From Ignavibacteria bacterium (GTDB lineage: Bacteria; Bacteroidota; Ignavibacteria; Kapaibacteriales; Kapaibacteriaceae), in contig JACPPD010000003.1 in assembly GCA_016191145.1 (NCBI GenBank), positions 416,778 through 480,777 on the forward strand: a stretch of DNA of 64,000 bases, read 5' to 3'. Each line of letters starts with the position of its first letter. The first letter of the stretch is position 1. The notes beneath the pieces were generated by a model. The model was given only the letters and a program-made list of their open reading frames with translations, was not told where the DNA came from and searched no databases. Both the position numbers and the translations under genes were made by a program. Positions 1-64,000 of this stretch are shown here, piece after piece.

Positions 1-98
1 GGAGACACGCGGATTAAAATTGCTTGTTTCATAATCAAAATGTGTTTAGTGAGACATTAATTTGTGATACTAAGATGCGGTAGTAATCTATGATAACG

Positions 99-127
99 CT
101 TAACCTTGGTTAAGAAATGACATTTCT
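99..127. repeat. Two abutting short palindromes downstream of the Crp-like gene
   Basis: Positions 99-114 form a perfect inverted repeat (7-base arms CTTAACC/GGTTAAG around TT). Positions 113-127 form a second (arms AGAAATG/CATTTCT around a single A). They share two bases, so only one could form a full hairpin at a time. They lie 16 bases past the stop of the Crp-like gene. No T-tract follows on the minus strand, so a standard intrinsic terminator is not supported. They could be operator half-sites or a weak transcript end. Confidence 0.35.
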
Positions 128-142
128 AATAGAAAAATATCC

Positions 143-745
143 TCAACGCTCTTCTGCCAGCCTTTTTCTCATGCGGCTGAGTGATTGCGGCTCAATATTC
201 AGGAAGGAGGCTATATACTGGAGTGGAATTCGCTGAAAGATATGTGGATGTTGTTCAATAAGATTAAGGTAACGTTCCTTAGGAGTTAAGGTTCTTATTT
301 CTTCCATTCGTTTCAGTGATGCACTTGCAGATCGCGTGACTTTATAAGTATACCATTGCTTGAGTTTTGGGATTCTTTCTTCCAGCATTGCAAAGTTTTC
401 TTTAGAAATTACTAATAGTTCGCAGTCCTCAATCGCCTGAACGTAGTTAGTGCCGGGTTTTTGCGTGTAATAGCTGTCAAAGTCTCCCAGCCACCAGTCC
501 TCAAATGCGAAAAATAGAATACGTTCATGTCCCCGCTCATCGACAACAAAATTGCGTGTACACCCTTTGTTGAGATATGCTTTTGTCCTGCATATTTCCC
601 CTGGTCTTAAGTAAAAATCTTTTTTATGAATATGTTGAAACTGCATGTATGACAATAACAACTCATATTCATTAGGTGTGAAGCAAAATCTATCCTGAAA
701 CAGATGCTGAAATTTTGGATTGATATGTTTTGCAATAACGCTCAT
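143..745 (-). CDS. Crp/Fnr-family transcriptional regulator
   Basis: A 200-residue protein with an N-terminal cyclic-nucleotide-binding-type beta-roll (about residues 20-125) and a C-terminal winged helix-turn-helix (about 155-197). The recognition helix region reads IEPQSLSRMRKRL, typical of Bacteroidota Crp/Fnr regulators. There is no canonical phosphate-binding cassette with GE...R, so cAMP binding is doubtful; many relatives sense other signals. I start at the internal ATG giving MSVIAKHINP because the upstream 16 residues look unlike the family. The gene stands alone with a 430-base repeat-containing gap upstream. Target genes cannot be read from the sequence; the porin next door is one candidate. 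Confidence 0.85.
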   Translation of the reverse strand: MSVIAKHINPKFQHLFQDRFCFTPNEYELLLSYMQFQHIHKKDFYLRPGEICRTKAYLNKGCTRNFVVDERGHERILFFAFEDWWLGDFDSYYTQKPGTNYVQAIEDCELLVISKENFAMLEERIPKLKQWYTYKVTRSASASLKRMEEIRTLTPKERYLNLIEQHPHIFQRIPLQYIASFLNIEPQSLSRMRKRLAEER

Positions 746-950
746 ATGTCCAGTTGCCCAATGGCAGTCACGCCTCGATATTTGAAATATCACGAATCCA
801 TGCTCAGCTTCGATTTACAAAGAAAATCTGAAATCGGTTTCGCCAGAGTTCGTGGCTGCTTGTGGTTGTGGAGTATGTTCATTCGTCGTTCTGGTGTGTC
901 AACACGGCAAACGAATCCCATGGTAATCGCCGGTCCAGCGTTGCATGTAT

Positions 951-1074
951 GCCGGGGAACATGCCGGGAGGCATATGCTGCCGGGGAACATGCCGGGGAG
1001 CATATGCTGCCGGGGAACATGCCGGGGAACATGCCGGGAGGCATATGCTGCCGGGGAACATGCCGCCATATGAT
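951..1074. repeat. GC-rich tandem repeat of 12- and 29-base units
   Basis: Units of 29 bases (a GCCGGGGAACAT block, then a GCCGGGAGGCATATGCT-like block) start at 951, 980 and 1021. Isolated 12-base blocks start at 1009 and 1050. The array runs directly into the palindrome at 1073-1100, whose arms share the ATGCCGGG core. Frames open through it on both strands are a by-product of the repetition; I call no gene. Bases 746-950 between the Crp-like gene and the array hold no feature I can support. Confidence 0.85.
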
Positions 1075-1100
1075 GCCGGGTATCTCTTGATACCCGGCAT
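1073..1100. repeat. Dispersed palindromic repeat, copy 1
   Basis: Perfect inverted repeat with 12-base arms (ATGCCGGGTATC / GATACCCGGCAT) around TCTT. Related copies are at 3866-3893 and 41636-41664. This copy lies 76 bases past the end of the minus-strand porin gene. A role in transcript ending or mRNA 3' protection is possible, but no T-tract is present. Confidence 0.8.
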
Positions 1101-1175
1101 GGCTTCTGGCATGGCTTCTTGGTGGGTTGCCGGAGGAAAAGAATCGTTATGAAATCAACACAGGAACCATCGGCG

Positions 1176-2540
1176 CTATATGCGGAACAGCAGCGCAAAA
1201 ATGAATCTGTTTTCTATTTTCACTAAATCAGGTCTCCAGTCAGAGGGCAAGGTTGTCCATCGATACCCGGTTGGGGACGTCACTCCGCCCGCTCCCGCGA
1301 AATACGGAACACTGGCCTCGCGATGCACAAATTCCAATCTGAATTCCAGCATTTGATTTGGCATCCAACTTACATTCGTCGATGCATCCCACGCTTCAAA
1401 CTGATCACCAGGATTTGCACTAAATGGAAACGCCCCTTCTGTTTCCGTCGGGTTTGCTGGGTTTGGTAAGGGGCTTGCCTGGCCTGTTGGTGCAAGGACT
1501 AGGTAGCGACCTGGATTCTTCATATATCCGCCTCCAATTGTCCAGGCAATTTTATTTTTTGCGAACCATACTCGATTGTATATCATGACGCTTGTAAAAT
1601 ATTGCGCAGGACCCTCAAGAGAATCTCCATCAACAAATCCGTTCACCCCACCACCCTGTTCGAAACCAACATCTGCTGTAAATGAAAAAGCCATTCGGCT
1701 CACTCCTTTTGAATCAGGCTGATTGTAATATCTGAGCAACACACTGTTGTCGGAATGGAATCGTATCCTGTCAGGCACTCCGCTCGCATCTGTTCCAATG
1801 TAATCATTGGTTAAAAGCTTCAAGTTGTCGCTCATCCACGTGATGTTGCCTCCAAAGCCAGGCATGGAATTAAACTTGCCATAACTCTGCCAACCATTTA
1901 TGATCCAAGGCTCTATCTTGAGGTTCCTGTTCACGAATATTTGAATACGAACTCCATTAAAAAACCAGGGTGTGTTATCTGAGGTAAATGAAGCTTGGTA
2001 CTCCCAGTTTTCTGATTGGTAATAAGAATTGAGTCCGATGTACGAGAGGAACAATCCGAAATCTATATTGATGCCGTGCATGATATTAAAATAGTATCCA
2101 GCGTATGCTTCGCTCAAATAGCGATATACGTCGGCCAATTGATATTGCCCACGGTACGCGCTGTTGTCGTTACGCGGTACAACCATTGAGCGCATACCAA
2201 ACTGAGTCATAATCCGGGCTCTTGCGCCTTCGTAATTGAAATCTCCTCCAAAATGCAAAGCCTGCATCTGCAATTCATTATTACGAGCCAGCGATGTAGA
2301 TCCAACAACCGTATTATCGATTGGATGGTTTAATGAATATGTGTAATTCACATCCATCATAATGCTGGGTGTGAAGTACTTCATGTCGTTGAATAACGAT
2401 GAATCTCTTCGATCGCTTCCATTGTGCCAGGTCTGATCGATGCCTTCAAAAGGCTCGCCGACCTGCCCGGTGCTGTCGTCCTGGGCAAATGCCGTCACCA
2501 TGCTTGTGAAGAGAAATGCGATTAGTAATTGTGTTCTCAT
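1176..2540 (-). CDS. Outer-membrane beta-barrel porin (OmpL/BBP2-like)
   Basis: A 454-residue exported protein. Residues 1-19 form a signal peptide ending AFA, followed by Q20. The rest is rich in alternating aromatic and polar residues, ends in phenylalanine-rich strands (FIFALLFRI), and reads like the putative beta-barrel porin-2 family. Such proteins sit in the outer membrane; a passive diffusion channel is likely but the substrate is unknown. No clear Shine-Dalgarno sequence precedes the ATG, as is common in Bacteroidota. The gene is monocistronic, flanked by the tandem repeat downstream and a 206-base gap upstream, where an AT-rich inverted repeat (arms TAATATT/AATATTA, about 2575-2600) could be regulatory. 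Confidence 0.8.
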   Translation of the reverse strand: MRTQLLIAFLFTSMVTAFAQDDSTGQVGEPFEGIDQTWHNGSDRRDSSLFNDMKYFTPSIMMDVNYTYSLNHPIDNTVVGSTSLARNNELQMQALHFGGDFNYEGARARIMTQFGMRSMVVPRNDNSAYRGQYQLADVYRYLSEAYAGYYFNIMHGINIDFGLFLSYIGLNSYYQSENWEYQASFTSDNTPWFFNGVRIQIFVNRNLKIEPWIINGWQSYGKFNSMPGFGGNITWMSDNLKLLTNDYIGTDASGVPDRIRFHSDNSVLLRYYNQPDSKGVSRMAFSFTADVGFEQGGGVNGFVDGDSLEGPAQYFTSVMIYNRVWFAKNKIAWTIGGGYMKNPGRYLVLAPTGQASPLPNPANPTETEGAFPFSANPGDQFEAWDASTNVSWMPNQMLEFRLEFVHREASVPYFAGAGGVTSPTGYRWTTLPSDWRPDLVKIENRFIFALLFRI

Positions 2541-2746
2541 ACCTGTGCTAGCTACCCTTCTGTGTTGTGAGGTAGTAATATTGTTTATTACGTAATATTA
2601 GTCATTTAAACAAAAATAAAACGTACTCTTGCTAAGTCGGATGCGATGCAGAGCATCTGCAACAGCGCCTATGCAAACCAGACGTGTGTTCAATACACAG
2701 CAGCATCTCTCTTCATCTGACGACCGATCTCTCTATTACAAGTCAA

Positions 2747-3111
2747 TCATTTCGTTGTCTTGCTTCCGACCTGCCTACCTAATTTTTCATATTCGGTGTC
2801 GTTGGGTTCCCATAGCTCGATTTTGTTTTATCATTGAAAGGACTCCACTGTGTGAATCCTTTTATCGTAATATCAGCCCCTTGTCGCCATTCAAAAACTG
2901 CTCCGTATTTGTTACTGCTGATACCAAGATGTTTTTGATACCATTCTCGTACTTTTTAGGGGCCTTTGCATTTGAAGAAGATTCCCCCAATGCCCGTTGC
3001 CTTTTTCATTTTAGAGTTATCATCTGAATATTTAACAACTAAACTGTTGAAAGCGAAACCGAGACAGAAGGATGCTATAAGAGTTAACGATATGAGCGGT
3101 GTGATTTTCAT
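2747..3111 (-). pseudogene. Decayed VOC/glyoxalase-family gene with nonsense codon and internal deletion
   Basis: From the ATG at 3111 the reading frame gives a membrane-anchor-like N-terminus (ISLTLIASFCLGFAF) and then a VOC-type start (KKATGIGGIFFKCKGP). It is broken by TAA at 2956-2958. After the stop the same frame resumes family sequence (KVREWYQKHLGI, YGAVFEWRQG, GFTQWSPFNDKTK). Near 2820-2826 the frame shifts and continues at once with the family C-terminus (IELWEPN, EYEKLGRQVGSKTTK) to TGA at 2747. The middle and C-terminal part of the domain, roughly 60 residues by comparison with remembered relatives, is missing. No functional product is expected. The intact family usually has about 150 residues or more. 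Confidence 0.85.
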
Positions 3112-3162
3112 TTTAGCTGAAGTTATGAGTTTATGAGTTAATGCTTTCCGTTGCTATTATTA

Positions 3163-3576
3163 TCATTTTACTTTTAAAGCTATATGTATCATTTGTTCCA
3201 AAACCTTGAGGTCAATATCATCCAAATATTTTATAAACAGACATCCAACGCCTGTCTTGTGTTTACTTCATACTTTCAGTGAACTAGTATGATTTTGCAA
3301 GTCTGAAACGAGGTGTAATGACAGGTTGCTTTTGCGTGGAGAAAACCCAAGATTTAACCAATCAACTTCGCGACCTGAATTGGGGCTCGTATACCGCTTA
3401 TTTCCAAAGCCAATGAGCGAAGATCCCCACATTTTTGGTTGTTCTTTGCTCAGCTTTTGCATAACTCTGACGAGCACGAAGCAATCATTACGCTGTCGCT
3501 CATCCTTCAAACCATTGATGAAATTCTCAACACTTGAGGCGGTTTCTTTCGTCTTGATTTCAGCGACTTTTCCCAT
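3163..3576 (-). pseudogene. DUF1801-family gene interrupted by an in-frame TGA
   Basis: The open part (3268-3576, 102 residues) matches the N-terminal three quarters of a DUF1801 (YdhG-like) protein: VENFINGLKDERQRNDC, PKMWGSSLIGFG and WLNLGFSPRKSNLSLHL. A TGA at 3268-3270 stops it. Without any frame change the sequence continues with the family C-terminus (KHKTGVGCLFIKYLDDID, then LKVLEQMIHIALKVK) to TGA at 3163. The restored length is 137 codons, the usual family size. A one-base change would restore the gene, so a recent nonsense mutation or a sequencing error is possible. A truncated product may still be made. The decayed VOC gene lies 51 bases downstream. Confidence 0.82.
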
Positions 3577-3865
3577 ATTGAATCTGTTTATCGTTTTTGG
3601 TCAGCCCTGCTCATTTGATGAATCCGTCTTGTTTACGATCCCGACGTTTTACGCGAGGTTGAATCTGCTCGTTTCTACCTGCCCTGTTTAAAGATCATGC
3701 TTCAATTTATGACTGATCCGATTTTTTCATGGAACTGTGCATTACATGCTTCCCTCCTATAGAGGTCTATATCTCAGACCTCCGAATGCCAGACTTCCGG
3801 AGATTGCAACAGTAAATCGCTGAACAGCGAAAAGTGACGAAGTGTTTCTACTTCCAAAAAACATG
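3577..3865. other. Gene-free stretch between the DUF1801 remnant and the palindrome copy
   Basis: No credible coding region is visible on either strand. The stretch holds one inverted repeat at 3762-3782 (7-base arms GAGGTCT/AGACCTC, 7-base loop). On the minus strand a strong AGGAGG-like sequence (about 3752-3758) precedes ATG-TAA and then an 11-codon open frame ending near 3710. That frame is too short to call as a gene. Confidence 0.5.
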
Positions 3866-3893
3866 ATGCCGGGTATCAAGAGATACTCGGCAT
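3866..3893. repeat. Dispersed palindromic repeat, copy 2
   Basis: Arms ATGCCGGGTATC and GATACTCGGCAT (one mismatch) around AAGA. Compared with copy 1 the loop is reverse-complemented, so the element is inserted in the opposite orientation. It lies downstream of the tmRNA terminator. Confidence 0.8.
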
Positions 3894-3933
3894 GGTCTCC
3901 CCGCTGCAACGCCGTCTGCTCCCAAACAAAAAG

Positions 3934-3965
3934 CAAGACAACCCATAAAAAAATGGGTTGTCTTG
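3934..3965 (-). terminator. Intrinsic terminator of tmRNA
   Basis: A 13-base-pair perfect stem (CAAGACAACCCAT / ATGGGTTGTCTTG) with a six-base loop. On the minus strand it is followed by CTTTTTGTTT, a suitable U-tract. It starts six bases past the encoded end of tmRNA. Confidence 0.88.
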
Positions 3966-3970
3966 TTCAG

Positions 3971-4334
3971 TGGAGATGCCGGGAGTCGAACCCGGGTCCG
4001 AAGCGGAGTCACCGAAGCATGCCACGTGTGTCGCCGATCTATCAAATTTCGCCGAAGGGGTTACCGACCGATAGGTGCCCTTTGGCTAGCAGCAGTGTCT
4101 TCTCGCGTTACGCCCTGATGCGCGGCATCACGCCAGTCTGTCAAGGGTGCGTCACCGAAACGGAGGATGACAGACACTCATCCGCCCGATGGCATGGGAG
4201 TCTAAGTTAGACTGCCATGCGATAACCGAAGTTATCGCCTGTTGTGTTTCGCCGGTTGTATTAACGAGCTCCACCAGCGTAGCTCGACACGCATCTTCGA
4301 GATCTTCTCGCCCCGTCGAGACCGTTACATCCCC
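3971..4334 (-). ncRNA. ssrA: Transfer-messenger RNA (tmRNA)
   Basis: Rescues stalled ribosomes with SmpB and tags the nascent peptide. The 5' end (GGGGATGTAACGGTCTCGAC) pairs with the 3' end (CATCTCC) as a seven-pair acceptor stem. The T-arm reads GACCCGGGTTCGACTCCCGG. The discriminator A is at 3971 and CCA is not encoded, so it must be added afterwards. Helix 5 is clear at 4192-4220, with the tag stop codon (TAA, 4207-4209) in its loop. Reading back from that stop gives the tag GDNFGYRMAV (4207-4239), resuming at GGC. It aligns position by position with the Chlorobium-type tag ADDYSYAMAA. A UUCG-loop hairpin (4219-4238) overlaps the tag frame. Confidence 0.93.
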
Positions 4335-4381
4335 ATACTAGCGCATTCTGCCTGTATGGCGTGTGCCTCGCAGTCGAGAAA

Positions 4382-5290
4382 TTATGAGACGAAATTACGA
4401 ATAACAGATTTGATATGCTCGGCAACCTCCTGCATGTACCACTGTGGCGTGCTGGTTGCGCCCGTGATTCCTACTGTGTTCGCCCCCTCCAGCCACTCAG
4501 GCTCTATCTCCGATGCACTCTCAATAAAGTGTGCACTTGGATTCGCTGATGATACTACATTGTATAAAACTTTACCATTTGAACTGGCGCGGCCCGCAAC
4601 AAAGATGACGACGTCGTTCTGCTGTGCAAATAGTTTTAACTCGTCTTCCCTGCCACTTACCTGACCGCATATTGTGTCTTTTGCATGGAACTCTGTTGCA
4701 ATCTCTTCCATTGTGTCAACCACGAGCTCGGATATGCGAGACTTCAACACATTCTTGATTGCGTTGAACGTTGGCCTGTCCATCGTTGTCTGCGAAAACA
4801 ACACGGTTTTCTTTGATACATCAACATGCTCAACTGCTTCTTCAACCGACTTCACCACAACACATTCGTCTCCTACCACGCCCCGCACTCCTAATACTTC
4901 TGCGTGCTCTTTCTTACCAAATATTACTATCTGATATCCCTGGTCCCAGAACTTTCGCACACGCTCCTGAAGCTTGGTCACAACTGGACATGTTGCATCG
5001 ATGATCTCTATTCCATGCTCCCATGCCGCACGATAGGTGGAAGGGGGCTCTCCATGCGCGCGAATAATCACCTTGGCGCCAATGTTAGCTAACTGCGGAA
5101 AGTCTTCGAGAGTAATCGTCTTCAGCCCCTTAGCTTCGAGTCGCTCGATTTCACGCGGGTTGTGGATGATGTTGCCAAGGACGTAGACGTTGCTGTTGCG
5201 CCGCGCATCGGCAAGTTGGTCTTCAGCAATCTGTACGGTTCTTACTACGCCCCAGCAGAAGCCGCTGTGTTCGTCGATGTTGATAGTCAT
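4382..5290 (-). CDS. ispH: 4-hydroxy-3-methylbut-2-enyl diphosphate reductase
   Basis: Last step of the methylerythritol phosphate pathway: reduces HMBPP to IPP and DMAPP with a [4Fe-4S] cluster. The 302-residue protein has the expected start (DEHSGFCWGVVRTV). The three cluster cysteines are visible at C12, C101 (DATCPVV) and C208 (DTICGQ), and the C-terminal GITGATSTPQW motif is present. The segment after the third cysteine differs from the common ATxxRQ pattern, as in other FCB-group enzymes. Its start codon abuts the cmk stop codon with no gap, so the two are cotranscribed and probably translationally coupled. Confidence 0.96.
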   Translation of the reverse strand: MTINIDEHSGFCWGVVRTVQIAEDQLADARRNSNVYVLGNIIHNPREIERLEAKGLKTITLEDFPQLANIGAKVIIRAHGEPPSTYRAAWEHGIEIIDATCPVVTKLQERVRKFWDQGYQIVIFGKKEHAEVLGVRGVVGDECVVVKSVEEAVEHVDVSKKTVLFSQTTMDRPTFNAIKNVLKSRISELVVDTMEEIATEFHAKDTICGQVSGREDELKLFAQQNDVVIFVAGRASSNGKVLYNVVSSANPSAHFIESASEIEPEWLEGANTVGITGATSTPQWYMQEVAEHIKSVIRNFVS

Positions 5291-5992
5291 TTAGATTTTT
5301 CCGTATGCGTCGATCAGGGCATACGTCCGCTGATAACTTTTAACAAGATCGAGGATACGATTCACTTGTTCATCGACTGTGAGATTCGTTGTGTCGATCT
5401 CAACGGATCCTTCGGGTTTAACGAGTGGACTGTCGGATCGCTCGGAATCGAGTTTATCACGTTCAACGATTCTTTTGCGCAATTGCTTTTCGTCGGTATC
5501 GGCGCCAGAAGCCTTGGCTTCTTCCAGCCGACGCCGTGTTCTCTCTTCGATGTCTGCAACTAGAAAAACTTTTACTTGTGCGTAGGGAAAGACAACCGAT
5601 CCGATGTCGCGACCGTCCATCACAACTCCGCCGTTCAATCCGATTTCGCGCTGACGCTGAACAAGGTGCCTGCGCACGGCAGGCACTGCGCTCACAGCGC
5701 TTACGGCATCGGTAACATCGGGCTGACGCAACAAACTCGTCACGTCTTCACCGCTGACGAAAGTTCGCTGTCCATCAAAAGACTGCTCGAGTACGATATT
5801 CAATGAATTGCATAAATCGTTCAGCGGCTTTTCTTCGAACGGTATGTTGGCACGCAATGCTGCCAGCGTAACAGCCCTATACATTGCTCCGGTGTCGATA
5901 TAGACATATCCAAGCTTTTCGGCAACGCGACGTGCAGTTGTAGACTTCCCCGCTCCGGCAGGACCATCAATTGTGATGGTAATCGGTTTCAT
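5291..5992 (-). CDS. cmk: Cytidylate kinase
   Basis: Phosphorylates CMP and dCMP with ATP in the cytoplasm. The P-loop is GPAGAGKST (residues 10-18). YVYIDTGAMYRAVTL and DGRDIGSVVFP are typical CMP-binding segments, followed by the lid region (RTRRRLEEAKASG). The 233-residue length is normal. It is the first gene of a two-gene unit with ispH, an arrangement seen in several phyla. The last 20 or so residues (KSYQRTYALIDAYGKI) are an extension of no known role. Confidence 0.95.
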   Translation of the reverse strand: MKPITITIDGPAGAGKSTTARRVAEKLGYVYIDTGAMYRAVTLAALRANIPFEEKPLNDLCNSLNIVLEQSFDGQRTFVSGEDVTSLLRQPDVTDAVSAVSAVPAVRRHLVQRQREIGLNGGVVMDGRDIGSVVFPYAQVKVFLVADIEERTRRRLEEAKASGADTDEKQLRKRIVERDKLDSERSDSPLVKPEGSVEIDTTNLTVDEQVNRILDLVKSYQRTYALIDAYGKI

Positions 5993-6050
5993 CTGGCAAA
6001 AATATGCAACCTTAGCCAGTAGAGAACATGGTTACACTTTGGGTAAACTG

Positions 6051-6575
6051 TTAATGCTTGTTCTCCTTTTCAAGCTTCGACGCCAACTGGTGATAGATTA
6101 CTAAACCTAGGCCAGTGAACAGAAGTGTACAGGAAACAACCATGTACATGCTATGCTGTTCATGAATTACAAGTTCATTTAGTGTAAACCCAATGAACAA
6201 GCCAAGTCCAGCTCCCAAGAGAAGCATACCCCAGCGCAATGCTCCATACTTATGCGACGACTCATCGCGAGGTACTTCAAGCAGTGATGGATCCATGCCC
6301 TTTTCAATCATCGTTAACCGCACCTTCCGCTTGTTTTCACTTGCTCTCCATAGGAATAGGAAGACAGAAACAATCGCAATGATGGGAACAAATATGGTTA
6401 CCATTCCGGCATCAGGCACTGCATTCTGTAATCTCTCTAATTCAATTTCATGATCCTTTTCAATTCGAAGCGAATCAAGTACATATGCCTGGTATTGTGA
6501 GTCCTGTTGAATCGAATGAGATTGTGAGGTTGTGAGATCGGTTTGGCTTGAAATAGTTAGTGAATCTGTCTGCAT
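6051..6575 (-). CDS. Two-transmembrane DUF6249-like membrane protein
   Basis: A 174-residue protein with a polar N-terminus rich in Ser and Gln. A membrane segment follows (MVTIFVPIIAIVSVFLFLW), then a basic linker (KRKVRLTMIEKGMDPSLL), a second hydrophobic hairpin (WGMLLLGAGLGLFIGFTL) and a last segment (YMVVSCTLLFTGLGLVIY). The MIEKG.DP pattern and topology resemble DUF6249 proteins, which often sit beside ECF sigma genes. I start at the ATG preceded by GGGAGAA with seven bases' spacing, rather than the longest frame, which would cover the divergent promoter. It is divergent from the sigma gene 151 bases away. Function unknown; a role in the same stress circuit is inferred. Confidence 0.75.
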   Translation of the reverse strand: MQTDSLTISSQTDLTTSQSHSIQQDSQYQAYVLDSLRIEKDHEIELERLQNAVPDAGMVTIFVPIIAIVSVFLFLWRASENKRKVRLTMIEKGMDPSLLEVPRDESSHKYGALRWGMLLLGAGLGLFIGFTLNELVIHEQHSMYMVVSCTLLFTGLGLVIYHQLASKLEKENKH

Positions 6576-6644
6576 GTGTGTTCTCCCGTTGAATGTTGAC
6601 AAGTGTTTAGAGTTCAAAGGTTTTGGAAACGAAAAAGAGACGTA

Positions 6645-6658
6645 GGTTTCATGAAACC
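6645..6658. promoter_or_regulatory. Perfect 14-base palindrome between divergent genes
   Basis: GGTTTCATGAAACC is a perfect palindrome midway between the DUF6249-like gene and the ECF sigma gene. A GGAAAC (about 6625) and another GGTTTC (6672) flank it; ECF-type -35 elements often contain GGAAC-like cores. It could be an operator or two overlapping -35 elements facing opposite ways. This rests on pattern alone. Confidence 0.35.
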
Positions 6659-6726
6659 AAGGGTTCATCCTGGTTTCTAAAGCCGTAACCGATGTGTAAA
6701 CACCCGGCTTTGAGAGAACCATTTTA

Positions 6727-7266
6727 ATGACAGATCTTGAGTTTCGGGATTTCGTTGATACCTATCGTGTGAAGGCATTATCGATGGCTCGTCGGATGTT
6801 AAAAAACGATGAAGATGCCCGAGATGCCGTGCAGGAGTCGTTTGTTCGCGCGTTTAGGAATATGCACAAGTTTCGTGGCGATGCATCGATAGGGACGTGG
6901 CTCTATCGCATCGTATACACAACGTGTTTGAATATTCTACGATCACAACATCGGATGCCTTTGCACGAATCTCTCAATGAAAACGAGTCACCAGTGTGGA
7001 TTGAGCCTGAAATTTTCGATACGATAGATCAGGCAACGATCGAAGACATTCTTCAGGAAGAAATGTCGGCGATGCCGACGCTATATGCCGTCGTAATGGA
7101 CTTGTTCTACGTTCAGGACTGCTCGTATGAACAAATAGTCAGCATAACCGGAATGTCTTTGGGCACGGTTAAGACACGCCTTAATAGGGGTCGGCTGATG
7201 CTGCGCGATGCAATCCGTTCACGCCTGGAACCGACGCCTTCATTTGCACAAGGAGGAAATCAATGA
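6727..7266 (+). CDS. ECF-family RNA polymerase sigma factor (RpoE-like)
   Basis: A 179-residue sigma-70 factor with region 2 (about residues 8-75: DARDAVQESFVRAFRNMHKFRG, then IGTWLYRIVYTTCLNILR) and region 4 (about 115-168: MSLGTVKTRLNRGR recognition helix). No region 3 is present, as expected for ECF factors. AGGAGG lies just upstream of the next gene's ATG, inside this gene's end. The stop overlaps the start of the downstream membrane protein by four bases, the usual layout for a sigma factor and its regulator. The inducing signal cannot be inferred. Confidence 0.92.
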   Translation: MTDLEFRDFVDTYRVKALSMARRMLKNDEDARDAVQESFVRAFRNMHKFRGDASIGTWLYRIVYTTCLNILRSQHRMPLHESLNENESPVWIEPEIFDTIDQATIEDILQEEMSAMPTLYAVVMDLFYVQDCSYEQIVSITGMSLGTVKTRLNRGRLMLRDAIRSRLEPTPSFAQGGNQ

Positions 7267-7697
7267 ACAGAGAGCGGGAACTTATCGATGCGCTGCTTGA
7301 TGGTTCTCTCACGCAGGAGCAGTGGTACGAATTGTCGGTGTTGATTGGGATGGACACAATTCAGCGAATTCAAAAAGGCGACAGACGATTGCATAAATAT
7401 TTAGCATCGGTCAGCCTTGAGTCAGGTGATATACTGTCATTGTCGCGTGCAATATCACCCTTTCGGTCACGTAACATCTTTGTCGACTTTTTCAGTCGGT
7501 GGAGTCTTTTGATTGGCGTAATCGTTTTCTTCTGCGCAGTCCTTGCAATCATTCCCAAAGTCATTGATATATCCCTTGCTCAATCGGGTGTAATTGTTTA
7601 CAACGCATTTGAAAGCCCCTTTCAAGTAGGTATCGGATCTGTAATCCTATTATGCCTTGGAATTGCTGCGTGGCTGGAGTGGTCTGACAGGATATAG
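7263..7697 (+). CDS. Two-transmembrane protein coupled to the ECF sigma factor, putative anti-sigma
   Basis: A 144-residue protein with a soluble N-terminal part (about 1-80) and two membrane segments (WSLLIGVIVFFCAVLAIIP and VGIGSVILLCLGIAAWLEW). It overlaps the sigma gene by ATGA and has its own ribosome site (AGGAGG). No HxxxCxxC zinc anti-sigma motif is present, so the anti-sigma role is inferred only from position and topology. No family recognised. Confidence 0.7.
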   Translation: MNRERELIDALLDGSLTQEQWYELSVLIGMDTIQRIQKGDRRLHKYLASVSLESGDILSLSRAISPFRSRNIFVDFFSRWSLLIGVIVFFCAVLAIIPKVIDISLAQSGVIVYNAFESPFQVGIGSVILLCLGIAAWLEWSDRI

Positions 7698-7712
7698 GTC
7701 TATTTTTGCTTC

Positions 7713-8480
7713 ATGCAATCACTGGTTAGTCTAAGTGGTGTAGGACATGTATATCCGAACGGCTTCCGTGCATTGAGCAACATAAACCTGCACGTTCACA
7801 CCGGTGAATTCCTTGTAATAATCGGACTTTCCGGAAGCGGAAAGAGTACACTTCTTCGCTGCATCAACCGGTTGGTGGAACCAACGGAGGGAACGGTTTC
7901 GTTTTCCGGCGTAGACGTTACGCACACCACGGGCGACGCATTGAGAATGCATCGTTCGCGAATTGGAATGATTTTTCAGGATTTCAATTTGATCGGACGC
8001 CACTCCGTGTTGGACAATGTGCTGTACGGCGCACTAGGCAGAACACGTTCTCTGCCATCCATCCTGGGACAATTTTCAGCAGAGCAGCGTGCTAAGGCAA
8101 GGGAAGCTTTGGAAATCGTGGGGATTGCAGAAAAACAAAAGTCGCGTGCCGACGCTCTTTCAGGAGGACAGCAGCAGCGTGTAGCCATTGCCCGTGCGTT
8201 GATGCAGAAGCCAAAGCTGCTACTGGCCGACGAACCGGTGGCGTCGCTCGATCCGGCTACCTCGCACGGAGTGATGAAATACCTCGAGCGCATCAACAAG
8301 GAAATGGGAACAACAGTCATCTGTAATCTCCATTTTCTTTCACTTGTCAGACAATATGCATCGCGTGTTGTTGCGCTTAAAGCAGGTGTAATAGTTTTTG
8401 ATGGATTGCCCCCCGACATTACAGATGCCTGGTTCAAACAGATTTATGGCGAAGACGCCATCGAGGTCGAGATACGCTGA
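7713..8480 (+). CDS. ABC transporter ATPase, phosphonate/phosphate type (PhnC-like)
   Basis: A 255-residue nucleotide-binding subunit. Walker A is GLSGSGKST (38-46), the Q-loop lies in IFQDFNLIGRHSVLDNVLYG, the signature is LSGGQQQR, Walker B is LLADEPVASLDP and the switch histidine is in CNLHFLSL. The NLIGRHSVLDNVL...GRT segment and the CNLH rather than VTHD switch are characteristic of PhnC. Partner permease starts right after the stop. Likely substrates are phosphonates or phosphite or phosphate esters, but the binding protein that decides this is not in the window. Confidence 0.88.
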   Translation: MQSLVSLSGVGHVYPNGFRALSNINLHVHTGEFLVIIGLSGSGKSTLLRCINRLVEPTEGTVSFSGVDVTHTTGDALRMHRSRIGMIFQDFNLIGRHSVLDNVLYGALGRTRSLPSILGQFSAEQRAKAREALEIVGIAEKQKSRADALSGGQQQRVAIARALMQKPKLLLADEPVASLDPATSHGVMKYLERINKEMGTTVICNLHFLSLVRQYASRVVALKAGVIVFDGLPPDITDAWFKQIYGEDAIEVEIR

Positions 8481-9503
8481 ATGCGAAATACATTTACCAT
8501 CGTTCAGCGCGTAACTGCAATCGCCATTGACATAGCTCTTGGCGCCTATTTATTTTCTGTATTGTGGTTTGTGTTATACCCTGCGTTAATCGAGAATCCC
8601 AGCGCTCAGCTTCCCAATATTTACGGATATGTGCTTACCATGCTGTTTGCCTGTGCATTTGCCACAGCTGGTGCATTAGGTGCTTCACTAGGACGATTGT
8701 TTGTTACCGGCAAGGCATCCAACGGTATGCGTCGCACAATACAGATTCATCTTGGCTGGATACTATTATTAGTTACAATCGTGTCCGGTTGGATTGTTAC
8801 CGACATTTCCCCATCGGAATTTTTTTCCTCTGAGGGTCTGCGTGGCGCTGGTAGAATATTTAGCGCTCTGATAACACCTCAGTTTGATATTATTTCCGCC
8901 GCCCTGAGTGCGATGGTCGAAACCGTTTACATTGCGCTAATGTCAACCATTATTGCAGTTCCGGCATCATTTATACTGGCATTTCCGGCGGCGCGCAACC
9001 TGATGCAAGGTTCAGTAGCTGCACGCGCCGTGTATTCCGTGCTGAGGGCATTCCTCAATATTGTGCGATCGATGGAGCCAATCATCTGGGCAATAATATT
9101 TTCTGTGTGGGTTGGCATTGGACCGTTTGCCGGCATGCTCGCATTAGTTGTACACACTGTTGCATCGCTGACGAAACTCTATTCCGAACAGATCGAGGAC
9201 GTAAAGGAGGGCCCCATTGAAGCAATCAGCGCCACAGGTGCCTCCCAACTGCAGGTAATGTGGTTTGCAATTGTTCCACAATGCGTCATCCCCTTTCTCT
9301 CCTTTACGATTTACCGATGGGATATCAACGTGAGAATGGCAACCATCATAGGCTTTGTAGGGGGCGGAGGAATCGGTACGTTGCTCACTCAGTATCAAGG
9401 TCTGTCGAAATTTCACGAAGTTGGAACTCTCGTTATTGTGATAACGTTAGTAGTTTGGATTCTCGACGTCATCAGTGCTCGAATCAGGGCAGCATTGCAG
9501 TAG
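8481..9503 (+). CDS. ABC transporter permease, PhnE-like
   Basis: A 340-residue inner-membrane permease with an N-terminal anchor, two further membrane spans, and a typical transport core from about residue 130. The coupling loop EAISATGASQLQVMWFAIVPQC (EAA-type) and the segment DINVRMATIIGFVGGGGIG are strongly PhnE-like. Its start codon directly follows the PhnC-like stop, so the two form an operon. No phnD-type binding protein or C-P lyase gene is near. Confidence 0.88.
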   Translation: MRNTFTIVQRVTAIAIDIALGAYLFSVLWFVLYPALIENPSAQLPNIYGYVLTMLFACAFATAGALGASLGRLFVTGKASNGMRRTIQIHLGWILLLVTIVSGWIVTDISPSEFFSSEGLRGAGRIFSALITPQFDIISAALSAMVETVYIALMSTIIAVPASFILAFPAARNLMQGSVAARAVYSVLRAFLNIVRSMEPIIWAIIFSVWVGIGPFAGMLALVVHTVASLTKLYSEQIEDVKEGPIEAISATGASQLQVMWFAIVPQCVIPFLSFTIYRWDINVRMATIIGFVGGGGIGTLLTQYQGLSKFHEVGTLVIVITLVVWILDVISARIRAALQ

Positions 9504-9505
9504 TC

Positions 9506-9787
9506 ATGGCACGATTATCATTCACCATAGAAACCGGAAAGTCTGTTCCGGAAATGAAATCATATATCGACACTCGGCTGCTGTCGCGTCCCGAATCAAG
9601 AATGCTTCTCACACACCATCACTGGAATGGCAACGTTCTGCATGCAAAGGGAACCCTTGGTGAGGGAACGATTACGCTTGAACATCAACGTATCGTGATT
9701 GATATTGAACTCACCGCTTTTGGTGAAATAGCACGGAGCCAGATTCAGCGAACACTTGAACGGGAATTCACACAGATAGGTCGGTAA
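9506..9787 (+). CDS. Polyhydroxyalkanoate-system-like small protein
   Basis: A 93-residue soluble protein starting at the ATG three bases after the permease stop. Its layout (a conserved start MARLSFTIETGKSVPEMKSYID, then WNGNVLHAKG, GTITLEHQRIVIDIELT and an amphipathic C-terminal helix) resembles the PHA granule-associated family often called polyhydroxyalkanoic acid system protein. No PHA synthase is in the window, and the family name may not reflect its role here. A longer frame opens upstream, but it lies inside the permease gene. Confidence 0.6.
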   Translation: MARLSFTIETGKSVPEMKSYIDTRLLSRPESRMLLTHHHWNGNVLHAKGTLGEGTITLEHQRIVIDIELTAFGEIARSQIQRTLEREFTQIGR

Positions 9788-9852
9788 CAGATCGATTACG
9801 ATGAGTGTTGTATCGTTAGTTCTGTCTTATTGGCAACCATTTCATTGCATTT

Positions 9853-12800
9853 ATGGACTTCGTTCACCTTCATAATCACACTCATTACTCATTGCTCGAT
9901 GCAGCCTGCACGCCGCAGCAACTCGTCAACGCTGCTGTGGCTGATGGTCAGAAGGCTATTGCCATCACGGATCACGGTGTAATGTTCGGGTGCTTTGAAT
10001 TCTATTCAAAGGCTCGAAAAGCCGGCATCAAACCCATCATTGGCTGTGAAGTATATGTGGCTGTTCGAAAACACACCGATAAGGAGAGAATTGGCGACGT
10101 AGGCAAAAAACGCAATTACTACCACCTTGTACTTCTTGCAAAAAATGAACTTGGTTATCGAAATCTTGTCAAGCTCACTTCCATCGCTCATCAGGCAGGC
10201 TTCTACTATAAACCAAGAGTCGACTTCGACCTCATACATCAGCACCACGAAGGGTTAATAGCTACGAGCGCCTGCTTGTCGGGACCCATTAATGCACCAA
10301 TGTTGGCAGGAGACCTTGAGACGGCTTATGCAAATGCCCGTTTGTTAAAAGACATATTCGGTGACGACTTCTATGTTGAATTGCAAGACCATGGTCTGCC
10401 CGAGGATGCAAAGGTTCTTGAATTCGCGCCTCGCCTTGCATCCGAGCTAGGCATTAAGCTTGTAGTTACCAACGATGCACACTACATCACTAAGGAAAAT
10501 GCTGCTGCCCATAATGTGCTGCTGCACATCACTAAAGATGCATCGTTTGCAAAAGAAACGCAGTTTGATGTCCGCCGCGACCTTAGGTATAGAGTTCCTG
10601 AAATGTACCTGAAAACTCGCAAGCAAATGAAACAGCTTTTCAAGGATTTTCATGAAGCGATCGATAACACAGTTGAAGTTGCAGAGAAAATAGACCTACA
10701 CATCACCACCGATCTGCAGATGCCTCGGTTCCCGATACCTGAGGATAGCGACGCAACTACGCTGGAGGATTACCTCGAAGAGCAAACGATGAAAGGGTTG
10801 GAAGACCGATTTAACGTTTTTACCTCAGAAATTCTCGACCGAGTAAGTTTTGAGCTGGCAGTTATTAAAAAGATGGGATATGCAGGCTACTTCCTCATCG
10901 TGGCTGATTTCATCAAGGCAGCACGGAATATGGGTATCCGCGTAGGCCCTGGCCGTGGATCTGCCGCCGGATCGATAGTGGCGTATGCATTGCGTATTAC
11001 CGACATCGATCCATTGAAATATGACTTGGTGTTTGAGCGGTTTCTGAATCCCGACCGTGTATCGATGCCCGATATCGATGTCGACTTTTCCGACGACAAA
11101 CGTGATAAAGTTATTGAATATGTAAAAAACAAGTATGGTGCTGACTCTGTTGCACAAATAATCACATTTGGAACTCTTTCCTCACGGGCCGTTCTCAAAG
11201 ATGTTGGCCGAGTGTTAGGAATCGATCTGTCCACGATAAACTCGATAACGGATAAAATTCCCGTTGTAATGGGAAAGGTCACACCCTTATCAGAGGCTCT
11301 CGAATTACCAGATTTACGTTTTTTAAAGACAACGCAGGACGAAAAACTTAAAGATCTCATCGAATATTCTCTTGTCCTCGAAGGGTTTGCCCGCAATACA
11401 TCCATTCATGCGGCCGGAGTTGTTATTGCGCCCGGTCCGATTTCGGACTACGTACCAATCTTCAAGACGCCACAAACGGAACCCGCCACGCAATACAACA
11501 TGAAGGACCTTGAGGCTGCGGGCCTGCTCAAGATGGATTTTTTAGGCCTGCGTACACTCTCAATAATAGATAGTGCACTCGACCAGATAAAGCGCAATAC
11601 TGGTCTCGATATAGACCTCGACGCTATTCCATTCGATGATCAGGATATTTACGATATGTTCGGAAGGGGGCAAACACAAGCTGTTTTTCAGTTTGAATCT
11701 GAGCCGATGCAGGTAGCAATGAGGAAACTCAGACCTTCCAGATTTGAGGATCTCGTTGCCATGAACGCACTGTACCGACCCGGTCCGATGGACAACCTCT
11801 CACAGTACATAGAGCGCAGCCATGGGCGAACACATATTACCTACCTGCACGAAAAGATGAAGCCAGTGCTTGAAAAAACGTACGGCATCATCGTATATCA
11901 GGAGCAGGTGATTCAGCTTGTTCAGGTTCTTGCAGGGTTTACTCTGGCTCAGGCAGACCTGATGCGCCGTGCAATGGGCAAGAAAGACCCAAAACTCATG
12001 CTGCAGCAGCGCAATCTGTTTGTTAATGGAGCGCTCGAGTATAGCAGCATCGATCCCGAACTTGGCACACAAATATTTGATTTAATTCAAAAGTTTGCCT
12101 TTTATGGTTTTAATAAAAGCCATGCAGTGGCCTATGCCTACCTGGCGTACCAGACAGCATGGTTGAAGACGCATTACCCATCTGAGTTTCTTGCAGCAAA
12201 CATGACTGCCGAATTGAATAATCAGGATAAGATTGTTTTGCTGATGGAAGAAGCCAAACGCTATGGTATTACTGTTCTGCCTCCAGATGTCAATAGATCC
12301 ATGGCCGGGTTTGAAGCCGATGGCAATGTGATCTTTTTTGGCATGGCTGCAATTAAAACTGTTGGCATCGGAGCCGTAGAATCAGTGATTCAAGCGCGTA
12401 GGGAGGCCCCCTTCACATCAATTTTTGATTTTGCTGCAAGAGTTGATTCCAAGGTTGTGAATAGGAGAATTCTGGAAGCCCTTGTATGTGCCGGTGCATT
12501 CGATTCCTTGAAGTCCGGACATCGCGCGCAATTGTTTTCTTCAATCGAAACAGCTATAGAATATGCGCGGAAAATTCATGCAGGCGGTTCGGAACGAATG
12601 GATTCGCTGTTTGCCGACGTAGAGATTGCCAAGCTGCAGGAGCCCGCTCTGCCTCCCGCAGAGCCGTGGACGGAGCGCGAGAGACTGCGTAACGAAAAGG
12701 AATACCTGAATTTTTACGTGAGCGGACATCCCCTGCATGAATATTCATTAGCAGTACAGTCGTATTCATCAATATTGTTATCAAAACCCGACGCCGCTAA

Positions 12801-13302
12801 ACATGGCACCAACGTCAGGCTCTGCGGTTTGGTTACCGATATTCGAACACGGCTGGATAAGCGTGAAAACACGATTGCATTTGTCCGTTTAGAACAATAC
12901 AGCGGAACCTGTGAATGCGTATTCTGGAGCGATAAATACAAACAGTTTGCCGATCTCCTAAAACCTGATGCCGTGCTGGTAATTTGTGGTAAGATGGAAC
13001 TCAGCGGACAAAACGTAAAAATATTTGCCGACGAAGTTCTTACCATCGAACAAGCTCAGAAGAAATTGGTTAAGGGGTATGTGATTCGTATTGATGCAGA
13101 GAAGCTGACAGACGATTCTCTGCAAAATCTTAGAGACTACTGCAGGAACTCTACTGGTACCGATTCACTTTTGTTTATTGTTGATCGGCCCGACGGACAA
13201 GTCCAATATGACACACTTGTTAAACTGGAAACGTCGCCGAACACAACTGATTACCTCACCAGGATGTTCGGCGACGCCAACGTCCAGTATTTTGTGAATT
13301 AG
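9853..13302 (+). CDS. dnaE: DNA polymerase III alpha subunit
   Basis: The replicative polymerase catalytic subunit, 1149 residues. It has an N-terminal PHP domain (HLHNHTHYSLLDA at 5-17, ITDHG near 40) and the polymerase palm with GPGRGSAAGS (about 364) and the catalytic PDIDVDF (about 404). Fingers and beta-binding regions (FNKSHAVAYAYLAYQTAWLK) follow, then a tandem HhH segment and an OB-fold (VRLCGLVTDIRTRLDK). No 3'-5' exonuclease domain is inserted, so this is DnaE, not PolC. Monocistronic, with a 65-base gap upstream and a convergent gene downstream. Confidence 0.97.
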   Translation: MDFVHLHNHTHYSLLDAACTPQQLVNAAVADGQKAIAITDHGVMFGCFEFYSKARKAGIKPIIGCEVYVAVRKHTDKERIGDVGKKRNYYHLVLLAKNELGYRNLVKLTSIAHQAGFYYKPRVDFDLIHQHHEGLIATSACLSGPINAPMLAGDLETAYANARLLKDIFGDDFYVELQDHGLPEDAKVLEFAPRLASELGIKLVVTNDAHYITKENAAAHNVLLHITKDASFAKETQFDVRRDLRYRVPEMYLKTRKQMKQLFKDFHEAIDNTVEVAEKIDLHITTDLQMPRFPIPEDSDATTLEDYLEEQTMKGLEDRFNVFTSEILDRVSFELAVIKKMGYAGYFLIVADFIKAARNMGIRVGPGRGSAAGSIVAYALRITDIDPLKYDLVFERFLNPDRVSMPDIDVDFSDDKRDKVIEYVKNKYGADSVAQIITFGTLSSRAVLKDVGRVLGIDLSTINSITDKIPVVMGKVTPLSEALELPDLRFLKTTQDEKLKDLIEYSLVLEGFARNTSIHAAGVVIAPGPISDYVPIFKTPQTEPATQYNMKDLEAAGLLKMDFLGLRTLSIIDSALDQIKRNTGLDIDLDAIPFDDQDIYDMFGRGQTQAVFQFESEPMQVAMRKLRPSRFEDLVAMNALYRPGPMDNLSQYIERSHGRTHITYLHEKMKPVLEKTYGIIVYQEQVIQLVQVLAGFTLAQADLMRRAMGKKDPKLMLQQRNLFVNGALEYSSIDPELGTQIFDLIQKFAFYGFNKSHAVAYAYLAYQTAWLKTHYPSEFLAANMTAELNNQDKIVLLMEEAKRYGITVLPPDVNRSMAGFEADGNVIFFGMAAIKTVGIGAVESVIQARREAPFTSIFDFAARVDSKVVNRRILEALVCAGAFDSLKSGHRAQLFSSIETAIEYARKIHAGGSERMDSLFADVEIAKLQEPALPPAEPWTERERLRNEKEYLNFYVSGHPLHEYSLAVQSYSSILLSKPDAAKHGTNVRLCGLVTDIRTRLDKRENTIAFVRLEQYSGTCECVFWSDKYKQFADLLKPDAVLVICGKMELSGQNVKIFADEVLTIEQAQKKLVKGYVIRIDAEKLTDDSLQNLRDYCRNSTGTDSLLFIVDRPDGQVQYDTLVKLETSPNTTDYLTRMFGDANVQYFVN

Positions 13303-13329
13303 ATTCCTAGTTGCAAACGGCTGAAAGGA

Positions 13330-13809
13330 TTAATCGTCCCGTTGCTTGCGAAGCCGCTTCATAACCATTTTCTGAAGCTCATCCTGGAATCTGGCTTCGA
13401 ACACAACGTACTTTGCAAATTGGTTGAGCTTAAGCGTTGGTTTTACCGATTCAAATCGGGCGTCAAATTCCTGGCCCAATTCTTTTATCGTATTTCGAAG
13501 ACTCGCAGTGGCAGATACTAAATCAGCATCGGGCGCCCCCTTTTGTATCATGCTTTGAAGCTCCTTTGCATCATCCAGAACCTTTTCTCTGAGATCCAGG
13601 ATTCGCTTTGTGTGCTTGTTATAAACAGCAAAAAATTTTTCGACCTGATCGTCTTTCAGATCAAGAACTTCCAGCAGTTTCATTTTGCGGAGGTCTTCAA
13701 CTTTTTCGCGCATTCTGTCCTTATCTGAATCACCGTCGTCCATCCAATGTTGGGCGACCATGGGAGATGCAAGACAGATAAGCAATGTTATAACTGAGAT
13801 CGTTTTCAT
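13330..13809 (-). CDS. Exported Spy/CpxP-like helical protein
   Basis: A 159-residue protein with a signal peptide (MKTISVITLLICLASPMVA) and a mature part that is almost entirely charged helix. The repeat-like element LEVLDLKDDQVEKFFAVYNKHTKRILDLREKV resembles the LTxEQ motif of Spy/CpxP/heavy-metal-resistance proteins. It is the third gene of a sigma factor-membrane protein-Spy-like module, one base after the preceding stop. It is probably a periplasmic chaperone or sensor for envelope stress; this is inferred from family and context. Confidence 0.72.
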   Translation of the reverse strand: MKTISVITLLICLASPMVAQHWMDDGDSDKDRMREKVEDLRKMKLLEVLDLKDDQVEKFFAVYNKHTKRILDLREKVLDDAKELQSMIQKGAPDADLVSATASLRNTIKELGQEFDARFESVKPTLKLNQFAKYVVFEARFQDELQKMVMKRLRKQRDD

Positions 13810-13810
13810 T

Positions 13811-14230
13811 TCAGAGATCCTTTAATAAGTTATCAATGTCTTTATCGGTAAGGATTATCGGATTAAGGTTTTGCTCAACGGCAATCATGTCAACCGCTTC
13901 ATCGTCCGATATTTCTGCCAATAGAGCTTTCTTTACTTCAGATTCAGAAACAAATCTGTATACTGAATCAGTGTGAGTATCCAGACTGCTCGATTTGAAT
14001 GATGGTTTAAGAATTACAACAACTAGCAACACAACAGCCAAAGCAGCAGGAAGAGCATATCGGAGATACTCTCGGTAGCCCCTTTCCTTAGTGTTGAGAG
14101 CATTTACTACGTCGGCGCTAAGATTCTTTGTGTGAACATCAACCCATTCATCATGAATGTTTTTTCCGATGAGCTTCTCAAAAGATTTCAGCTCCTTGCC
14201 AATATCTTCGAAATCATTATTTGTTTTCAT
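13811..14230 (-). CDS. Single-pass membrane protein, putative anti-sigma factor
   Basis: I use the ATG that gives MKTNNDFEDIGKEL (139 residues). It overlaps the end of the sigma gene by 14 bases and avoids 16 residues read from inside it. A cytoplasmic N-terminal half (about 1-65) is followed by one membrane segment (YALPAALAVVLLVVVIL) and an acidic periplasmic tail (DDEAVDMIAVEQNLNPIILTD). Topology and position between the sigma gene and the Spy-like gene suggest an anti-sigma factor. No zinc motif is seen. Confidence 0.68.
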   Translation of the reverse strand: MKTNNDFEDIGKELKSFEKLIGKNIHDEWVDVHTKNLSADVVNALNTKERGYREYLRYALPAALAVVLLVVVILKPSFKSSSLDTHTDSVYRFVSESEVKKALLAEISDDEAVDMIAVEQNLNPIILTDKDIDNLLKDL

Positions 14231-14825
14231 GTTCATGCCATGGTTCGTAAAACTCACTTGCGCGCAACTGTGCCGCAATCTTCTTCACAGCCCAATGATA
14301 GTTGGCTTTCAACGCACCAACACTTGTACCCACTATTTCCGAGATTTCATCGTACGACAGTTCGTCGTAATATCGCATGCAAAAAGTTTCGCGCTGCTTT
14401 CTTGGTATTTGTTTTAGAACTGTTGTGAAGAAACGCTCAAATTCACTCGTTCTTGTGTGTTGTTCGGGTGACGTTTGAGCATCTGACATAACATCCCGTT
14501 CACCGTTTCCTTCACCCAACGCAAAGAATGAGACAAATCGTTTACGTCGGAGCATAGACAGACTTACGTTGACGGTAATCCTGTATAGCCACGTCTGAAG
14601 CGCGCTATCACCACGAAATGTGTCAAGCCTTGCCAATGCTCGGATGAAGGTTTCCTGTGCCGCATCTCGAGCATCCTCTGCATTATTGAGATGTCTCATC
14701 GCAACCGAATACACAAACCGTTGGTGCTTGCGGACAAATGCCGTTGCCGCGATATCACGCTCTCCGGATTTATAAGCCTCGAGTATTTGTGAATCGGTTT
14801 CCAGATGTAGATTCATCACGTGCAT
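14217..14825 (-). CDS. ECF-family RNA polymerase sigma factor
   Basis: A 202-residue sigma factor. Region 2 includes NAEDARDAAQETFIRALARLDTFRG and TWLYRITVNVSLSMLRRKR. A variable acidic linker (GEGNGERDVMSDAQTSPEQ) leads into region 4, with YDELSYDEISEIVGTSVGALKANYHWAVKK. It is the first gene of a three-gene module with a membrane protein and a Spy-like protein, a common envelope-stress arrangement. ATG codons at 14825 and 14816 are both possible starts. It is unlike the other ECF gene in this window outside the conserved regions. Confidence 0.92.
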   Translation of the reverse strand: MHVMNLHLETDSQILEAYKSGERDIAATAFVRKHQRFVYSVAMRHLNNAEDARDAAQETFIRALARLDTFRGDSALQTWLYRITVNVSLSMLRRKRFVSFFALGEGNGERDVMSDAQTSPEQHTRTSEFERFFTTVLKQIPRKQRETFCMRYYDELSYDEISEIVGTSVGALKANYHWAVKKIAAQLRASEFYEPWHEHENK

Positions 14826-14830
14826 TGCGA

Positions 14831-14850
14831 ACTGGTTTTATACAACCGGT
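14831..14850. promoter_or_regulatory. Inverted repeat just upstream of the ECF sigma start
   Basis: ACTGGTT and AACCGGT (six of seven paired) around TTATAC. It lies five bases before the longest start codon, so it could hide the start region or act as an operator. Weak evidence. Confidence 0.25.
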
Positions 14851-14891
14851 GTTAGTGCCCTGCTGTATCAGGTAGTTTAATATTCTTACAG

Positions 14892-16256
14892 TCATACTTT
14901 AAATTTTTTCCAGACACCGCTTCGGTGAACGAGAAGCGCTACCAGAGCGAATGCAGCGTATCCGATGACGATGCCGTACCACACACCCTTAGGGCCCAGA
15001 GACAACTGGCTCGACATCACGTATGCCAGCGGCAACTGAGTAAACAACAAACAACCTGCAGTTACTGCCATGGAAATGAAGGCAGCGCCTGCGCCGCTCA
15101 TGGCTCGGACGGTAACCAAACCAAGTGCAAAAAAAACATAGCCAAAAATTGTAATGTGTAGGTATGCAGTAGCTTCCTGAACTGTTGGCGGGTTTACGGT
15201 ATACAACCTGACAAATGACTCTCCGAACATCCACACAACGACGGCAAGCACCATCATGAGTATACCCGTTTGCTTCATTGACGAAACGTGATACGCCCGA
15301 ACCCTTTCGTGATTTCCTGCGCCAAGGTTCTGTCCAGTTGCAACCTCAACAGCAACTCCAACGGCAAATACACTCATGAACACAACCATATCTACATTCA
15401 GCCCTAACGTATACGCCGCAATTACCGAGGTTCCATAGCCCCCTACCAAAACAAAAATCAATGCGCGGTTTACGCTCACGGATAGCATCTGCAGAGATGC
15501 CGGTAAACCCAGCCGGGCAATGCGCAGAAACATGCGCGGCTCGAGACGAAAATTGTCGAAGCGCAAGTGCACGCTTGTCTTGCCTGTAGTTATCGCCCAG
15601 AGAGCTACTACACATCCAGTTACCTGCGAGAGTGCAGTTGCCAAACCCGCCCCTGCAATACCCATTTGCGGAAACGGACCAATACCAAAAATTAGGAAGG
15701 GGGCAAGTATTGCGTTAAGGACAGTTGTAAATATTAATACAACCATGGGGAAGACGGGATTACCCGTTGACCGTACAATGCTGAACATCTGAAAGTTGAG
15801 GAGGTTTGCTGTAAAGCCGATGTATAACGTGCTCATATAACTCAGCGACATAGCAGCGACGTCCGGATTCATTCTCATAATGGTTGGAATGAATTGCATT
15901 GCAGCATAAAGAATTGCGGTAATTGTTCCAGCCAACAGCACCATCCCTACAATTGCCTGCGTCGACGTTCTATCGGCTTCAGGCATATTGCCTTCTCCGA
16001 ACCGACGCGAAACAATGATCCCTGTTCCTACTGCAAATCCACTTGCCAGAGTGAAAACGAAGAACGTAACCTGGTCGCTGGCGCCTATCGAAGCGATGGC
16101 AGCGTCACCCAGTCTGGAAACGTAAAATCGATCGATGAGCGAATAAACCATGTTCACCAAAAAACTAAATGCCATAGGAATGGCAAAGAGTCTCAGTGAC
16201 CTATCGATTGGATCGTGAAGCAGATTGGTCCCTTTACGGGCGATCGATTTCATCAT
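14892..16256 (-). CDS. MATE-family multidrug/cation exporter
   Basis: A 454-residue inner-membrane protein with twelve predicted spans in two homologous halves. It starts with the MATE-like LHDPIDRSLRLFAIPMAFSFLVNMVYSLIDRF, where the membrane-embedded acidic residue lies near the first helix. It has the conserved GLPASLQM at the start of the second half and VATGQNLGAGNHERVRAY. Exporters of this family use Na+ or H+ gradients; the substrate cannot be told. It is divergent from the glycosyltransferase gene 55 bases away. Confidence 0.92.
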   Translation of the reverse strand: MMKSIARKGTNLLHDPIDRSLRLFAIPMAFSFLVNMVYSLIDRFYVSRLGDAAIASIGASDQVTFFVFTLASGFAVGTGIIVSRRFGEGNMPEADRTSTQAIVGMVLLAGTITAILYAAMQFIPTIMRMNPDVAAMSLSYMSTLYIGFTANLLNFQMFSIVRSTGNPVFPMVVLIFTTVLNAILAPFLIFGIGPFPQMGIAGAGLATALSQVTGCVVALWAITTGKTSVHLRFDNFRLEPRMFLRIARLGLPASLQMLSVSVNRALIFVLVGGYGTSVIAAYTLGLNVDMVVFMSVFAVGVAVEVATGQNLGAGNHERVRAYHVSSMKQTGILMMVLAVVVWMFGESFVRLYTVNPPTVQEATAYLHITIFGYVFFALGLVTVRAMSGAGAAFISMAVTAGCLLFTQLPLAYVMSSQLSLGPKGVWYGIVIGYAAFALVALLVHRSGVWKKFKV

Positions 16257-16311
16257 AGGATGCGAAGATGCGCAAACACTCTAATTTTGTTGCGTAATAA
16301 TTACACACAGC

Positions 16312-17412
16312 ATGACGTTACTCCTCCCCTTCCTCACGTTGATTTACGCAGGTAGGGTAATTTTCTTTTTCATTGGATTCGTTCGTGAACGGTTGCGATC
16401 GACTCACGCTCCATTCGAACCTTCAGTCACAATCGTGGTTCCAGCCCGCAATGAGGAGACGAACATTGAACGTTGTGTGAACTCGTTGTTGCAGATCGAC
16501 TATCCTCATAAAAAGTTAGAGATCATCGTGGTCGACGATAGAAGCACCGATCGCACAGGCGAACTTCTCAATAAATTATCAGCCCGCACCAATGACCTGC
16601 GCATCATTCACAGAACCGATGCCGATGAAGATCATAATCTCCGAGGAAAGTCAGGTGCCCTACAGCAAGGGATATCATCGGCCAGATCAGAAATAGTTTT
16701 GTTAACCGATGCCGATTGTATTGTCCACCGAGGTTGGGTACGCGGTATTGTCTCGCAGTTTTCCGATGCAAACGTCGGTTCTGTATGTGCCCTTACGTCA
16801 GTCACATCTCATACCTTCCTCGAAAAAATTCAGGATGTCGAGTGGACTTACACACAAACCATGGCTGCAGGTGGACTGGGAAACAACATACCGCTCGGAT
16901 GCTTCGGAAACAATATGGCGGTTCGCAAATCGGTGTTCGATGAGTTAGGGGGCTACAAAAACATTCCCTTCAGTGTTACCGAGGACATGGCATTACAGCT
17001 TGCCATCCACGATGCAGGACATCGGGTTCGTTATGCCGTTGGTCCCGACACCAGGGTCGAAACGCTACCGTGCTACACAATATCAGAATACATCAAACAA
17101 CGTCACCGTTGGATTCGTGGCGGACGCGCGCTCAAGCTCCGCGGTATGGTTTTTGTTCTCACCAGTCTCGTCCTCTGGCTGGGCATCATCCTCAGCGTTG
17201 CATTCGACGAGTTGTCTTGGTTTATCGCTCTTGTGTCACTCCGCTTACTCGGTGATAGTGCACTTATTGCGAACACTGCAATAACCATCAGGCGATATTC
17301 TCTGCTTCCCTACATCGTTCCATCCATGGGCATCCTTTGGCTGACTGAGCTTGCGATACCATTTATTGCGCTTAAGCGAACTGTTCGGTGGAAAGGACAG
17401 AGTTTCAAATAA
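16312..17412 (+). CDS. Membrane-associated family 2 glycosyltransferase
   Basis: A 366-residue protein with an N-terminal membrane segment (LLLPFLTLIYAGRVIFFFIGF) and a GT-A domain. The domain starts at VTIVVPARNEETNIERCV, has VDDRST, the metal-binding TDADC, the acceptor-side TEDMAL and the processivity-like QRHRWIRGG (QxxRW). Two or three C-terminal membrane spans follow. The QxxRW motif suggests a synthase-like enzyme making a polysaccharide or glycolipid. No other glycan genes are close, so the product is unknown. Confidence 0.88.
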   Translation: MTLLLPFLTLIYAGRVIFFFIGFVRERLRSTHAPFEPSVTIVVPARNEETNIERCVNSLLQIDYPHKKLEIIVVDDRSTDRTGELLNKLSARTNDLRIIHRTDADEDHNLRGKSGALQQGISSARSEIVLLTDADCIVHRGWVRGIVSQFSDANVGSVCALTSVTSHTFLEKIQDVEWTYTQTMAAGGLGNNIPLGCFGNNMAVRKSVFDELGGYKNIPFSVTEDMALQLAIHDAGHRVRYAVGPDTRVETLPCYTISEYIKQRHRWIRGGRALKLRGMVFVLTSLVLWLGIILSVAFDELSWFIALVSLRLLGDSALIANTAITIRRYSLLPYIVPSMGILWLTELAIPFIALKRTVRWKGQSFK

Positions 17413-17455
17413 AATCCAAGCGGAAAATAATTGCTCACTGCTTGCTGGGTCTGTC

Positions 17456-18370
17456 CTGCAACTCACCCCGCCCCTGCGGGGCAACTCTCCAAACCTCAGC
17501 CTGCTTTGTCATCGCGCTGCTTTCACATGTTGTGGCGCGGATGTATTTCATCAATTTGTTGAGTAACAGACGGACTTTCAGGGGCGGATATCCTGCAACT
17601 CACCCCGCCCTGCGGGGCAACTCTCTCCTCACCTCAGCCTGCTTTGTCATTGCGCCACTTGCGGATGCTGTGGCGCGAAGGTATTTCATCAATTATTTTA
17701 GTAACAGACGGAATTGCCGGGGCGGATATCCTGCAACTCACCCCGCCCTGCGGGGCAACTCTCTCCTCACCTCAGCCTGCTTTGTCATTGCGCCACTTGC
17801 TGATGCTGTGGCGCGAAGGTATGTCATCATTTTATTGAGTAACAGACGGACTTTTAGGGGCGGATATCTTGCAACTCACCCCGCCCCTGCGGGGCACCCT
17901 TCTCCTCACCTCAACCTGCTTTGTCATCGCGCCACTTGCTGATGCTGTGGCGCGAAGGTATTTCATGTATTTGTTTAGTAACAGACGGAGTTGTAGGGGC
18001 GGATATCTTGCAACTCACCCCGCCCCTGCGGGGCACCCCTCTCCTCACGGAGAGGGGATTGGGGGTGAGGTCGGAAGCCCCCTCTCCGTGAGGAGAGGGG
18101 GTTGGGGGTGAGTTGCAATACACCTCACCTCATCCTGCTCTGTCATCGCGCTGCTTTCGTATGTTGTGGCGCGGAGGTATTTCATCAATTTGTTTAGTAA
18201 CAGACGGACTTTTAGGGGCGGATATCCTGCAACTCACCCCGCCCCTGCGGGGCACCCCTCTCCTCACGGAGAGGGGCGTATGTTGTGGCGCGGAGGTATT
18301 TCATCAATTTGTTTAGTAACAGACGGACTTTTAGGGGCGGATATCTTGCACCTCACCCCGCCCCTGCGGG
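17456..18370. repeat. Composite tandem array, unit A (about 138 bases)
   Basis: Unit starts after a recurring GATATC occur at about 17456, 17593, 17731, 17869, 18008, 18227 and 18346. Spacings are 137, 138, 138, 139, 219 and 119. Each regular unit has a GC hairpin (CCCCGC/GCGGGG), usually a second (GCGCCAC/GTGGCGC), the phrase CTCACCTCAGCCTGCTTTGTC and the phrase AGTAACAGACGGA. The last three units are mosaics that have gained the GAGAGGGG palindrome of unit B. Frames open through the array because unit lengths near 138 are multiples of three; I call no genes in it. The array lies between two convergent genes. Confidence 0.9.
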
Positions 18371-18755
18371 GTGAGTTTCAAGACACCTCACCTCAGCCTG
18401 CGCGGATCGGGGTTCGATGAACGAAGCCCCCTCTCCGTGAGGAGAGGGGGTTGGGGGTGAGTTTCAAGACACCTCACCTCAGCCTGCGCGGTTGGGGTTC
18501 GATGAACGAAGCCCCCTCTCCGTGAGGAGAGGGGGTTGGGGGTGAGTTTCAAGACACCTTACCTCAGCCTGCGCGGATGGGGGTTCGATGAACGAAGCCC
18601 CCTCTCCGTGAGGAGAGGGGGTGTGGGGGGTGAGTTGCAAGACACCTCACCTCTACCTGCGCGATTGGGGGTTCGATGAACGAAGCCCCCTCTCCGTGAG
18701 GAGAGGGGGTGTGGGGGTGAGTTTCAAGACACCTCACCTCTACCTGCTTTTCAGC
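18371..18755. repeat. Composite tandem array, unit B (85-88 bases)
   Basis: GTGAGTT(T/G)CAAGACACC recurs at 18371, 18457, 18542, 18630 and 18717, giving four full units and a partial one. Each unit carries three potential hairpins: GGTGAG/CTCACC, GTTC-GAT-GAAC, and the long CCCCCTCTCC-GTGA-GGAGAGGGGG. The CACCTCACCTCAGCCTGC segment is shared with unit A. The GTGAGGAGAGGGG palindrome resembles intergenic repeats common in other bacterial genomes (known in general; not searched). Confidence 0.9.
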
Positions 18756-18762
18756 ACGCCTG

Positions 18763-21402
18763 CTATTGACGTGAGGCGTCGAGTATTACTCCATACAACG
18801 ATCTACACGTGATTCCTGTCTGCTGAGTAATCGCTTCCTGACATATCGTATTCAGCGACACAAAAGCATCTATGTGCTGCATCTGCTCGAGATCGAATTT
18901 TTCCTGCGCAAGCACAGATTGTGGAATGTCTTTGTTCGCAAGACCATGATTGCCTGCCATTCCGCAGCAGTATGCCGAGGGCGGCACAATAACTGTGTGT
19001 GCTATGTGTTGGCATATACTTACGAGATCGTCGGCCTCGTGCGCCTTGTATACACCACAACCCGGATGAATGGCTAACACATTGTAAACCTTCTTAACGT
19101 TAATTCTCGGTAAGACATAATCGCGAATCCATGACACCGGAGAGATAATTGTCGCGTCCGTCAGCCCCTCAGCAGACATTAATGCTGCTCCGCATGTGCT
19201 GGTGTCGGTAAATATTATCCCTGTGCTGGCGGAAACGGTACGCTGTGCCAGACGTTGGCTGGCTTCGGTGAATCCTTTTGATGCAAAGGGCTGTCCGCAG
19301 CAATATGCCGACATCGGATTCAGAGGAATCAGGTGAATGTTGGCACGCTTGGCAAGAATTTCTACCGAAACGTCTGTAGATGCGTACCAGCGCGATGGAC
19401 ATGCCTTCAGATACGACATAACAACACGATGTGGGATATCACTCAGATCCGTGTTCGCCTCATTTGATGTAACTGCGTTTTCGTCTTTTCGACGTTCTTC
19501 CGTCCATCCTGGATTGTATCGGATACCAATGGCGGTTTTTATCAACGGCGACAAGTATCGGTAGCCTGACGCCATGATGTTGGCAAGGTTGGATACAATG
19601 GCGCCGTGCCGCAATGAACGCTGCTGCCTTACAAACTGTCCGGTGTCGATGCCTACCGGACATACAACGCTGCACATTGAATCGACTGCACAGCTATCGA
19701 TACTCTCGTCTCGCTCTATGCTGGTTAACGCCAGTCTCAATTCGTCTGTGTCGGCCAACTGGATCTCTCGTCGCAGCACTATGCGCTGACGGGGAGTAGT
19801 TGTTGTCAGGCGCGTTGGACAGACATGCTCACAAAAGCCACATTCAATACATTTATCTATTTCCGGTTCCACTTTTGGAAACGGTTTGATGTTTTTCAGA
19901 TGGATTGTTGAATCCGAATTGAGAAGCACTCCACGGTTAAATACATTGTCGGGATCTAATATCCTCTTCACACGCTGCATCACTCCGTATGCCGTGCTGC
20001 CCCACTCCGTTTCCACGAAGGGGGCAATGTTTCGTCCCGTTCCATGTTCTGCTTTCAACGATCCGTTGTACCTGCCAACAACAATTGCGGAGAGATCGTC
20101 CATAAAGTGCCGATAGCGCTGAACCTCTCTCTCCGTATCGAACCGATGATTCAATGCGAAATGCATGTTGCCATCTTTGGCATGACCGAAGATTACCGTG
20201 CTGAGAAAACCATGCCGCAGGAACAGATTCTTTAGGTCCGTTACTAAGTCTGCCAGATGCTGCGGTGGCACTGCAACATCTTCGTTGATCATGGTTGCTC
20301 CGTCCGGCCGCATGGCACCGATCGACGGCATCAGCCCCTTACGCAAATGCCACAAGGTTGCCTGTTCACGAGCATCCGTCACCCATCCGTTTGCCATCTC
20401 ACGATTTATCGATGGCGGGATAATGTCAGGGGGCATTGCATCGTGAAATTCCACGAGGAGCGCAGCAACTCCCCTATCCGTAAACCGAAGTGAATCGGGA
20501 GTTGTAGGCAGATGCGCAAACGATTGCAGCGAGGCATCATCCATTAATTCAACTGCGGCCGCACCTGCATTGCGCCAGAAGGAAACATAATTGCACGCAG
20601 TGTGAACATCTTCGTAAACAAAAAGCTGGGTGAACTTTTGCCTTGCTTCGCTTATGGTATTGTAGGTAACCGATTCTATAAAGCCTAATGTGCCTTCACT
20701 GCCAACCATCAACTTTGCAATTATTCGTGCAGGCTCATCCTCATCAAGCAGAGCATTGAGAGAATAACCTACGGTATTCTTGATGAGGTACTTTCTGCGA
20801 ATCAGATGCAAGAGTTCGGTGTTATTCCGAACTTCATCGCGAAGGCGGGTAATGCCGTGATAGATACCGGGAGAGAGACTGCGAAGTTTATCTGATGCCT
20901 GTGGATCGGACGAATCTATGCTGACGCCATCGTGCAGCATGAAGACCATTGAATCCATGGTGTGATAGGTGTTGTGCGAAATCCCACAGCACATTCCCGA
21001 TGCATTATTCGCTACAATGCCCCCTACCATGGCTGCAATTAAACTTGCAGGATCTGGACCGATCTTTCGCCCATATCTGCTGAGCAGTCCGTTTACGCGT
21101 CCGCCCGTGATGCCCGGTCCCAGGCAAACCTTCATGCCGTCATCCAGGACGTTGATGTAGTCCCAGTTCCTTGAAAGGTCTACAAGAATGCCATCGGTAA
21201 CAGCTTGACCCGAAAGGCTTGTTCCGCCGGCTCTGAAAGTTAAATGTTGGTTGGTTGATCGGCAATATTCGATGACTGAGCGGACGTCGTTGGTATTGCG
21301 CGGCCGCACAACACTTGATGGAACGATACGATACAGGGATGCATCACGAGAGAAAATCAGTCGGTCACTCAATCTTGTTGAGATGATTGCCGCATCAATC
21401 AC
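18763..21402 (-). CDS. FAD-linked oxidase / Fe-S oxidoreductase fusion (GlcD-GlcF or D-lactate dehydrogenase type)
   Basis: An 879-residue fusion. The N-terminal half has the FAD-binding PCMH fold (FRAGGTSLSGQAVTDGILVDLSR; IGPDPASLIAAMVGGIVANNASGM) and the FAD-oxidase C-terminal domain (HAKDGNMHFALNHRF, LKAEHGTGRNIAPFVETEWG). The C-terminal half has two ferredoxin-type clusters (CIECGFCEHVCPTR near 517; CAVDSMCSVVCPVG near 571) and two CCG domains (AYCCGQ near 699, HPGCG then AYCCGMAGNHG near 810). Relatives oxidise D-lactate, glycolate or D-2-hydroxyglutarate and pass electrons to the quinone pool. The GTG start overlaps the carboxylase stop (GTGA), so translation is coupled. Confidence 0.9.
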   Translation of the reverse strand: MIDAAIISTRLSDRLIFSRDASLYRIVPSSVVRPRNTNDVRSVIEYCRSTNQHLTFRAGGTSLSGQAVTDGILVDLSRNWDYINVLDDGMKVCLGPGITGGRVNGLLSRYGRKIGPDPASLIAAMVGGIVANNASGMCCGISHNTYHTMDSMVFMLHDGVSIDSSDPQASDKLRSLSPGIYHGITRLRDEVRNNTELLHLIRRKYLIKNTVGYSLNALLDEDEPARIIAKLMVGSEGTLGFIESVTYNTISEARQKFTQLFVYEDVHTACNYVSFWRNAGAAAVELMDDASLQSFAHLPTTPDSLRFTDRGVAALLVEFHDAMPPDIIPPSINREMANGWVTDAREQATLWHLRKGLMPSIGAMRPDGATMINEDVAVPPQHLADLVTDLKNLFLRHGFLSTVIFGHAKDGNMHFALNHRFDTEREVQRYRHFMDDLSAIVVGRYNGSLKAEHGTGRNIAPFVETEWGSTAYGVMQRVKRILDPDNVFNRGVLLNSDSTIHLKNIKPFPKVEPEIDKCIECGFCEHVCPTRLTTTTPRQRIVLRREIQLADTDELRLALTSIERDESIDSCAVDSMCSVVCPVGIDTGQFVRQQRSLRHGAIVSNLANIMASGYRYLSPLIKTAIGIRYNPGWTEERRKDENAVTSNEANTDLSDIPHRVVMSYLKACPSRWYASTDVSVEILAKRANIHLIPLNPMSAYCCGQPFASKGFTEASQRLAQRTVSASTGIIFTDTSTCGAALMSAEGLTDATIISPVSWIRDYVLPRINVKKVYNVLAIHPGCGVYKAHEADDLVSICQHIAHTVIVPPSAYCCGMAGNHGLANKDIPQSVLAQEKFDLEQMQHIDAFVSLNTICQEAITQQTGITCRSLYGVILDASRQ

Positions 21403-23063
21403 ACCTGAAAGACACCTGTTTTAAGTGGAGGCAGTGATCCCTGATGGCTGGCGACAGCGATGCCGCGAGAAATGACAGATCTTGATTCATCAGGCGCAAT
21501 AATTCCATCTACCCACATGCGAGAAGCGGCATAAAGGGGCGTTGTAGTGGAATCGTAACGTTGTTGAATTTCCTGAAGGAGACTTTTCTGTTTTTGCTCA
21601 GAGATTGTTTCGCCCTGGCGTTCGAGCGAAGCGATTTTAATTGTAAGCAGAGTTCGTGCTGCCTGGCCTCCACCCATCACGGCAATTTGTGCCGTTGGCC
21701 ATGCATAGATAAACCGAGGATCGTATGCCTTGCCACACATCGCGTAATTCCCTGCACCGTATGAGTTACCGATGATGATGGTAAACTTTGGAACAACGCT
21801 GTTAGCAACAGCATTCACCATCTTGGCGCCATCTTTTATTATCCCACCCTGTTCGGCTCGTGTACCCACCATGAAGCCGGTAACATCCTGAAGAAAAACA
21901 AGTGGGATTCCGCGCTGATTACAATTGAGAATAAATCGCGCTGCTTTGTCGGCTGAATCAGAGTATATCACGCCCCCTACCTGCATTTCGCCCTTACCGG
22001 AACGTACGATTTCTCTGTTGTTGGCAACGATGCCGACAGACCATCCATCCATTCTTCCGTAACCGCAAATGATTGTCCCTCCATACCCGGCCTTGTATTC
22101 ATCGAACAGGCTTTCGTCGAGTAGCCTTGCAATCACCTGACGGGTGTTGTATGGTCTCACACGATCGGAAGGCATGATACCCCATATCTCTTCTGTATCA
22201 AAGGCAGGCGGCTTAGGCTCCTCGCGAGAGAACAGGTTGCCTGCTCCTTTTTGCGGAGAAAATTTTTCCACCAGCGAGCGGATGGTGGCAATGGCTTCAT
22301 CATCGTTGTCAACCATGTAATCAATCACTCCGCTGATGCCGCTATGCATCTGTGCGCCTCCCAGCGGTTCGGAATCTGTCCGTTCTCCGATTGCAGCTTC
22401 TACCAGAGCCGGACCGGCAAGAAAGACGCTGCCAGTGCCTTTAACGATGATTGCCTCGTCGCTCATGATGGGAAGGTATGCACCTCCGGCAACGCACGGT
22501 CCCATGATTGCCGCTATTTGCGGCACTCCCATGGCGCTAAGCAGAGCATTGTTGCGGAATTGCCTCCCAAAGTGTTCTTTGTCGGGAAATATCTCGTCCT
22601 GCATCGGAAGGAAAACGCCGGCTGAATCAACAAGGTAAATAATTGGAAGATGATTGTCGATAGCAATTTCCTGTGCGCGCAAATTCTTCTTTGCCGTCAT
22701 GGGAAACCATGCACCAGCTTTTACCGTGGCGTCGTTTGCCACAATCATGCACTCTCTGCCATGGATCAGGCCCACTCCCGTTACCACGCCAGCGCCTGGA
22801 GCGCCCCCCTCCTCCTCATACATGCCTTCTGCGGCATACAGGCCAATCTCAATAAATTTACTATCTGCATCGGTGAGCAGCGAAATTCTCTCCCGAGCTG
22901 TTTTCTTGCCCTTCGTACGATGCCGCTCGACAGCTTTTTTTCCGCCACCAAGGTAGATTCTTTCGGCAATGCCCTGGAACGTACGCATGCGCTGACGGTT
23001 TGCGTCTGCAAACGAATCAAACGTCAGGTCGTGTTCAATAGTCGATCCTATGACGCGAGCCAT
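21399..23063 (-). CDS. Acyl-CoA carboxylase, carboxyltransferase (beta) subunit
   Basis: A 554-residue carboxyltransferase with both crotonase-like halves. It shows AYLPIMSDEAIIVKGTGSVFLAGPALVEAAIGE, PLVFLQDVTGFMVGTRAEQGG, and IIGNSYGAGNYAMCGKAYDPRF. These match the methylcrotonyl/propionyl-CoA carboxylase beta family, closest by eye to the methylcrotonyl type. I start at the ATG giving MARVIGSTIEHDLTFDS; the longer frame reads through the Pro/Gln-rich end of secG. The biotin carboxylase subunit is not in the window; an orphan biotin carrier is at 33577-34095. Substrate remains uncertain between branched-chain and other acyl-CoAs. Confidence 0.92.
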   Translation of the reverse strand: MARVIGSTIEHDLTFDSFADANRQRMRTFQGIAERIYLGGGKKAVERHRTKGKKTARERISLLTDADSKFIEIGLYAAEGMYEEEGGAPGAGVVTGVGLIHGRECMIVANDATVKAGAWFPMTAKKNLRAQEIAIDNHLPIIYLVDSAGVFLPMQDEIFPDKEHFGRQFRNNALLSAMGVPQIAAIMGPCVAGGAYLPIMSDEAIIVKGTGSVFLAGPALVEAAIGERTDSEPLGGAQMHSGISGVIDYMVDNDDEAIATIRSLVEKFSPQKGAGNLFSREEPKPPAFDTEEIWGIMPSDRVRPYNTRQVIARLLDESLFDEYKAGYGGTIICGYGRMDGWSVGIVANNREIVRSGKGEMQVGGVIYSDSADKAARFILNCNQRGIPLVFLQDVTGFMVGTRAEQGGIIKDGAKMVNAVANSVVPKFTIIIGNSYGAGNYAMCGKAYDPRFIYAWPTAQIAVMGGGQAARTLLTIKIASLERQGETISEQKQKSLLQEIQQRYDSTTTPLYAASRMWVDGIIAPDESRSVISRGIAVASHQGSLPPLKTGVFQV

Positions 23064-23073
23064 ATTGGCCGGA

Positions 23074-23469
23074 TTACTTCGGAGGCTGTTGAGAAGGTGG
23101 CTGTTGCGTAGGTGGCTGTTGCGTAGGCTGCCCAATAGGAGCTGGCGTTCCCGGAACGCTGCCGGCTGGCACCTCGGCACCCGTTGTTACGGGTGTACGA
23201 ATCGTTGACTCGGCGCTTGGAAGAAAAACCTTGTTGATGATTATTGCCATCAACATGATGCCTGCAATAAGCCCGATAGTAAGATTCTGTAAAAAGTTTC
23301 TCGACCCACGCACTCCGAGAAGGTTTGATACCTGCCCGCCTAATCCACCCATTCCGGAAATCATTTCAGCCTTACCAGGCTGAATGAGAATAGTGAGAAC
23401 AAGCAGAATGGCGCCAAAAACGGTTAAGAGAATGAGAACTGTAATCATAAGACTACAAAAATACGGCAA
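23074..23469 (-). CDS. secG: Preprotein translocase subunit SecG
   Basis: A 131-residue inner-membrane protein with the SecG layout: a first span (VLILLTVFGAILLVLTILIQPGKAE), the glycine-rich linker MSGMGGLGGQ-like segment (ISGMGGLGGQVSNLLGVRGS), and a second span (LTIGLIAGIMLMAIIINKVFL). A long Pro/Gln/Thr-rich repetitive tail (TQQPPTQQPPSQQPPK) is an unusual extension. It stimulates SecYEG-mediated export. It is the first gene before the carboxylase, ten bases away. Confidence 0.88.
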   Translation of the reverse strand: MPYFCSLMITVLILLTVFGAILLVLTILIQPGKAEMISGMGGLGGQVSNLLGVRGSRNFLQNLTIGLIAGIMLMAIIINKVFLPSAESTIRTPVTTGAEVPAGSVPGTPAPIGQPTQQPPTQQPPSQQPPK

Positions 23470-23472
23470 ACA

Positions 23473-24591
23473 CTAATCAGAACAATGTAGTCCCAGACAG
23501 AGTGGATGATCGGTTGGGAAGGGGTTTTTAGTAAGCCAGCCAAAGAACGTATCGTAACGAGCCTCATTTTTTTCAAAATACTTCCTCATTTCCTTCATGT
23601 CGCCGTGCCCCAGCACCCACCACAGGTACTCTCGAAACCACCCGGCATCTTGAAGTTTGGCATTCCATTCGAGCAGATCGTTCGGGTATTTAGTATTGTA
23701 TCCGGCGCCAATCCAACCCTTGATGAATCTCATCCGCACGTCTACCAACTGTTCAATTGTCAGTTGTTTGCGCACACCGCTATCGGGGAAATAGTGCTGC
23801 GAACTCTGAGCTATCGTGAACTCGAAAGCGGTGGGAAAATTCAATACGTCGGGACCAAATGGCGATGGCTCTTCGAGAAGCTGATCGGAGCAAAAATTAA
23901 TGGGGTCGTCGCTCCCGAGCGACATAGAAGCATTCCACGCGTCAAATAACATTTCACCAACCTCCTTGGTACGCTGAGTATTGGTCTCAATGTTTATAAA
24001 AGCTTCACCAAAGAACACAGTCCATATTCGATTTTTTGTTTTGGCCGACGTCTTTGCAATCCAATAATAATTTGTGGCAAACGACGGCTCCACACGCGTT
24101 CCCTTCACCCACCACTGTATTGCAGAATCTAACTGCCCACCGATAAATGCCGCAGCACCTAGCTCGTAATGTAGCCTGCCCGACATTGGGTATCTCGAAA
24201 GTCCTTCTCTATAAATCTTCATCGATGCGGCAGAATCATCAAGGTAATCGTAGCTGTTTCCAAGAAGCTGATAACCTCTGTCGTATAGCATTGTATCGCG
24301 ATACATCGGCTTCAAAGCATCGACAGCCTGCGAGTAGCGTTCTCCCATCACCAGACAAATGGCGCGTTCATACTTATACAACACATAATCCGGCCGCATG
24401 GCCAGAGCAGAGTCCCAACGCCTGATGGCCTCATCTGCAAGATTTCTGTCCATGAGGTTTACGGCACGGTTGACGACGGCCTTAAGCGCCACGGTATCCA
24501 GCTCCTGCCCCAGGCCTTGTGATGCTGCAAAAACAATGAAAAGGAAAAAACTAAGGGATGTATTGATGATTCGTGCGTTATGTTGGCTCAT
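23473..24591 (-). CDS. Exported TPR-repeat protein
   Basis: A 372-residue protein from the ATG giving MSQHNARIINTSLSFFLF, which forms a signal peptide ending near AASQGLGQ. Tetratricopeptide-like repeats follow (about residues 40-180: LADEAIRRWDSALAMRPDYVLYKYERA; DDSAASMKIYREGLSRYP). The C-terminal 190 residues match no domain I recognise. It is divergent from the TraB/GumN gene with 46 bases between. The likely role is protein interaction in the periplasm; specific function unknown. Confidence 0.72.
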   Translation of the reverse strand: MSQHNARIINTSLSFFLFIVFAASQGLGQELDTVALKAVVNRAVNLMDRNLADEAIRRWDSALAMRPDYVLYKYERAICLVMGERYSQAVDALKPMYRDTMLYDRGYQLLGNSYDYLDDSAASMKIYREGLSRYPMSGRLHYELGAAAFIGGQLDSAIQWWVKGTRVEPSFATNYYWIAKTSAKTKNRIWTVFFGEAFINIETNTQRTKEVGEMLFDAWNASMSLGSDDPINFCSDQLLEEPSPFGPDVLNFPTAFEFTIAQSSQHYFPDSGVRKQLTIEQLVDVRMRFIKGWIGAGYNTKYPNDLLEWNAKLQDAGWFREYLWWVLGHGDMKEMRKYFEKNEARYDTFFGWLTKNPFPTDHPLCLGLHCSD

Positions 24592-24637
24592 TGAACGTTG
24601 CTGTTGGTCGAAGCTATTTTTTTTACGAAGGTATGGC

Positions 24638-25519
24638 ATGACGACAAAATTATTCACGCAGTGCATCCTTGGAATTATCACTTCGTGCACATTCGGTCAG
24701 GAACTTACCGCTGCTGACAATAGTTTGCTGTGGAAAGTCACGTCAAAGGAAGGGGCCGTCAGCCACATTTTCGGTACGATCCATTTGCCGGATACGTTGA
24801 TGTTCCGCCAGCGCGACACCGTTCTCTCAGTTCTCAATGCATCATCAGTGTTTTATGCAGAGCTGGATCTCGATTCGTTGATGACTTCGGTAGATCCAAT
24901 GTCGATGATGCTTCCGCCCGGCCTAACGTTGGCAAATTTTTTCACCACGGATGAATTGGCAGAACTCAGAGCTATTCTTAAAGAGCGATTGGGTCCAATG
25001 GCTACTATGGCTGAACGTATGAAACCTGCCGCTATAGCAATTATGGCGATGACAGATAATCTCGAAGCAACTGCGTCAACCACTGTCGATCAGTTTCTCT
25101 GGGCACATGCTCGGAGCCGGTTCATACAGGTCAGGGGCATCGAGTCTATCGCCGAGCAAATGAACGTCCTCGATTCAATTCCACCGCGCATGGTGCTGGA
25201 AGCCTTGCGCGAAAATGAGACGTCAGATTCTCTGATCAAAGCATTGCTTTTTGCCTACAGCACGGAAAATCTGGAAGAAATTTCCCGACTCGTCGACTCC
25301 GTCAGCGCTGTCGAATCGTTTATGAGCACCATCAATGATCATCGAAACAATACAATGGCATCCCGCCTTCAAGAACCGCTGTTGCAAGGCAAGGCATTCA
25401 TTGCAGTTGGCGCGGCACACCTTCCCGGAAAGCAGGGTCTGCTAAATGTTCTTGCTGAAAGGGGCTTTGCAGTGGAACCCGTTTTTGGTGGTAATCGCGT
25501 TCAATGGCTCCGGCAGTGA
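24638..25519 (+). CDS. Exported TraB/GumN-family protein
   Basis: A 293-residue protein with a short signal peptide (MTTKLFTQCILGIITSCTFGQ). It has the family hallmark near the start (SHIFGTIHLPD) and near the end (FIAVGAAHLPGKQGLLNVLAERGF), the two GxxH-type motifs of the TraB/GumN (Tiki-like) fold, proposed metalloproteases. I start at the ATG just before the signal peptide; an 80-residue upstream extension lies over the divergent gene. Substrate unknown. Confidence 0.85.
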   Translation: MTTKLFTQCILGIITSCTFGQELTAADNSLLWKVTSKEGAVSHIFGTIHLPDTLMFRQRDTVLSVLNASSVFYAELDLDSLMTSVDPMSMMLPPGLTLANFFTTDELAELRAILKERLGPMATMAERMKPAAIAIMAMTDNLEATASTTVDQFLWAHARSRFIQVRGIESIAEQMNVLDSIPPRMVLEALRENETSDSLIKALLFAYSTENLEEISRLVDSVSAVESFMSTINDHRNNTMASRLQEPLLQGKAFIAVGAAHLPGKQGLLNVLAERGFAVEPVFGGNRVQWLRQ

Positions 25520-25554
25520 GTTCAGGCGGCATCCTAAATAAATGTAATAACTCC

Positions 25555-26277
25555 TCATTTGCTGATGGTAACCGTTATTTTATAGGTCATGTAACCCATC
25601 TTTCTCTGAGCGCCGGGTAACACTGCAAACCGTGTGCACATTACGGTACGTAATGCGGGAACATCGAGCTTTGAGTTCGATGATTTAATAACGACGGCAC
25701 AATGCACGTAGCCATCGTTTGAAACCAAGGCAGCCACTTCGGCATTCCCGTCAATCTTACCGTTTCGCTCAAGTGAATTTCGTTTCAGCAGCCTGTTGAA
25801 TCGCTCTGCATCATACGCAGGTGGAGTGTTTGATGCAGTCTTGATGGAATCCGCCAGTTCAGATTGGGATACTGTACATACAAAGGCAAGGCTCTGCGAC
25901 GATAAAAACGAGATGCTGCGGTCGTAAACGTTGCGAACCGGAGCAGTTGAAATTTTTACAACTAGCCTCAAACCATCACTGAGCGGACTCCACGCAAACC
26001 GAAGCTGTCTGGCAATCAGCTCCGCTGTGGGATCCATATTCGGTGGAGGCGTAACAAGAAGCCACTTGCTGTTTTCGTAGTTCTCCCTATTGAATACTAG
26101 TTCGTAACTATCTTTAAGATCAATATTCCGATCTATGCTGAATATTTCGTTTTCAAAAAAAATAGGCACCGAAGGGCTTACACTGTCAACGGACACAACA
26201 ATAACATCTGCCTGTAATGCAATACTGCATACCATAAACATTGAAGCGCCAACAACGGCTATTCCACGTATGGACAT
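25555..26277 (-). CDS. Exported protein with TonB C-terminal-like domain
   Basis: A 240-residue protein with a signal peptide ([21 protein letters not shown]). The last 60 residues (AALVSNDGYVHCAVVIKSSNSKLDVPALRTVMCTRF, ending MTYKITVTI) have the pattern of a TonB C-terminal domain. There is no N-terminal anchor or proline-rich spacer, so it is not a working TonB by itself. The start overlaps the end of the YejF-like ATPase gene by 19 bases, so it may be cotranscribed with the importer. Function unknown. Confidence 0.6.
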   Translation of the reverse strand: MSIRGIAVVGASMFMVCSIALQADVIVVSVDSVSPSVPIFFENEIFSIDRNIDLKDSYELVFNRENYENSKWLLVTPPPNMDPTAELIARQLRFAWSPLSDGLRLVVKISTAPVRNVYDRSISFLSSQSLAFVCTVSQSELADSIKTASNTPPAYDAERFNRLLKRNSLERNGKIDGNAEVAALVSNDGYVHCAVVIKSSNSKLDVPALRTVMCTRFAVLPGAQRKMGYMTYKITVTISK

Positions 26278-27266
26278 GCTGCCAGAGCTCCGCTCTTTTT
26301 CAGTTCGAGTTGGGGCGTAAATGTTGCACAGTCTGGCCGGGCAATTGGGCACCGTGTACGGAACCCACAGCCAGAGGGCTTTGAAAGGGGCGTGGGAATG
26401 TCGCCTGTAAGCACAATGCGCTGACGTCCAGTCTTCGCCGGATCTGGCTCGGGAACGGCAGAGATCAATGCACGCGTATATGGATGTGTTGGCGTGAAAT
26501 ATACTTCGTCGGCCCTGCCCAGCTCGACGATGTTGCCGAGGTACATCACTGCAATGCGATGCGAGATGTGATAGACCACAGACAAGTCGTGTGCAATAAA
26601 CAAATACGACATTCCAAATTCAGACCTCAAATCGTCCATGAGGTTAATTACCTGTGCCTGAACTGAAACATCGAGAGCCGAAACAGGTTCGTCGCAAATG
26701 ATAAGCTCCGGATTTGTTGCAAGGGCACGAGCTATACCGATTCGCTGGCGCTGTCCACCCGAAAACTCATGAGGGAACCTCAGGGAATATTCCGGCTGCA
26801 AGCCAACCTTTTCCAACAGCCACGATACTCTGTCGTCCACTTCTGCCCGCTTCATCTCTGGTTTGTGAATCGACAGCGGCTCAGCAACGATCTGTTTAAC
26901 CGTCATGCGTTGATTAAGCGACGAATACGGATCCTGGAAGATCATCTGCACATGCTGCCGATACTTCAGCATCTGGTGTTTCGACAAATGTATCAGATTT
27001 GTTTCATTGCCTTGTTTATCTATATAGTTAACTTCACCGCTGAGTGCAACATCGGGAGAACTATGCGTCAGCACATTGATGAGGGCGCGTCCTACTGTTG
27101 TCTTCCCGCAGCCGGATTCACCCACCAGACCCAGCGTCTCCCCACGCTCAATGCCAAATGATATTCCATCCACAGCTCTCACTTCCGCCACCTTGCGCTG
27201 GAATACACCGCCATGCATGGCAAAGTGTACATGCAGATCCCGTACGTCGAGCATGCGGACACTCAT
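26259..27266 (-). CDS. Peptide ABC transporter ATPase, second subunit (OppF-like; C-terminal half of YejF)
   Basis: A 335-residue ATPase. It has Walker [10 protein letters not shown], the Q-loop [24 protein letters not shown], the signature [15 protein letters not shown], Walker [15 protein letters not shown] and the switch FIAHDLSVV. The oligopeptide/dipeptide C-terminal extension follows ([30 protein letters not shown]), which may carry an Fe-S or zinc site. I use the ATG at 27264-27266 overlapping the preceding stop (ATGA); a longer frame lies inside the partner gene. It probably dimerises with the first ATPase to power the importer. Confidence 0.93.
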
Positions 27267-28264
27267 TGAATGCCCCTTTCCCGCATTACTACATGACACC
27301 GAGCCAGGTGCCCTGGTTCGATTTCTACCAGCGGAGGTTCGATGGTATCGCAAGCGTCGATTTTCACTAAACAGCGTGTACAAAACTTGCACCCAACGGG
27401 AAGGTTCATGATGCCGGGTACGTTGCCGGGTATCGTTTTCAGTTTCTCGTGTTTTTTACCTTCGGCTGCCGGACGCGGAATTGAATCCATCAACCCGATA
27501 GTGTATGGGTGAAGGGGGCGAGCAAACAGTGCATCGACGTTTGCTACCTCCTGAATTTTTCCGCCGTACATCACAATTACTCGATGGCAGGTTTCGGCAA
27601 CAACTGCAAGGTCGTGAGTGATCAGCACAATCGACGCTTCCTTGCGGTGTTTTTGCATTTCAAGCATTAACTCCAGGATTTGCGCTTGTATGGTTACGTC
27701 GAGCGCAGTCGTAGGCTCGTCGGCAATGAGCACTGCAGGGTTGCAGGCAAGAGCAATGGCAATCATTACTCTCTGGCGCATACCTCCCGAGAACTGATGA
27801 GGATAGTCGTTGTAGCGTTGCTCTGCGTCGGGAATACCAACAGCATTCAGCAAATCGATGGCTCGCAGTTTTGCTTCTTCTGGAGAACATTTATCATGCG
27901 TTTGAATCACCTCCGATATCTGCATGCCAATGCGAAACACAGGATTCAGACTCGTCATTGGCTCCTGAAAGATCATGGCAATCTCCTTGCCTCTGATCTC
28001 ATACATCTGATCGTAAGAAAGTTTAACGATATCCCTGTTCTTGTACAGAATTTCGCCGCTCATAATCCTGCCCGGCGGGTCGGGGATGAGCTTCATCAGC
28101 GATAAGGCAGTGACCGACTTCCCCGAACCGGACTCGCCCACGATGCCCAGCACTTCACCGCTGAAGATGTCGAAGGTTACATCGTCGACAGCCTTTGCCC
28201 AGGTGCCTTCAATGTTGAAGTACGTCCGCAGGTTCTTTATCTCAACGAGTTTCTCTTGTGTCAT
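27263..28264 (-). CDS. Peptide ABC transporter ATPase, first subunit (OppD-like; N-terminal half of YejF)
   Basis: A 333-residue ATPase with Walker [11 protein letters not shown]-loop [20 protein letters not shown], signature [15 protein letters not shown], Walker [15 protein letters not shown] and switch [11 protein letters not shown]. The C-terminal oligopeptide domain has [20 protein letters not shown]. It overlaps both neighbours by four bases. In E. coli the two Yej ATPase halves are fused in one YejF chain; here they are separate genes. Confidence 0.93.
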
Positions 28265-29376
28265 CGTAGCCGGGAAAAAGTCTTTGGATCAAACGCTTCA
28301 CGAACCGCTTCGCCAACAAAGACCGTGAGAGATAGAGTAAAAAACATTGCACTCATTGGCGACATAACAAGCCACCATTTATTCTGGTTGATGTACTGCA
28401 CACCCAATCCAAACATCTCTCCCCAGCTTGGTGTACCCGGGGGCAGGCCGAAGCCAAGATAATCCAGACTCACTAAGGCCGTAATTCCCGACACTATTGA
28501 AAATGGAAAGAAAGTTATAATCGGTACTAAGGAATTGGGCAGAATATGTCGAACAATGATCTTCCATGTTGGCACTCCAATCGATACGGCTGCAGCCACA
28601 TAATCCCGTGTTCGCTCGCGCAAAAATTCAGCCCGGATGTATAACGCAATACTTATCCAGCTTACCAGGAGAAGCAGACCAAGAAGCAGGAAAAAATTTG
28701 GTGATACAAGACTTACCACGATGATGATGATAAATAATACTGGAAGTGTAAACCAGATCTCTACAACTCGCTGAAGAATGAGGTCGAACTTCCCTCCGAA
28801 ATAACCGGAAATGGCACCGATAGGAACACCAATGCAGTATTCAAGAATTGCCAGCAGCAACGCGAACGACAGAGACACATTTAAGCCATAGGCCATGCGT
28901 GCAAACACGTCCCTTCCCCTGTCGTCGGTGCCCAACAAACGTGCAGCCGTATGTGTCCCTGGTGTAAGGGGCGGTAAAAACTTTTCATTACCCTCAACGG
29001 AAATATCTTCCTGTGGACTAAATGGATAGAGCGGCATAATCACATAATTCCCGTTGTCTGCCTTTTCAAATTCCTGGCTCAGACGTCGGTAGTTCACCTC
29101 TCCTCCGGCACTCTTCAAACCAAAGTCTTCGTACCCATGGTACGACGCCAAACCAACAAGATCTGCAAACGCAGGAAACATCTTAGATCCGTTGTACTGA
29201 ACAACCAGCGCCTTATTTGAAACCAACACCGGAAGCAAGAACGACAGAAGATAGATGATAACAAGTATTACAAACGAATAATATCCGCGCTTGAGCGATT
29301 TGAACTTTTGCCATCTACGGCTTAGCAGCGACTGGGATTTTTTGCCGGGCGTTACCGCCTGTTTACCTGCCTTCAT
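28261..29376 (-). CDS. Peptide ABC transporter permease, YejE-like
   Basis: A 371-residue permease. An N-terminal membrane segment (YYSFVILVIIYLLSFLLPVLV) is followed by a long periplasmic insert with KALVVQYNGSKMFPAF, a hallmark of YejE over OppC. The LLGTDDRGRDVFARMAYGL motif and the five-span core come next, with the coupling helix AAAVSIGVPTWKIIVRHILPNS. It ends EAVREAFDPKTF, also as in YejE. Translationally coupled to the YejB-like gene by ATGA. Confidence 0.92.
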   Translation of the reverse strand: MKAGKQAVTPGKKSQSLLSRRWQKFKSLKRGYYSFVILVIIYLLSFLLPVLVSNKALVVQYNGSKMFPAFADLVGLASYHGYEDFGLKSAGGEVNYRRLSQEFEKADNGNYVIMPLYPFSPQEDISVEGNEKFLPPLTPGTHTAARLLGTDDRGRDVFARMAYGLNVSLSFALLLAILEYCIGVPIGAISGYFGGKFDLILQRVVEIWFTLPVLFIIIIVVSLVSPNFFLLLGLLLLVSWISIALYIRAEFLRERTRDYVAAAVSIGVPTWKIIVRHILPNSLVPIITFFPFSIVSGITALVSLDYLGFGLPPGTPSWGEMFGLGVQYINQNKWWLVMSPMSAMFFTLSLTVFVGEAVREAFDPKTFSRLR

Positions 29377-30620
29377 TTAAATTTTATCCTCGGATCCACC
29401 ATTGCCAAAATAAAATCACTTAACAGCGTGCCGATGAGAATAATAGCAACGTTGATAACGGTAAATGAGAACACGATGGGGTAATCTCGTTGCAGTATTG
29501 CACTGAACGAAAGTTTGCCTAATCCTTCTATACTGAAAACAATTTCGATAAGGTATGAAGATGCCAGGAACACAGAGATGAGGAAACCGAGACGCGAAGC
29601 AATGGGAATGATGGAATTCCTCATGGCATGAACCCAGATAACACGCTTTTCATTGAGGCCCTTTGCGAAAGCCGTCCTAACGTAGTCCTGACTCATGTTT
29701 TCCAGCAACGAATTCTTCATCAGCATCGTTAGCGAAGCAAAGCCGGCAGTTGTGTAAGCAATAGTGGGAAGAATAAAATGATATGCCCTATCCAAAATCT
29801 TGCTTCCAATTTCCAATTGATCATAATCTGTAGACTGAAACCCTCGCAACGGCAGAAGGTCGAGTCCGCTCTGTGTCGAAAATATTACAAGCAGCACGGC
29901 GCCCAGCGCCCATCCCGGTACCGAGTACCCCATAAACACGATTGCAGACGATATCACATCGAATCGGCTCCCGTGATTCAATGCTTTCTGTATGCCAAGG
30001 TAAACGCAAATCAGGTAGGTGAGAATTACTGAAATTATTCCGAACTGCATTGAAATCGGCAATCGTTCCATTACCAGTTTCATTACCGGTTCCTGATACC
30101 GGTTCGAAATACCAAAATATCCGGTTAAAATTCCCGCATACTCCGTTTTGTAGGCGCGCAAGATATAATTAACACTATCAACTTTTTGATATTCAACATT
30201 CCAATCATCTAATATCTTAGATTTATCGGAGGCGTCTCGCACAACATATTGGCCATCCTCCTTGTTAACGATTATCTGAAGTCCGGCGCCTGCCTTGCGA
30301 GGCTTGCCAAGCACAACAGGCACATCGAATTTGTCCATAGGCCGTGGGTATACGCCTAGCCAGATCAGATACCTCTGCCATATCGGCTTATCGAATTGGT
30401 AATAGCGCTGCAGCTCTGCCATCGCCTGCGGAGGTATGATGGCATCTGTCCCTTCGCGTGCGCCGCCCCTTTCACCGCTCTGTGCAGCCTGTTTGAGCTG
30501 TTGGATCTGTTGTTCCAGAGGGCCGCCGGGAGCAAGCTGAACAATAAAAAAGACAATTATTGTACAGCCAATAAATGTTGGTACGGCCAGCAGGATTCGT
30601 CGAATGAAGTACTGAAGCAT
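29373..30620 (-). CDS. Peptide ABC transporter permease, YejB-like
   Basis: A 415-residue permease, longer than OppB because of a large periplasmic insert between spans 1 and 2. The start FIRRILLAVPTFIGCTIIVF, then VQLAPGGPLEQQI, is YejB-like. So are YYQFDKPIWQRY, GSRFDVISSAIVFMGYSVPGW, DLLPLRGFQS and the end DYPIVFSFTVINV with MVDPRIKF. The insert (about 110-180) is longer than in E. coli YejB. YejABEF takes up oligopeptides and microcin C. It starts seven bases after the binding-protein stop codon. Confidence 0.93.
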   Translation of the reverse strand: MLQYFIRRILLAVPTFIGCTIIVFFIVQLAPGGPLEQQIQQLKQAAQSGERGGAREGTDAIIPPQAMAELQRYYQFDKPIWQRYLIWLGVYPRPMDKFDVPVVLGKPRKAGAGLQIIVNKEDGQYVVRDASDKSKILDDWNVEYQKVDSVNYILRAYKTEYAGILTGYFGISNRYQEPVMKLVMERLPISMQFGIISVILTYLICVYLGIQKALNHGSRFDVISSAIVFMGYSVPGWALGAVLLVIFSTQSGLDLLPLRGFQSTDYDQLEIGSKILDRAYHFILPTIAYTTAGFASLTMLMKNSLLENMSQDYVRTAFAKGLNEKRVIWVHAMRNSIIPIASRLGFLISVFLASSYLIEIVFSIEGLGKLSFSAILQRDYPIVFSFTVINVAIILIGTLLSDFILAMVDPRIKFK

Positions 30621-30626
30621 GTTCTA

Positions 30627-32591
30627 TTAAAACTTATGCTCCTTCCAATACAACTTGTCTACGATTTTACCCGTTCCGGGGAGTGCGGTACCATCCTTCC
30701 TTGCTTTCTCGAGCGCCGATGCTTTTTCGGAGTCATACCACCATAACGTCATGATTGCAAGGTCGTGATCGCCGGCTTGCGTTGTTCGCCCCAATACATA
30801 CTCTGGCATTCCAAACTTATCCCAATATCCGAGTTTGATTCCTTTGGTATTCCAAGCCAGAACTGCGATGACGGTATTCGCAAGAATTCCATCAATTTCT
30901 TTAATAATAGCAATCCGTTCTGCTTGTGTGAAGGCTAATTTGTACCGTTCTAATAATCCGTCGATTTGTTTGTCTGCAAAACCCGTAATGTTGTTGTTGT
31001 CGTTTTGTGAAGCCAGACGCGATGCATACGAAGATTCGGGATTGGGAAACGTAAGACCGCCATAATTCACCCAGGTGAGAGAAAACTCCCGCTCAGCAAT
31101 TCTCTTGGTTATCGCATTGCCATCCTCAAATTTCAGTTTGAGGTCGATACCTGCCCTTCGAAGCGTTTGCTGATACAGAGTAACGAATTTTTCTATCGGC
31201 TTTTGAATACTCATTTCGAGCGTGAATGGCTTGCCATTTTTCACTAAAATCCCGTCGGAATTTCTCTCCTTCCAGCCCGCTTGTTCAAGTAGTTCTTTTG
31301 CCTTTTGAGGATCGTAGGTGTATCGCACATTGTTTTCGTTTTCATAAAGGCCTCCAGCATAAAACGAATTAAATGGCTCATACTCGCCGTACAACAACTG
31401 GTCTATAATTGACTGCCGGTCGAACAGGTAGTAGAATGCCTTCCTGATCCTGACGTCGTTGAAGGGCGGCTTGCGCATGTTGAGATACACACCGGCTGCT
31501 CCAGCGGCGCCGTCTGTCTTGACGCGAATTTTATGTATCCAATTGTTTTTAAATGGTTGTTCCTTAGTGTCGTTAACCCAATTCTCTATAGATACGCTGG
31601 TATAGTAAAACAAATCGGCTTCGCCTCTTCTGAATGTTTCGTATTCAACTGTGGGATTGTCTGCAATTGCAATGAATTTTATCTTATCGAAATTTCCGCT
31701 GTATTTCTCAGTTGGATAGTCCTTACGCCAGTAGTCATCCCGCCGTGTGAACATGTAGCTCTCCTCCTTCTTGATATCTTCCGGGAGGATGATATATTCG
31801 CCCGATCCGACAGGCTGCTGAAAGATAAACTTGTCGATAAACTCCTTGCCGGTAAGTGCGCCAATTTCGTCGTGCTGAAGTATTGGCAAGCTTGCTGCAA
31901 AACTCAAAAACGATCGCCAATTTTTTTCCTTCGCTTTAACCATCACGATGTAGGGAGAAATCGCCACAGGTTCTTCGTAAATCTCATAGGTCTGCTGCAT
32001 TGATGGGGAAAGGATCGTCGGATCCATGACGAGCTTCCACGTGGAAACAACATCCTGCGACGTTACCCGCTTGCCATCCCACCACCGTGCATTGGGATCG
32101 ATGCGGAACCAGAACGTCATCAGGTCTTCAGATACCTTCCAGTGCGTGGCCAACAAAGGCACGTATTCGAGATTCGTTGGGTGGAGTGATATCAATGTTT
32201 GATAGCACATACTCGTCATCGTGCTGTTTTCTGAGAAGTTTGAATTCGGGCCAAAAAAGAATGGCCTAAATGTTATCATGAAACGAGAGATTGGAAATGT
32301 AAACATCCCGCCAATCTTTGCACGGGGATCTCCAAAAAAGACCTGTTCTTCGGGTTTCATGACGTAGGTTTTGTATCCTAAAGATTCTGCAATCTTCTCA
32401 AAACCGTTACCCCCAAGAGAATCTGTAATCGAGGGATCTGCTCCGGGCGGTAGATCCACTTTCTTCCATGTATTAACGATCTTTGAATCTGAATCGGCAA
32501 CCGATTCCTTCCTTCCACAGCCACTCAGAAAAACCAACGTCACAAACAGCAATACAGGCACTGAGAATAAACGACTGTTTGAGGGGATCAT
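30627..32591 (-). CDS. Peptide-binding lipoprotein, YejA-like (SBP family 5)
   Basis: A 654-residue extracellular solute-binding protein. The signal peptide ends in a lipobox (LSGC, Cys25), so it is probably lipid-anchored, unlike E. coli YejA. Family 5 features are THWKVSEDLMTFWFRIDPNARWWDGKRVTSQDVVSTW and DVRIRKAFYYLFDRQSI. YejA-like features are the DDYW...NFDKIKFIAIADNPTVEYETFRRGEAD block and the ENWVNDT segment. It heads the five-gene importer operon and should choose the peptide ligand. Confidence 0.92.
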   Translation of the reverse strand: MIPSNSRLFSVPVLLFVTLVFLSGCGRKESVADSDSKIVNTWKKVDLPPGADPSITDSLGGNGFEKIAESLGYKTYVMKPEEQVFFGDPRAKIGGMFTFPISRFMITFRPFFFGPNSNFSENSTMTSMCYQTLISLHPTNLEYVPLLATHWKVSEDLMTFWFRIDPNARWWDGKRVTSQDVVSTWKLVMDPTILSPSMQQTYEIYEEPVAISPYIVMVKAKEKNWRSFLSFAASLPILQHDEIGALTGKEFIDKFIFQQPVGSGEYIILPEDIKKEESYMFTRRDDYWRKDYPTEKYSGNFDKIKFIAIADNPTVEYETFRRGEADLFYYTSVSIENWVNDTKEQPFKNNWIHKIRVKTDGAAGAAGVYLNMRKPPFNDVRIRKAFYYLFDRQSIIDQLLYGEYEPFNSFYAGGLYENENNVRYTYDPQKAKELLEQAGWKERNSDGILVKNGKPFTLEMSIQKPIEKFVTLYQQTLRRAGIDLKLKFEDGNAITKRIAEREFSLTWVNYGGLTFPNPESSYASRLASQNDNNNITGFADKQIDGLLERYKLAFTQAERIAIIKEIDGILANTVIAVLAWNTKGIKLGYWDKFGMPEYVLGRTTQAGDHDLAIMTLWWYDSEKASALEKARKDGTALPGTGKIVDKLYWKEHKF

Positions 32592-32644
32592 GTAGGTTGC
32601 TCCGTAAACTGTGGAAATAACTTGAACGCAAATATATTCGCCTC

Positions 32645-33568
32645 ATGCAAACTATCCTTCCCGAAGATCTTCCACACAGAGAACGACACCAACTATTACT
32701 GAGTGGAGTTGCACCACGTCCGATTGCCTTTGTGTCGAGCATTGCGCCCGAAGGCAACGTAAACCTTAGCCCCTTTTCATTCTTTAATGCTTATTCATCA
32801 AAACCTCCCATCGTGGCTATAGGTCCTGCTATTGCAGCACGTACCGGACGTGCCAAGGACACGCTGCTGAATATTCTGGAACATCGAGAGTGCACTATCA
32901 GCACGGTCAGCTACTCCATGGTTCACAAAATGAACATTGCATCGGCAGAGTATCCGCGCGATGTTGATGAGTATGTGAAGGCTGGATTCAGTAAGGGGGC
33001 ATCGAGACTCGTCAGTCCCCCATACGTGGCAGAATCGCCGTATTCAATGGAATGCAGGCTTGTCGAAAACATTGAAATACGCAGGGATATCGGTGGCAAC
33101 GGCAACCTGATGATGCTTGAAGTTGTTGCGTTTCATGTCTCAGACAGTGTGATGGTAGACGGAAAAATCGATCCGCACAAGATGGATTTAGTAGCACGCC
33201 TATCGCACGGGTTTTATGCGCGGACTTCCGAAATCTTCGAAGCACGGCAGCCAACACATTTATGCATTGGATTTGATGCACTTCCGGAGCACATTCGTAC
33301 AAGCGAAATCTTAACAGGAAATGATTTGGCTCGCTTGGCCTACGTGCCAGTTTTGCCTATGCTTGATGGTTCGTTCCCGTCGTTCGAAGACACCTTTAGG
33401 GCTGATTCTGTTGAAATAGAATTGAACGCAAATAATCCTCTTGGCGCACTCTACGCGATGTTGCAGGAGGGGAAGCAACGCGACCGAGCTCTGCGTCACC
33501 GCATTGCAAAGGCATTCATTGTAAACAATCAGATTGATGAGGCGTGGCAGACACTACTGCTGGAATAA
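32645..33568 (+). CDS. Flavin reductase-like domain protein (FMN-binding, DIM6/NTAB type)
   Basis: A 307-residue protein. The N-terminal 200 residues form a flavin-reductase-like split barrel: LLLSGVAPRPIAFVSSIAPEGNVNLSPFSFFNAYSSKPPIVAIGPA, then TLLNILEHRECTIS, and HKMDLVARLSHGFYAR. The C-terminal 100 residues, including FVNNQIDEAW-like helix (KAFIVNNQIDEAWQTLL), are an added segment. The substrate of such proteins is usually unknown. It is divergent from the Yej-type operon with 53 bases between. Confidence 0.85.
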   Translation: MQTILPEDLPHRERHQLLLSGVAPRPIAFVSSIAPEGNVNLSPFSFFNAYSSKPPIVAIGPAIAARTGRAKDTLLNILEHRECTISTVSYSMVHKMNIASAEYPRDVDEYVKAGFSKGASRLVSPPYVAESPYSMECRLVENIEIRRDIGGNGNLMMLEVVAFHVSDSVMVDGKIDPHKMDLVARLSHGFYARTSEIFEARQPTHLCIGFDALPEHIRTSEILTGNDLARLAYVPVLPMLDGSFPSFEDTFRADSVEIELNANNPLGALYAMLQEGKQRDRALRHRIAKAFIVNNQIDEAWQTLLLE

Positions 33569-33576
33569 GCAGTCAG

Positions 33577-34095
33577 TTAATCAATATGCGCAACTACACA
33601 AAGCTGAGTTCCTTTATCGAAAGCCTGCCCTACGCTGGCCGTAACATCCTTGATGATACCGTTAATCGGAGAGACAATAGCATTTTCCATCTTCATGGCT
33701 TCAAGCGTAAATAATGCATCGCCCTTGCGCACAATATCTCCGTTTGATACAAGTACGTTTTTCAACAAGCCTGGCATGGGTGTGCTGATTTTTACGGTGC
33801 GATTTTTTACGGCAGGAGAAGAAACCAGCATGTCTAAGTATTGTTGGTTTCCATCCGACAACACACGCGCTTCGTACTGATAGCCCCGAATTGAAAACCG
33901 TACGATGCTGACGCCATCGGTTTTCAAATACACCGGAAGAATGGTGTTTCCAACCTGCATATTATAAACACCCTGATCCTGCGTGGGCATCAGCGTAACG
34001 TCGGCACTACCGCATGTGGCTGTATTGCCGTTACAATCCACGCTGAACTTCTTATCGGAATTGAGAATCGTTACTGTGTAGCGTTTGGTTCTCAT
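33577..34095 (-). CDS. Biotin carrier (biotin/lipoyl attachment) protein
   Basis: A 172-residue protein ending in a biotinyl domain (about 100-172). The biotinylation motif is EAMKMEN with Lys135; TPMPGLLKNVLVSNGDIVRKGDALFTLEAMK and the mirrored SPINGIIKDVTASVGQAFDKGTQL are typical. The N-terminal 95 residues resemble the linker of propionyl/acetyl-CoA carboxylase alpha chains. It stands alone and may serve the carboxylase beta subunit at 21399-23063; the biotin carboxylase partner lies outside the window. Confidence 0.88.
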   Translation of the reverse strand: MRTKRYTVTILNSDKKFSVDCNGNTATCGSADVTLMPTQDQGVYNMQVGNTILPVYLKTDGVSIVRFSIRGYQYEARVLSDGNQQYLDMLVSSPAVKNRTVKISTPMPGLLKNVLVSNGDIVRKGDALFTLEAMKMENAIVSPINGIIKDVTASVGQAFDKGTQLCVVAHID

Positions 34096-34126
34096 GCAGG
34101 CAAATCTACGGCGTTGGTTGGCGTTA

Positions 34127-35377
34127 TTACAGTTTGCATTTGAGCAGGTAGAGACGCTGACTCACCATACCCAACGCCTTGAAGGTCTTTTCTCGCCAGT
34201 CGTACACAGCATCGGATACAACATCGCACATCTTACCCATCGTTAGTATGTCGTATTCCAAATCGTATACCACAAGGGTTGTCGCGCTTGGCCATGCTGC
34301 GTGTGTACCCTTACTGTCGATAAGCGGAGGCGCCAACATTGGGACGCCTGCATTTACAAGCTTCCTTTTGCCGTTAACAACAATGTAATTATCGTCCTGG
34401 TAACTGCTATACACCATCTGCATACCATCGTGCGAAAATGCGGGATTTGAACTTCGCGTTCCCTGCGGATATTCTGCTGAGTTATAACAAACCACAGTGT
34501 TGCCCTGAATTGTTGCCCTAAACGCAACCAGAGGTTCCGATGGATGCAAGGCGATAGCACTGTCTGCATACTGGAGAGCGCGACTCTCCCAGGGATTTTG
34601 AAAGTCATCGGTATACATCCACACCTTAACGGTACCAGCCAAATCCATTGCCGACCACGTGGCAACTTGTCCGTAGACATTGGTTTTGATTGCACGGACT
34701 TTGGAGAGGTTTGTCGACAGCGTTTCATCACCCAGCACCACACTCCATTTGTCTCCCGACTTCAAGGCACATAACACGCGGCCGTCCTGCCACACACCGC
34801 CTAGGATCACATCGTCGGAGCATCCGCGCAACGCACCGTTTCGAATGAGACAAACCTGATTCATTTGCTTCTCTGTCCACCAGACAACAATTCCCTGCGG
34901 ATCAACCCAAAGGTCTTTCACAGGATATCCTGTTGCGTACGACCGTTCTCCATTTGTTATACGCGTGTCCTGTCCGTTACTCTCAACCCACCAGAGCTCT
35001 TCGGTAAGTGTGGCAAAGCGCACAAACTCAATGGTGCTGCTAGTCTGTAGCAATCGGCGTGGTCCAACGAGCCACCAACGAACGTCCGTAGATACGATGC
35101 TCACCCAATCTGTACCTACATTGGCAAATACGGGTTGGGAAATCTGCTCGTAAGGGCCGTACGGAACGCCATCGACTACGAGCAACTTCCATTTATCAAA
35201 CGGACGCAGAATTGCCCACCAATGGCCTGTTGTATCGATACCATAACTTTCTATAGCAACCGGATTTTCGATTAGCAACGTATCCGTGCATGTTGCACCC
35301 ATACCAAGAGCCATCGCCTGATGTTGGATGCCAAGGCACATAGAGATTATTACGATTACAAGGCTGCTTCGTACCAT
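34127..35377 (-). CDS. Exported beta-propeller-like protein of unknown function
   Basis: A 416-residue protein with a signal peptide (SSLVIVIISMCLGIQHQAMA). The mature part is rich in Trp and Val, with repeats of the form W-x-(4-6)-strand-turn-strand (KWKLLVVDGVPYGPYEQIS; WWLVGPRRL; FSHDGMQMVYSSYQDDNYIVVNGK) that suggest a WD40/PD40-like propeller. The ATG used overlaps the end of the 5-formyl-THF cyclo-ligase gene by 22 bases, so it is cotranscribed with it. No family recognised with certainty. Confidence 0.6.
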   Translation of the reverse strand: MVRSSLVIVIISMCLGIQHQAMALGMGATCTDTLLIENPVAIESYGIDTTGHWWAILRPFDKWKLLVVDGVPYGPYEQISQPVFANVGTDWVSIVSTDVRWWLVGPRRLLQTSSTIEFVRFATLTEELWWVESNGQDTRITNGERSYATGYPVKDLWVDPQGIVVWWTEKQMNQVCLIRNGALRGCSDDVILGGVWQDGRVLCALKSGDKWSVVLGDETLSTNLSKVRAIKTNVYGQVATWSAMDLAGTVKVWMYTDDFQNPWESRALQYADSAIALHPSEPLVAFRATIQGNTVVCYNSAEYPQGTRSSNPAFSHDGMQMVYSSYQDDNYIVVNGKRKLVNAGVPMLAPPLIDSKGTHAAWPSATTLVVYDLEYDILTMGKMCDVVSDAVYDWREKTFKALGMVSQRLYLLKCKL

Positions 35378-35934
35378 CGTTCCTCTGTGGCAACGCACGA
35401 CAGTTGGACGTCGTGTGGGTCTACACTAATTATTTGCAATTTTTGACATTCGTATGCCAACCCAATGGAGACTGCGTCGACATTCTTGAGGAATCTGTCG
35501 TAGTACCCTTTGCCATATCCGATTCGATTGCAATGAGGATCAAAGGCAACCAGAGGAACAACGACGACCGTTAGGCTGGTGAAGAATTCATCATCAACTT
35601 GTTCTGCGGCAGCTTCAGGCACAGGTTCTTGGATTCCGAATGAATTCTTCTTCCATTTCGTGGAACGAGTCACACGTACATGCTTGAGGACGGTACGCGA
35701 TTCGTCAGCTAAGGGCACATATACATCCTTGCCTACGCTCCAGGCGTACTCGAAAAAGGGGCTCGTCTCAACTTCGAGCGCTGTTGATCGGTATAGATGA
35801 ACCGATTTGCAGAGTTGAAAGGAGGAATGCTTGTGAGCGCGTTCAAAAATCTGCATGTCGAGATGCACTTTTATATCGGGTGAAATCGCTTTGCGTTTGT
35901 TCAGAACAGCAGATCTTATTTCAGATTTTGTCAT
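35356..35934 (-). CDS. 5-formyltetrahydrofolate cyclo-ligase
   Basis: A 192-residue enzyme converting 5-formyl-THF to 5,10-methenyl-THF with ATP. MTKSEIRSAVLNKRKAIS at the start and the C-terminal VVPLVAFDPHCNRIGYGKGYYDRFL (GxGxGYYDR, the ATP/folate site) are diagnostic. It follows the EamA gene with a four-base overlap and precedes the propeller gene with an overlap. Confidence 0.93.
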   Translation of the reverse strand: MTKSEIRSAVLNKRKAISPDIKVHLDMQIFERAHKHSSFQLCKSVHLYRSTALEVETSPFFEYAWSVGKDVYVPLADESRTVLKHVRVTRSTKWKKNSFGIQEPVPEAAAEQVDDEFFTSLTVVVVPLVAFDPHCNRIGYGKGYYDRFLKNVDAVSIGLAYECQKLQIISVDPHDVQLSCVATEERWYEAAL

Positions 35935-36815
35935 CGTCGATTTCTATAAGCAACAATAATATCCGGAACTACTATTGCCAATATCATTATCGCCGCTCCA
36001 ACACCCTGTATGGATTTCATTTCTTCACCAATAGTCATCCAGGCAACCAGTGCGGCAAATATTGGTTCGGCAGTAAAAATAATGGAAGCGCGAACCGGAT
36101 GAGTAAAACGTTGGAATCGAGTTTGTATCCATGTTGCAAAAACAGATGCAAACACGGTGCAGTATACCAAACCCATTGCAACTCTAAATGAAACGGTTGT
36201 GACGAATGCGTTCGATTCTAAAACCAAGGCCGCCAATCCTGAAAGTACTGCGGTGACGATGAACTGAATCAGAACAAGTCCGTTCAACAGATGCGGCCGA
36301 TCGGAAATTTCCCGTGTCCATACGTCGATGTACGTGATGTATATGGCCCACACCATTGCGCTGCCTAACGTGAGCAAATCACCTGCCGACGGACCTTCGA
36401 CACCAGGCTGCGTAAAGAAGTACAATCCCAGGATTACAAAGCACACCGAAACAATGTGAAGGGGGCGAATTTTTGTGCGCTCAACGATGCGAAATACAAA
36501 CGGTACAAACACCACGGCCGAGCTGGTAATAAATGCCGACGTCGTGGCCGTTGTGGTTGCAAGCCCTCCAGCCTGCAACAGAAATCCAGTGCCAAACAGA
36601 GCGCCAAGGATGGCGCCTCTCCCTGCAAACGCCCGGTTCCACCCTCGAGCAGCTCTCGGCCAAATCAGCAATGCAAGAATTGCAGCCAAAAGAAACCGAT
36701 AGAAGGTGAAGGTTAATGGTGGAATCTCACCTAATGCTGTTTTTATGATAACAAATGTTCCACCCCACAATGCAGTTACCAAAAGCAAAAGAGCTTCTGC
36801 GGTAAACTGACTCAT
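35931..36815 (-). CDS. EamA/DMT-family transporter
   Basis: A 294-residue inner-membrane protein with ten predicted spans in two EamA repeats. The first includes LVTALWGGTFVIIKTAL and FYRFLLAAILALLIWP. The second includes GDLLTLGSAMVWAIYITYID and HPVRASIIFTAEPIFAALVAWM, ending near AAIMILAIVV. Usually a metabolite exporter; substrate unknown. Start and stop overlap both neighbours by four bases. Confidence 0.9.
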   Translation of the reverse strand: MSQFTAEALLLLVTALWGGTFVIIKTALGEIPPLTFTFYRFLLAAILALLIWPRAARGWNRAFAGRGAILGALFGTGFLLQAGGLATTTATTSAFITSSAVVFVPFVFRIVERTKIRPLHIVSVCFVILGLYFFTQPGVEGPSAGDLLTLGSAMVWAIYITYIDVWTREISDRPHLLNGLVLIQFIVTAVLSGLAALVLESNAFVTTVSFRVAMGLVYCTVFASVFATWIQTRFQRFTHPVRASIIFTAEPIFAALVAWMTIGEEMKSIQGVGAAIMILAIVVPDIIVAYRNRR

Positions 36816-38191
36816 AGTGTAGAAGCTTTTGCATAATGGTGATAAAAGCGAACAGCAGACTGCATGCCGCGACGGAAATTTTCGAGATGAAAATGTTCGT
36901 TGGGAGAATGCAGGTTTTCCGTTTTCAATCCAAAGCCCATGAGAACAGTTGGGATGTTCAGCACCGAATCAAATAGCTCTACAACGGGTATCGAGCCCCC
37001 TTCACGATGAAAAACACAGGGAACGCCAAATGTCTCCTCCAATGCTTTGGAGGCTGACTGAACGGCAACACTGTTAACCGGGACGAGAACGGGATTGGCT
37101 CCGTGCAGATCTGTGACCGTAACGCTCACACCGGGGGCCGCTGCGGTGTGAATGAATTCGCGTACTTTTTCAACTACATCGTCATGACGTTGGTGCGGAA
37201 CAAGCCTCATGGAAATTTTCGCCATTGCATGCGAAGGCAGAACAGTCTTTGCACCTTCGCCTGTAAAGCCTCCCAAGATGCCGTTTAAATCCAGCGATGG
37301 TCTAATCCATAACTGTTCAAGCGGGCTATAACCTGCCTCGCCATTGAGAGCACCGACGTTGATATCCTTCATGAGCACTTCTGGTGAATAGCCAAGTTTT
37401 TCAAACGACTCTCGTTCTTCCTGAGTTGCATCCGTCACGTCGTCATAAAATCCCGTCACTGCAATGCGGCCGCTGCTATCCTTTAGTGAGGCGACAATTG
37501 AACACAGTGCATTTAAAGGATTGACTACCGGACCGCCATACGAGCCGCTGTGTAAATCTCTGTTCGGACCAACAACAGTCACCTGGAGGTAGCACAATCC
37601 ACGAAGACCCGTTAAGATTGAAGGCTTCCCGGGACCAATCATTGAACTGTCCGAAACCGCAACTGCATCCGCCGACAACTTTTCGGCGTTTGCTCTCACA
37701 AATGAAAACAGATTTGGACTTCCGATCTCTTCCTCCCCTTCGATAATAATTTTTATATTTAAGGGTAATGAACCCGACGTGGCAATTATTGACTCCAACG
37801 CCTTGATATGTGCGAAAAACTGCCCTTTGTCGTCAGTTGCGCCGCGTGCAAAAATTTTATCATCTCTGACAATTGCTTTAAAAGGATCTGTGGTCCACAA
37901 TTCGATCGGATCTACGGGCTGCACATCGTAATGGCCATAGAGAAGCAATGTTGGCTTTTTAGGACCAGCGCCAGTGAATTCTGCATAAACGATCGGATGC
38001 CGATCGGTTGGATGGATTTCTACAAGGGGCATCCCAATTTTTTTTAGGTGTGCCTCAATCCACTCGGCACAAAGGACTACATCGTTGGCATGCAGTGGGT
38101 CGGTGCTGATACTTGGAATAGAAAGGTATTCCGTAAGTTCCAGTAACATCGTTTCGTAGGAATCGGAGAGCCATTTCAGTGCAGGATTCAT
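36812..38191 (-). CDS. M20-family dipeptidase
   Basis: A 459-residue zinc peptidase. The first metal ligand is in LLYGHYDVQPVDP, the bridging Asp in GATDDKGQ, the catalytic Glu pair in IIEGEEEIGS, a further ligand in SDSSM, and the C-terminal His in GLKTENLHSPNEHFHLENF. The layout matches carnosinase-like/PepV-type dipeptidases in the cytoplasm. I prefer the ATG giving MNPALKWL over a TTG nine codons upstream, though no strong ribosome site marks either. It leads the operon with the EamA, cyclo-ligase and propeller genes and could use peptides imported by the Yej-type system. Confidence 0.92.
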   Translation of the reverse strand: MNPALKWLSDSYETMLLELTEYLSIPSISTDPLHANDVVLCAEWIEAHLKKIGMPLVEIHPTDRHPIVYAEFTGAGPKKPTLLLYGHYDVQPVDPIELWTTDPFKAIVRDDKIFARGATDDKGQFFAHIKALESIIATSGSLPLNIKIIIEGEEEIGSPNLFSFVRANAEKLSADAVAVSDSSMIGPGKPSILTGLRGLCYLQVTVVGPNRDLHSGSYGGPVVNPLNALCSIVASLKDSSGRIAVTGFYDDVTDATQEERESFEKLGYSPEVLMKDINVGALNGEAGYSPLEQLWIRPSLDLNGILGGFTGEGAKTVLPSHAMAKISMRLVPHQRHDDVVEKVREFIHTAAAPGVSVTVTDLHGANPVLVPVNSVAVQSASKALEETFGVPCVFHREGGSIPVVELFDSVLNIPTVLMGFGLKTENLHSPNEHFHLENFRRGMQSAVRFYHHYAKASTL

Positions 38192-38295
38192 GTAAAGCTT
38201 TTCAAATTTTAGCGGCAAGTTAAAAAGCGGATTTGGGACTGGTCAGCTAAAAGGCGAAGTTTGTTTTAGACACATCCACTTCGGGGCTTGTTGTA

Positions 38296-38955
38296 TTGGA
38301 TTCACAGGTACTTTTACACATATCGTATCTTTTGTTGGTCGGCGCCTCACTAGTCCGAGCCATTCTACCGTTGCGAATTTTTGCCATAGCGTCGGGGTTA
38401 ACCGCAGTTGTCTATGATATTGGCATCGATCAGTTGGGCATGGTATTGTGGGAGGCAGCTTTTACTATTGTTAACGTTGTCCAGGTTGGGATTATCGTGA
38501 ATGAGCGGCGGCAGGCAAGATTGAGCGAGGAGGAAAATTCGTTACGACAGCGAATGTTCAACAGACTGAGCGTTGTGGATTTCTATCGGTTGATAAGAAC
38601 AGGGACTTGGATTTCGGCCAACGAAGGGGAGATACTAACAAGACAGGGGCATCCTGTATCCAGAATTGTTCTGATTACCGATGGAGCCACTGCAGTCGAA
38701 GTTGATGATAAAATTATTGCATATTGTCGGCAAGGCGACTTCATTGGCGAAATGGCTTTTGTTTCGGGCAACGCGGCAACAGCAACCGTTAGGACGATTG
38801 CCCCATCTCGGTACTTAATGTGGAGATTCGTGGACTTGAAAAAACTTATCGAGCACCATCCGGACATTCGTACTGCGTTACAGACAGTGTTTAATAGAAA
38901 CCTGATTGATAAACTTTCCAGAGAATCCGCTCCCGAAGCGGAACTCGTTAACTAA
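38296..38955 (+). CDS. Membrane-anchored cyclic-nucleotide-binding-like protein (Popeye-like architecture)
   Basis: A 219-residue protein with about three N-terminal membrane spans (6-22, 25-41, 48-68) and a cNMP-binding beta-roll (about 90-207). The order and the segments FYRLIRTGTWISANEGEILTRQG and SRYLMWRFVDLKKLI recall Popeye-domain proteins. The phosphate-binding cassette (GEMAFVSGNAATATV, 151-165) keeps GE but has Ala where the ligand-binding Arg normally sits. No DNA-binding domain is present. The start is TTG at 38296 and is uncertain. It is followed 24 bases later by a metallo-hydrolase. Ligand unknown. Confidence 0.75.
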   Translation: MDSQVLLHISYLLLVGASLVRAILPLRIFAIASGLTAVVYDIGIDQLGMVLWEAAFTIVNVVQVGIIVNERRQARLSEEENSLRQRMFNRLSVVDFYRLIRTGTWISANEGEILTRQGHPVSRIVLITDGATAVEVDDKIIAYCRQGDFIGEMAFVSGNAATATVRTIAPSRYLMWRFVDLKKLIEHHPDIRTALQTVFNRNLIDKLSRESAPEAELVN

Positions 38956-38979
38956 TTTTCCCAACAGATTTGTGAAGCG

Positions 38980-39822
38980 ATGAAAATTCTTGATGTTGAT
39001 GGACAATTGCATCTTACAAACGATGGCAAGCTGGAGATCGTATTTCTCGGTACTGGCACAGCCTTCTCACGTTCGAATTTCCAGACGAATTTCCTTATCA
39101 TCAAAGGCGACACACATATTCTTGTCGATTTTGGCATGACGGGCCCTCAAGCCTTGCACGCTTTGAACCGTCGGGCCGAAGATATCTCTGTTATTCTTCC
39201 AACGCATTCCCATTCCGATCACATCGGCGGAATCGAATACCTTACACTGATTAACCGATACAGTGCTGTCCCTCAAGGACGCCCTAAACTCACCATGATC
39301 ACAACTTCGGATTATCGTCCAGTACTTTGGGATCAGTCGCTGCGGGGTGGCTTAGAGTATAATGAGATGGATTCGGAGGGCATGCGCCTCTCCTTCGATG
39401 ATCTATTCGATGTTCATCTTTGCAAGCAAATTTCTTCGGACGGACGGTTGATCTATCGGACTCATTTCTTTGGTGTCGACCTTGAATTATTTCATACCAA
39501 TCACATTCCGGGCGAAGCCGAATCTGCGACTGACGCATTCATCACTTATGGTGTGTTTGTTGATGACAGGGTATTTATCTCTGGTGATACTAAATTTGAT
39601 GAGGATCTGATAGACCTGTATTCAGACCGCTCTGAAGTTCTCTTTCATGATGCAAGCCTCACTCGCAATGCAGTGCATGCATCCGTCAATGAGCTTATAG
39701 CACTCCCGGAATCAATAAGAAACCGGATGTACCTGATGCATTATCAGGACGAAGCAACCGACGCCGATGCCGCTGAATTTGCAGGTCTTACCAAGCGCGG
39801 AACCCGATACATTTTTGATTAA
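38980..39822 (+). CDS. Metallo-beta-lactamase-fold hydrolase
   Basis: A 280-residue protein with the metal motif THSHSDHIGG (His76, His78, Asp80, His81). The third His is in TNHIPG, the bridging Asp in FISGDTKFD, and the last His may be in MHYQDE. VFLGTGTAFSRSNFQTNFLI is the RNase Z/phosphodiesterase-like start. The HxHxDH core also fits class II cyclic-nucleotide phosphodiesterases. Next to a cNMP-binding-like protein this suggests, without proof, a phosphodiesterase. Its stop codon overlaps that of the convergent bshA gene (TTAA). Confidence 0.85.
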   Translation: MKILDVDGQLHLTNDGKLEIVFLGTGTAFSRSNFQTNFLIIKGDTHILVDFGMTGPQALHALNRRAEDISVILPTHSHSDHIGGIEYLTLINRYSAVPQGRPKLTMITTSDYRPVLWDQSLRGGLEYNEMDSEGMRLSFDDLFDVHLCKQISSDGRLIYRTHFFGVDLELFHTNHIPGEAESATDAFITYGVFVDDRVFISGDTKFDEDLIDLYSDRSEVLFHDASLTRNAVHASVNELIALPESIRNRMYLMHYQDEATDADAAEFAGLTKRGTRYIFD

Positions 39823-40955
39823 GCTGGCTGTGGTTCCTCTACAATTCGTTTGTAGAGTTCTTCATACATCGGAACAATCAGCGAGATATCAAACTTTTCT
39901 ACTGCTCGCTTTCGGGCAGCCGCCTGAAACGACGCCATTTTTTTAGGCGACGACAGCAGATCAACGCAGTAGCGTGCCATCCGATTGATGTCGCCGAGTT
40001 CTGCAAGAAACCCGCTGGCACCGTGCTCCACCACTTCACCAACGCCTCCAACATTGGTTGCGATTACGGGGACGGAAGCCGACAGTGCTTCGAGAGCTGA
40101 CAGGCCGAAGCTCTCCTGCTGCGACGGAAGCAGAAACAAATCTGCAACCGATAAAATTTCTGGCAGCGCCGTTTGTTTGCCGAGGAATATCACGTAATCA
40201 TTCAATCCCATTTCGCGCACTAGCCGCTCCGTTTCACTGCGGTCTGGACCATCGCCAACGAGCACCAATTTCGCCGGCAGTGTTTTTCGTACTTCCTGGA
40301 GCACTCTAACACAGTCCATCACACGTTTAACGGGTCTGAAGTTTGATACATGCATGATTATCGGTTCGCCATTGGGTTTGATATGACTGGCAAGATCCGG
40401 ACAGTCGCAACGCTGATAGAGGGCAGTATCTACGAAGTTGGGTATCACATTTATTGAAAGTTCAGGTCCAAAATTTTGAAGTGTTTTTTCCTGTAGAAAC
40501 CGCGACACTGCGGTAATTGAATCGGACTGCTCCAACGAATACCGAACCAACGGATGATATGTTGGTTCGAGGCCGACAAGAGTGATATCCGTACCATGCA
40601 ATGTTGTGATCAACTTGAATGGCGCTTCGCCGTTAACAATTTCCCTGGCAAGGAAACCGCTTACTGCATGAGGTATGGCATAGTGAACATGCAGCACATC
40701 GAGTGTTTCATATTTTGCGACATCAATAATTTTTCCCGCTAAGGCGAGGGAATACAGATTAAACTCAAATAGCGGATATGCCGGTGTTTCCACTTCGTGG
40801 AAGTAAACGTTATCCTGAAAACGATCAAGTCTCATCGGAGTCGCATACGTGATGAAGTGGACTGAATGACCTCGTTTCGCCAATTCATGTCCCAATTCTG
40901 TTGCCATCACTCCGCTCCCACCGTACGTGGGGTAACACACCATTCCAATTCGCAT
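39819..40955 (-). CDS. bshA: N-acetyl-alpha-D-glucosaminyl L-malate synthase (bacillithiol pathway)
   Basis: A 378-residue GT4 glycosyltransferase that joins GlcNAc from UDP-GlcNAc to L-malate, the first step of bacillithiol synthesis. MRIGMVCYPTYGGSGVMATELGHELAKRGHSVHFITY is the characteristic start. VHYAIPHAVSGFLARE, HGTDITLVG and VIPNFVDT follow, and the GT4 donor site is ESFGLSALEALSASVPVIATNVGG. The ATG giving MRIG is preferred over an upstream frame that runs into the divergent gene. bshB and bshC are not in the window. Confidence 0.93.
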   Translation of the reverse strand: MRIGMVCYPTYGGSGVMATELGHELAKRGHSVHFITYATPMRLDRFQDNVYFHEVETPAYPLFEFNLYSLALAGKIIDVAKYETLDVLHVHYAIPHAVSGFLAREIVNGEAPFKLITTLHGTDITLVGLEPTYHPLVRYSLEQSDSITAVSRFLQEKTLQNFGPELSINVIPNFVDTALYQRCDCPDLASHIKPNGEPIIMHVSNFRPVKRVMDCVRVLQEVRKTLPAKLVLVGDGPDRSETERLVREMGLNDYVIFLGKQTALPEILSVADLFLLPSQQESFGLSALEALSASVPVIATNVGGVGEVVEHGASGFLAELGDINRMARYCVDLLSSPKKMASFQAAARKRAVEKFDISLIVPMYEELYKRIVEEPQPA

Positions 40956-40976
40956 ATCGTTGCTCAATCGTTTATA

Positions 40977-41618
40977 ATGAAACAATCACCTACAAAATCT
41001 AACGGTTCACCCACTCTGTTTACCATTCAAACGCCCCTTAATCACGAAATAATTGTGCGCCGGTCGAAATTCATTGCATTTCTTCACCCCGCAACGTCGA
41101 AAGAAGAAACTCTCTCAATACTGCAGAAAATTAAAAGAGACCATTGGAGTGCTGTACATCATTGTTATGCTTACAGGCTTGGTGTTAAGGGGCTGGAATA
41201 TCGTATGTCCGATGACGGGGAACCCTCGGGAACTGCTGGCAAGCCAATATTATTCGCAATCCAAAAATCTGAGTTAACAAACGTCATCTTAATTGTTGTC
41301 CGATACTTTGGCGGTGTAAAACTCGGTATTGGCCCCTTATCTCGTGCCTATCTCGATACGTCTTTGCAAGTAATCAATGCAGCCGTGCGAGTGCCGATGG
41401 TTCAAATGGCATCGCTTGACGTGCATTGCACGTATGACGATGTATCACGTGTGATTGGTGTTTTCGAAGAGGCTGGCGCCAAATATGATGTTATGTATGC
41501 CGATGCGGTAACATTCGCAGTTGTCGTCGAAGCCTCGAAGGTCGCACTCCTAACTACGCAGATTATCGAACGAACTAATTCACGTGCCGGGTACTCGAAC
41601 GTAACACTCGAAGACTGA
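40977..41618 (+). CDS. YigZ/IMPACT-family protein
   Basis: A 213-residue protein. The UPF0029 N-terminal domain has RRSKFIAFLHPATSKEE, HHCYAYRLG and the hallmark SDDGEPSGTAGKPI, then VVRYFGGVKLGIGPLSRAY. A C-terminal DUF1949-like domain follows (VHCTYDDVSRVIGVFEEAGAKY). IMPACT relatives affect translation and stress responses; the bacterial role is unclear. The start at 40977 leaves 21 bases to the divergent bshA start. A longer frame overlaps bshA and is rejected. Confidence 0.92.
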   Translation: MKQSPTKSNGSPTLFTIQTPLNHEIIVRRSKFIAFLHPATSKEETLSILQKIKRDHWSAVHHCYAYRLGVKGLEYRMSDDGEPSGTAGKPILFAIQKSELTNVILIVVRYFGGVKLGIGPLSRAYLDTSLQVINAAVRVPMVQMASLDVHCTYDDVSRVIGVFEEAGAKYDVMYADAVTFAVVVEASKVALLTTQIIERTNSRAGYSNVTLED

Positions 41619-41635
41619 ATTTTACATAATATCAT

Positions 41636-41664
41636 GATACCCGGCATCAAGAGATACCCGGCAT
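41636..41664. repeat. Dispersed repeat, copy 3, in direct-repeat form
   Basis: GATACCCGGCAT occurs twice (41636-41647 and 41653-41664) with CAAGA between. The right half and the spacer match copy 2. The left arm is the reverse complement of the expected one, so the element reads as a direct repeat and cannot form the long hairpin. It lies between two convergent genes. Confidence 0.8.
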
Positions 41665-41675
41665 GGTGTTCAGGC

Positions 41676-44600
41676 TCAAAAATCGCCGCCGATGCTGAAT
41701 AGATAATAAGGAGAGGAAAATTGCCCGGTAGGCTCGTGGCGCCAGGCAACATCGAAGCGCAGCGGAAGACCGAGTGCAAGGGATCGTATACCAAATCCTG
41801 TACTATAAAGAATCGGATCAGGCGCAGGAAGTGCAATTTGATTGATTGATGTCCATGCATTGCCATTTTGATCCCATGCGCCGCCGATATCAAAGAACAC
41901 TTGTCCCTGCAAGCCTTGGAAAAGCGCCGGAATGGGTCCGGCCTGGAATGCAATGAGCAGAGGGAACCGAAGCTCGGCATTACTGACGAAGTATCGACTC
42001 CCCTGCCGTTCGTTGATGGCATATCCCCTTAGCGGCCATCCAGGCCGGGTAAATGCGAAATCCTCTGGATTTACAAACGGCCACCCTGCATCGCTGAAGA
42101 ATCTGTTGAACCAGTTATCTATTCCTCCGATGAAAAACTTTTGTGGGTTACGGCCAAAACTGATGCCGCCACTGGTACGCAAGGCAATACTGTACATGCC
42201 ACCGAGAGAAATGTACTCTCGGACGTCGGTCCGTGCAGTTACAAACGCCAAACCGTTGGAACCGATAGGTGGTGATGCTTCGAGAGTTAGATTGGCACGT
42301 GTGCCCTTTACAGGCGCCCAAAAACCCCACACTCCATCGTCGAGGACATAGGATATGCTGGGCACTGTCACAAATCTGTCGAGAGACGGCCGTGTGGGGA
42401 AATCGAGATTCTCCTTCGTCATCGCCTGAGACTGCACGCCAAGATCAATACGGGAATACCTGCTGAACGGAATCGTCATCCACCCTCGTCCGCCGTATGT
42501 TCTCAGCCTGTATAAATTCTGCAAACCATTCTCTATAATGTAGGTATATCCCGCGCTCTGAAATCCTGCAACATGGTAATCAATAATCTGCGGTTTGTAA
42601 CTATATTGAAGATAGAAATTGCTGTTTGCCAGATCCAGATATAAACTGAGCATCAGGTAGATCTCATGGTCGCCGAGCATGTCGGAGAACAGGAACTGAG
42701 CAGTTCCCTGCGCACCATACCAATTGCTGTAACCAGCCTGACCTGTGGCAACGTCGGGCGTAAACGTTACTTTGTATTCCTTAGGATTAAAATCAACTTT
42801 CGGCTTGCCATCGTCGGTCTTGCCGCGTTTCTCGTCTGCACCAACAACATCTTCGTTGGGTGGCAGCATCGATTGGTCAGAAAAATCTACATCGTAACTT
42901 CCGTAACTCATTGCCGTTGAATCAGAGTCTGGTCCGCCGCCGATAATGCTTGCCAGTGAGTTAATCTCGTCCATTTTTCTCTGACGGAACCTTGTTAACG
43001 GAAGAGAATCTTTTACCGGCAGGTCGAATGGGTACTTTAACATGAACAAATCGTATCCAACTCGATTCTGCGAAGAAAACACAAGCTTTGTGCCATCTTT
43101 AGAAATTGAAATCTGGCTCACTTCCTGCAAGGAATTGGTTCTTGCCCGCAACTTGCGCGTGGTCAAATCAAGTTCCCACAAGTTTCCAATACCGTTATAG
43201 TCGCCAACAAATAACACCGTCTTGTTGTCGGGCGCAACCACAATCGAGTACTTTCCGATTTCAGGGTCGGTGGTAAGGCGCTCAATGGATTTATCTGACA
43301 CGTTTACACGGTATAAGTCGCGCATCGCAACATCGTGTTCCCACATAAAAAAGTTCTGCGATGTCTCAGTGCCGTCTGTTAGACGGCCTCTATCCGAAAT
43401 GAAATAAATGTATTTATTATCAGGATCCCACACTGGCTCGAGGTCTGTGAAGATGTCGTTCGTAATCTGACTCAACGTTTTAGACTCCACGTCGTAGACG
43501 TAAATGTCGGACTGTATACTGCCTTGTGCTGCATCGAAGGCGATATATTTTCCGTCGGACGACCACGAAACGCCGCCAATTGTCTGGATGTCGAACGTCA
43601 GCGGCTGGTAATCTCCTGTTCGTGCATCAATGATGTACAGACCATCCTGTCCGCCGGCTTTGGCTCCAACAGCGAGCTTTGTCCCCTCTGGATTCCATGC
43701 AATTCCCGGTGTAAGAAAATTCAATTCCTCGAAGTCGGTTGCTCTGGCGCTTGTGGCGAGCTTCTTAACGTCCTTAGTATTTAAGTCCATCACATACAGG
43801 CCGAAGATTCCGTCACCTCTGTCCGAGATAAAAGCGATACGCTCACCGTCGGGCGAGATGGCCGGCGACGTATTGTAAAAATTGTCTTCTTTCTGATGAT
43901 TCGTTAGGCGCGTAGCCCAATCTTCTACGTATTCGTATTTATCAACATCAGGAAAATAATATTTTTTAGTGTCCTTTGCCCATTGTTCCGACATTTCTTC
44001 GTACGACATTCCAAACGAAGCTTTAAACGTAAGGTCAACATTGCCAAGCGTGCGGAAACGATTCAGCACCTCACCAACCTTGCCAGAACCATATTTTTCG
44101 GCTACATACGACCAAAAGGCTTGACCACCACGGTAGGCAAAATATCCCGAAAGCTGGTTAAGCCCCTTTAAATACTCACTTACGGCAACATCGCGCATAA
44201 ACTCGTCAGTCTTTACATCAAGCCCACCAACGGCGCTGTATTCAGCGAATCCCTCATTCATCCATAGCGGCAAAATGGCCTTGGCTGAATTGCTAATGAG
44301 TGACTGAATTGAACCTCCATAGAACATGTCGTTGATAACGGCATGAACAAGTTCGTGGTGAATTACATGCCTGAATTTTTCATAATCGCCTTCGTAGGGA
44401 ATTACGATTCGGTTTTTAAACAATTCCGTGACGCCGCCAATGCCTTCGCTGAGAAATTCCTCGAGAACATTTGTCTGTTGAAACTGATTATGAGAACCAT
44501 AAACAATAAATACAATGCGTTTTGTTATCGAATACGATAGCGTGTGTTCAATATCTTTCAACGCCTTTTCGGCTTCAAACGCTGTGTACTTTGCTGAGTA

Positions 44601-44783
44601 TTCACCACCCTGATGGAAATACACATCGAAATTTTCCGACTGAATGTACTTCCATTCGAATGTTTGATACTGAACCTTGTTCTTGCCAAATGGTAACGAC
44701 CCAGAAAACTGGGCATGAACCCGTCCTGCTGTGAGGATACATACGAGGAGAAAAATGATTATGCGACGCATGCGATTGTGCAA
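41676..44783 (-). CDS. Exported peptidase MA-like / TolB-type propeller / outer-membrane barrel protein
   Basis: A 1035-residue surface protein. A signal peptide (IIIFLLVCILTAGRVHA) leads into a gluzincin domain with HHELVHAVIND near residue 138 and the downstream glutamate in WMNEGFAEY. A six-bladed TolB/PD40 propeller follows (ISPDGERIAFISDRGDGIFGLYVMDLNT; WSSDGKYIAFDA; WDPDNKYIYFISDRG). The C-terminal 380 residues look like a Bam/surface-antigen-type barrel (PLRGYAINERQGSRYFVSNAELRFPL; the end YYLFSIGGDF). ATGs at 44783 and 44771 are both possible starts. Probably a cell-surface protease or assembly factor; role unknown. Confidence 0.85.
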   Translation of the reverse strand: MHNRMRRIIIFLLVCILTAGRVHAQFSGSLPFGKNKVQYQTFEWKYIQSENFDVYFHQGGEYSAKYTAFEAEKALKDIEHTLSYSITKRIVFIVYGSHNQFQQTNVLEEFLSEGIGGVTELFKNRIVIPYEGDYEKFRHVIHHELVHAVINDMFYGGSIQSLISNSAKAILPLWMNEGFAEYSAVGGLDVKTDEFMRDVAVSEYLKGLNQLSGYFAYRGGQAFWSYVAEKYGSGKVGEVLNRFRTLGNVDLTFKASFGMSYEEMSEQWAKDTKKYYFPDVDKYEYVEDWATRLTNHQKEDNFYNTSPAISPDGERIAFISDRGDGIFGLYVMDLNTKDVKKLATSARATDFEELNFLTPGIAWNPEGTKLAVGAKAGGQDGLYIIDARTGDYQPLTFDIQTIGGVSWSSDGKYIAFDAAQGSIQSDIYVYDVESKTLSQITNDIFTDLEPVWDPDNKYIYFISDRGRLTDGTETSQNFFMWEHDVAMRDLYRVNVSDKSIERLTTDPEIGKYSIVVAPDNKTVLFVGDYNGIGNLWELDLTTRKLRARTNSLQEVSQISISKDGTKLVFSSQNRVGYDLFMLKYPFDLPVKDSLPLTRFRQRKMDEINSLASIIGGGPDSDSTAMSYGSYDVDFSDQSMLPPNEDVVGADEKRGKTDDGKPKVDFNPKEYKVTFTPDVATGQAGYSNWYGAQGTAQFLFSDMLGDHEIYLMLSLYLDLANSNFYLQYSYKPQIIDYHVAGFQSAGYTYIIENGLQNLYRLRTYGGRGWMTIPFSRYSRIDLGVQSQAMTKENLDFPTRPSLDRFVTVPSISYVLDDGVWGFWAPVKGTRANLTLEASPPIGSNGLAFVTARTDVREYISLGGMYSIALRTSGGISFGRNPQKFFIGGIDNWFNRFFSDAGWPFVNPEDFAFTRPGWPLRGYAINERQGSRYFVSNAELRFPLLIAFQAGPIPALFQGLQGQVFFDIGGAWDQNGNAWTSINQIALPAPDPILYSTGFGIRSLALGLPLRFDVAWRHEPTGQFSSPYYLFSIGGDF

Positions 44784-44873
44784 TGATACAAAGCAGGGAC
44801 GCCTCTGGTATCGTGCTTGTTACCAGTGGCAATTATTCCGGTGACGAGTAGATCTGCTTAATCGTGGAACTGT

Positions 44874-45725
44874 TTAATCTTGCCTGCCCGTTTCGCGTTC
44901 TGTTTCTGCAGGTCTGCGTTTCTTTTTAACGGAATATACTTTCAGCGCTTCCTGAGCAGCGTTTTGTTCGGCATCCTTCTTGTTTTTTCCGCTACCGGTA
45001 CCAACTTTTTTATCGGCAACAAAAACCTCTACGGTAAAGAATTTCTCATGGTCGGGTCCTTCTTCACGAACAACGATATACCGCGGTGTTCCAAAGCCCT
45101 TAGCCTGTGAAGTTTCCAACAGAAGGCTTTTATAGTTGGTATCGTGTACCAGACTTTCCCTGACCATGATGGGCAGAAGTTTATCTACAATAAACCGACG
45201 TACCTCTTCAAATCCCCTGTCGAGATACACAGCCGCAATGATGGCTTCGAGTGCATCGGCAAGCATGCTGTCGTTGCCGCGCTCCAAACTTTGGCGGGCA
45301 CTAAAACTTAAAAACAACAATTCATCGAGACGAATTGCCTTGGCACAAATAGCAAGAGATTTTTTATTGACGATCCACGACCGCATCTTGGTTAGCTCGC
45401 CTTCGAGAACTTGCTTGTGGTTATAAAACAAGTACTCTGCTGTAATCATTCCAAGAATGGAATCACCCAGGAATTCAAGCCGCTCGTTTGAGCGATGATC
45501 GGGTGTATTAACAACCTGAAGATAGGAGCGATGCGTCAGCGCTTGTTCGTAAGGAGCGGGATTGTGAATATCTACGCCGATGAGTTCTTCCAACCGAGAC
45601 ACTTTATCGGGTGTTAATGCTTCACTCGAGGGAAAGAGTTCACGAAAAACTGCATTACTGACCGAACCTTTTGCCCCAGTCAACTTTAACAGGTTTGCGT
45701 AGAGCTGGCCAAATATATCTTTCAC
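44874..45725 (-). CDS. rnc: Ribonuclease III
   Basis: A 283-residue double-strand RNA endonuclease for rRNA and mRNA processing. The catalytic signature is ERLEFLGDSIL (about 81-91), the second acidic site is in MLADALEAIIAAVYLDRG, and a dsRNA-binding domain lies at the C-terminus (YKSLLLETSQAKGFGTPRYIV; GTGSGKNKKDAEQNAAQEAL). An N-terminal extension of about 50 residues and a basic tail add to the usual size of about 225. It closes the fab cluster 18 bases after fabF. Confidence 0.96.
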   Translation of the reverse strand: MKDIFGQLYANLLKLTGAKGSVSNAVFRELFPSSEALTPDKVSRLEELIGVDIHNPAPYEQALTHRSYLQVVNTPDHRSNERLEFLGDSILGMITAEYLFYNHKQVLEGELTKMRSWIVNKKSLAICAKAIRLDELLFLSFSARQSLERGNDSMLADALEAIIAAVYLDRGFEEVRRFIVDKLLPIMVRESLVHDTNYKSLLLETSQAKGFGTPRYIVVREEGPDHEKFFTVEVFVADKKVGTGSGKNKKDAEQNAAQEALKVYSVKKKRRPAETERETGRQD

Positions 45726-45743
45726 AAATACCTACCCTGTTCT

Positions 45744-47003
45744 CTACTCCGTAAATGCCTTAAAACAAAGCGTTGCGTTATGGCCGCCAAAACCAAACGT
45801 ATTGCTTAAGGCCGACTTTATCGTTCTGTTCTTAGGAGCATTGGCAACATAATCCAGATCGCAGTCAGGATCTGGATTGATTTGATTGATGGTAGGGGGC
45901 GCAATTTGATGGTGAATTGCAAGTGCTGTTGCAATTGCTTCTACAGCACCGGCTGCGCCCAGAAGATGCCCGGTCATAGACTTTGTTGAACTCACACTTA
46001 ACAAATTTGCATGATTGGCAAATACTGTTTTAATTGCTGCCGACTCCGACTTATCGTTAAAGGGAGTTGAGGTTCCGTGAGCATTGATGTAGTCGATATC
46101 CGCCGGTACAAGGTGGGCATCTTCGATTGCAAGACGCATTGAGCGCACAGCACCCTCTCCGCCAGGAGCAGGCTGTGTGATGTGGAATGCATCGTCGGTT
46201 AAACCAATGCCTGCAATTTCTGCATAGATCTTTGCGCCTCTGTTTGCGGCATGCTCAAGGGTTTCGAGAACGAGAATGCCGCCCCCTTCACCCATCACGA
46301 AACCATCTCTGTCGCGGTCGAATGGCCTACTTGCAGTAGCTGGGTCGTCGTTGCGTGTAGAAAGCGCCTTCATGGCGTTAAAGCCGCCAATTCCCATTGG
46401 GCAAACCACAGCCTCGGAGCCCCCGGCCAGCATAATGTCTGCCATTCCCCGCTGCATGAGCATATAGGCATCTGCTATCGAGTGACTCGATGTAGCACAT
46501 GCCGAAACTGTAGCATAGTTCGGACCCTTAAATCCATAGCGTATGGCAATGTGTCCCGCTGCAATATCGGAGATCAGCATCGGCACAAAGAATGGTGAGA
46601 TCCTATCTGGTTTCCCGTTGCGCTCATAGAGGTTCTGCTGCTGATGGTGATACGTCCACATCCCGCCAATACCCGAACCAAACACAACTCCCGTTCTTTC
46701 TTTGTTAACTACATTGATGTCCAGGCCGGAATCATCAAATGCCATCACGGCAGCGGACATCGCAAACTGCGTGAAGAGATCCATGCGTTGCACCTCCTTA
46801 CGCGAAATGAACTGAAGTGGATCATACCCCTTTACTTCACAGGCAAACTGTGTATCAAATTCCGTTGCATCGAAACGCGTAATGGTATTGGCGCCGCTCA
46901 CGCCTCTGAGCATGCCATTCCAGAACTCCGAGGCGCTATTCCCAATAGGGGTAACAGCGCCAATGCCCGTAATGACAATTCGCGGTGCGGCGTTCCATTG
47001 CAT
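45744..47003 (-). CDS. fabF: 3-oxoacyl-ACP synthase II
   Basis: A 419-residue condensing enzyme that extends acyl-ACP with malonyl-ACP. Nucleophile Cys169 in TVSACATSSHSIADAY, first His in INAHGTSTPFNDKSE, and second His in STKSMTGHLLGAAGAVE complete the Cys-His-His triad. FGFGGHN is the C-terminal loop. It follows acpP by 20 bases in the fatty-acid cluster. Confidence 0.97.
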   Translation of the reverse strand: MQWNAAPRIVITGIGAVTPIGNSASEFWNGMLRGVSGANTITRFDATEFDTQFACEVKGYDPLQFISRKEVQRMDLFTQFAMSAAVMAFDDSGLDINVVNKERTGVVFGSGIGGMWTYHHQQQNLYERNGKPDRISPFFVPMLISDIAAGHIAIRYGFKGPNYATVSACATSSHSIADAYMLMQRGMADIMLAGGSEAVVCPMGIGGFNAMKALSTRNDDPATASRPFDRDRDGFVMGEGGGILVLETLEHAANRGAKIYAEIAGIGLTDDAFHITQPAPGGEGAVRSMRLAIEDAHLVPADIDYINAHGTSTPFNDKSESAAIKTVFANHANLLSVSSTKSMTGHLLGAAGAVEAIATALAIHHQIAPPTINQINPDPDCDLDYVANAPKNRTIKSALSNTFGFGGHNATLCFKAFTE

Positions 47004-47023
47004 AGAGGGCTATTCAGTACAGA

Positions 47024-47260
47024 TTACGAGTGTTGTGATTCAATGTAGGAAATTGCTTCGGCGACGGTAGTGATCTTCTCGGCATCCGAATCGTCGATAG
47101 TCAGATTAAATGCGCGCTCGAATTCCATAATCAGCTCTACGGTATCGAGCGAATCCGCATTGAGATCGTTCGTGAACGACGCCTCAGGTTTTACCTGAGA
47201 CTCTTCTACACCGAGCTTGCTGACGATGATTTCAGTCACCTTTTGCGCAACGGTCGACAT
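47024..47260 (-). CDS. acpP: Acyl carrier protein
   Basis: A 78-residue acidic four-helix carrier. The phosphopantetheine attachment site is Ser37 in [17 protein letters not shown] start at the ATG giving [13 protein letters not shown]; a longer frame has a 26-residue leader that no ACP has. The 61-base gap to fabG is the largest within the fab genes and may hold a promoter for the highly expressed acpP. Confidence 0.96.
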
Positions 47261-47321
47261 ACTGTACCCTTCAGTTTGAAAATAAGTTGATTGTTCCTCA
47301 CACCACAAATGCTTCTGCAGA

Positions 47322-48068
47322 TCACATTGCAAGACCACCGTCTACATTGATCACCTGTCCTGTGATGTACGATGCATCATCGGAAAGGAGAAATGCTACA
47401 ACCTTTGCAATCTCGTTTGCGCTTGCGATTCGTTTTAACGGAATGGAGTGGGAATACGTTTGTTTTTGTTCTTCGTTAAGCTTACCGGTCATATCGGTTT
47501 CAACATAGCCCGGAGCAACGCAATTTACTAAAACGTTCCGACTCGCCAGTTCCTTCGCCAGCGACTTCGTAAGCCCTACCAATCCTGCCTTCGATGCGCT
47601 GTAGTTCACCTGGCCGGCATTACCAGACAAGCCCACAATACTTCCGATGTTAACGATACGCCCGTACCGCTGACTCATCATCTGTCTCGATACCGACTTA
47701 CAAAAGTTGAATGCCCCGCCGAGGTTTGTAGTAAGCACGTCCGCCCAATCTTTAGCAGACATACGCATGATAAGTCCGTCCCTGGTGATGCCTGCATTAT
47801 TCACAAGACCATCAATGCGGCCAGCGTCTTTTGCAACACCTTCTACAAATTGCATAACATCTTCAACATTGGTAACATCGAGCTGTTTGAACTCTACGAT
47901 TCCTCCTGCATCAGATACTTCCGAAACAATACCCGCTGCCTTGTCTGCGCCGCTGTTGTACGTGGCATAGACACGTGCTCCGCCAGCGCACAGAATGCGC
48001 ACGATGGCTTCGCCAATGCCGCGCGACCCGCCAGTTACGATAATGATTTTCCCATCGAGGCTCATCAT
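47322..48068 (-). CDS. fabG: 3-oxoacyl-ACP reductase
   Basis: A 248-residue short-chain dehydrogenase that reduces beta-ketoacyl-ACP with NADPH. The cofactor motif is [11 protein letters not shown], then NNAG, and the catalytic tyrosine-lysine pair is in [23 protein letters not shown] and the C-terminal [15 protein letters not shown] are typical of FabG. The start overlaps the fabD stop by four bases. Confidence 0.96.
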
Positions 48069-49006
48069 TGAATGCTAGAGGTTGAGTTGATAAATTTTCG
48101 CGCATCATCTGCTGTGTCGATCCCGCTGATTTCCACACCGTCAACGGTTCGTTTCGCAAGCCCTTGCAGCACACCGCCGGGTCCTACTTCAATGAACCTG
48201 CGTACTCCGTCTGCATACATTGTTTGCATTGTTCGCGTCCACTGAACAGGCGCCGTAAGCTGAGCTATCAAAGCTTCACGCAGTGCTTCTGCTCGGTGTT
48301 CGCGCGCACCCGACACATTTATGTAAACGTCGATGCGTGCATCGCTGAACGTCACTGAATTGATTGCCTTTTTAAGTCCTTCGCGTGCCGAATTCAGTAG
48401 GGGGCTATGGAACGCTCCGCTCACCTGCAATTCTTTTACAATCCGGGCGCCACGTTCTTTAAAGATCGCCATCGAACTGCGAACAAGGTTCACCGATCCT
48501 GAAACAACAACCTGACCGGGTGAATTAAAATTCGCGGGGACTATAACACCACCGTCGGTGCCATTGAGCTCATTACACGTTACCTGAACCTGCTCGTCTG
48601 AGAGACCAACGATGGCAGCCATCGTCCCCTGCACAGATTGGCCAGCTTCGAACATGAGCTCTGCGCGAAGCTTTACAAGAACTAGTGCATCATGAAACGA
48701 GAGAACTCCCGCAGCATATAACGCAGTGTACTCGCCCAGGGAATGCCCTGCCACGGCTTCGGCAATTCTGTCGGCATCGGTTGCAGCAAGGATGGCTGCT
48801 TCATGAACAAACAACGCCACTTGCGTGAATCGCGTTTGCGTTAATGTCTCGGCCGGACCAATACGCATTATCTCGCCGATAGAATAGCCAAGCGCTTCAT
48901 CGGCGCGGACAATTACATCATGCGCCTCCGGAAATTCACCGGCAAGCGTACTACCCATCCCAACGTATTGAGACCCCTGTCCGGAAAACATCAATGCAGT
49001 CTTCAT
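48065..49006 (-). CDS. fabD: Malonyl-CoA:ACP transacylase
   Basis: A 313-residue enzyme loading malonyl groups on ACP. FSGQGSQYVGMG starts the domain, the catalytic Ser89 is in GHSLGEYTAL, and the catalytic His is in SGAFHSPLL. I take the ATG that overlaps the fabH stop (ATGA), not the 14-residue-longer frame inside fabH. Confidence 0.96.
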   Translation of the reverse strand: MKTALMFSGQGSQYVGMGSTLAGEFPEAHDVIVRADEALGYSIGEIMRIGPAETLTQTRFTQVALFVHEAAILAATDADRIAEAVAGHSLGEYTALYAAGVLSFHDALVLVKLRAELMFEAGQSVQGTMAAIVGLSDEQVQVTCNELNGTDGGVIVPANFNSPGQVVVSGSVNLVRSSMAIFKERGARIVKELQVSGAFHSPLLNSAREGLKKAINSVTFSDARIDVYINVSGAREHRAEALREALIAQLTAPVQWTRTMQTMYADGVRRFIEVGPGGVLQGLAKRTVDGVEISGIDTADDARKFINSTSSIQ

Positions 49007-49998
49007 TGCATTTTCTCCAAACCCCATCGAACAAGAATCGCTCCCCACGTATATCCTGCTCCGAAACTGGAAAGCACAAGAGCATCGCCCTTTTGAATCT
49101 TCCTTTGCTCATACAATTCAGAAATACAAATTGGAATTGTCCCGGCAGTCGTGTTCCCATAGCGGTCTATGTTCACCATTACCTTGTCTTTCGTAAGCCC
49201 CATGCGTTGAGCAGTTGCATCAATAATTCTAAGGTTTGCCTGATGTGGTATCAGCCACGCAATGTCCTTGGCTTCGAGTCCGTTGCGCACCATAATCTCG
49301 TGCGATGCATCGGCCATGCCAATCACGGCTGACTTAAACACCGTTTTCCCATCTTGGTAAACAAAATGCTCTCTATTGGTAACAGTTTCTATCGAAGGCG
49401 GACGTAGGCTGCCTCCGGCTTTTTGGTGCAAATGCGGCTCTCCCCTGCCATCCATCTTCAAAACATAATCAATGATTCCAATTGAGTTGTCGTCCGTAGG
49501 TTCTATCACAAGGCAGCCGCCGCCATCACCGAACAGCACGCATGTAGATCTGTCTTCGAAATTTGTAATCGCACTCATTTTATCGCCTGAGCACAGCAGT
49601 ACATTTTTTATCGTACCAGATTCGACCATCTTAGCAGCAGTAATCAAGGCATAGAGAAATCCAGAGCATGCTCCGGCTAAATCAAATCCCCAGGCGTTAA
49701 CAGCGCCGATTTTATTCTGAATGATCGACGCAGTAGAAGGAAATACTCTATCACCCGTAACAGTTGCAACAATGATGAGTTCAACGTCTTCTGGCCTCAG
49801 GCCGCGTCTCGAGAGTGCTTCGAGAGCAGAAGGAACCAGAATGTCGGACAGTCCGCCTTCGAAAGCAAAATGTCGTTCGCGAATCCCTGTTCGGGATTGT
49901 ATCCATTCATCTGTGGTGTCTAACCTGGATTCAAACCAGTGGTTATCAAATACGGCTTCCGGCACATGGTGTGCAATTGCAGTTATTGTAGCTCTCAT
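49003..49998 (-). CDS. fabH: 3-oxoacyl-ACP synthase III
   Basis: A 331-residue enzyme starting fatty-acid synthesis from acyl-CoA and malonyl-ACP. Cys111 lies in LAGACSGFLYAL, the His in IPHQANLRIIDA and the Asn in YGNTTAGTIP. TTDEWIQSRTGIRERH is the usual N-terminal block. The start codon overlaps the last base of the plsX stop (TAATG), so translation is coupled. Confidence 0.97.
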   Translation of the reverse strand: MRATITAIAHHVPEAVFDNHWFESRLDTTDEWIQSRTGIRERHFAFEGGLSDILVPSALEALSRRGLRPEDVELIIVATVTGDRVFPSTASIIQNKIGAVNAWGFDLAGACSGFLYALITAAKMVESGTIKNVLLCSGDKMSAITNFEDRSTCVLFGDGGGCLVIEPTDDNSIGIIDYVLKMDGRGEPHLHQKAGGSLRPPSIETVTNREHFVYQDGKTVFKSAVIGMADASHEIMVRNGLEAKDIAWLIPHQANLRIIDATAQRMGLTKDKVMVNIDRYGNTTAGTIPICISELYEQRKIQKGDALVLSSFGAGYTWGAILVRWGLEKMQ

Positions 49999-51044
49999 TA
50001 TCTGATTGACTGTGATTCTTCGGGCTGCTTTAGCGCCCGTTCGATTTGACCATTTACATCTCGCTGTACCATCTCGACGGCTCGAATGACCATGTTGCCA
50101 AGTGCCTTTGGTGTTGATGCACCATGACCGATGATGACAACTCCGTTGACTCCAAGCAGTGGCACTCCGCCATAATCCTGATAGTCCATTCCTCGAAGGA
50201 CGGCCCTAAGAACAGGCTTGAATAATGAAATTGTGATTCCATGAGCAACGCTTCGAGAAGCAAACAGTTTGAACCGTGCCCGCAAAAAACCAATGACGCT
50301 CTCGGCAAACTTGAGAATAATATTTCCTTCGAAGCCATCACAAACTACAACGTCGACTGTTCCAGACAGGATGTCGCGCCCCTCTACGTTCCCAACAAAC
50401 CGTATAGGAGCTTTTCGAAGCATGGCATAGGCTTCACGTACATTCTCAGTTCCTTTACCTTCTTCTTCGCCAACATTCAATAAACCTACCGTTGGCGACG
50501 ATATATTGAGCATCGTCCTTGAATAGACTTCTCCCATAAGGGCATAATCGTAAAGAAACCGGGGTTTACTGTCGACGTTTGCGCCAACATCAACCACGAG
50601 CGTTGGTTTGTTGGTAGCTGTAGGAAAGAACGATCCAATAGTTGGTCTGCTTACACCGGAAATCCGCCCGCATACCATTGTAGAAGTTGCCATCACTGCA
50701 CCAGTGTTACCAGCCGACACGAATGCGTCTACCTCGCCCCTTTTCATCATATCGACACCAACGTACAGCGAAGATTCCTTCCGATTTTTTACAATCGCCG
50801 ATGGTTCATCGGCCATACCAACAACATCGGAGGCGTGTACAACGCGGATGAGCTCGCTTTTATTATGGCGCTCCAATTCTCGCCTGATATCGTCCTCACG
50901 TCCTACGAGAATAATTTCTGCCGACTCACCGAGATGCTTCAGAGCCTCGAATGTTCCGGCAACCTCATAGGCAGGGGCATAGTCTCCACCCATCGCGTCG
51001 ATTGCCACGCGCACTCGGGGCGACGCCTGTGACGAAGCTGACAC
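49998..51044 (-). CDS. plsX: Phosphate acyltransferase
   Basis: A 348-residue peripheral enzyme that makes acyl-phosphate from acyl-ACP for phospholipid synthesis. VAIDAMGGDYAP at the start, SAGNTGAVMATS and CDGFEGNIILKF are diagnostic, and the end (LLGVNGVVIIGHGASTPKALGNMV) is intact. It follows rpmF by 17 bases in the conserved yceD-rpmF-plsX-fab order. Confidence 0.96.
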   Translation of the reverse strand: MSASSQASPRVRVAIDAMGGDYAPAYEVAGTFEALKHLGESAEIILVGREDDIRRELERHNKSELIRVVHASDVVGMADEPSAIVKNRKESSLYVGVDMMKRGEVDAFVSAGNTGAVMATSTMVCGRISGVSRPTIGSFFPTATNKPTLVVDVGANVDSKPRFLYDYALMGEVYSRTMLNISSPTVGLLNVGEEEGKGTENVREAYAMLRKAPIRFVGNVEGRDILSGTVDVVVCDGFEGNIILKFAESVIGFLRARFKLFASRSVAHGITISLFKPVLRAVLRGMDYQDYGGVPLLGVNGVVIIGHGASTPKALGNMVIRAVEMVQRDVNGQIERALKQPEESQSIR

Positions 51045-51061
51045 GTCAACTCGGTTGATGA

Positions 51062-51238
51062 TTAATCTATTACGAGAATTTTTCGGCCGTTATAATAGCC
51101 GCAGGAATGGCAAACAATATGCGGTTGCTTTGCCGAGCCGCAGTTCGGACAGGTAACGATTGCCGGTACTGAAGCTTTATAATGCGTTCTGCGCTTAGCG
51201 CCGCGAGATTTTGAATGTCGTCGTTTTGGGTTCGGCAT
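51062..51238 (-). CDS. rpmF: 50S ribosomal protein L32
   Basis: A 58-residue protein, easily missed by length cut-offs. MPNPKRRHSKSRGAKRRTHY is the L32 start, and the zinc-ribbon cysteines are C30, C33, C43 and C46 (CPNC ... CHSC). AGGAACC precedes the ATG. It sits between yceD (27 bases away) and plsX, its usual place in bacteria. Confidence 0.97.
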   Translation of the reverse strand: MPNPKRRHSKSRGAKRRTHYKASVPAIVTCPNCGSAKQPHIVCHSCGYYNGRKILVID

Positions 51239-51265
51239 AGCCGGTTCCTACCTTTCTTTACTATT

Positions 51266-51790
51266 CTATTTCAATTTCTTCAATGCTGCCCAGCGTTCAT
51301 CCACAGTGTCAGAACCGTCTTTATCGAGGGGATAGAGCTGGTTCAGTTCCATGTTTCTGTATTGTGGAGCAACCCGTCGCATCGGTAAAGCGAGTGCCAA
51401 TTCCTGGCGCACTTCGTCTGTTACGTCTATCTCTGTTGCGTCTGGCATCAACCCATGCACATCTTCCGGATCAACAAGCTGTCCGAGCTGTTGCAACGCC
51501 ATTTCGGCATCAACAACAAACTCGCAATCAACATGAATCCGAACCGGCTCATCGAACTCCTCCAGCGATCGGTCGCAGATTAGGCGGGCTACGCCTAACA
51601 CATCCACGTTGACGCGATATCGCTGTCCGACTCGAACCACCTGACCGCTGATTACCAGATCACCGACATATTCCGGAACAATGTCCGGAATTGTCTTAGC
51701 TGGAACCTTCAGTTCGAATCTTCTTGGGCCATTCATAAGCCCGCGAACTGGAACTGAAATAGCAGGGTAACGATGCGAGATCCGTTCCAC
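51266..51790 (-). CDS. YceD/DUF177-family protein
   Basis: A 174-residue protein with the DUF177 pattern: GDLVISGQVVRVGQRYRVNVDVLGVARLICDRSLEEF, the acidic middle, and the end VDERWAALKKLK, the family hallmark. The usual second cysteine of the CxxC pair is Ser here (CDRS). Family members are linked to 23S rRNA accumulation. It leads the rpmF-plsX-fab cluster. Confidence 0.88.
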   Translation of the reverse strand: MERISHRYPAISVPVRGLMNGPRRFELKVPAKTIPDIVPEYVGDLVISGQVVRVGQRYRVNVDVLGVARLICDRSLEEFDEPVRIHVDCEFVVDAEMALQQLGQLVDPEDVHGLMPDATEIDVTDEVRQELALALPMRRVAPQYRNMELNQLYPLDKDGSDTVDERWAALKKLK

Positions 51791-51836
51791 AAGACCGCAA
51801 ATATATGGAAAATCAGAGGATGAGTTGGTGCATGAA

Positions 51837-53561
51837 CTAGGGGCAGCTTAGTGCCTTGCTGTTCTTCTGTGCCGAATCATTCTGCGGATCGATCTTGAGT
51901 ACTTCCTTATAGTATTTGCAGGCATCGTCGGTTTTACCCATTCCCTGGTATCCAAAGGCGATGTACAGCAGTAACCATTTATTTTTTGGATCGAGCGTGA
52001 GGCTTGACTTTGAACGATTAACAATCGCAGCCCAATCCTTTAATTCCATATCAAGCGCATTCAGCTTTAGAATGGCCGAAATGGCTGTCCGTTTTTCGTG
52101 TTCTTCAGCCGATGAATCAGATCCGGCAATAACTACCTGATGGTAGAGTTCACGGGCTTTGGTAACGTTGCCCATTGATGCAAAAGTTTCGGCAAGCCGC
52201 ACTAAAAAGATGCCATTTCCAGGATCGCCCTTCAGGGCTGTTTCATATTCTGCGATGGCGCTATCTACTAAACTGTCGGCAAAAAAATTATTTCCTATCA
52301 GGAAATGAATCCGTGTGTCAAGGGAATCCTGGCAGTTGGCAAGCCGCTGACGGAAGATTTCCGTTGAGCGAGCATTTTTATTTTTTTGCTGCAGTAGTAA
52401 ACCATATCTAAACATGAGTCCGCACTGTTTTGGATCTCTGACTGCTGCTTCATCCATAACTTCTATCCCACGCGTAGTATCTCCCGAAAGAACGAGTGAA
52501 GCGCCGTAGTACCATACATTGATGTTTTCCCAATCCTTCATTGACTTTCCTCCGGCCAGCGCAGTACCATAGGTGTGGGAAGCACCTACCCAATCCTTCG
52601 AAAGGAACTTACACTTGGCAAGCTGTAACGATGCCGGTGTTCGCAGGGAATCAATCAATCGTGATGCATCGTCGAGGTGGATCTGTGCCGAATCGCATCT
52701 GTTGAGACGGTAATATGCACTTCCCAAATACCACGATGCGATTGCGTCGCCGGTACCTACCGGACGAAGCTCACGATATTTAAGAAGTGCAACAACTGCG
52801 TCGTTCCACTTTTCAGCAAGAAAGAAAATCTTTCCCTGTTCAAACCAGGCTCTCGCATTTAAAGAATCGAGCTGTGTAACCTTGTTCCATTCCAGAAGCG
52901 ACCGTTTAAATAATGCATTGGCAAGATCTGCATCAGACTCTTTATTTGCCATCTTCCAATAGCTCTGTGCAAGCACGAAGTGCGCCAGCACAAGTTTGTC
53001 ATTAAGTTTTATGGCTTCTTCGAGATTTTGAACTGCCAACTCTAATACCGGCTGCGGTTTATACTTGAAATACAGGATGCCAAGTGCAAAGTAGGCATCG
53101 GCGCTATTGGGAAATTTCTTTTTAGCCGTTGTGGCTACGAGTTCGGCTTGATTTAGTGAGTCGGCATCGGACAAAGCGTTAACCAACAACAGAGACGTGC
53201 GCACATCATCAGATTTTTTCTGTAGGCGCCGAAGCACCGTAATGGCTTCGAGTGGCTGTCCTGCACGCGTTAATGCAAAAGCAAATGCTTGAACATATTC
53301 AGGAATATCGTTCTCTTCGGCATACATGCGGCTGCCATACATCACTGCTTCTTCGTGCAATTCTATTTCAGAGAAAATCCTGGTAGCGTAATACAGCACC
53401 TCGGCGTTTTTTGGCTGCTCGATTAGAGCCAGACGTATCTGAGATGCAGCCGCTAGGTAGTCGCCTTCTTCTACAAGACTTTTGGCTGCGTCGAGGCTTT
53501 GAGAATAGACAGACGCAGGCAGAAGCACTAACAGGACAATGATAATTCGCTTGATATTCAT
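51837..53561 (-). CDS. Exported TPR-repeat protein at the end of the ton operon
   Basis: A 574-residue protein with a signal peptide (MNIKRIIIVLLVLLPASVYS) and at least ten tetratricopeptide repeats throughout (AEVLYYATRIFSEIELHEEAVMYGSRMY; ADAYFALGILYFKY; NKWLLLYIAFGYQGMGKTDDACKYYKEVLKIDPQN). It lies four bases after the PstS-like gene, so it belongs to the ton operon. TPR proteins with Ton systems probably act as periplasmic scaffolds; this is inference. Confidence 0.82.
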   Translation of the reverse strand: MNIKRIIIVLLVLLPASVYSQSLDAAKSLVEEGDYLAAASQIRLALIEQPKNAEVLYYATRIFSEIELHEEAVMYGSRMYAEENDIPEYVQAFAFALTRAGQPLEAITVLRRLQKKSDDVRTSLLLVNALSDADSLNQAELVATTAKKKFPNSADAYFALGILYFKYKPQPVLELAVQNLEEAIKLNDKLVLAHFVLAQSYWKMANKESDADLANALFKRSLLEWNKVTQLDSLNARAWFEQGKIFFLAEKWNDAVVALLKYRELRPVGTGDAIASWYLGSAYYRLNRCDSAQIHLDDASRLIDSLRTPASLQLAKCKFLSKDWVGASHTYGTALAGGKSMKDWENINVWYYGASLVLSGDTTRGIEVMDEAAVRDPKQCGLMFRYGLLLQQKNKNARSTEIFRQRLANCQDSLDTRIHFLIGNNFFADSLVDSAIAEYETALKGDPGNGIFLVRLAETFASMGNVTKARELYHQVVIAGSDSSAEEHEKRTAISAILKLNALDMELKDWAAIVNRSKSSLTLDPKNKWLLLYIAFGYQGMGKTDDACKYYKEVLKIDPQNDSAQKNSKALSCP

Positions 53562-53564
53562 GAT

Positions 53565-54494
53565 TCAGTCTTCGGTGATCAATTCAATCTTTGCATAACC
53601 AGGTTCAATTCCTGCATCGAGAAACGTCCGCTGCGCCTTCCCATCGCGTGCTACATAGAGCAGGTACCCAGAAGGCAGACTATACTGTCCAACGTTCTCT
53701 CGGAGAACGATGTATATCGGCACTGGATATGGATACTTCCCCATCACGATGTAGCTGGCATGAACGGGCTTGGGAGTTTCGTAAACACCGTTAGAATCCG
53801 TATAACTAAGCCTGATGAGCTTGACGGTTGTGTCCCTAATAAACTGCGAAAGCAGCCCAATCCCAATCACGCCAGGGTCGGAACCGACTCTTCGCATGGT
53901 TGCTTCACGGTTACCGAGCGATGTAATAATTCCCTTTGCAGGAGGCTTTCCCTTGCAAATCATATTTACAACGTTGCCGTAAATACTCGAATTTGATCCG
54001 GGGACGATGAGAACAGGTGGTTTTTTCAGTTTAGGATACGCTTTGGAATTAAATGTTCCTGATGCGATATAGCTGTTAAGGTTATCGGCATGCATCGTGT
54101 CGTAAGGAAATTTTTTCGATGCAAAAAATACTAATGCGTCACGGGCTACCATACTGCGTGGATATCCTTCGAGCCCCTTATCATTTTTTATGATTGTATC
54201 CTCCTCGGGAATCCAGTCGCGGCCGATAACAATTGCACGGGCATCGTGGCGGATAAGGGCGTCTGCCGCGTCGAGTGCATTGATTGGAGTCAGCGTCACA
54301 TGGGCATCTGGATGGACGCTATCGTAAAGAATCTTACTTGGACCCATCAGATCAACGATCTGTTCATCGCAAAGAATTTCAACGGATCCACGGATTGCAG
54401 TTTCTGATGGCTTATTGTCTGTTGTTGTCTCTTGAGCGCAGGCATACACGAAAAGAGAGGATGCTACGATCGAAAACGCTGTCCGGAGTCTCAT
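53565..54494 (-). CDS. PstS-like substrate-binding lipoprotein
   Basis: A 309-residue protein with a lipobox-like signal (FVYAC, Cys19). The fold pattern is that of phosphate-binding-type proteins: GSVEILCDEQIVDLMGPSKILYDSVHPDAHVTLTP, DALIRHDARAIVIGRDW, LVFFASKKFP, and GSNSSIYGNVVN where PstS has its SGT phosphate loop. The phosphate ligands are not conserved in the way of true PstS, so another anion or a structural role is possible. It overlaps the upstream small gene by four bases. No PstABC genes are near. Confidence 0.8.
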   Translation of the reverse strand: MRLRTAFSIVASSLFVYACAQETTTDNKPSETAIRGSVEILCDEQIVDLMGPSKILYDSVHPDAHVTLTPINALDAADALIRHDARAIVIGRDWIPEEDTIIKNDKGLEGYPRSMVARDALVFFASKKFPYDTMHADNLNSYIASGTFNSKAYPKLKKPPVLIVPGSNSSIYGNVVNMICKGKPPAKGIITSLGNREATMRRVGSDPGVIGIGLLSQFIRDTTVKLIRLSYTDSNGVYETPKPVHASYIVMGKYPYPVPIYIVLRENVGQYSLPSGYLLYVARDGKAQRTFLDAGIEPGYAKIELITED

Positions 54495-54676
54495 TGTTTA
54501 TTCCTGCGCATAACTGATAAATATGCCACAAGCCTATAGACGCCAAACAAGACGACGACTGTTCCAAAAATCTCGTGGAGGGGCGACTCAAGTGTATCGA
54601 AGGGCGTAAATCCAATTGAGATGAGTATGCCTGTCAGTACAACGAGAAGTCTGAATACAACGTTGACAATACCCAT
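54491..54676 (-). CDS. Small two-span membrane protein in the ton operon
   Basis: A 61-residue protein with two membrane segments (VVFRLLVVLTGILISIGF and IFGTVVVLFGVYRLVAYL) separated by TPFDTLESPLH and ending in basic residues. It is three bases after tonB and overlaps the PstS-like gene by four bases, which supports it as real. It may be an accessory part of the Ton motor. No family recognised. Confidence 0.72.
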   Translation of the reverse strand: MGIVNVVFRLLVVLTGILISIGFTPFDTLESPLHEIFGTVVVLFGVYRLVAYLSVMRRNKQ

Positions 54677-54679
54677 TCA

Positions 54680-55453
54680 CTATTTCAATCGGAACCTGAT
54701 CGGAATTCTCAGCCACACCTTAACAGGATTTCCATTCTGAATTGCAGGAGTGCACACGGTTTCCTTTACAGCCTTCTCGGCGGCAGAATTCAAAATCTCG
54801 TTGTCACTATCGAGTATCTTAACCTTTTCTATCTTCCCATCCTTGCCCACTAAGGCGCCGACTAACACCGTTCCTTCGATACCGTTACGGCGGGCCATTT
54901 CCGGATATTTTACCCGACGCCACAGCGCCTCTTCGTCGAACTTCGGGTCCCTCTCGACGGATACAAACTCATCAATGCCCGGATCTTCTTCACGCGCGCT
55001 GATGTTTACGCCTTCGCCAATATTCGATGCAAAATCTAAATCATTACCACCTCCGACTGCAGAAGCCTTGTCTATTTCATCTGTATTTGCAAAATCCTTC
55101 AGGTCTTCTGCCAACAAAGCATCGGGGATTGCAACTGGCGACCCTGCACGCGCAGCCGGGCCGGTTACAGGCGGTATAGGTGTTGGTGGAGGCGGTGGAG
55201 GCGCTTCCTCATTTTGTGAAGGGGGCGGTGGAAGCGCATCTAATGAAACTTTGGTTACGAGTACTTTAACAATCTTCGGACCGGGAAATAACCAGCCTTC
55301 AATCAACGGTCTGAGAAAGCTGTATACAGCCAGAAATAACAAAAGGATTAATGTAACAGAATACGCTCGTCTGGTGTTGCGCTCAATGATGAGCTTGAAT
55401 TCAGAGGGGCCATATCCAGTGGGTGCTGCTAACGCAGTTAACGTCGTGTTCAT
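54680..55453 (-). CDS. tonB: TonB energy transducer
   Basis: A 257-residue protein. One N-terminal membrane span (SVTLILLLFLAVYSFL) is followed by a periplasmic spacer rich in proline (PPPPSQNEEAPPPPPP) and acidic residues. The C-terminal TonB domain has VKYPEMARRNGIEGTVLVGALVGKDGKIEKVKIL and ends VKVWLRIPIRFRL. It couples the proton gradient to outer-membrane receptors. It overlaps the exbD stop by four bases. The receptors themselves are not in the window. Confidence 0.93.
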   Translation of the reverse strand: MNTTLTALAAPTGYGPSEFKLIIERNTRRAYSVTLILLLFLAVYSFLRPLIEGWLFPGPKIVKVLVTKVSLDALPPPPSQNEEAPPPPPPTPIPPVTGPAARAGSPVAIPDALLAEDLKDFANTDEIDKASAVGGGNDLDFASNIGEGVNISAREEDPGIDEFVSVERDPKFDEEALWRRVKYPEMARRNGIEGTVLVGALVGKDGKIEKVKILDSDNEILNSAAEKAVKETVCTPAIQNGNPVKVWLRIPIRFRLK

Positions 55454-56001
55454 AATGCTACAACCTCCTTGTCATCGTCAGGAGTATATGGAGCAACCGT
55501 AAATTTTCGTTTTCGTTCATTGATACCGTCTCGCTTCAATCCTTCGATGATGTATGGCTCGGCGGCATTGAGTTCATCAAGGATTTCGACGACTAACCCG
55601 TATGACGCATTGCCTGAGGCTTTTAGGGTTACAATGCATCTGTTTTTCAACGCAATATTTTGATCAATGACGATCTTTCTCAATTCCTTCATTGTTACCA
55701 GGCTGGGAGCATCGAGACCCATATTTACAAATACCTTACCATCGCTTCGCACGCGAATTGTAAGCAATTCAGACTCGCGAACTTCAATCTGCACATCCAT
55801 CTCGGGAGGCACGCTCATCTCCATAGTCTGAGGAGTAATCATTGATGTAGTGAGCATGAAGAACGTTAACAGCAAGAAGGTAATATCTACCAACGGCGTC
55901 ATATCAAGGCGAAAACCGACCCGTTTCTTGGCCTTTCGTTTTCCAGTTTTACCTCTTCTCGGGGTTTTACTGCCGCCTAATGCTTCACCGCCGCCTGCCA
56001 T
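55450..56001 (-). CDS. exbD: ExbD/TolR-family proton-channel subunit, second copy
   Basis: A 183-residue protein with a basic Gly-rich N-terminus and one span containing the proton-carrying aspartate (RLDMTPLVDITFLLLTFFMLTT). A periplasmic domain follows (VFVNMGLDAPSLVTMKELRKIV). It has an extra basic tail before the final KEVVAL. It sits between the first exbD and tonB. Confidence 0.93.
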   Translation of the reverse strand: MAGGGEALGGSKTPRRGKTGKRKAKKRVGFRLDMTPLVDITFLLLTFFMLTTSMITPQTMEMSVPPEMDVQIEVRESELLTIRVRSDGKVFVNMGLDAPSLVTMKELRKIVIDQNIALKNRCIVTLKASGNASYGLVVEILDELNAAEPYIIEGLKRDGINERKRKFTVAPYTPDDDKEVVAL

Positions 56002-56034
56002 GGTATCTCCGTTCGTTGTTTCTTGCTCAGAGCG

Positions 56035-56553
56035 TTATTGTTTCTTATCGGTTACAAACCGGAATGATGTTGCTCGTCTTTTGCGCATTTCATTGATTGC
56101 CGTCTCAACCCATCGGTATGGCAGTCGTCGGTCGGCGTCAATGGCATACACAGCCCTGGGATTAATGCCGCGTGTATGTTCGATAGCCTTCCCAAGCCAC
56201 AAGCTGTCCGTGATTTTGAACAGCGCCGTACGGTCTGTTGCGTTCGGAAAGTTTAGTGCCATCATTTGCCTGGCAAATTCTGCAACATCCTTTTCGTTGA
56301 TCATGGAGATATAGTAGGCCGTATCGAGTCTGACAGTGTCTATACCGATTTTTATCATCACAAGATCCTTTTCGGGAAGCTTCGATGTGTCGACTTGTGT
56401 TCGGGGACGCTTGATAACAAATTTCTGCTGACTTTCCGCTTCGCTCCTGAATTTCGCCGTGAACATGAAAAACGTCAGGAGCAGAAATGTGATGTCGACG
56501 AGTGGAGTCATGTCCAACACAAAACCAAGCCGTTTTTTCTTAACCTTTGACAT
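56035..56553 (-). CDS. exbD: ExbD/TolR-family proton-channel subunit, first copy
   Basis: A 172-residue paralogue of the next gene. The span is VLDMTPLVDITFLLLTFFMFTAKF with the key Asp. The periplasmic part differs (TYKIDTV-like IGIDTVRLDTAYYISM) and includes IDADRRLPYRWVETAINEMRK, the ExbD C-terminal signature. Two tandem exbD genes after exbB are common in Bacteroidota; the motor needs a dimer, so a heterodimer is possible. Confidence 0.93.
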   Translation of the reverse strand: MSKVKKKRLGFVLDMTPLVDITFLLLTFFMFTAKFRSEAESQQKFVIKRPRTQVDTSKLPEKDLVMIKIGIDTVRLDTAYYISMINEKDVAEFARQMMALNFPNATDRTALFKITDSLWLGKAIEHTRGINPRAVYAIDADRRLPYRWVETAINEMRKRRATSFRFVTDKKQ

Positions 56554-56576
56554 GTGATTTTTTTTTTGTAAAACGG

Positions 56577-57371
56577 TTAACTCTTGGCAGCTACCTTAAT
56601 CTTAAAAGTTTCCATCAGATCGAGAATAGTTTCGTCCATCACGTACACAAAGGTGTCGACCTTCGTTGTAAAGAAGTTGTAGGCTACAATGGAGATGATT
56701 GCGGCAGCTAGTCCGCCGGCAGTGTTGTACAAAGCCTCCGAAATACCGATTGACAGCGATTGTGCTGAAACCGTACCGCCAGCACCGAGCGCACCGAAGG
56801 CACGAATCATTCCAATAGTTGTTCCCAACAGTCCAATCATGGTTGATATGGAGGCAACTGTGGAGAGAATCACCATATTTCGTTCCAGAAGCGGAGTTTC
56901 GAGGTTCATACTTTCATCAATCGATCGTTGGATATCTGAAAGTTTTTGGTCTTGATTTAACGCTGCATCGCGCTGAACTGCCTGGAAGCGCTCAATCGCA
57001 TTCTTAAGAACGTTGGCAAGGCTTCCGTGGTGATCGTCGCATTTTTTAAGGGCTCCGTTAAAATCACCAGCTTCGACTTTCTCAATCACATTCTTGCCTA
57101 ACTCGTGCATGTCGGAAGTACCCTGGGCCTTCTTGATCGATAGGAATCGCTCAACTGTATACGTCAGGGCCATTAAGACACATCCGAGGAGCAAGCCAAC
57201 CAGCGGCCCACCCGTGTAAATCATACCAAGAGCATTTTGTGGATTGTGCATTTCCACAGCTCCGGTTTTGGGGTCGGTGAAGTTACCCGAATTTCCTAAA
57301 ACCAGGTAGAAAAACAGATAGGCTGCCACAAGGCATAAGACAATGATGATTGTATTCGTCCAGTTCTTCAT
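56577..57371 (-). CDS. exbB: ExbB/TolQ/MotA-family proton-channel subunit
   Basis: A 264-residue inner-membrane protein. Three spans are visible: near 7-25, near 50-70 (GPLVGLLLGCVLMALTYTVERF) and a long C-terminal pair (VILSTVASISTMIGLLGTTIGMIRAFGALG and GISEALYNTAGGLAAAIISIVAYNFF). GLLGTVxGM-like and the conserved TAxGL segment line the proton path. It is the first gene of the ton operon. Confidence 0.94.
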   Translation of the reverse strand: MKNWTNTIIIVLCLVAAYLFFYLVLGNSGNFTDPKTGAVEMHNPQNALGMIYTGGPLVGLLLGCVLMALTYTVERFLSIKKAQGTSDMHELGKNVIEKVEAGDFNGALKKCDDHHGSLANVLKNAIERFQAVQRDAALNQDQKLSDIQRSIDESMNLETPLLERNMVILSTVASISTMIGLLGTTIGMIRAFGALGAGGTVSAQSLSIGISEALYNTAGGLAAAIISIVAYNFFTTKVDTFVYVMDETILDLMETFKIKVAAKS

Positions 57372-57419
57372 GAAGTACCTCGTTAAATCACAATTCAGTT
57401 GTTGTTCGTTTCAATTATC

Positions 57420-57785
57420 CTACATTTTCTTAGTATCCGGCAGCAATGCGGCAATCGCCTTCTCCGCCGATTCGTGTATGCTGATGAGTCTGTCGAGCTG
57501 AGTGGTTGTAAAAACCCGTTTTAAGGATTCGTTTAACCCGGAAACCACGATTCGACCGCCAACTCGCGAGAGGGCGGTCTGACCCGCAAGCAGCGTTCCC
57601 AAAAACGATGAATTCACGTATGAAACCTTGCTCATATCAATCATTATGTCGCGTCCGTCGTTCCTAAACTCCAGTAATGCTGCACGAACGGCAGCTGTTT
57701 CTTCACCGCCAACAAACTGGCCCGACAATGTAATCTGCACGATTTGTTCACTCTCAGAAACACTGATTTGCTCGTTCCTGGACAT
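57420..57785 (-). CDS. STAS-domain anti-sigma factor antagonist
   Basis: A 121-residue STAS protein starting at MSRNEQISVSESEQ, where GGGAA precedes the ATG by seven bases; a longer frame adds 23 unlikely residues. The core DIMIDMSKVSYVNSSFLGTLLAGQTAL holds the usual phosphorylatable serine position (VNSS). GGRIVVSGLNESLKRVFTTTQLDRLISIHES completes the fold. It could act in a partner-switching pathway; the kinase partner is not nearby. The gene lies 48 bases before exbB. Confidence 0.85.
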   Translation of the reverse strand: MSRNEQISVSESEQIVQITLSGQFVGGEETAAVRAALLEFRNDGRDIMIDMSKVSYVNSSFLGTLLAGQTALSRVGGRIVVSGLNESLKRVFTTTQLDRLISIHESAEKAIAALLPDTKKM

Positions 57786-57893
57786 ATTCAAATTCCCTTC
57801 CATCCAACCCGCGATCCCAAATCGGACGCCGAAACTACGAAAATTCTGTGGCAAGACGGGGTTGTGATTCGTGTGGTGTTATCACATAATAAT

Positions 57894-58772
57894 CTATCGA
57901 CGTTCGATACAAACAACACGCTGTAAGCCGGATAGATCTGCGACGACCGATGTCGAAAACCCAGAATCCTCGAAGAGTTCTACAACCGACGAGGACTGAT
58001 TATAGCCAACTTCAACCAGGATCATTCCGTTTTTTGAAAGTAGATCATTTGCAACGTCGGCCATCCTCCGATAAAAGTGAAGTCCGTCGCTGTCGTCAGT
58101 TAATGCTCTCAGAGGCTCATACATTTTCACCTCGTCCTCGAGGTTGGTGATTTCAGTTGGCGCTATGTAGGGTGGATTCATTGTGATGAGACCAAACTTG
58201 TTGCCAGGTATCTCTTCTCGGAAATTCATCAACCGAAATTGAATACGACTGCTGAAGCCGTGGCTTTCCGCATTAACTGCTGCCAAGTCCAACGAAGCTT
58301 GGTCATCGTCAATACACAGCCACTGCGTGTTCAATGCGTGGTGTGCAACCGCTATTGGTATGCAGCCACTGCCGGTGCCAACATCAAGGCATTTCAACTC
58401 CGTTGATTCGTATGTCTTGCACCAGCGTATTGCGCGGTCTACCAAAATCTCAGTCTCAGGTCTTGGGATGAGCACACGCCGATCTACACTGAATTTCAAT
58501 CCAAAAAAAAAGGCTTCACCAAGAATGTATTGAAGAGGTTCGCGCTTTACACGCCTCTCAACAAATGATCGAAGCTGGTCGAGCTCATCGCGGAGTAAGG
58601 GGCGGTCGAACTGTGTGTAAAGTGATATTCTCGACACTCCCAATACTGAGCATAGCATCAGTTCAATTGTTAATCTGGGGGAATCGATGTCCTTTGCTTT
58701 AAAGTATTCCACTCCCCACCGAATTATTTCCAATACCGTCCAGATGTGTTCAGACGTCGAGGCTTTGCGCAT
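57894..58772 (-). CDS. prmC: Release factor glutamine methyltransferase
   Basis: A 292-residue SAM-dependent enzyme that methylates the GGQ glutamine of release factors. [10 protein letters not shown] (RPETE 104-108), the SAM loop [11 protein letters not shown] (130-140) and the catalytic NPPY (199-202) are all present. The start used overlaps the end of carB by 23 bases; a longer frame begins 12 codons further inside carB. Confidence 0.94.
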
Positions 58773-61700
58773 AATGATCTTGCAGAGACGTCGACGAAAA
58801 TTGCTCACTCCGCAAAGCCTTTATCCCAGACAGCGATGCTTCGGCGGCTTCCAGTGTGGTAAAGAATGGCACCTTATACTTCATTGCTGTTCGGCCCATG
58901 ATGGCTTCGTCGTACCTTGCACTTTCACCAAGTGGAGTGTTAATCACCAACTGAACCTGTCCGTCGGCAATTTGATCGATGATGCTGGGACGTCCTTCAT
59001 AATGTTTTAAAACTTTTGCTGCTTCGATGCTATGGTGTTTTAAAAATTCAGCCGTCCCACTCGTGGCAACAATTTCAAATCCAAGATCTACATAGCCCCT
59101 TGCAATATCGGCAGCATGCTGATTCTTATCGTGAGTGCTGAGCGATATAAATACATTTCCTGAAAGGGGCAGTGTATTACCTGCTGAAATGTGCGACTTC
59201 ACGATGGCTCTGCCAAAGGTGGAATCCATACCCATGACTTCGCCTGTAGATCGCATCTCGGGACCAAGAAAAACGCTTGCCTTAGGGAATTTGGTAAAAG
59301 GGAAAACCGACTCTTTGATAGCAACCCTCTTCATCGATGTGTTGAAATTCCGGATGTTCATCGTTGAAAGTTTCTCGCCCAACTGCACACGGGTTGCAAT
59401 CTGAGCAAGCTTTGTTCCTGTTGCCTTCGAAACAAATGGCACAGTTCGCGAGGCACGTGGGTTTACTTCCAACACATAGACAAATCCATTTTGAACTGCA
59501 AACTGAATATTCAGCAGCCCAATAACGTGCAGCGCCCTGGCCAGCTTTACAGTATAGCTGACCATCGTCTCAATCACACTATCTGATGCGTTATAAGGGG
59601 GCAGAACACACGATGAATCGCCGGAATGCACTCCCGCCTCTTCGATGTGCTGCATGATGCCCCCAATGAGCGTTGTTTCACCGTCCGAAACTGCGTCGAC
59701 GTCAAACTCAATAGCATGCTCAAGAAAATGATCAATTAATATATGACGAGACCGATCCTGAGCCAGCGCCTGTTCAGTGTATGACCGCAAAGATTCTTCA
59801 CGATAACAAATCTGCATGGCTCTGCCGCCCAACACGTACGAAGGCCGAACCAATACAGGGTATCCTATCCGGTCGGCGGCGGCGATGGCGTCTTCGACGT
59901 TCAGAGCAGTACCCCAGGATGGGCAGGGAATGCCAAGCTGTCCGATAAGGTCTCCAAATCTCTTTCTGTCTTCTGCAAGGTCTATCCCATCGGGCGACGT
60001 ACCAAGAAGCCTCACACCTGCATCGGCAATCCGCTGCGCCAGCTTCAGAGGTGTCTGCCCTCCGAACGTAACTATCACGCCCTCCGGCTGCTCCACATCA
60101 ATTACATTCATCACGTCTTCGAATGTGAGCGGTTCGAAATATAATTTGCTTGTTGTATCGTAATCTGTCGAAACTGTTTCGGGGTTACAGTTGATCATGA
60201 TTGCTTCGTAGCCGAGCGCCTTAATGGCGAAGACACCCTGGACACAGCAGTAGTCAAATTCAATACCCTGACCAATCCTGTTGGGTCCGCTTCCCAGAAT
60301 AATCACTTTCTTGGCAGGGCTCGACGATGCTTCGGTTTCCGACGAATAGGTTGAATAGTGATATGGCGTTTCAGATTCAAATTCTGCAGCACATGTATCA
60401 ACGGTCTTGTAATCGGGAACAATGCCAAGCTCCTTGCGCCGCGCCCTCACCGCAGATTCTGTATCGTTATACAACAGCGCAATCTGAACATCGCTGAATC
60501 CATAGGTCTTCAGTTTCAGCATGCGGCCGTGTCCTACATCGGACAACATCTTGCCGTCATCGCTTTCTGCAATGCATTCAGATGCATATTCAACAATATC
60601 CCTGCATTGCTCTATGAACCACGGATCGTACCTGGTAAGTTGGTGTATGTCGCTCGTGGAAAGACCATACCGCAGCGCATCGCAGAGATCGTAAATAGAG
60701 TTAGCAGTTCTAACACGCAGGGTAGATCGCAAGGGCACGAGGTCGGCCTCCGATGGAATCTCAAGGTTCCGATATTCAGGTTTGTCGAACCCGAATCCAT
60801 ACCTTCCCTGCTCCATCGACCGCAGGGCTTTCTGAAGCGCTTCCTTGTACGTCCTTCCAAAAGCCATACCCTCGCCCACTGACTTCATCTGAACGCCGAG
60901 TGTGTTGTCGGACTCTTTAAATTTTTCAAAATCCCATCTGGGAACTTTTACAACCACGTAATCGATGGATGGTTCAAAGCACGCTGGCGTCTTCTTTGTA
61001 ATATCGTTTACAATCTCGTCGAGTGTATAACCAACGGCCAGCTTCGCTGCAATCTTAGCGATTGGGAATCCTGTGGCTTTCGATGCAAGAGCAGAACTTC
61101 TGGAAACTCTTGGGTTCATTTCAATCACAACGATTCGACCGTTTGCAGGATTGATTGCAAACTGAATATTCGATCCGCCAGTTTCGACTCCAATCTCTCG
61201 GATAATTTTCAGAGCTGCATCGCGCATTCGCTGATACTCCCTATCCGTAAGCGTCTGTGCCGGGGCAACAGTTATGGAGTCGCCGGTGTGCACACCCATG
61301 GGATCGACGTTTTCGATGGAGCAGACGATAACAACGTTGTCCTTTGTGTCGCGCATTACTTCAAGTTCAAACTCTTTCCATCCTATAACGCTTTCTTCTA
61401 CCAGCGCACGACCTATAGGACTAGCAACCAAGCCAGACCGGAGCAGTTCCTTGAATTCTTCGATATTGTATGCAATGCCCCCTCCAGTTCCTCCGAGAGT
61501 GTACGATGGGCGAATGATTGTAGGAAAGCCCACATGCTCAATCATTGCCAGGCCCCCCTCTTCGTCGTGCACGAATCCGCCTCGAGGCATTTCCAATCCA
61601 ATCCGCTGCATGGCTTCCATGAACAGCTCTCTGTCCTCTGCCATTTGAATCGATTCAATCTGAGAGCCGATCAACTGCACGTTATACTTGTTTAGAATGC

Positions 61701-62016
61701 CGCGTTCGTGTAGTGCAACGGTAACATTCAGGGCAACCTGTCCGCCCATGGTTGGAAGGATTGCTTCGGGACGCTCCTTGACGATAACGTGTTCGATGTA
61801 TTCCGGCGTAATAGGCTCGATGTAGGTAGCATCGGCAACGTCGGGATCAGTCATGATGGTCGCCGGATTTGAGTTGACAAGAACAACACGGAACCCCTCT
61901 TGCCTGAGCACTCTACAGGCTTGTGTTCCCGAGTAATCGAATTCACAAGCCTGACCAATTATGATCGGCCCAGAGCCTATCACAAGGATTGTGTGTATGT
62001 CAGTTCTGCGCGGCAT
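58750..62016 (-). CDS. carB: Carbamoyl-phosphate synthase large subunit
   Basis: A 1088-residue enzyme with two ATP-grasp halves (each starting [18 protein letters not shown] and [17 protein letters not shown]). The oligomerisation region lies between them and a C-terminal MGS-like regulatory domain begins about [20 protein letters not shown]. It makes carbamoyl phosphate for pyrimidine and arginine synthesis with the small subunit CarA, which is not in the window. It is 15 bases after pyrB, forming a pyrimidine operon. Confidence 0.97.
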
Positions 62017-62031
62017 TACACGAAGTAATTG

Positions 62032-62946
62032 TCATTGCATCGGACCTAGGACGCGCTGCAGCACAGCCATGCGAACTGCAACGCCATGTGTGACTTGTCT
62101 GTTTATGAGAGAATTATCGGAATCAACAACGGCCTGGTCGAGTTCAGTTCCGATGTTCACCGGACCCGGATGGATAACTGCAAGGTCAGGATACCGTTTC
62201 AACCGATCGATATTTAAAGCATAATCCTTAGCGTATTCCAACGGATTTGGAAATGCCTCAGCAGCAATTCTCTCGCGTTGTATGCGTAGCATGCTCATCA
62301 CGTCGGCCCACTCCATTGCGTCGTCGATTGAGTCAAACCGCTGCATTGTCGCAAATATGTCGTTGGCCTCGTTGGGAAAAAAGTGATACGGCGCACACAG
62401 CCCAAATTCAGCGCCCAACCTCGCACATACATCAACCTGAGAGCGTGCAACGCGCGAATGTTCGACGTCGCCAACCAGACATATTTTTATTCCTCGCAAA
62501 CTGCCGAATCGTTCAAGCAATGCCGAAGCATCCAGCAAGCCTTGCGTTGGATGGCTTGTTCGTCCCTCACCTGCGTTGATAACGGGTGTGTGAAGCAAGG
62601 ATGCTGCATAAGCAACAGCGCCATCGCGAGAGTGCCGCACTACCGTAGCATCGAAACGCATTGCATCTAGCGTAGCAAGGGTGTTCTCGTACGACTCACC
62701 TTTTTCGAGGCTGCTGCCTTCTGGTTGAAAAACGATTGTGGTGGCGCCAAGACGCTGAGCAGCGAGCTGAAACGAAAGTCGTGTACGAGTGGAAGGTTCA
62801 AAAAAGGCGACGACGATGTGTCGGTGTGCCAGCGACTGAGCGGCAGGTTCGCCAGCATCGAGAGTGGAAACGAAGGAACGAGTCTCATTGAGAATTTCAA
62901 ATAGGTCTTCGTTGGATAATTCCGCCGTCGACACAAGTTGACTCAT
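62032..62946 (-). CDS. pyrB: Aspartate carbamoyltransferase catalytic subunit
   Basis: A 304-residue enzyme condensing carbamoyl phosphate and aspartate. The carbamoyl-phosphate loop is FFEPSTRTRLSFQLAAQRLG. VRHSRDGA and NAGEGRTSHPTQGLLDA are further signatures, and the end includes HPGPVN. ATG at 62946 or 62952 or GTG at 62958 could start it. The regulatory subunit gene pyrI is not adjacent. It leads the pyrB-carB unit. Confidence 0.95.
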   Translation of the reverse strand: MSQLVSTAELSNEDLFEILNETRSFVSTLDAGEPAAQSLAHRHIVVAFFEPSTRTRLSFQLAAQRLGATTIVFQPEGSSLEKGESYENTLATLDAMRFDATVVRHSRDGAVAYAASLLHTPVINAGEGRTSHPTQGLLDASALLERFGSLRGIKICLVGDVEHSRVARSQVDVCARLGAEFGLCAPYHFFPNEANDIFATMQRFDSIDDAMEWADVMSMLRIQRERIAAEAFPNPLEYAKDYALNIDRLKRYPDLAVIHPGPVNIGTELDQAVVDSDNSLINRQVTHGVAVRMAVLQRVLGPMQ

Positions 62947-62995
62947 TTCCATCTTCACAAAATTACTTCATCATTTCGGATGTTGAGACTACATG

Positions 62996-63023
62996 AAAAA
63001 AAAGCCCGCTGATGGCGGGCTTT
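62996..63023 (-). terminator. Intrinsic terminator of the HU gene
   Basis: Stem AAAGCCCGC / GCGGGCTTT (9 pairs) with loop CATCA on the minus strand, followed by a run of about eight T. It lies 16 bases past the HU stop codon and before pyrB. Confidence 0.9.
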
Positions 63024-63038
63024 CGATCAACGCAACCG

Positions 63039-63377
63039 TCACTTCTTCTTCTTCTTTGCTGCAGCCTTCTTCACTGCAGGTTTCTTTGCAGTTACTTTCT
63101 TCTCTCCGTTAACGATTGCCTTCAGCTCACTACCGGCAGAAAACTTAGCCACCTTGCGAGCTGAAATCTTGATCGGCTTGTTGGTAGCTGGATTGCGGCC
63201 CATGCGAGCAGCGCGCTTACCAACGTTGAACGTACCGAAACCAATAAGCGCGACGCTATTGCCTTTAGACATCTCGCCCTTGATCGCCATGATCGTAGCA
63301 TTCAGTGCTGAGTCCGCCTGAGTTTTACTGAGGTTGGCTCCTGAAGCAATGGCTTCGATCAGTTCAGCCTTGTTCAT
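63039..63377 (-). CDS. HU-family histone-like DNA-binding protein with basic tail
   Basis: A 112-residue nucleoid protein. The first 90 residues are the HU/IHF fold (MNKAELIEAIASGANLSKTQADSAL; ALIGFGTFNVGKRAARMGRNPATNKPIKI, the beta-arm). The last 22 residues form a Lys/Ala-rich tail (KKVTAKKPAVKKAAAKKKKK). I use the ATG with GGAG seven bases upstream; a TTG two codons earlier is less likely. Monocistronic with its own terminator; the upstream gap of 110 bases should hold its promoter. Confidence 0.95.
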   Translation of the reverse strand: MNKAELIEAIASGANLSKTQADSALNATIMAIKGEMSKGNSVALIGFGTFNVGKRAARMGRNPATNKPIKISARKVAKFSAGSELKAIVNGEKKVTAKKPAVKKAAAKKKKK

Positions 63378-63487
63378 TGACAACTCCGTTGAAAGTGTAT
63401 AAAAAAGATTGTTCGAAGCGAAAATATCCAGTGTTTATAGGGGTTCGCAAGGGGTACTTATCCACAATGACCCATTTAATAGGGTTT

Positions 63488-63970
63488 TCAGAGGAAAGCA
63501 AGCATCGCAATATTGAAAGCAGGGAACAACACTGCTAACGTCAGGATTGTAAATACCGATGCAAGCATGTCGTCGGCAACAACGCTCCAACCCTCAGTAC
63601 GATCGTTGATTTTGTTGATTGGATATGGCTTTACCACGTCGTACACTCTGAAGATTAACACACTCGACGCCCACCATCCGGGACCGAAATAGGCATACGG
63701 CGTTGCAAGGATCAGTGCCATCCCCGCAGCTTCGTCGATAACCACACTTTTAGGATCTGTGCCGAGTTGGGGCTGAACCTTTGGAATGCTCCACAAACCC
63801 AACAACAGAAAAATGACGGATGCAGCAACGTAAACATATTGAGCAACAACACTGTTGGTTGTAAATAATGCCGGCACTGCAACAATTGCGCTGCACCATG
63901 TTCCGGGCATGATGGGCAGCTTGCCAATACCAAAAAGTGTAGCCAACATGCGGGCAAATGAATTTGACAT
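63488..63970 (-). CDS. pgpA: Phosphatidylglycerophosphatase A
   Basis: A 160-residue membrane enzyme that removes phosphate from phosphatidylglycerophosphate. LFGIGKLPIMPGTWCSAI, VIDEAAGM and the end-of-loop FRVYDVVKPYPINKINDRTEGWSVVADDMLAS (DD metal/phosphate site) are diagnostic PgpA motifs. Three or four membrane spans. GGGAA lies immediately upstream of the ATG. The window ends 30 bases beyond its start codon, so its operon context is unseen. Confidence 0.95.
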   Translation of the reverse strand: MSNSFARMLATLFGIGKLPIMPGTWCSAIVAVPALFTTNSVVAQYVYVAASVIFLLLGLWSIPKVQPQLGTDPKSVVIDEAAGMALILATPYAYFGPGWWASSVLIFRVYDVVKPYPINKINDRTEGWSVVADDMLASVFTILTLAVLFPAFNIAMLAFL

Positions 63971-64000
63971 GGTTCCCTGGTGAGTTACTTGATCAATCGT

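Follow-up and report, generated by a model that had tools for sequence, protein, structure and literature searches.

The resume codon of tmRNA lies in a stretch that drawings often show as single-stranded, and the hairpin proposed there has had little comparative support. This hairpin, helix m, lies over the resume codon; the part of Burks et al. 2005 (PMC1168896) devoted to it places it at residues 87-98 in Escherichia coli by energy prediction only, notes that footprinting suggested a slightly different E. coli helix, and gives the Bacillus anthracis counterpart three base pairs. The same part suggests that helix m may be unwound by S1, which would expose the resume codon. More generally, an excerpt of PMC8363625 describes the mRNA-like domain as already folded ahead of accommodation and puts forward H5 as a fulcrum about which it might unfold.

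The window analyzed here, by which we mean the whole stretch of 64,000 nucleotides (G000:C15:416778-480777), contains a one-piece tmRNA gene (ssrA) on the minus strand at 3968-4334. In a covariance model search, this gene was matched by RF00023 over the full length of the model (1-374) with a score of 140.1 bits (E 7.8e-55, gathering score 47), and it is the one tmRNA above the family cut-off in G000, the genome of the window. Its acceptor ends are GGGGAUG and CAUCUCC-A, and CCA is not encoded. The resume codon of the model (GCA) aligns over GGC (Gly) at 4239-4237, after pseudoknot 1, and the frame that starts there reads GGC GAU AAC UUC GGU UAU CGC AUG GCA GUC UAA (4239-4207, minus strand), i.e. 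GDNFGYRMAV followed by a stop codon (UAA, 4209-4207) that sits in the loop of helix 5. The covariance alignment thus bears out the frame that the initial annotation had read from the letters, and the same frame is kept in 20 of 20 tmRNAs of the family. ARAGORN also detects the gene; the 33-residue tag that it reads in another frame was ruled out by the covariance alignment and by the frame kept in relatives. Elsewhere in the window, at 949-1080, there are imperfect tandem repeats with units around TGCCGGGGAACATGC and periods of 29 and 41.

Relatives were sampled at three levels. The 23 genomes of the family gave 20 tmRNAs (three genomes yielded no full match), 105 of the 123 genomes of the order (Kapabacteria) gave 106, and 100 tmRNAs were fetched from the same class outside the order, of which 96 were oriented and read for end counts. 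Tag ends were called as an antepenultimate Leu, Met, or (Phe), followed by Ala or Val twice, any other end being scored as a tmRNA without a tag. No such case was left in the order and family set, nor among the 96 tmRNAs outside the order once a GTA start was allowed. Compared with RF00023 tmRNAs carrying a proteolysis tag, the locus shares the full-length match, the tRNA-like ends, the resume codon, the stop in helix 5, and a genome that encodes SmpB (TIGR00086, 175.1 bits; SmpB is present in 21 of the 23 family genomes). It differs in that its tag ends in Ala-Val, whereas 103 of the 106 tags in the order and all 96 outside it end in Ala-Ala. The locus is an intact, ordinary tmRNA, the ribosome-rescue RNA of a Kapabacteria genome. 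By the standard mechanism, it would be charged with alanine, bind SmpB, and add A-GDNFGYRMAV to stalled chains.

The tag frame is covered by a hairpin, GCGAUAAC-UUCG-GUUAUCGC, at 4219-4238 on the minus strand. The stem (4238-4231 with 4226-4219) is exact over eight pairs, as the initial annotation had proposed, and closes a UUCG loop. Its predicted stability is −10.0 kcal/mol (z −5.9), which none of 200 shuffles equaled. Only two of the 1536 synonymous codings of GDNFGYR are this stable, and these two differ in the Phe codon of the loop, so that the fold is the most stable available to the peptide and lies beyond chance expectation. Helix 5, as folded locally, spans 4220-4192, and bases 4220-4219 are able to pair in either helix, which agrees with the two shared bases of the initial annotation. 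When the region was folded together with helix 5, without the tetraloop bonus, the inner six pairs of the hairpin had probabilities of 0.98-0.99 and the outer two of ∼0.67. It is reasonable to expect that the predicted hairpin would have to be opened by the ribosome. Its predicted fold and its position put it in the mRNA-like domain, where it lies across the resume codon. Like helix m, it is local and lies ahead of helix 5; however, helix m is weakly supported or energy-predicted in the relevant part of PMC1168896, whereas the predicted hairpin of the window has eight pairs and a UUCG loop and reaches from the second base of the resume codon to helix 5. The predicted hairpin is best understood as a counterpart of helix m that is strong and fixed. 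A literature search, with subscription papers and the sequences of the tmRNA Website outside its scope, found no work joining tmRNA and Kapabacteria and, among the titles listed, none dealing with the tag or its hairpin in this group.

All 20 family tmRNAs have the hairpin core. The stem codons GAU, AAC, UAU, and CGC are invariant and GGU varies once, whereas the loop Phe codon is split 18:2, the resume codon is GGC in 14 members and GCA (Ala) in six, and each of the two Ala codons in helix 5 occurs in two to three forms. As a yardstick we used ClpX from 19 family genomes, in which none of the 141 residue-invariant columns (13 amino acids counted) keeps a single codon. Constraint on the tag bases in the family is shown by these sequence comparisons; pairing may be its cause within the family. 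The codons may instead have been fixed in the family ancestor for other reasons, such as nucleotide contacts of the mRNA-like domain or translation of the tag, and be self-complementary by chance, the hairpin then being a by-product. We give this a little better than one chance in three. Several findings are in keeping with it: no compensatory pair change was found in the hairpin core among the 20 family tmRNAs; the six members with a GCA first codon tolerate a bulge that weakens the hairpin to −6.2 kcal/mol; and one member (G008) has a broken loop-closing pair (−6.3 kcal/mol). Furthermore, family f7 (10 tmRNAs) keeps its first tag codons almost unchanged although no hairpin forms there, and codon conservation alone therefore does not prove structure. 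On the other hand, chance self-complementarity sits poorly with a coding that none of the 1536 possible for this peptide exceeds in stability, with a loop codon that varies while the stem codons hardly do, and with the differently built tag hairpins of other lineages, one of which covaries.

Hairpins of −5 kcal/mol or below in the tag frame were predicted for 42 of the 106 tmRNAs of the order, 20 of them from the family of the window. Outside that family, tag hairpins were found in f2 (6/6), f3 (1/1), f4g10 (1/1), f9g49 (3/3), and some members of f6 and f9g47, each with another sequence or another register. Since most other lineages of the order have none, such a hairpin is not generally required. 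In the class outside the order, four of 96 tmRNAs reached −5 kcal/mol, two of them from f13, a count made without the tetraloop bonus and with some tag starts placed too far upstream. In f13, a family of another order of the same class, a tag hairpin is found in five of five tmRNAs, where one genus has GCGAACUC....GAGU-A-UCGC and two other genera have GCGGACUC....GAGU-A-CCGU, and its Tyr codon is UAU or UAC, following the pairing partner. When the five distinct sequences of f13 and f9g49 were aligned, all 40 cells were paired and three of the eight pairs had changed on both sides; this covariation score was reached by three of 500 shuffles, and every slid version scored far lower. These rows were picked because they fold alike, and their stem differs from that of the window's family. 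Excluded from the alignment was the f3 tag (G029); its codons are similar but pair in another register, and it would break two of the f13/f9g49 pairs. We advance only tentatively, as a possibility with somewhat under one chance in three, that selection has given several Kapabacteria lineages and a neighboring order a hairpin, built from different sequences, that would lock the resume codon and tag frame and be opened only on translocation; RNA pairing, and not the protease, would then set the tag codons and even the Arg residue.

Two further kinds of tag were seen in the course of these comparisons. In five tmRNAs of the class outside the order (L250, L262, L270, L273, and L276), the frame leading to the helix 5 stop starts with Val (GUA), and GUA and the Tyr codon form the stem of a hairpin, CGUAG(N7)CUACG; in two of the five, the covariance alignment does not clearly place the resume codon at GUA. 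Two tmRNAs, L097 and L109 (from G106 and G107), have a 19-residue tag, ANNTPVYAMNSVPVYSLAA, which looks like the product of an internal duplication and forms a long hairpin.

The initial annotation had singled out the end of the tag, Met-Ala-Val preceded by Arg. This end is real in G000 and in its sister species G006, both of genus g1; the idea that the tag as a whole is unusual for its group found no support. All 20 family tags follow the pattern [G/A]DNF[G/A]YRMA[A/V], and YRMAA is the family form in 18 of the 20, including the four remaining members of the genus; Arg before Met or Leu near the tag end is found in 35 of the 106 tmRNAs of the order. The relatives thus share an ordinary Ala-Ala end at the same site, the outcome that the initial annotation had named as telling against it, although MAV itself stands in the two sister species. 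Across the order the ends are MAA (61), LAA (42), MAV (2), and LVA (1), i.e. 103 Ala-Ala, two Ala-Val, and one Val-Ala, whereas outside the order all 96 tags read end in LAA, MAA, or FAA and none in Ala-Val. The one LVA end belongs to a natural tag, AENEYALVA (L130 in G057), and is the same as that of an engineered variant. One genome (G041) has two tmRNA matches at contig ends (L041 and L120), with tags ADYNYAMAA vs. GEYNYALAA, perhaps through contamination.

The last tag codon, GUC (Val, 4210-4212 on the minus strand), is common to G000 and G006; the other 18 members of the family have GCC or GCU (Ala) there. In helix 5 (4192-4220, minus strand), the middle base of the codon, U4211, is paired with A4201, a position occupied by C-G in 18 of 18 other members and by U-A in the two sister species. 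Because the C-G to U-A change is compensated, the RNA stem has been kept while the residue changed, and because the derived GCN to GUC change has its match in helix 5, the Val codon is fixed and not an error. Relative to most relatives, Val does depend on a single base, as a sequencing or assembly error might produce; yet the genome of a second species agrees, 363 of 367 positions being identical between the two tmRNAs, and the base opposite in helix 5 is altered along with the codon, which makes such an error exceedingly improbable. Sequence comparison therefore shows the terminal Val to be a recent derived change from Ala, kept together with its helix 5 partner, and the MAV end looks like a minor recent variant.

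We also considered the proteases. ClpX was found in 22 of the 23 family genomes, the exception being G010 (89% complete). Its motifs GYVG, SITRDVSG, and RKH are identical in all 22 sequences, G000 and G006 included, while at 19 other alignment columns both of these differ from the 20 other sequences. We take Y153, V154, T199, V202, R228, and H230, the tag-contacting residues of ClpX, to lie in these three motifs. In the part of PMC7652416 that treats the E. coli enzyme, these residues contact the tag end, and replacement of the last Ala raises the KM of ClpXP with little effect on Vmax. In G000, ClpP adjoins ClpX, and ClpP and Lon were found in six of six genomes of the genus, whereas the ClpA model gave only matches under its cut-off; the MAA-tagged members of the genus have the same proteases. 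SspB (PF04386) was found in none of the 23 family genomes by a search that detected the E. coli positive control, and the tag would accordingly not be of the E. coli type delivered by an encoded SspB. We also looked for alterations of the ClpX pore that would suit a MAV end and found none at GYVG, SITRDVSG, or RKH.

The tags of G000 and G006 lack the C-terminal hydrophobic-Ala-Ala of a ClpXP-type degron and have Met-Ala-Val instead; that they may still work like one is suggested by the unchanged ClpX motifs. A parallel exists in the engineered ssrA variants LVA and AAV, in which the last or penultimate Ala is likewise changed; these are laboratory-made, whereas the tag here ends naturally in Val, following Met-Ala, and according to an excerpt of PMC9382460 an AAV end remains a ClpXP substrate that is degraded more slowly than LAA. 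With ClpX, ClpP, and Lon present, the ClpX motifs unchanged, and engineered AAV still degraded, a weaker but working ClpXP tag is expected. Most likely, MAV would only weaken ClpX binding somewhat, and ClpXP would remain the main protease. The initial annotation had supposed that the altered end may change which protease is used; with ClpX motifs, ClpP, Lon, and SspB distributed as above, this idea found no support. A fuller version of it would have the MAV end redirect tagged proteins to Lon or a ClpA/ClpC-like unfoldase, or stabilize the tag. Lon is indeed present, ClpA-model matches exist below the ClpA cut-off, and the last Ala is a ClpX contact whose change raises KM (same part of PMC7652416). 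Nevertheless, such redirection or stabilization is improbable, given that the pore motifs of G000 and G006 are unaltered, that MAA-tagged members of the genus carry the same proteases, and that the engineered AAV end stays a ClpXP substrate (PMC9382460, same excerpt).

Taken together, the explanation that we consider best overall, and somewhat more probable than an even chance, is that the locus is an intact tmRNA whose Val is derived and compensated in helix 5, with ClpXP still the main protease. The natural Ala-Val end offers a ready test of how far from Ala-Ala cells can go and yet clear tagged proteins. The hairpin is the more interesting part of the locus than the tag change: it adds comparative evidence for a part of tmRNA that is poorly documented, and its fixed, very stable form in the family, together with covarying pairs elsewhere, makes gating of the resume codon by this fold testable.
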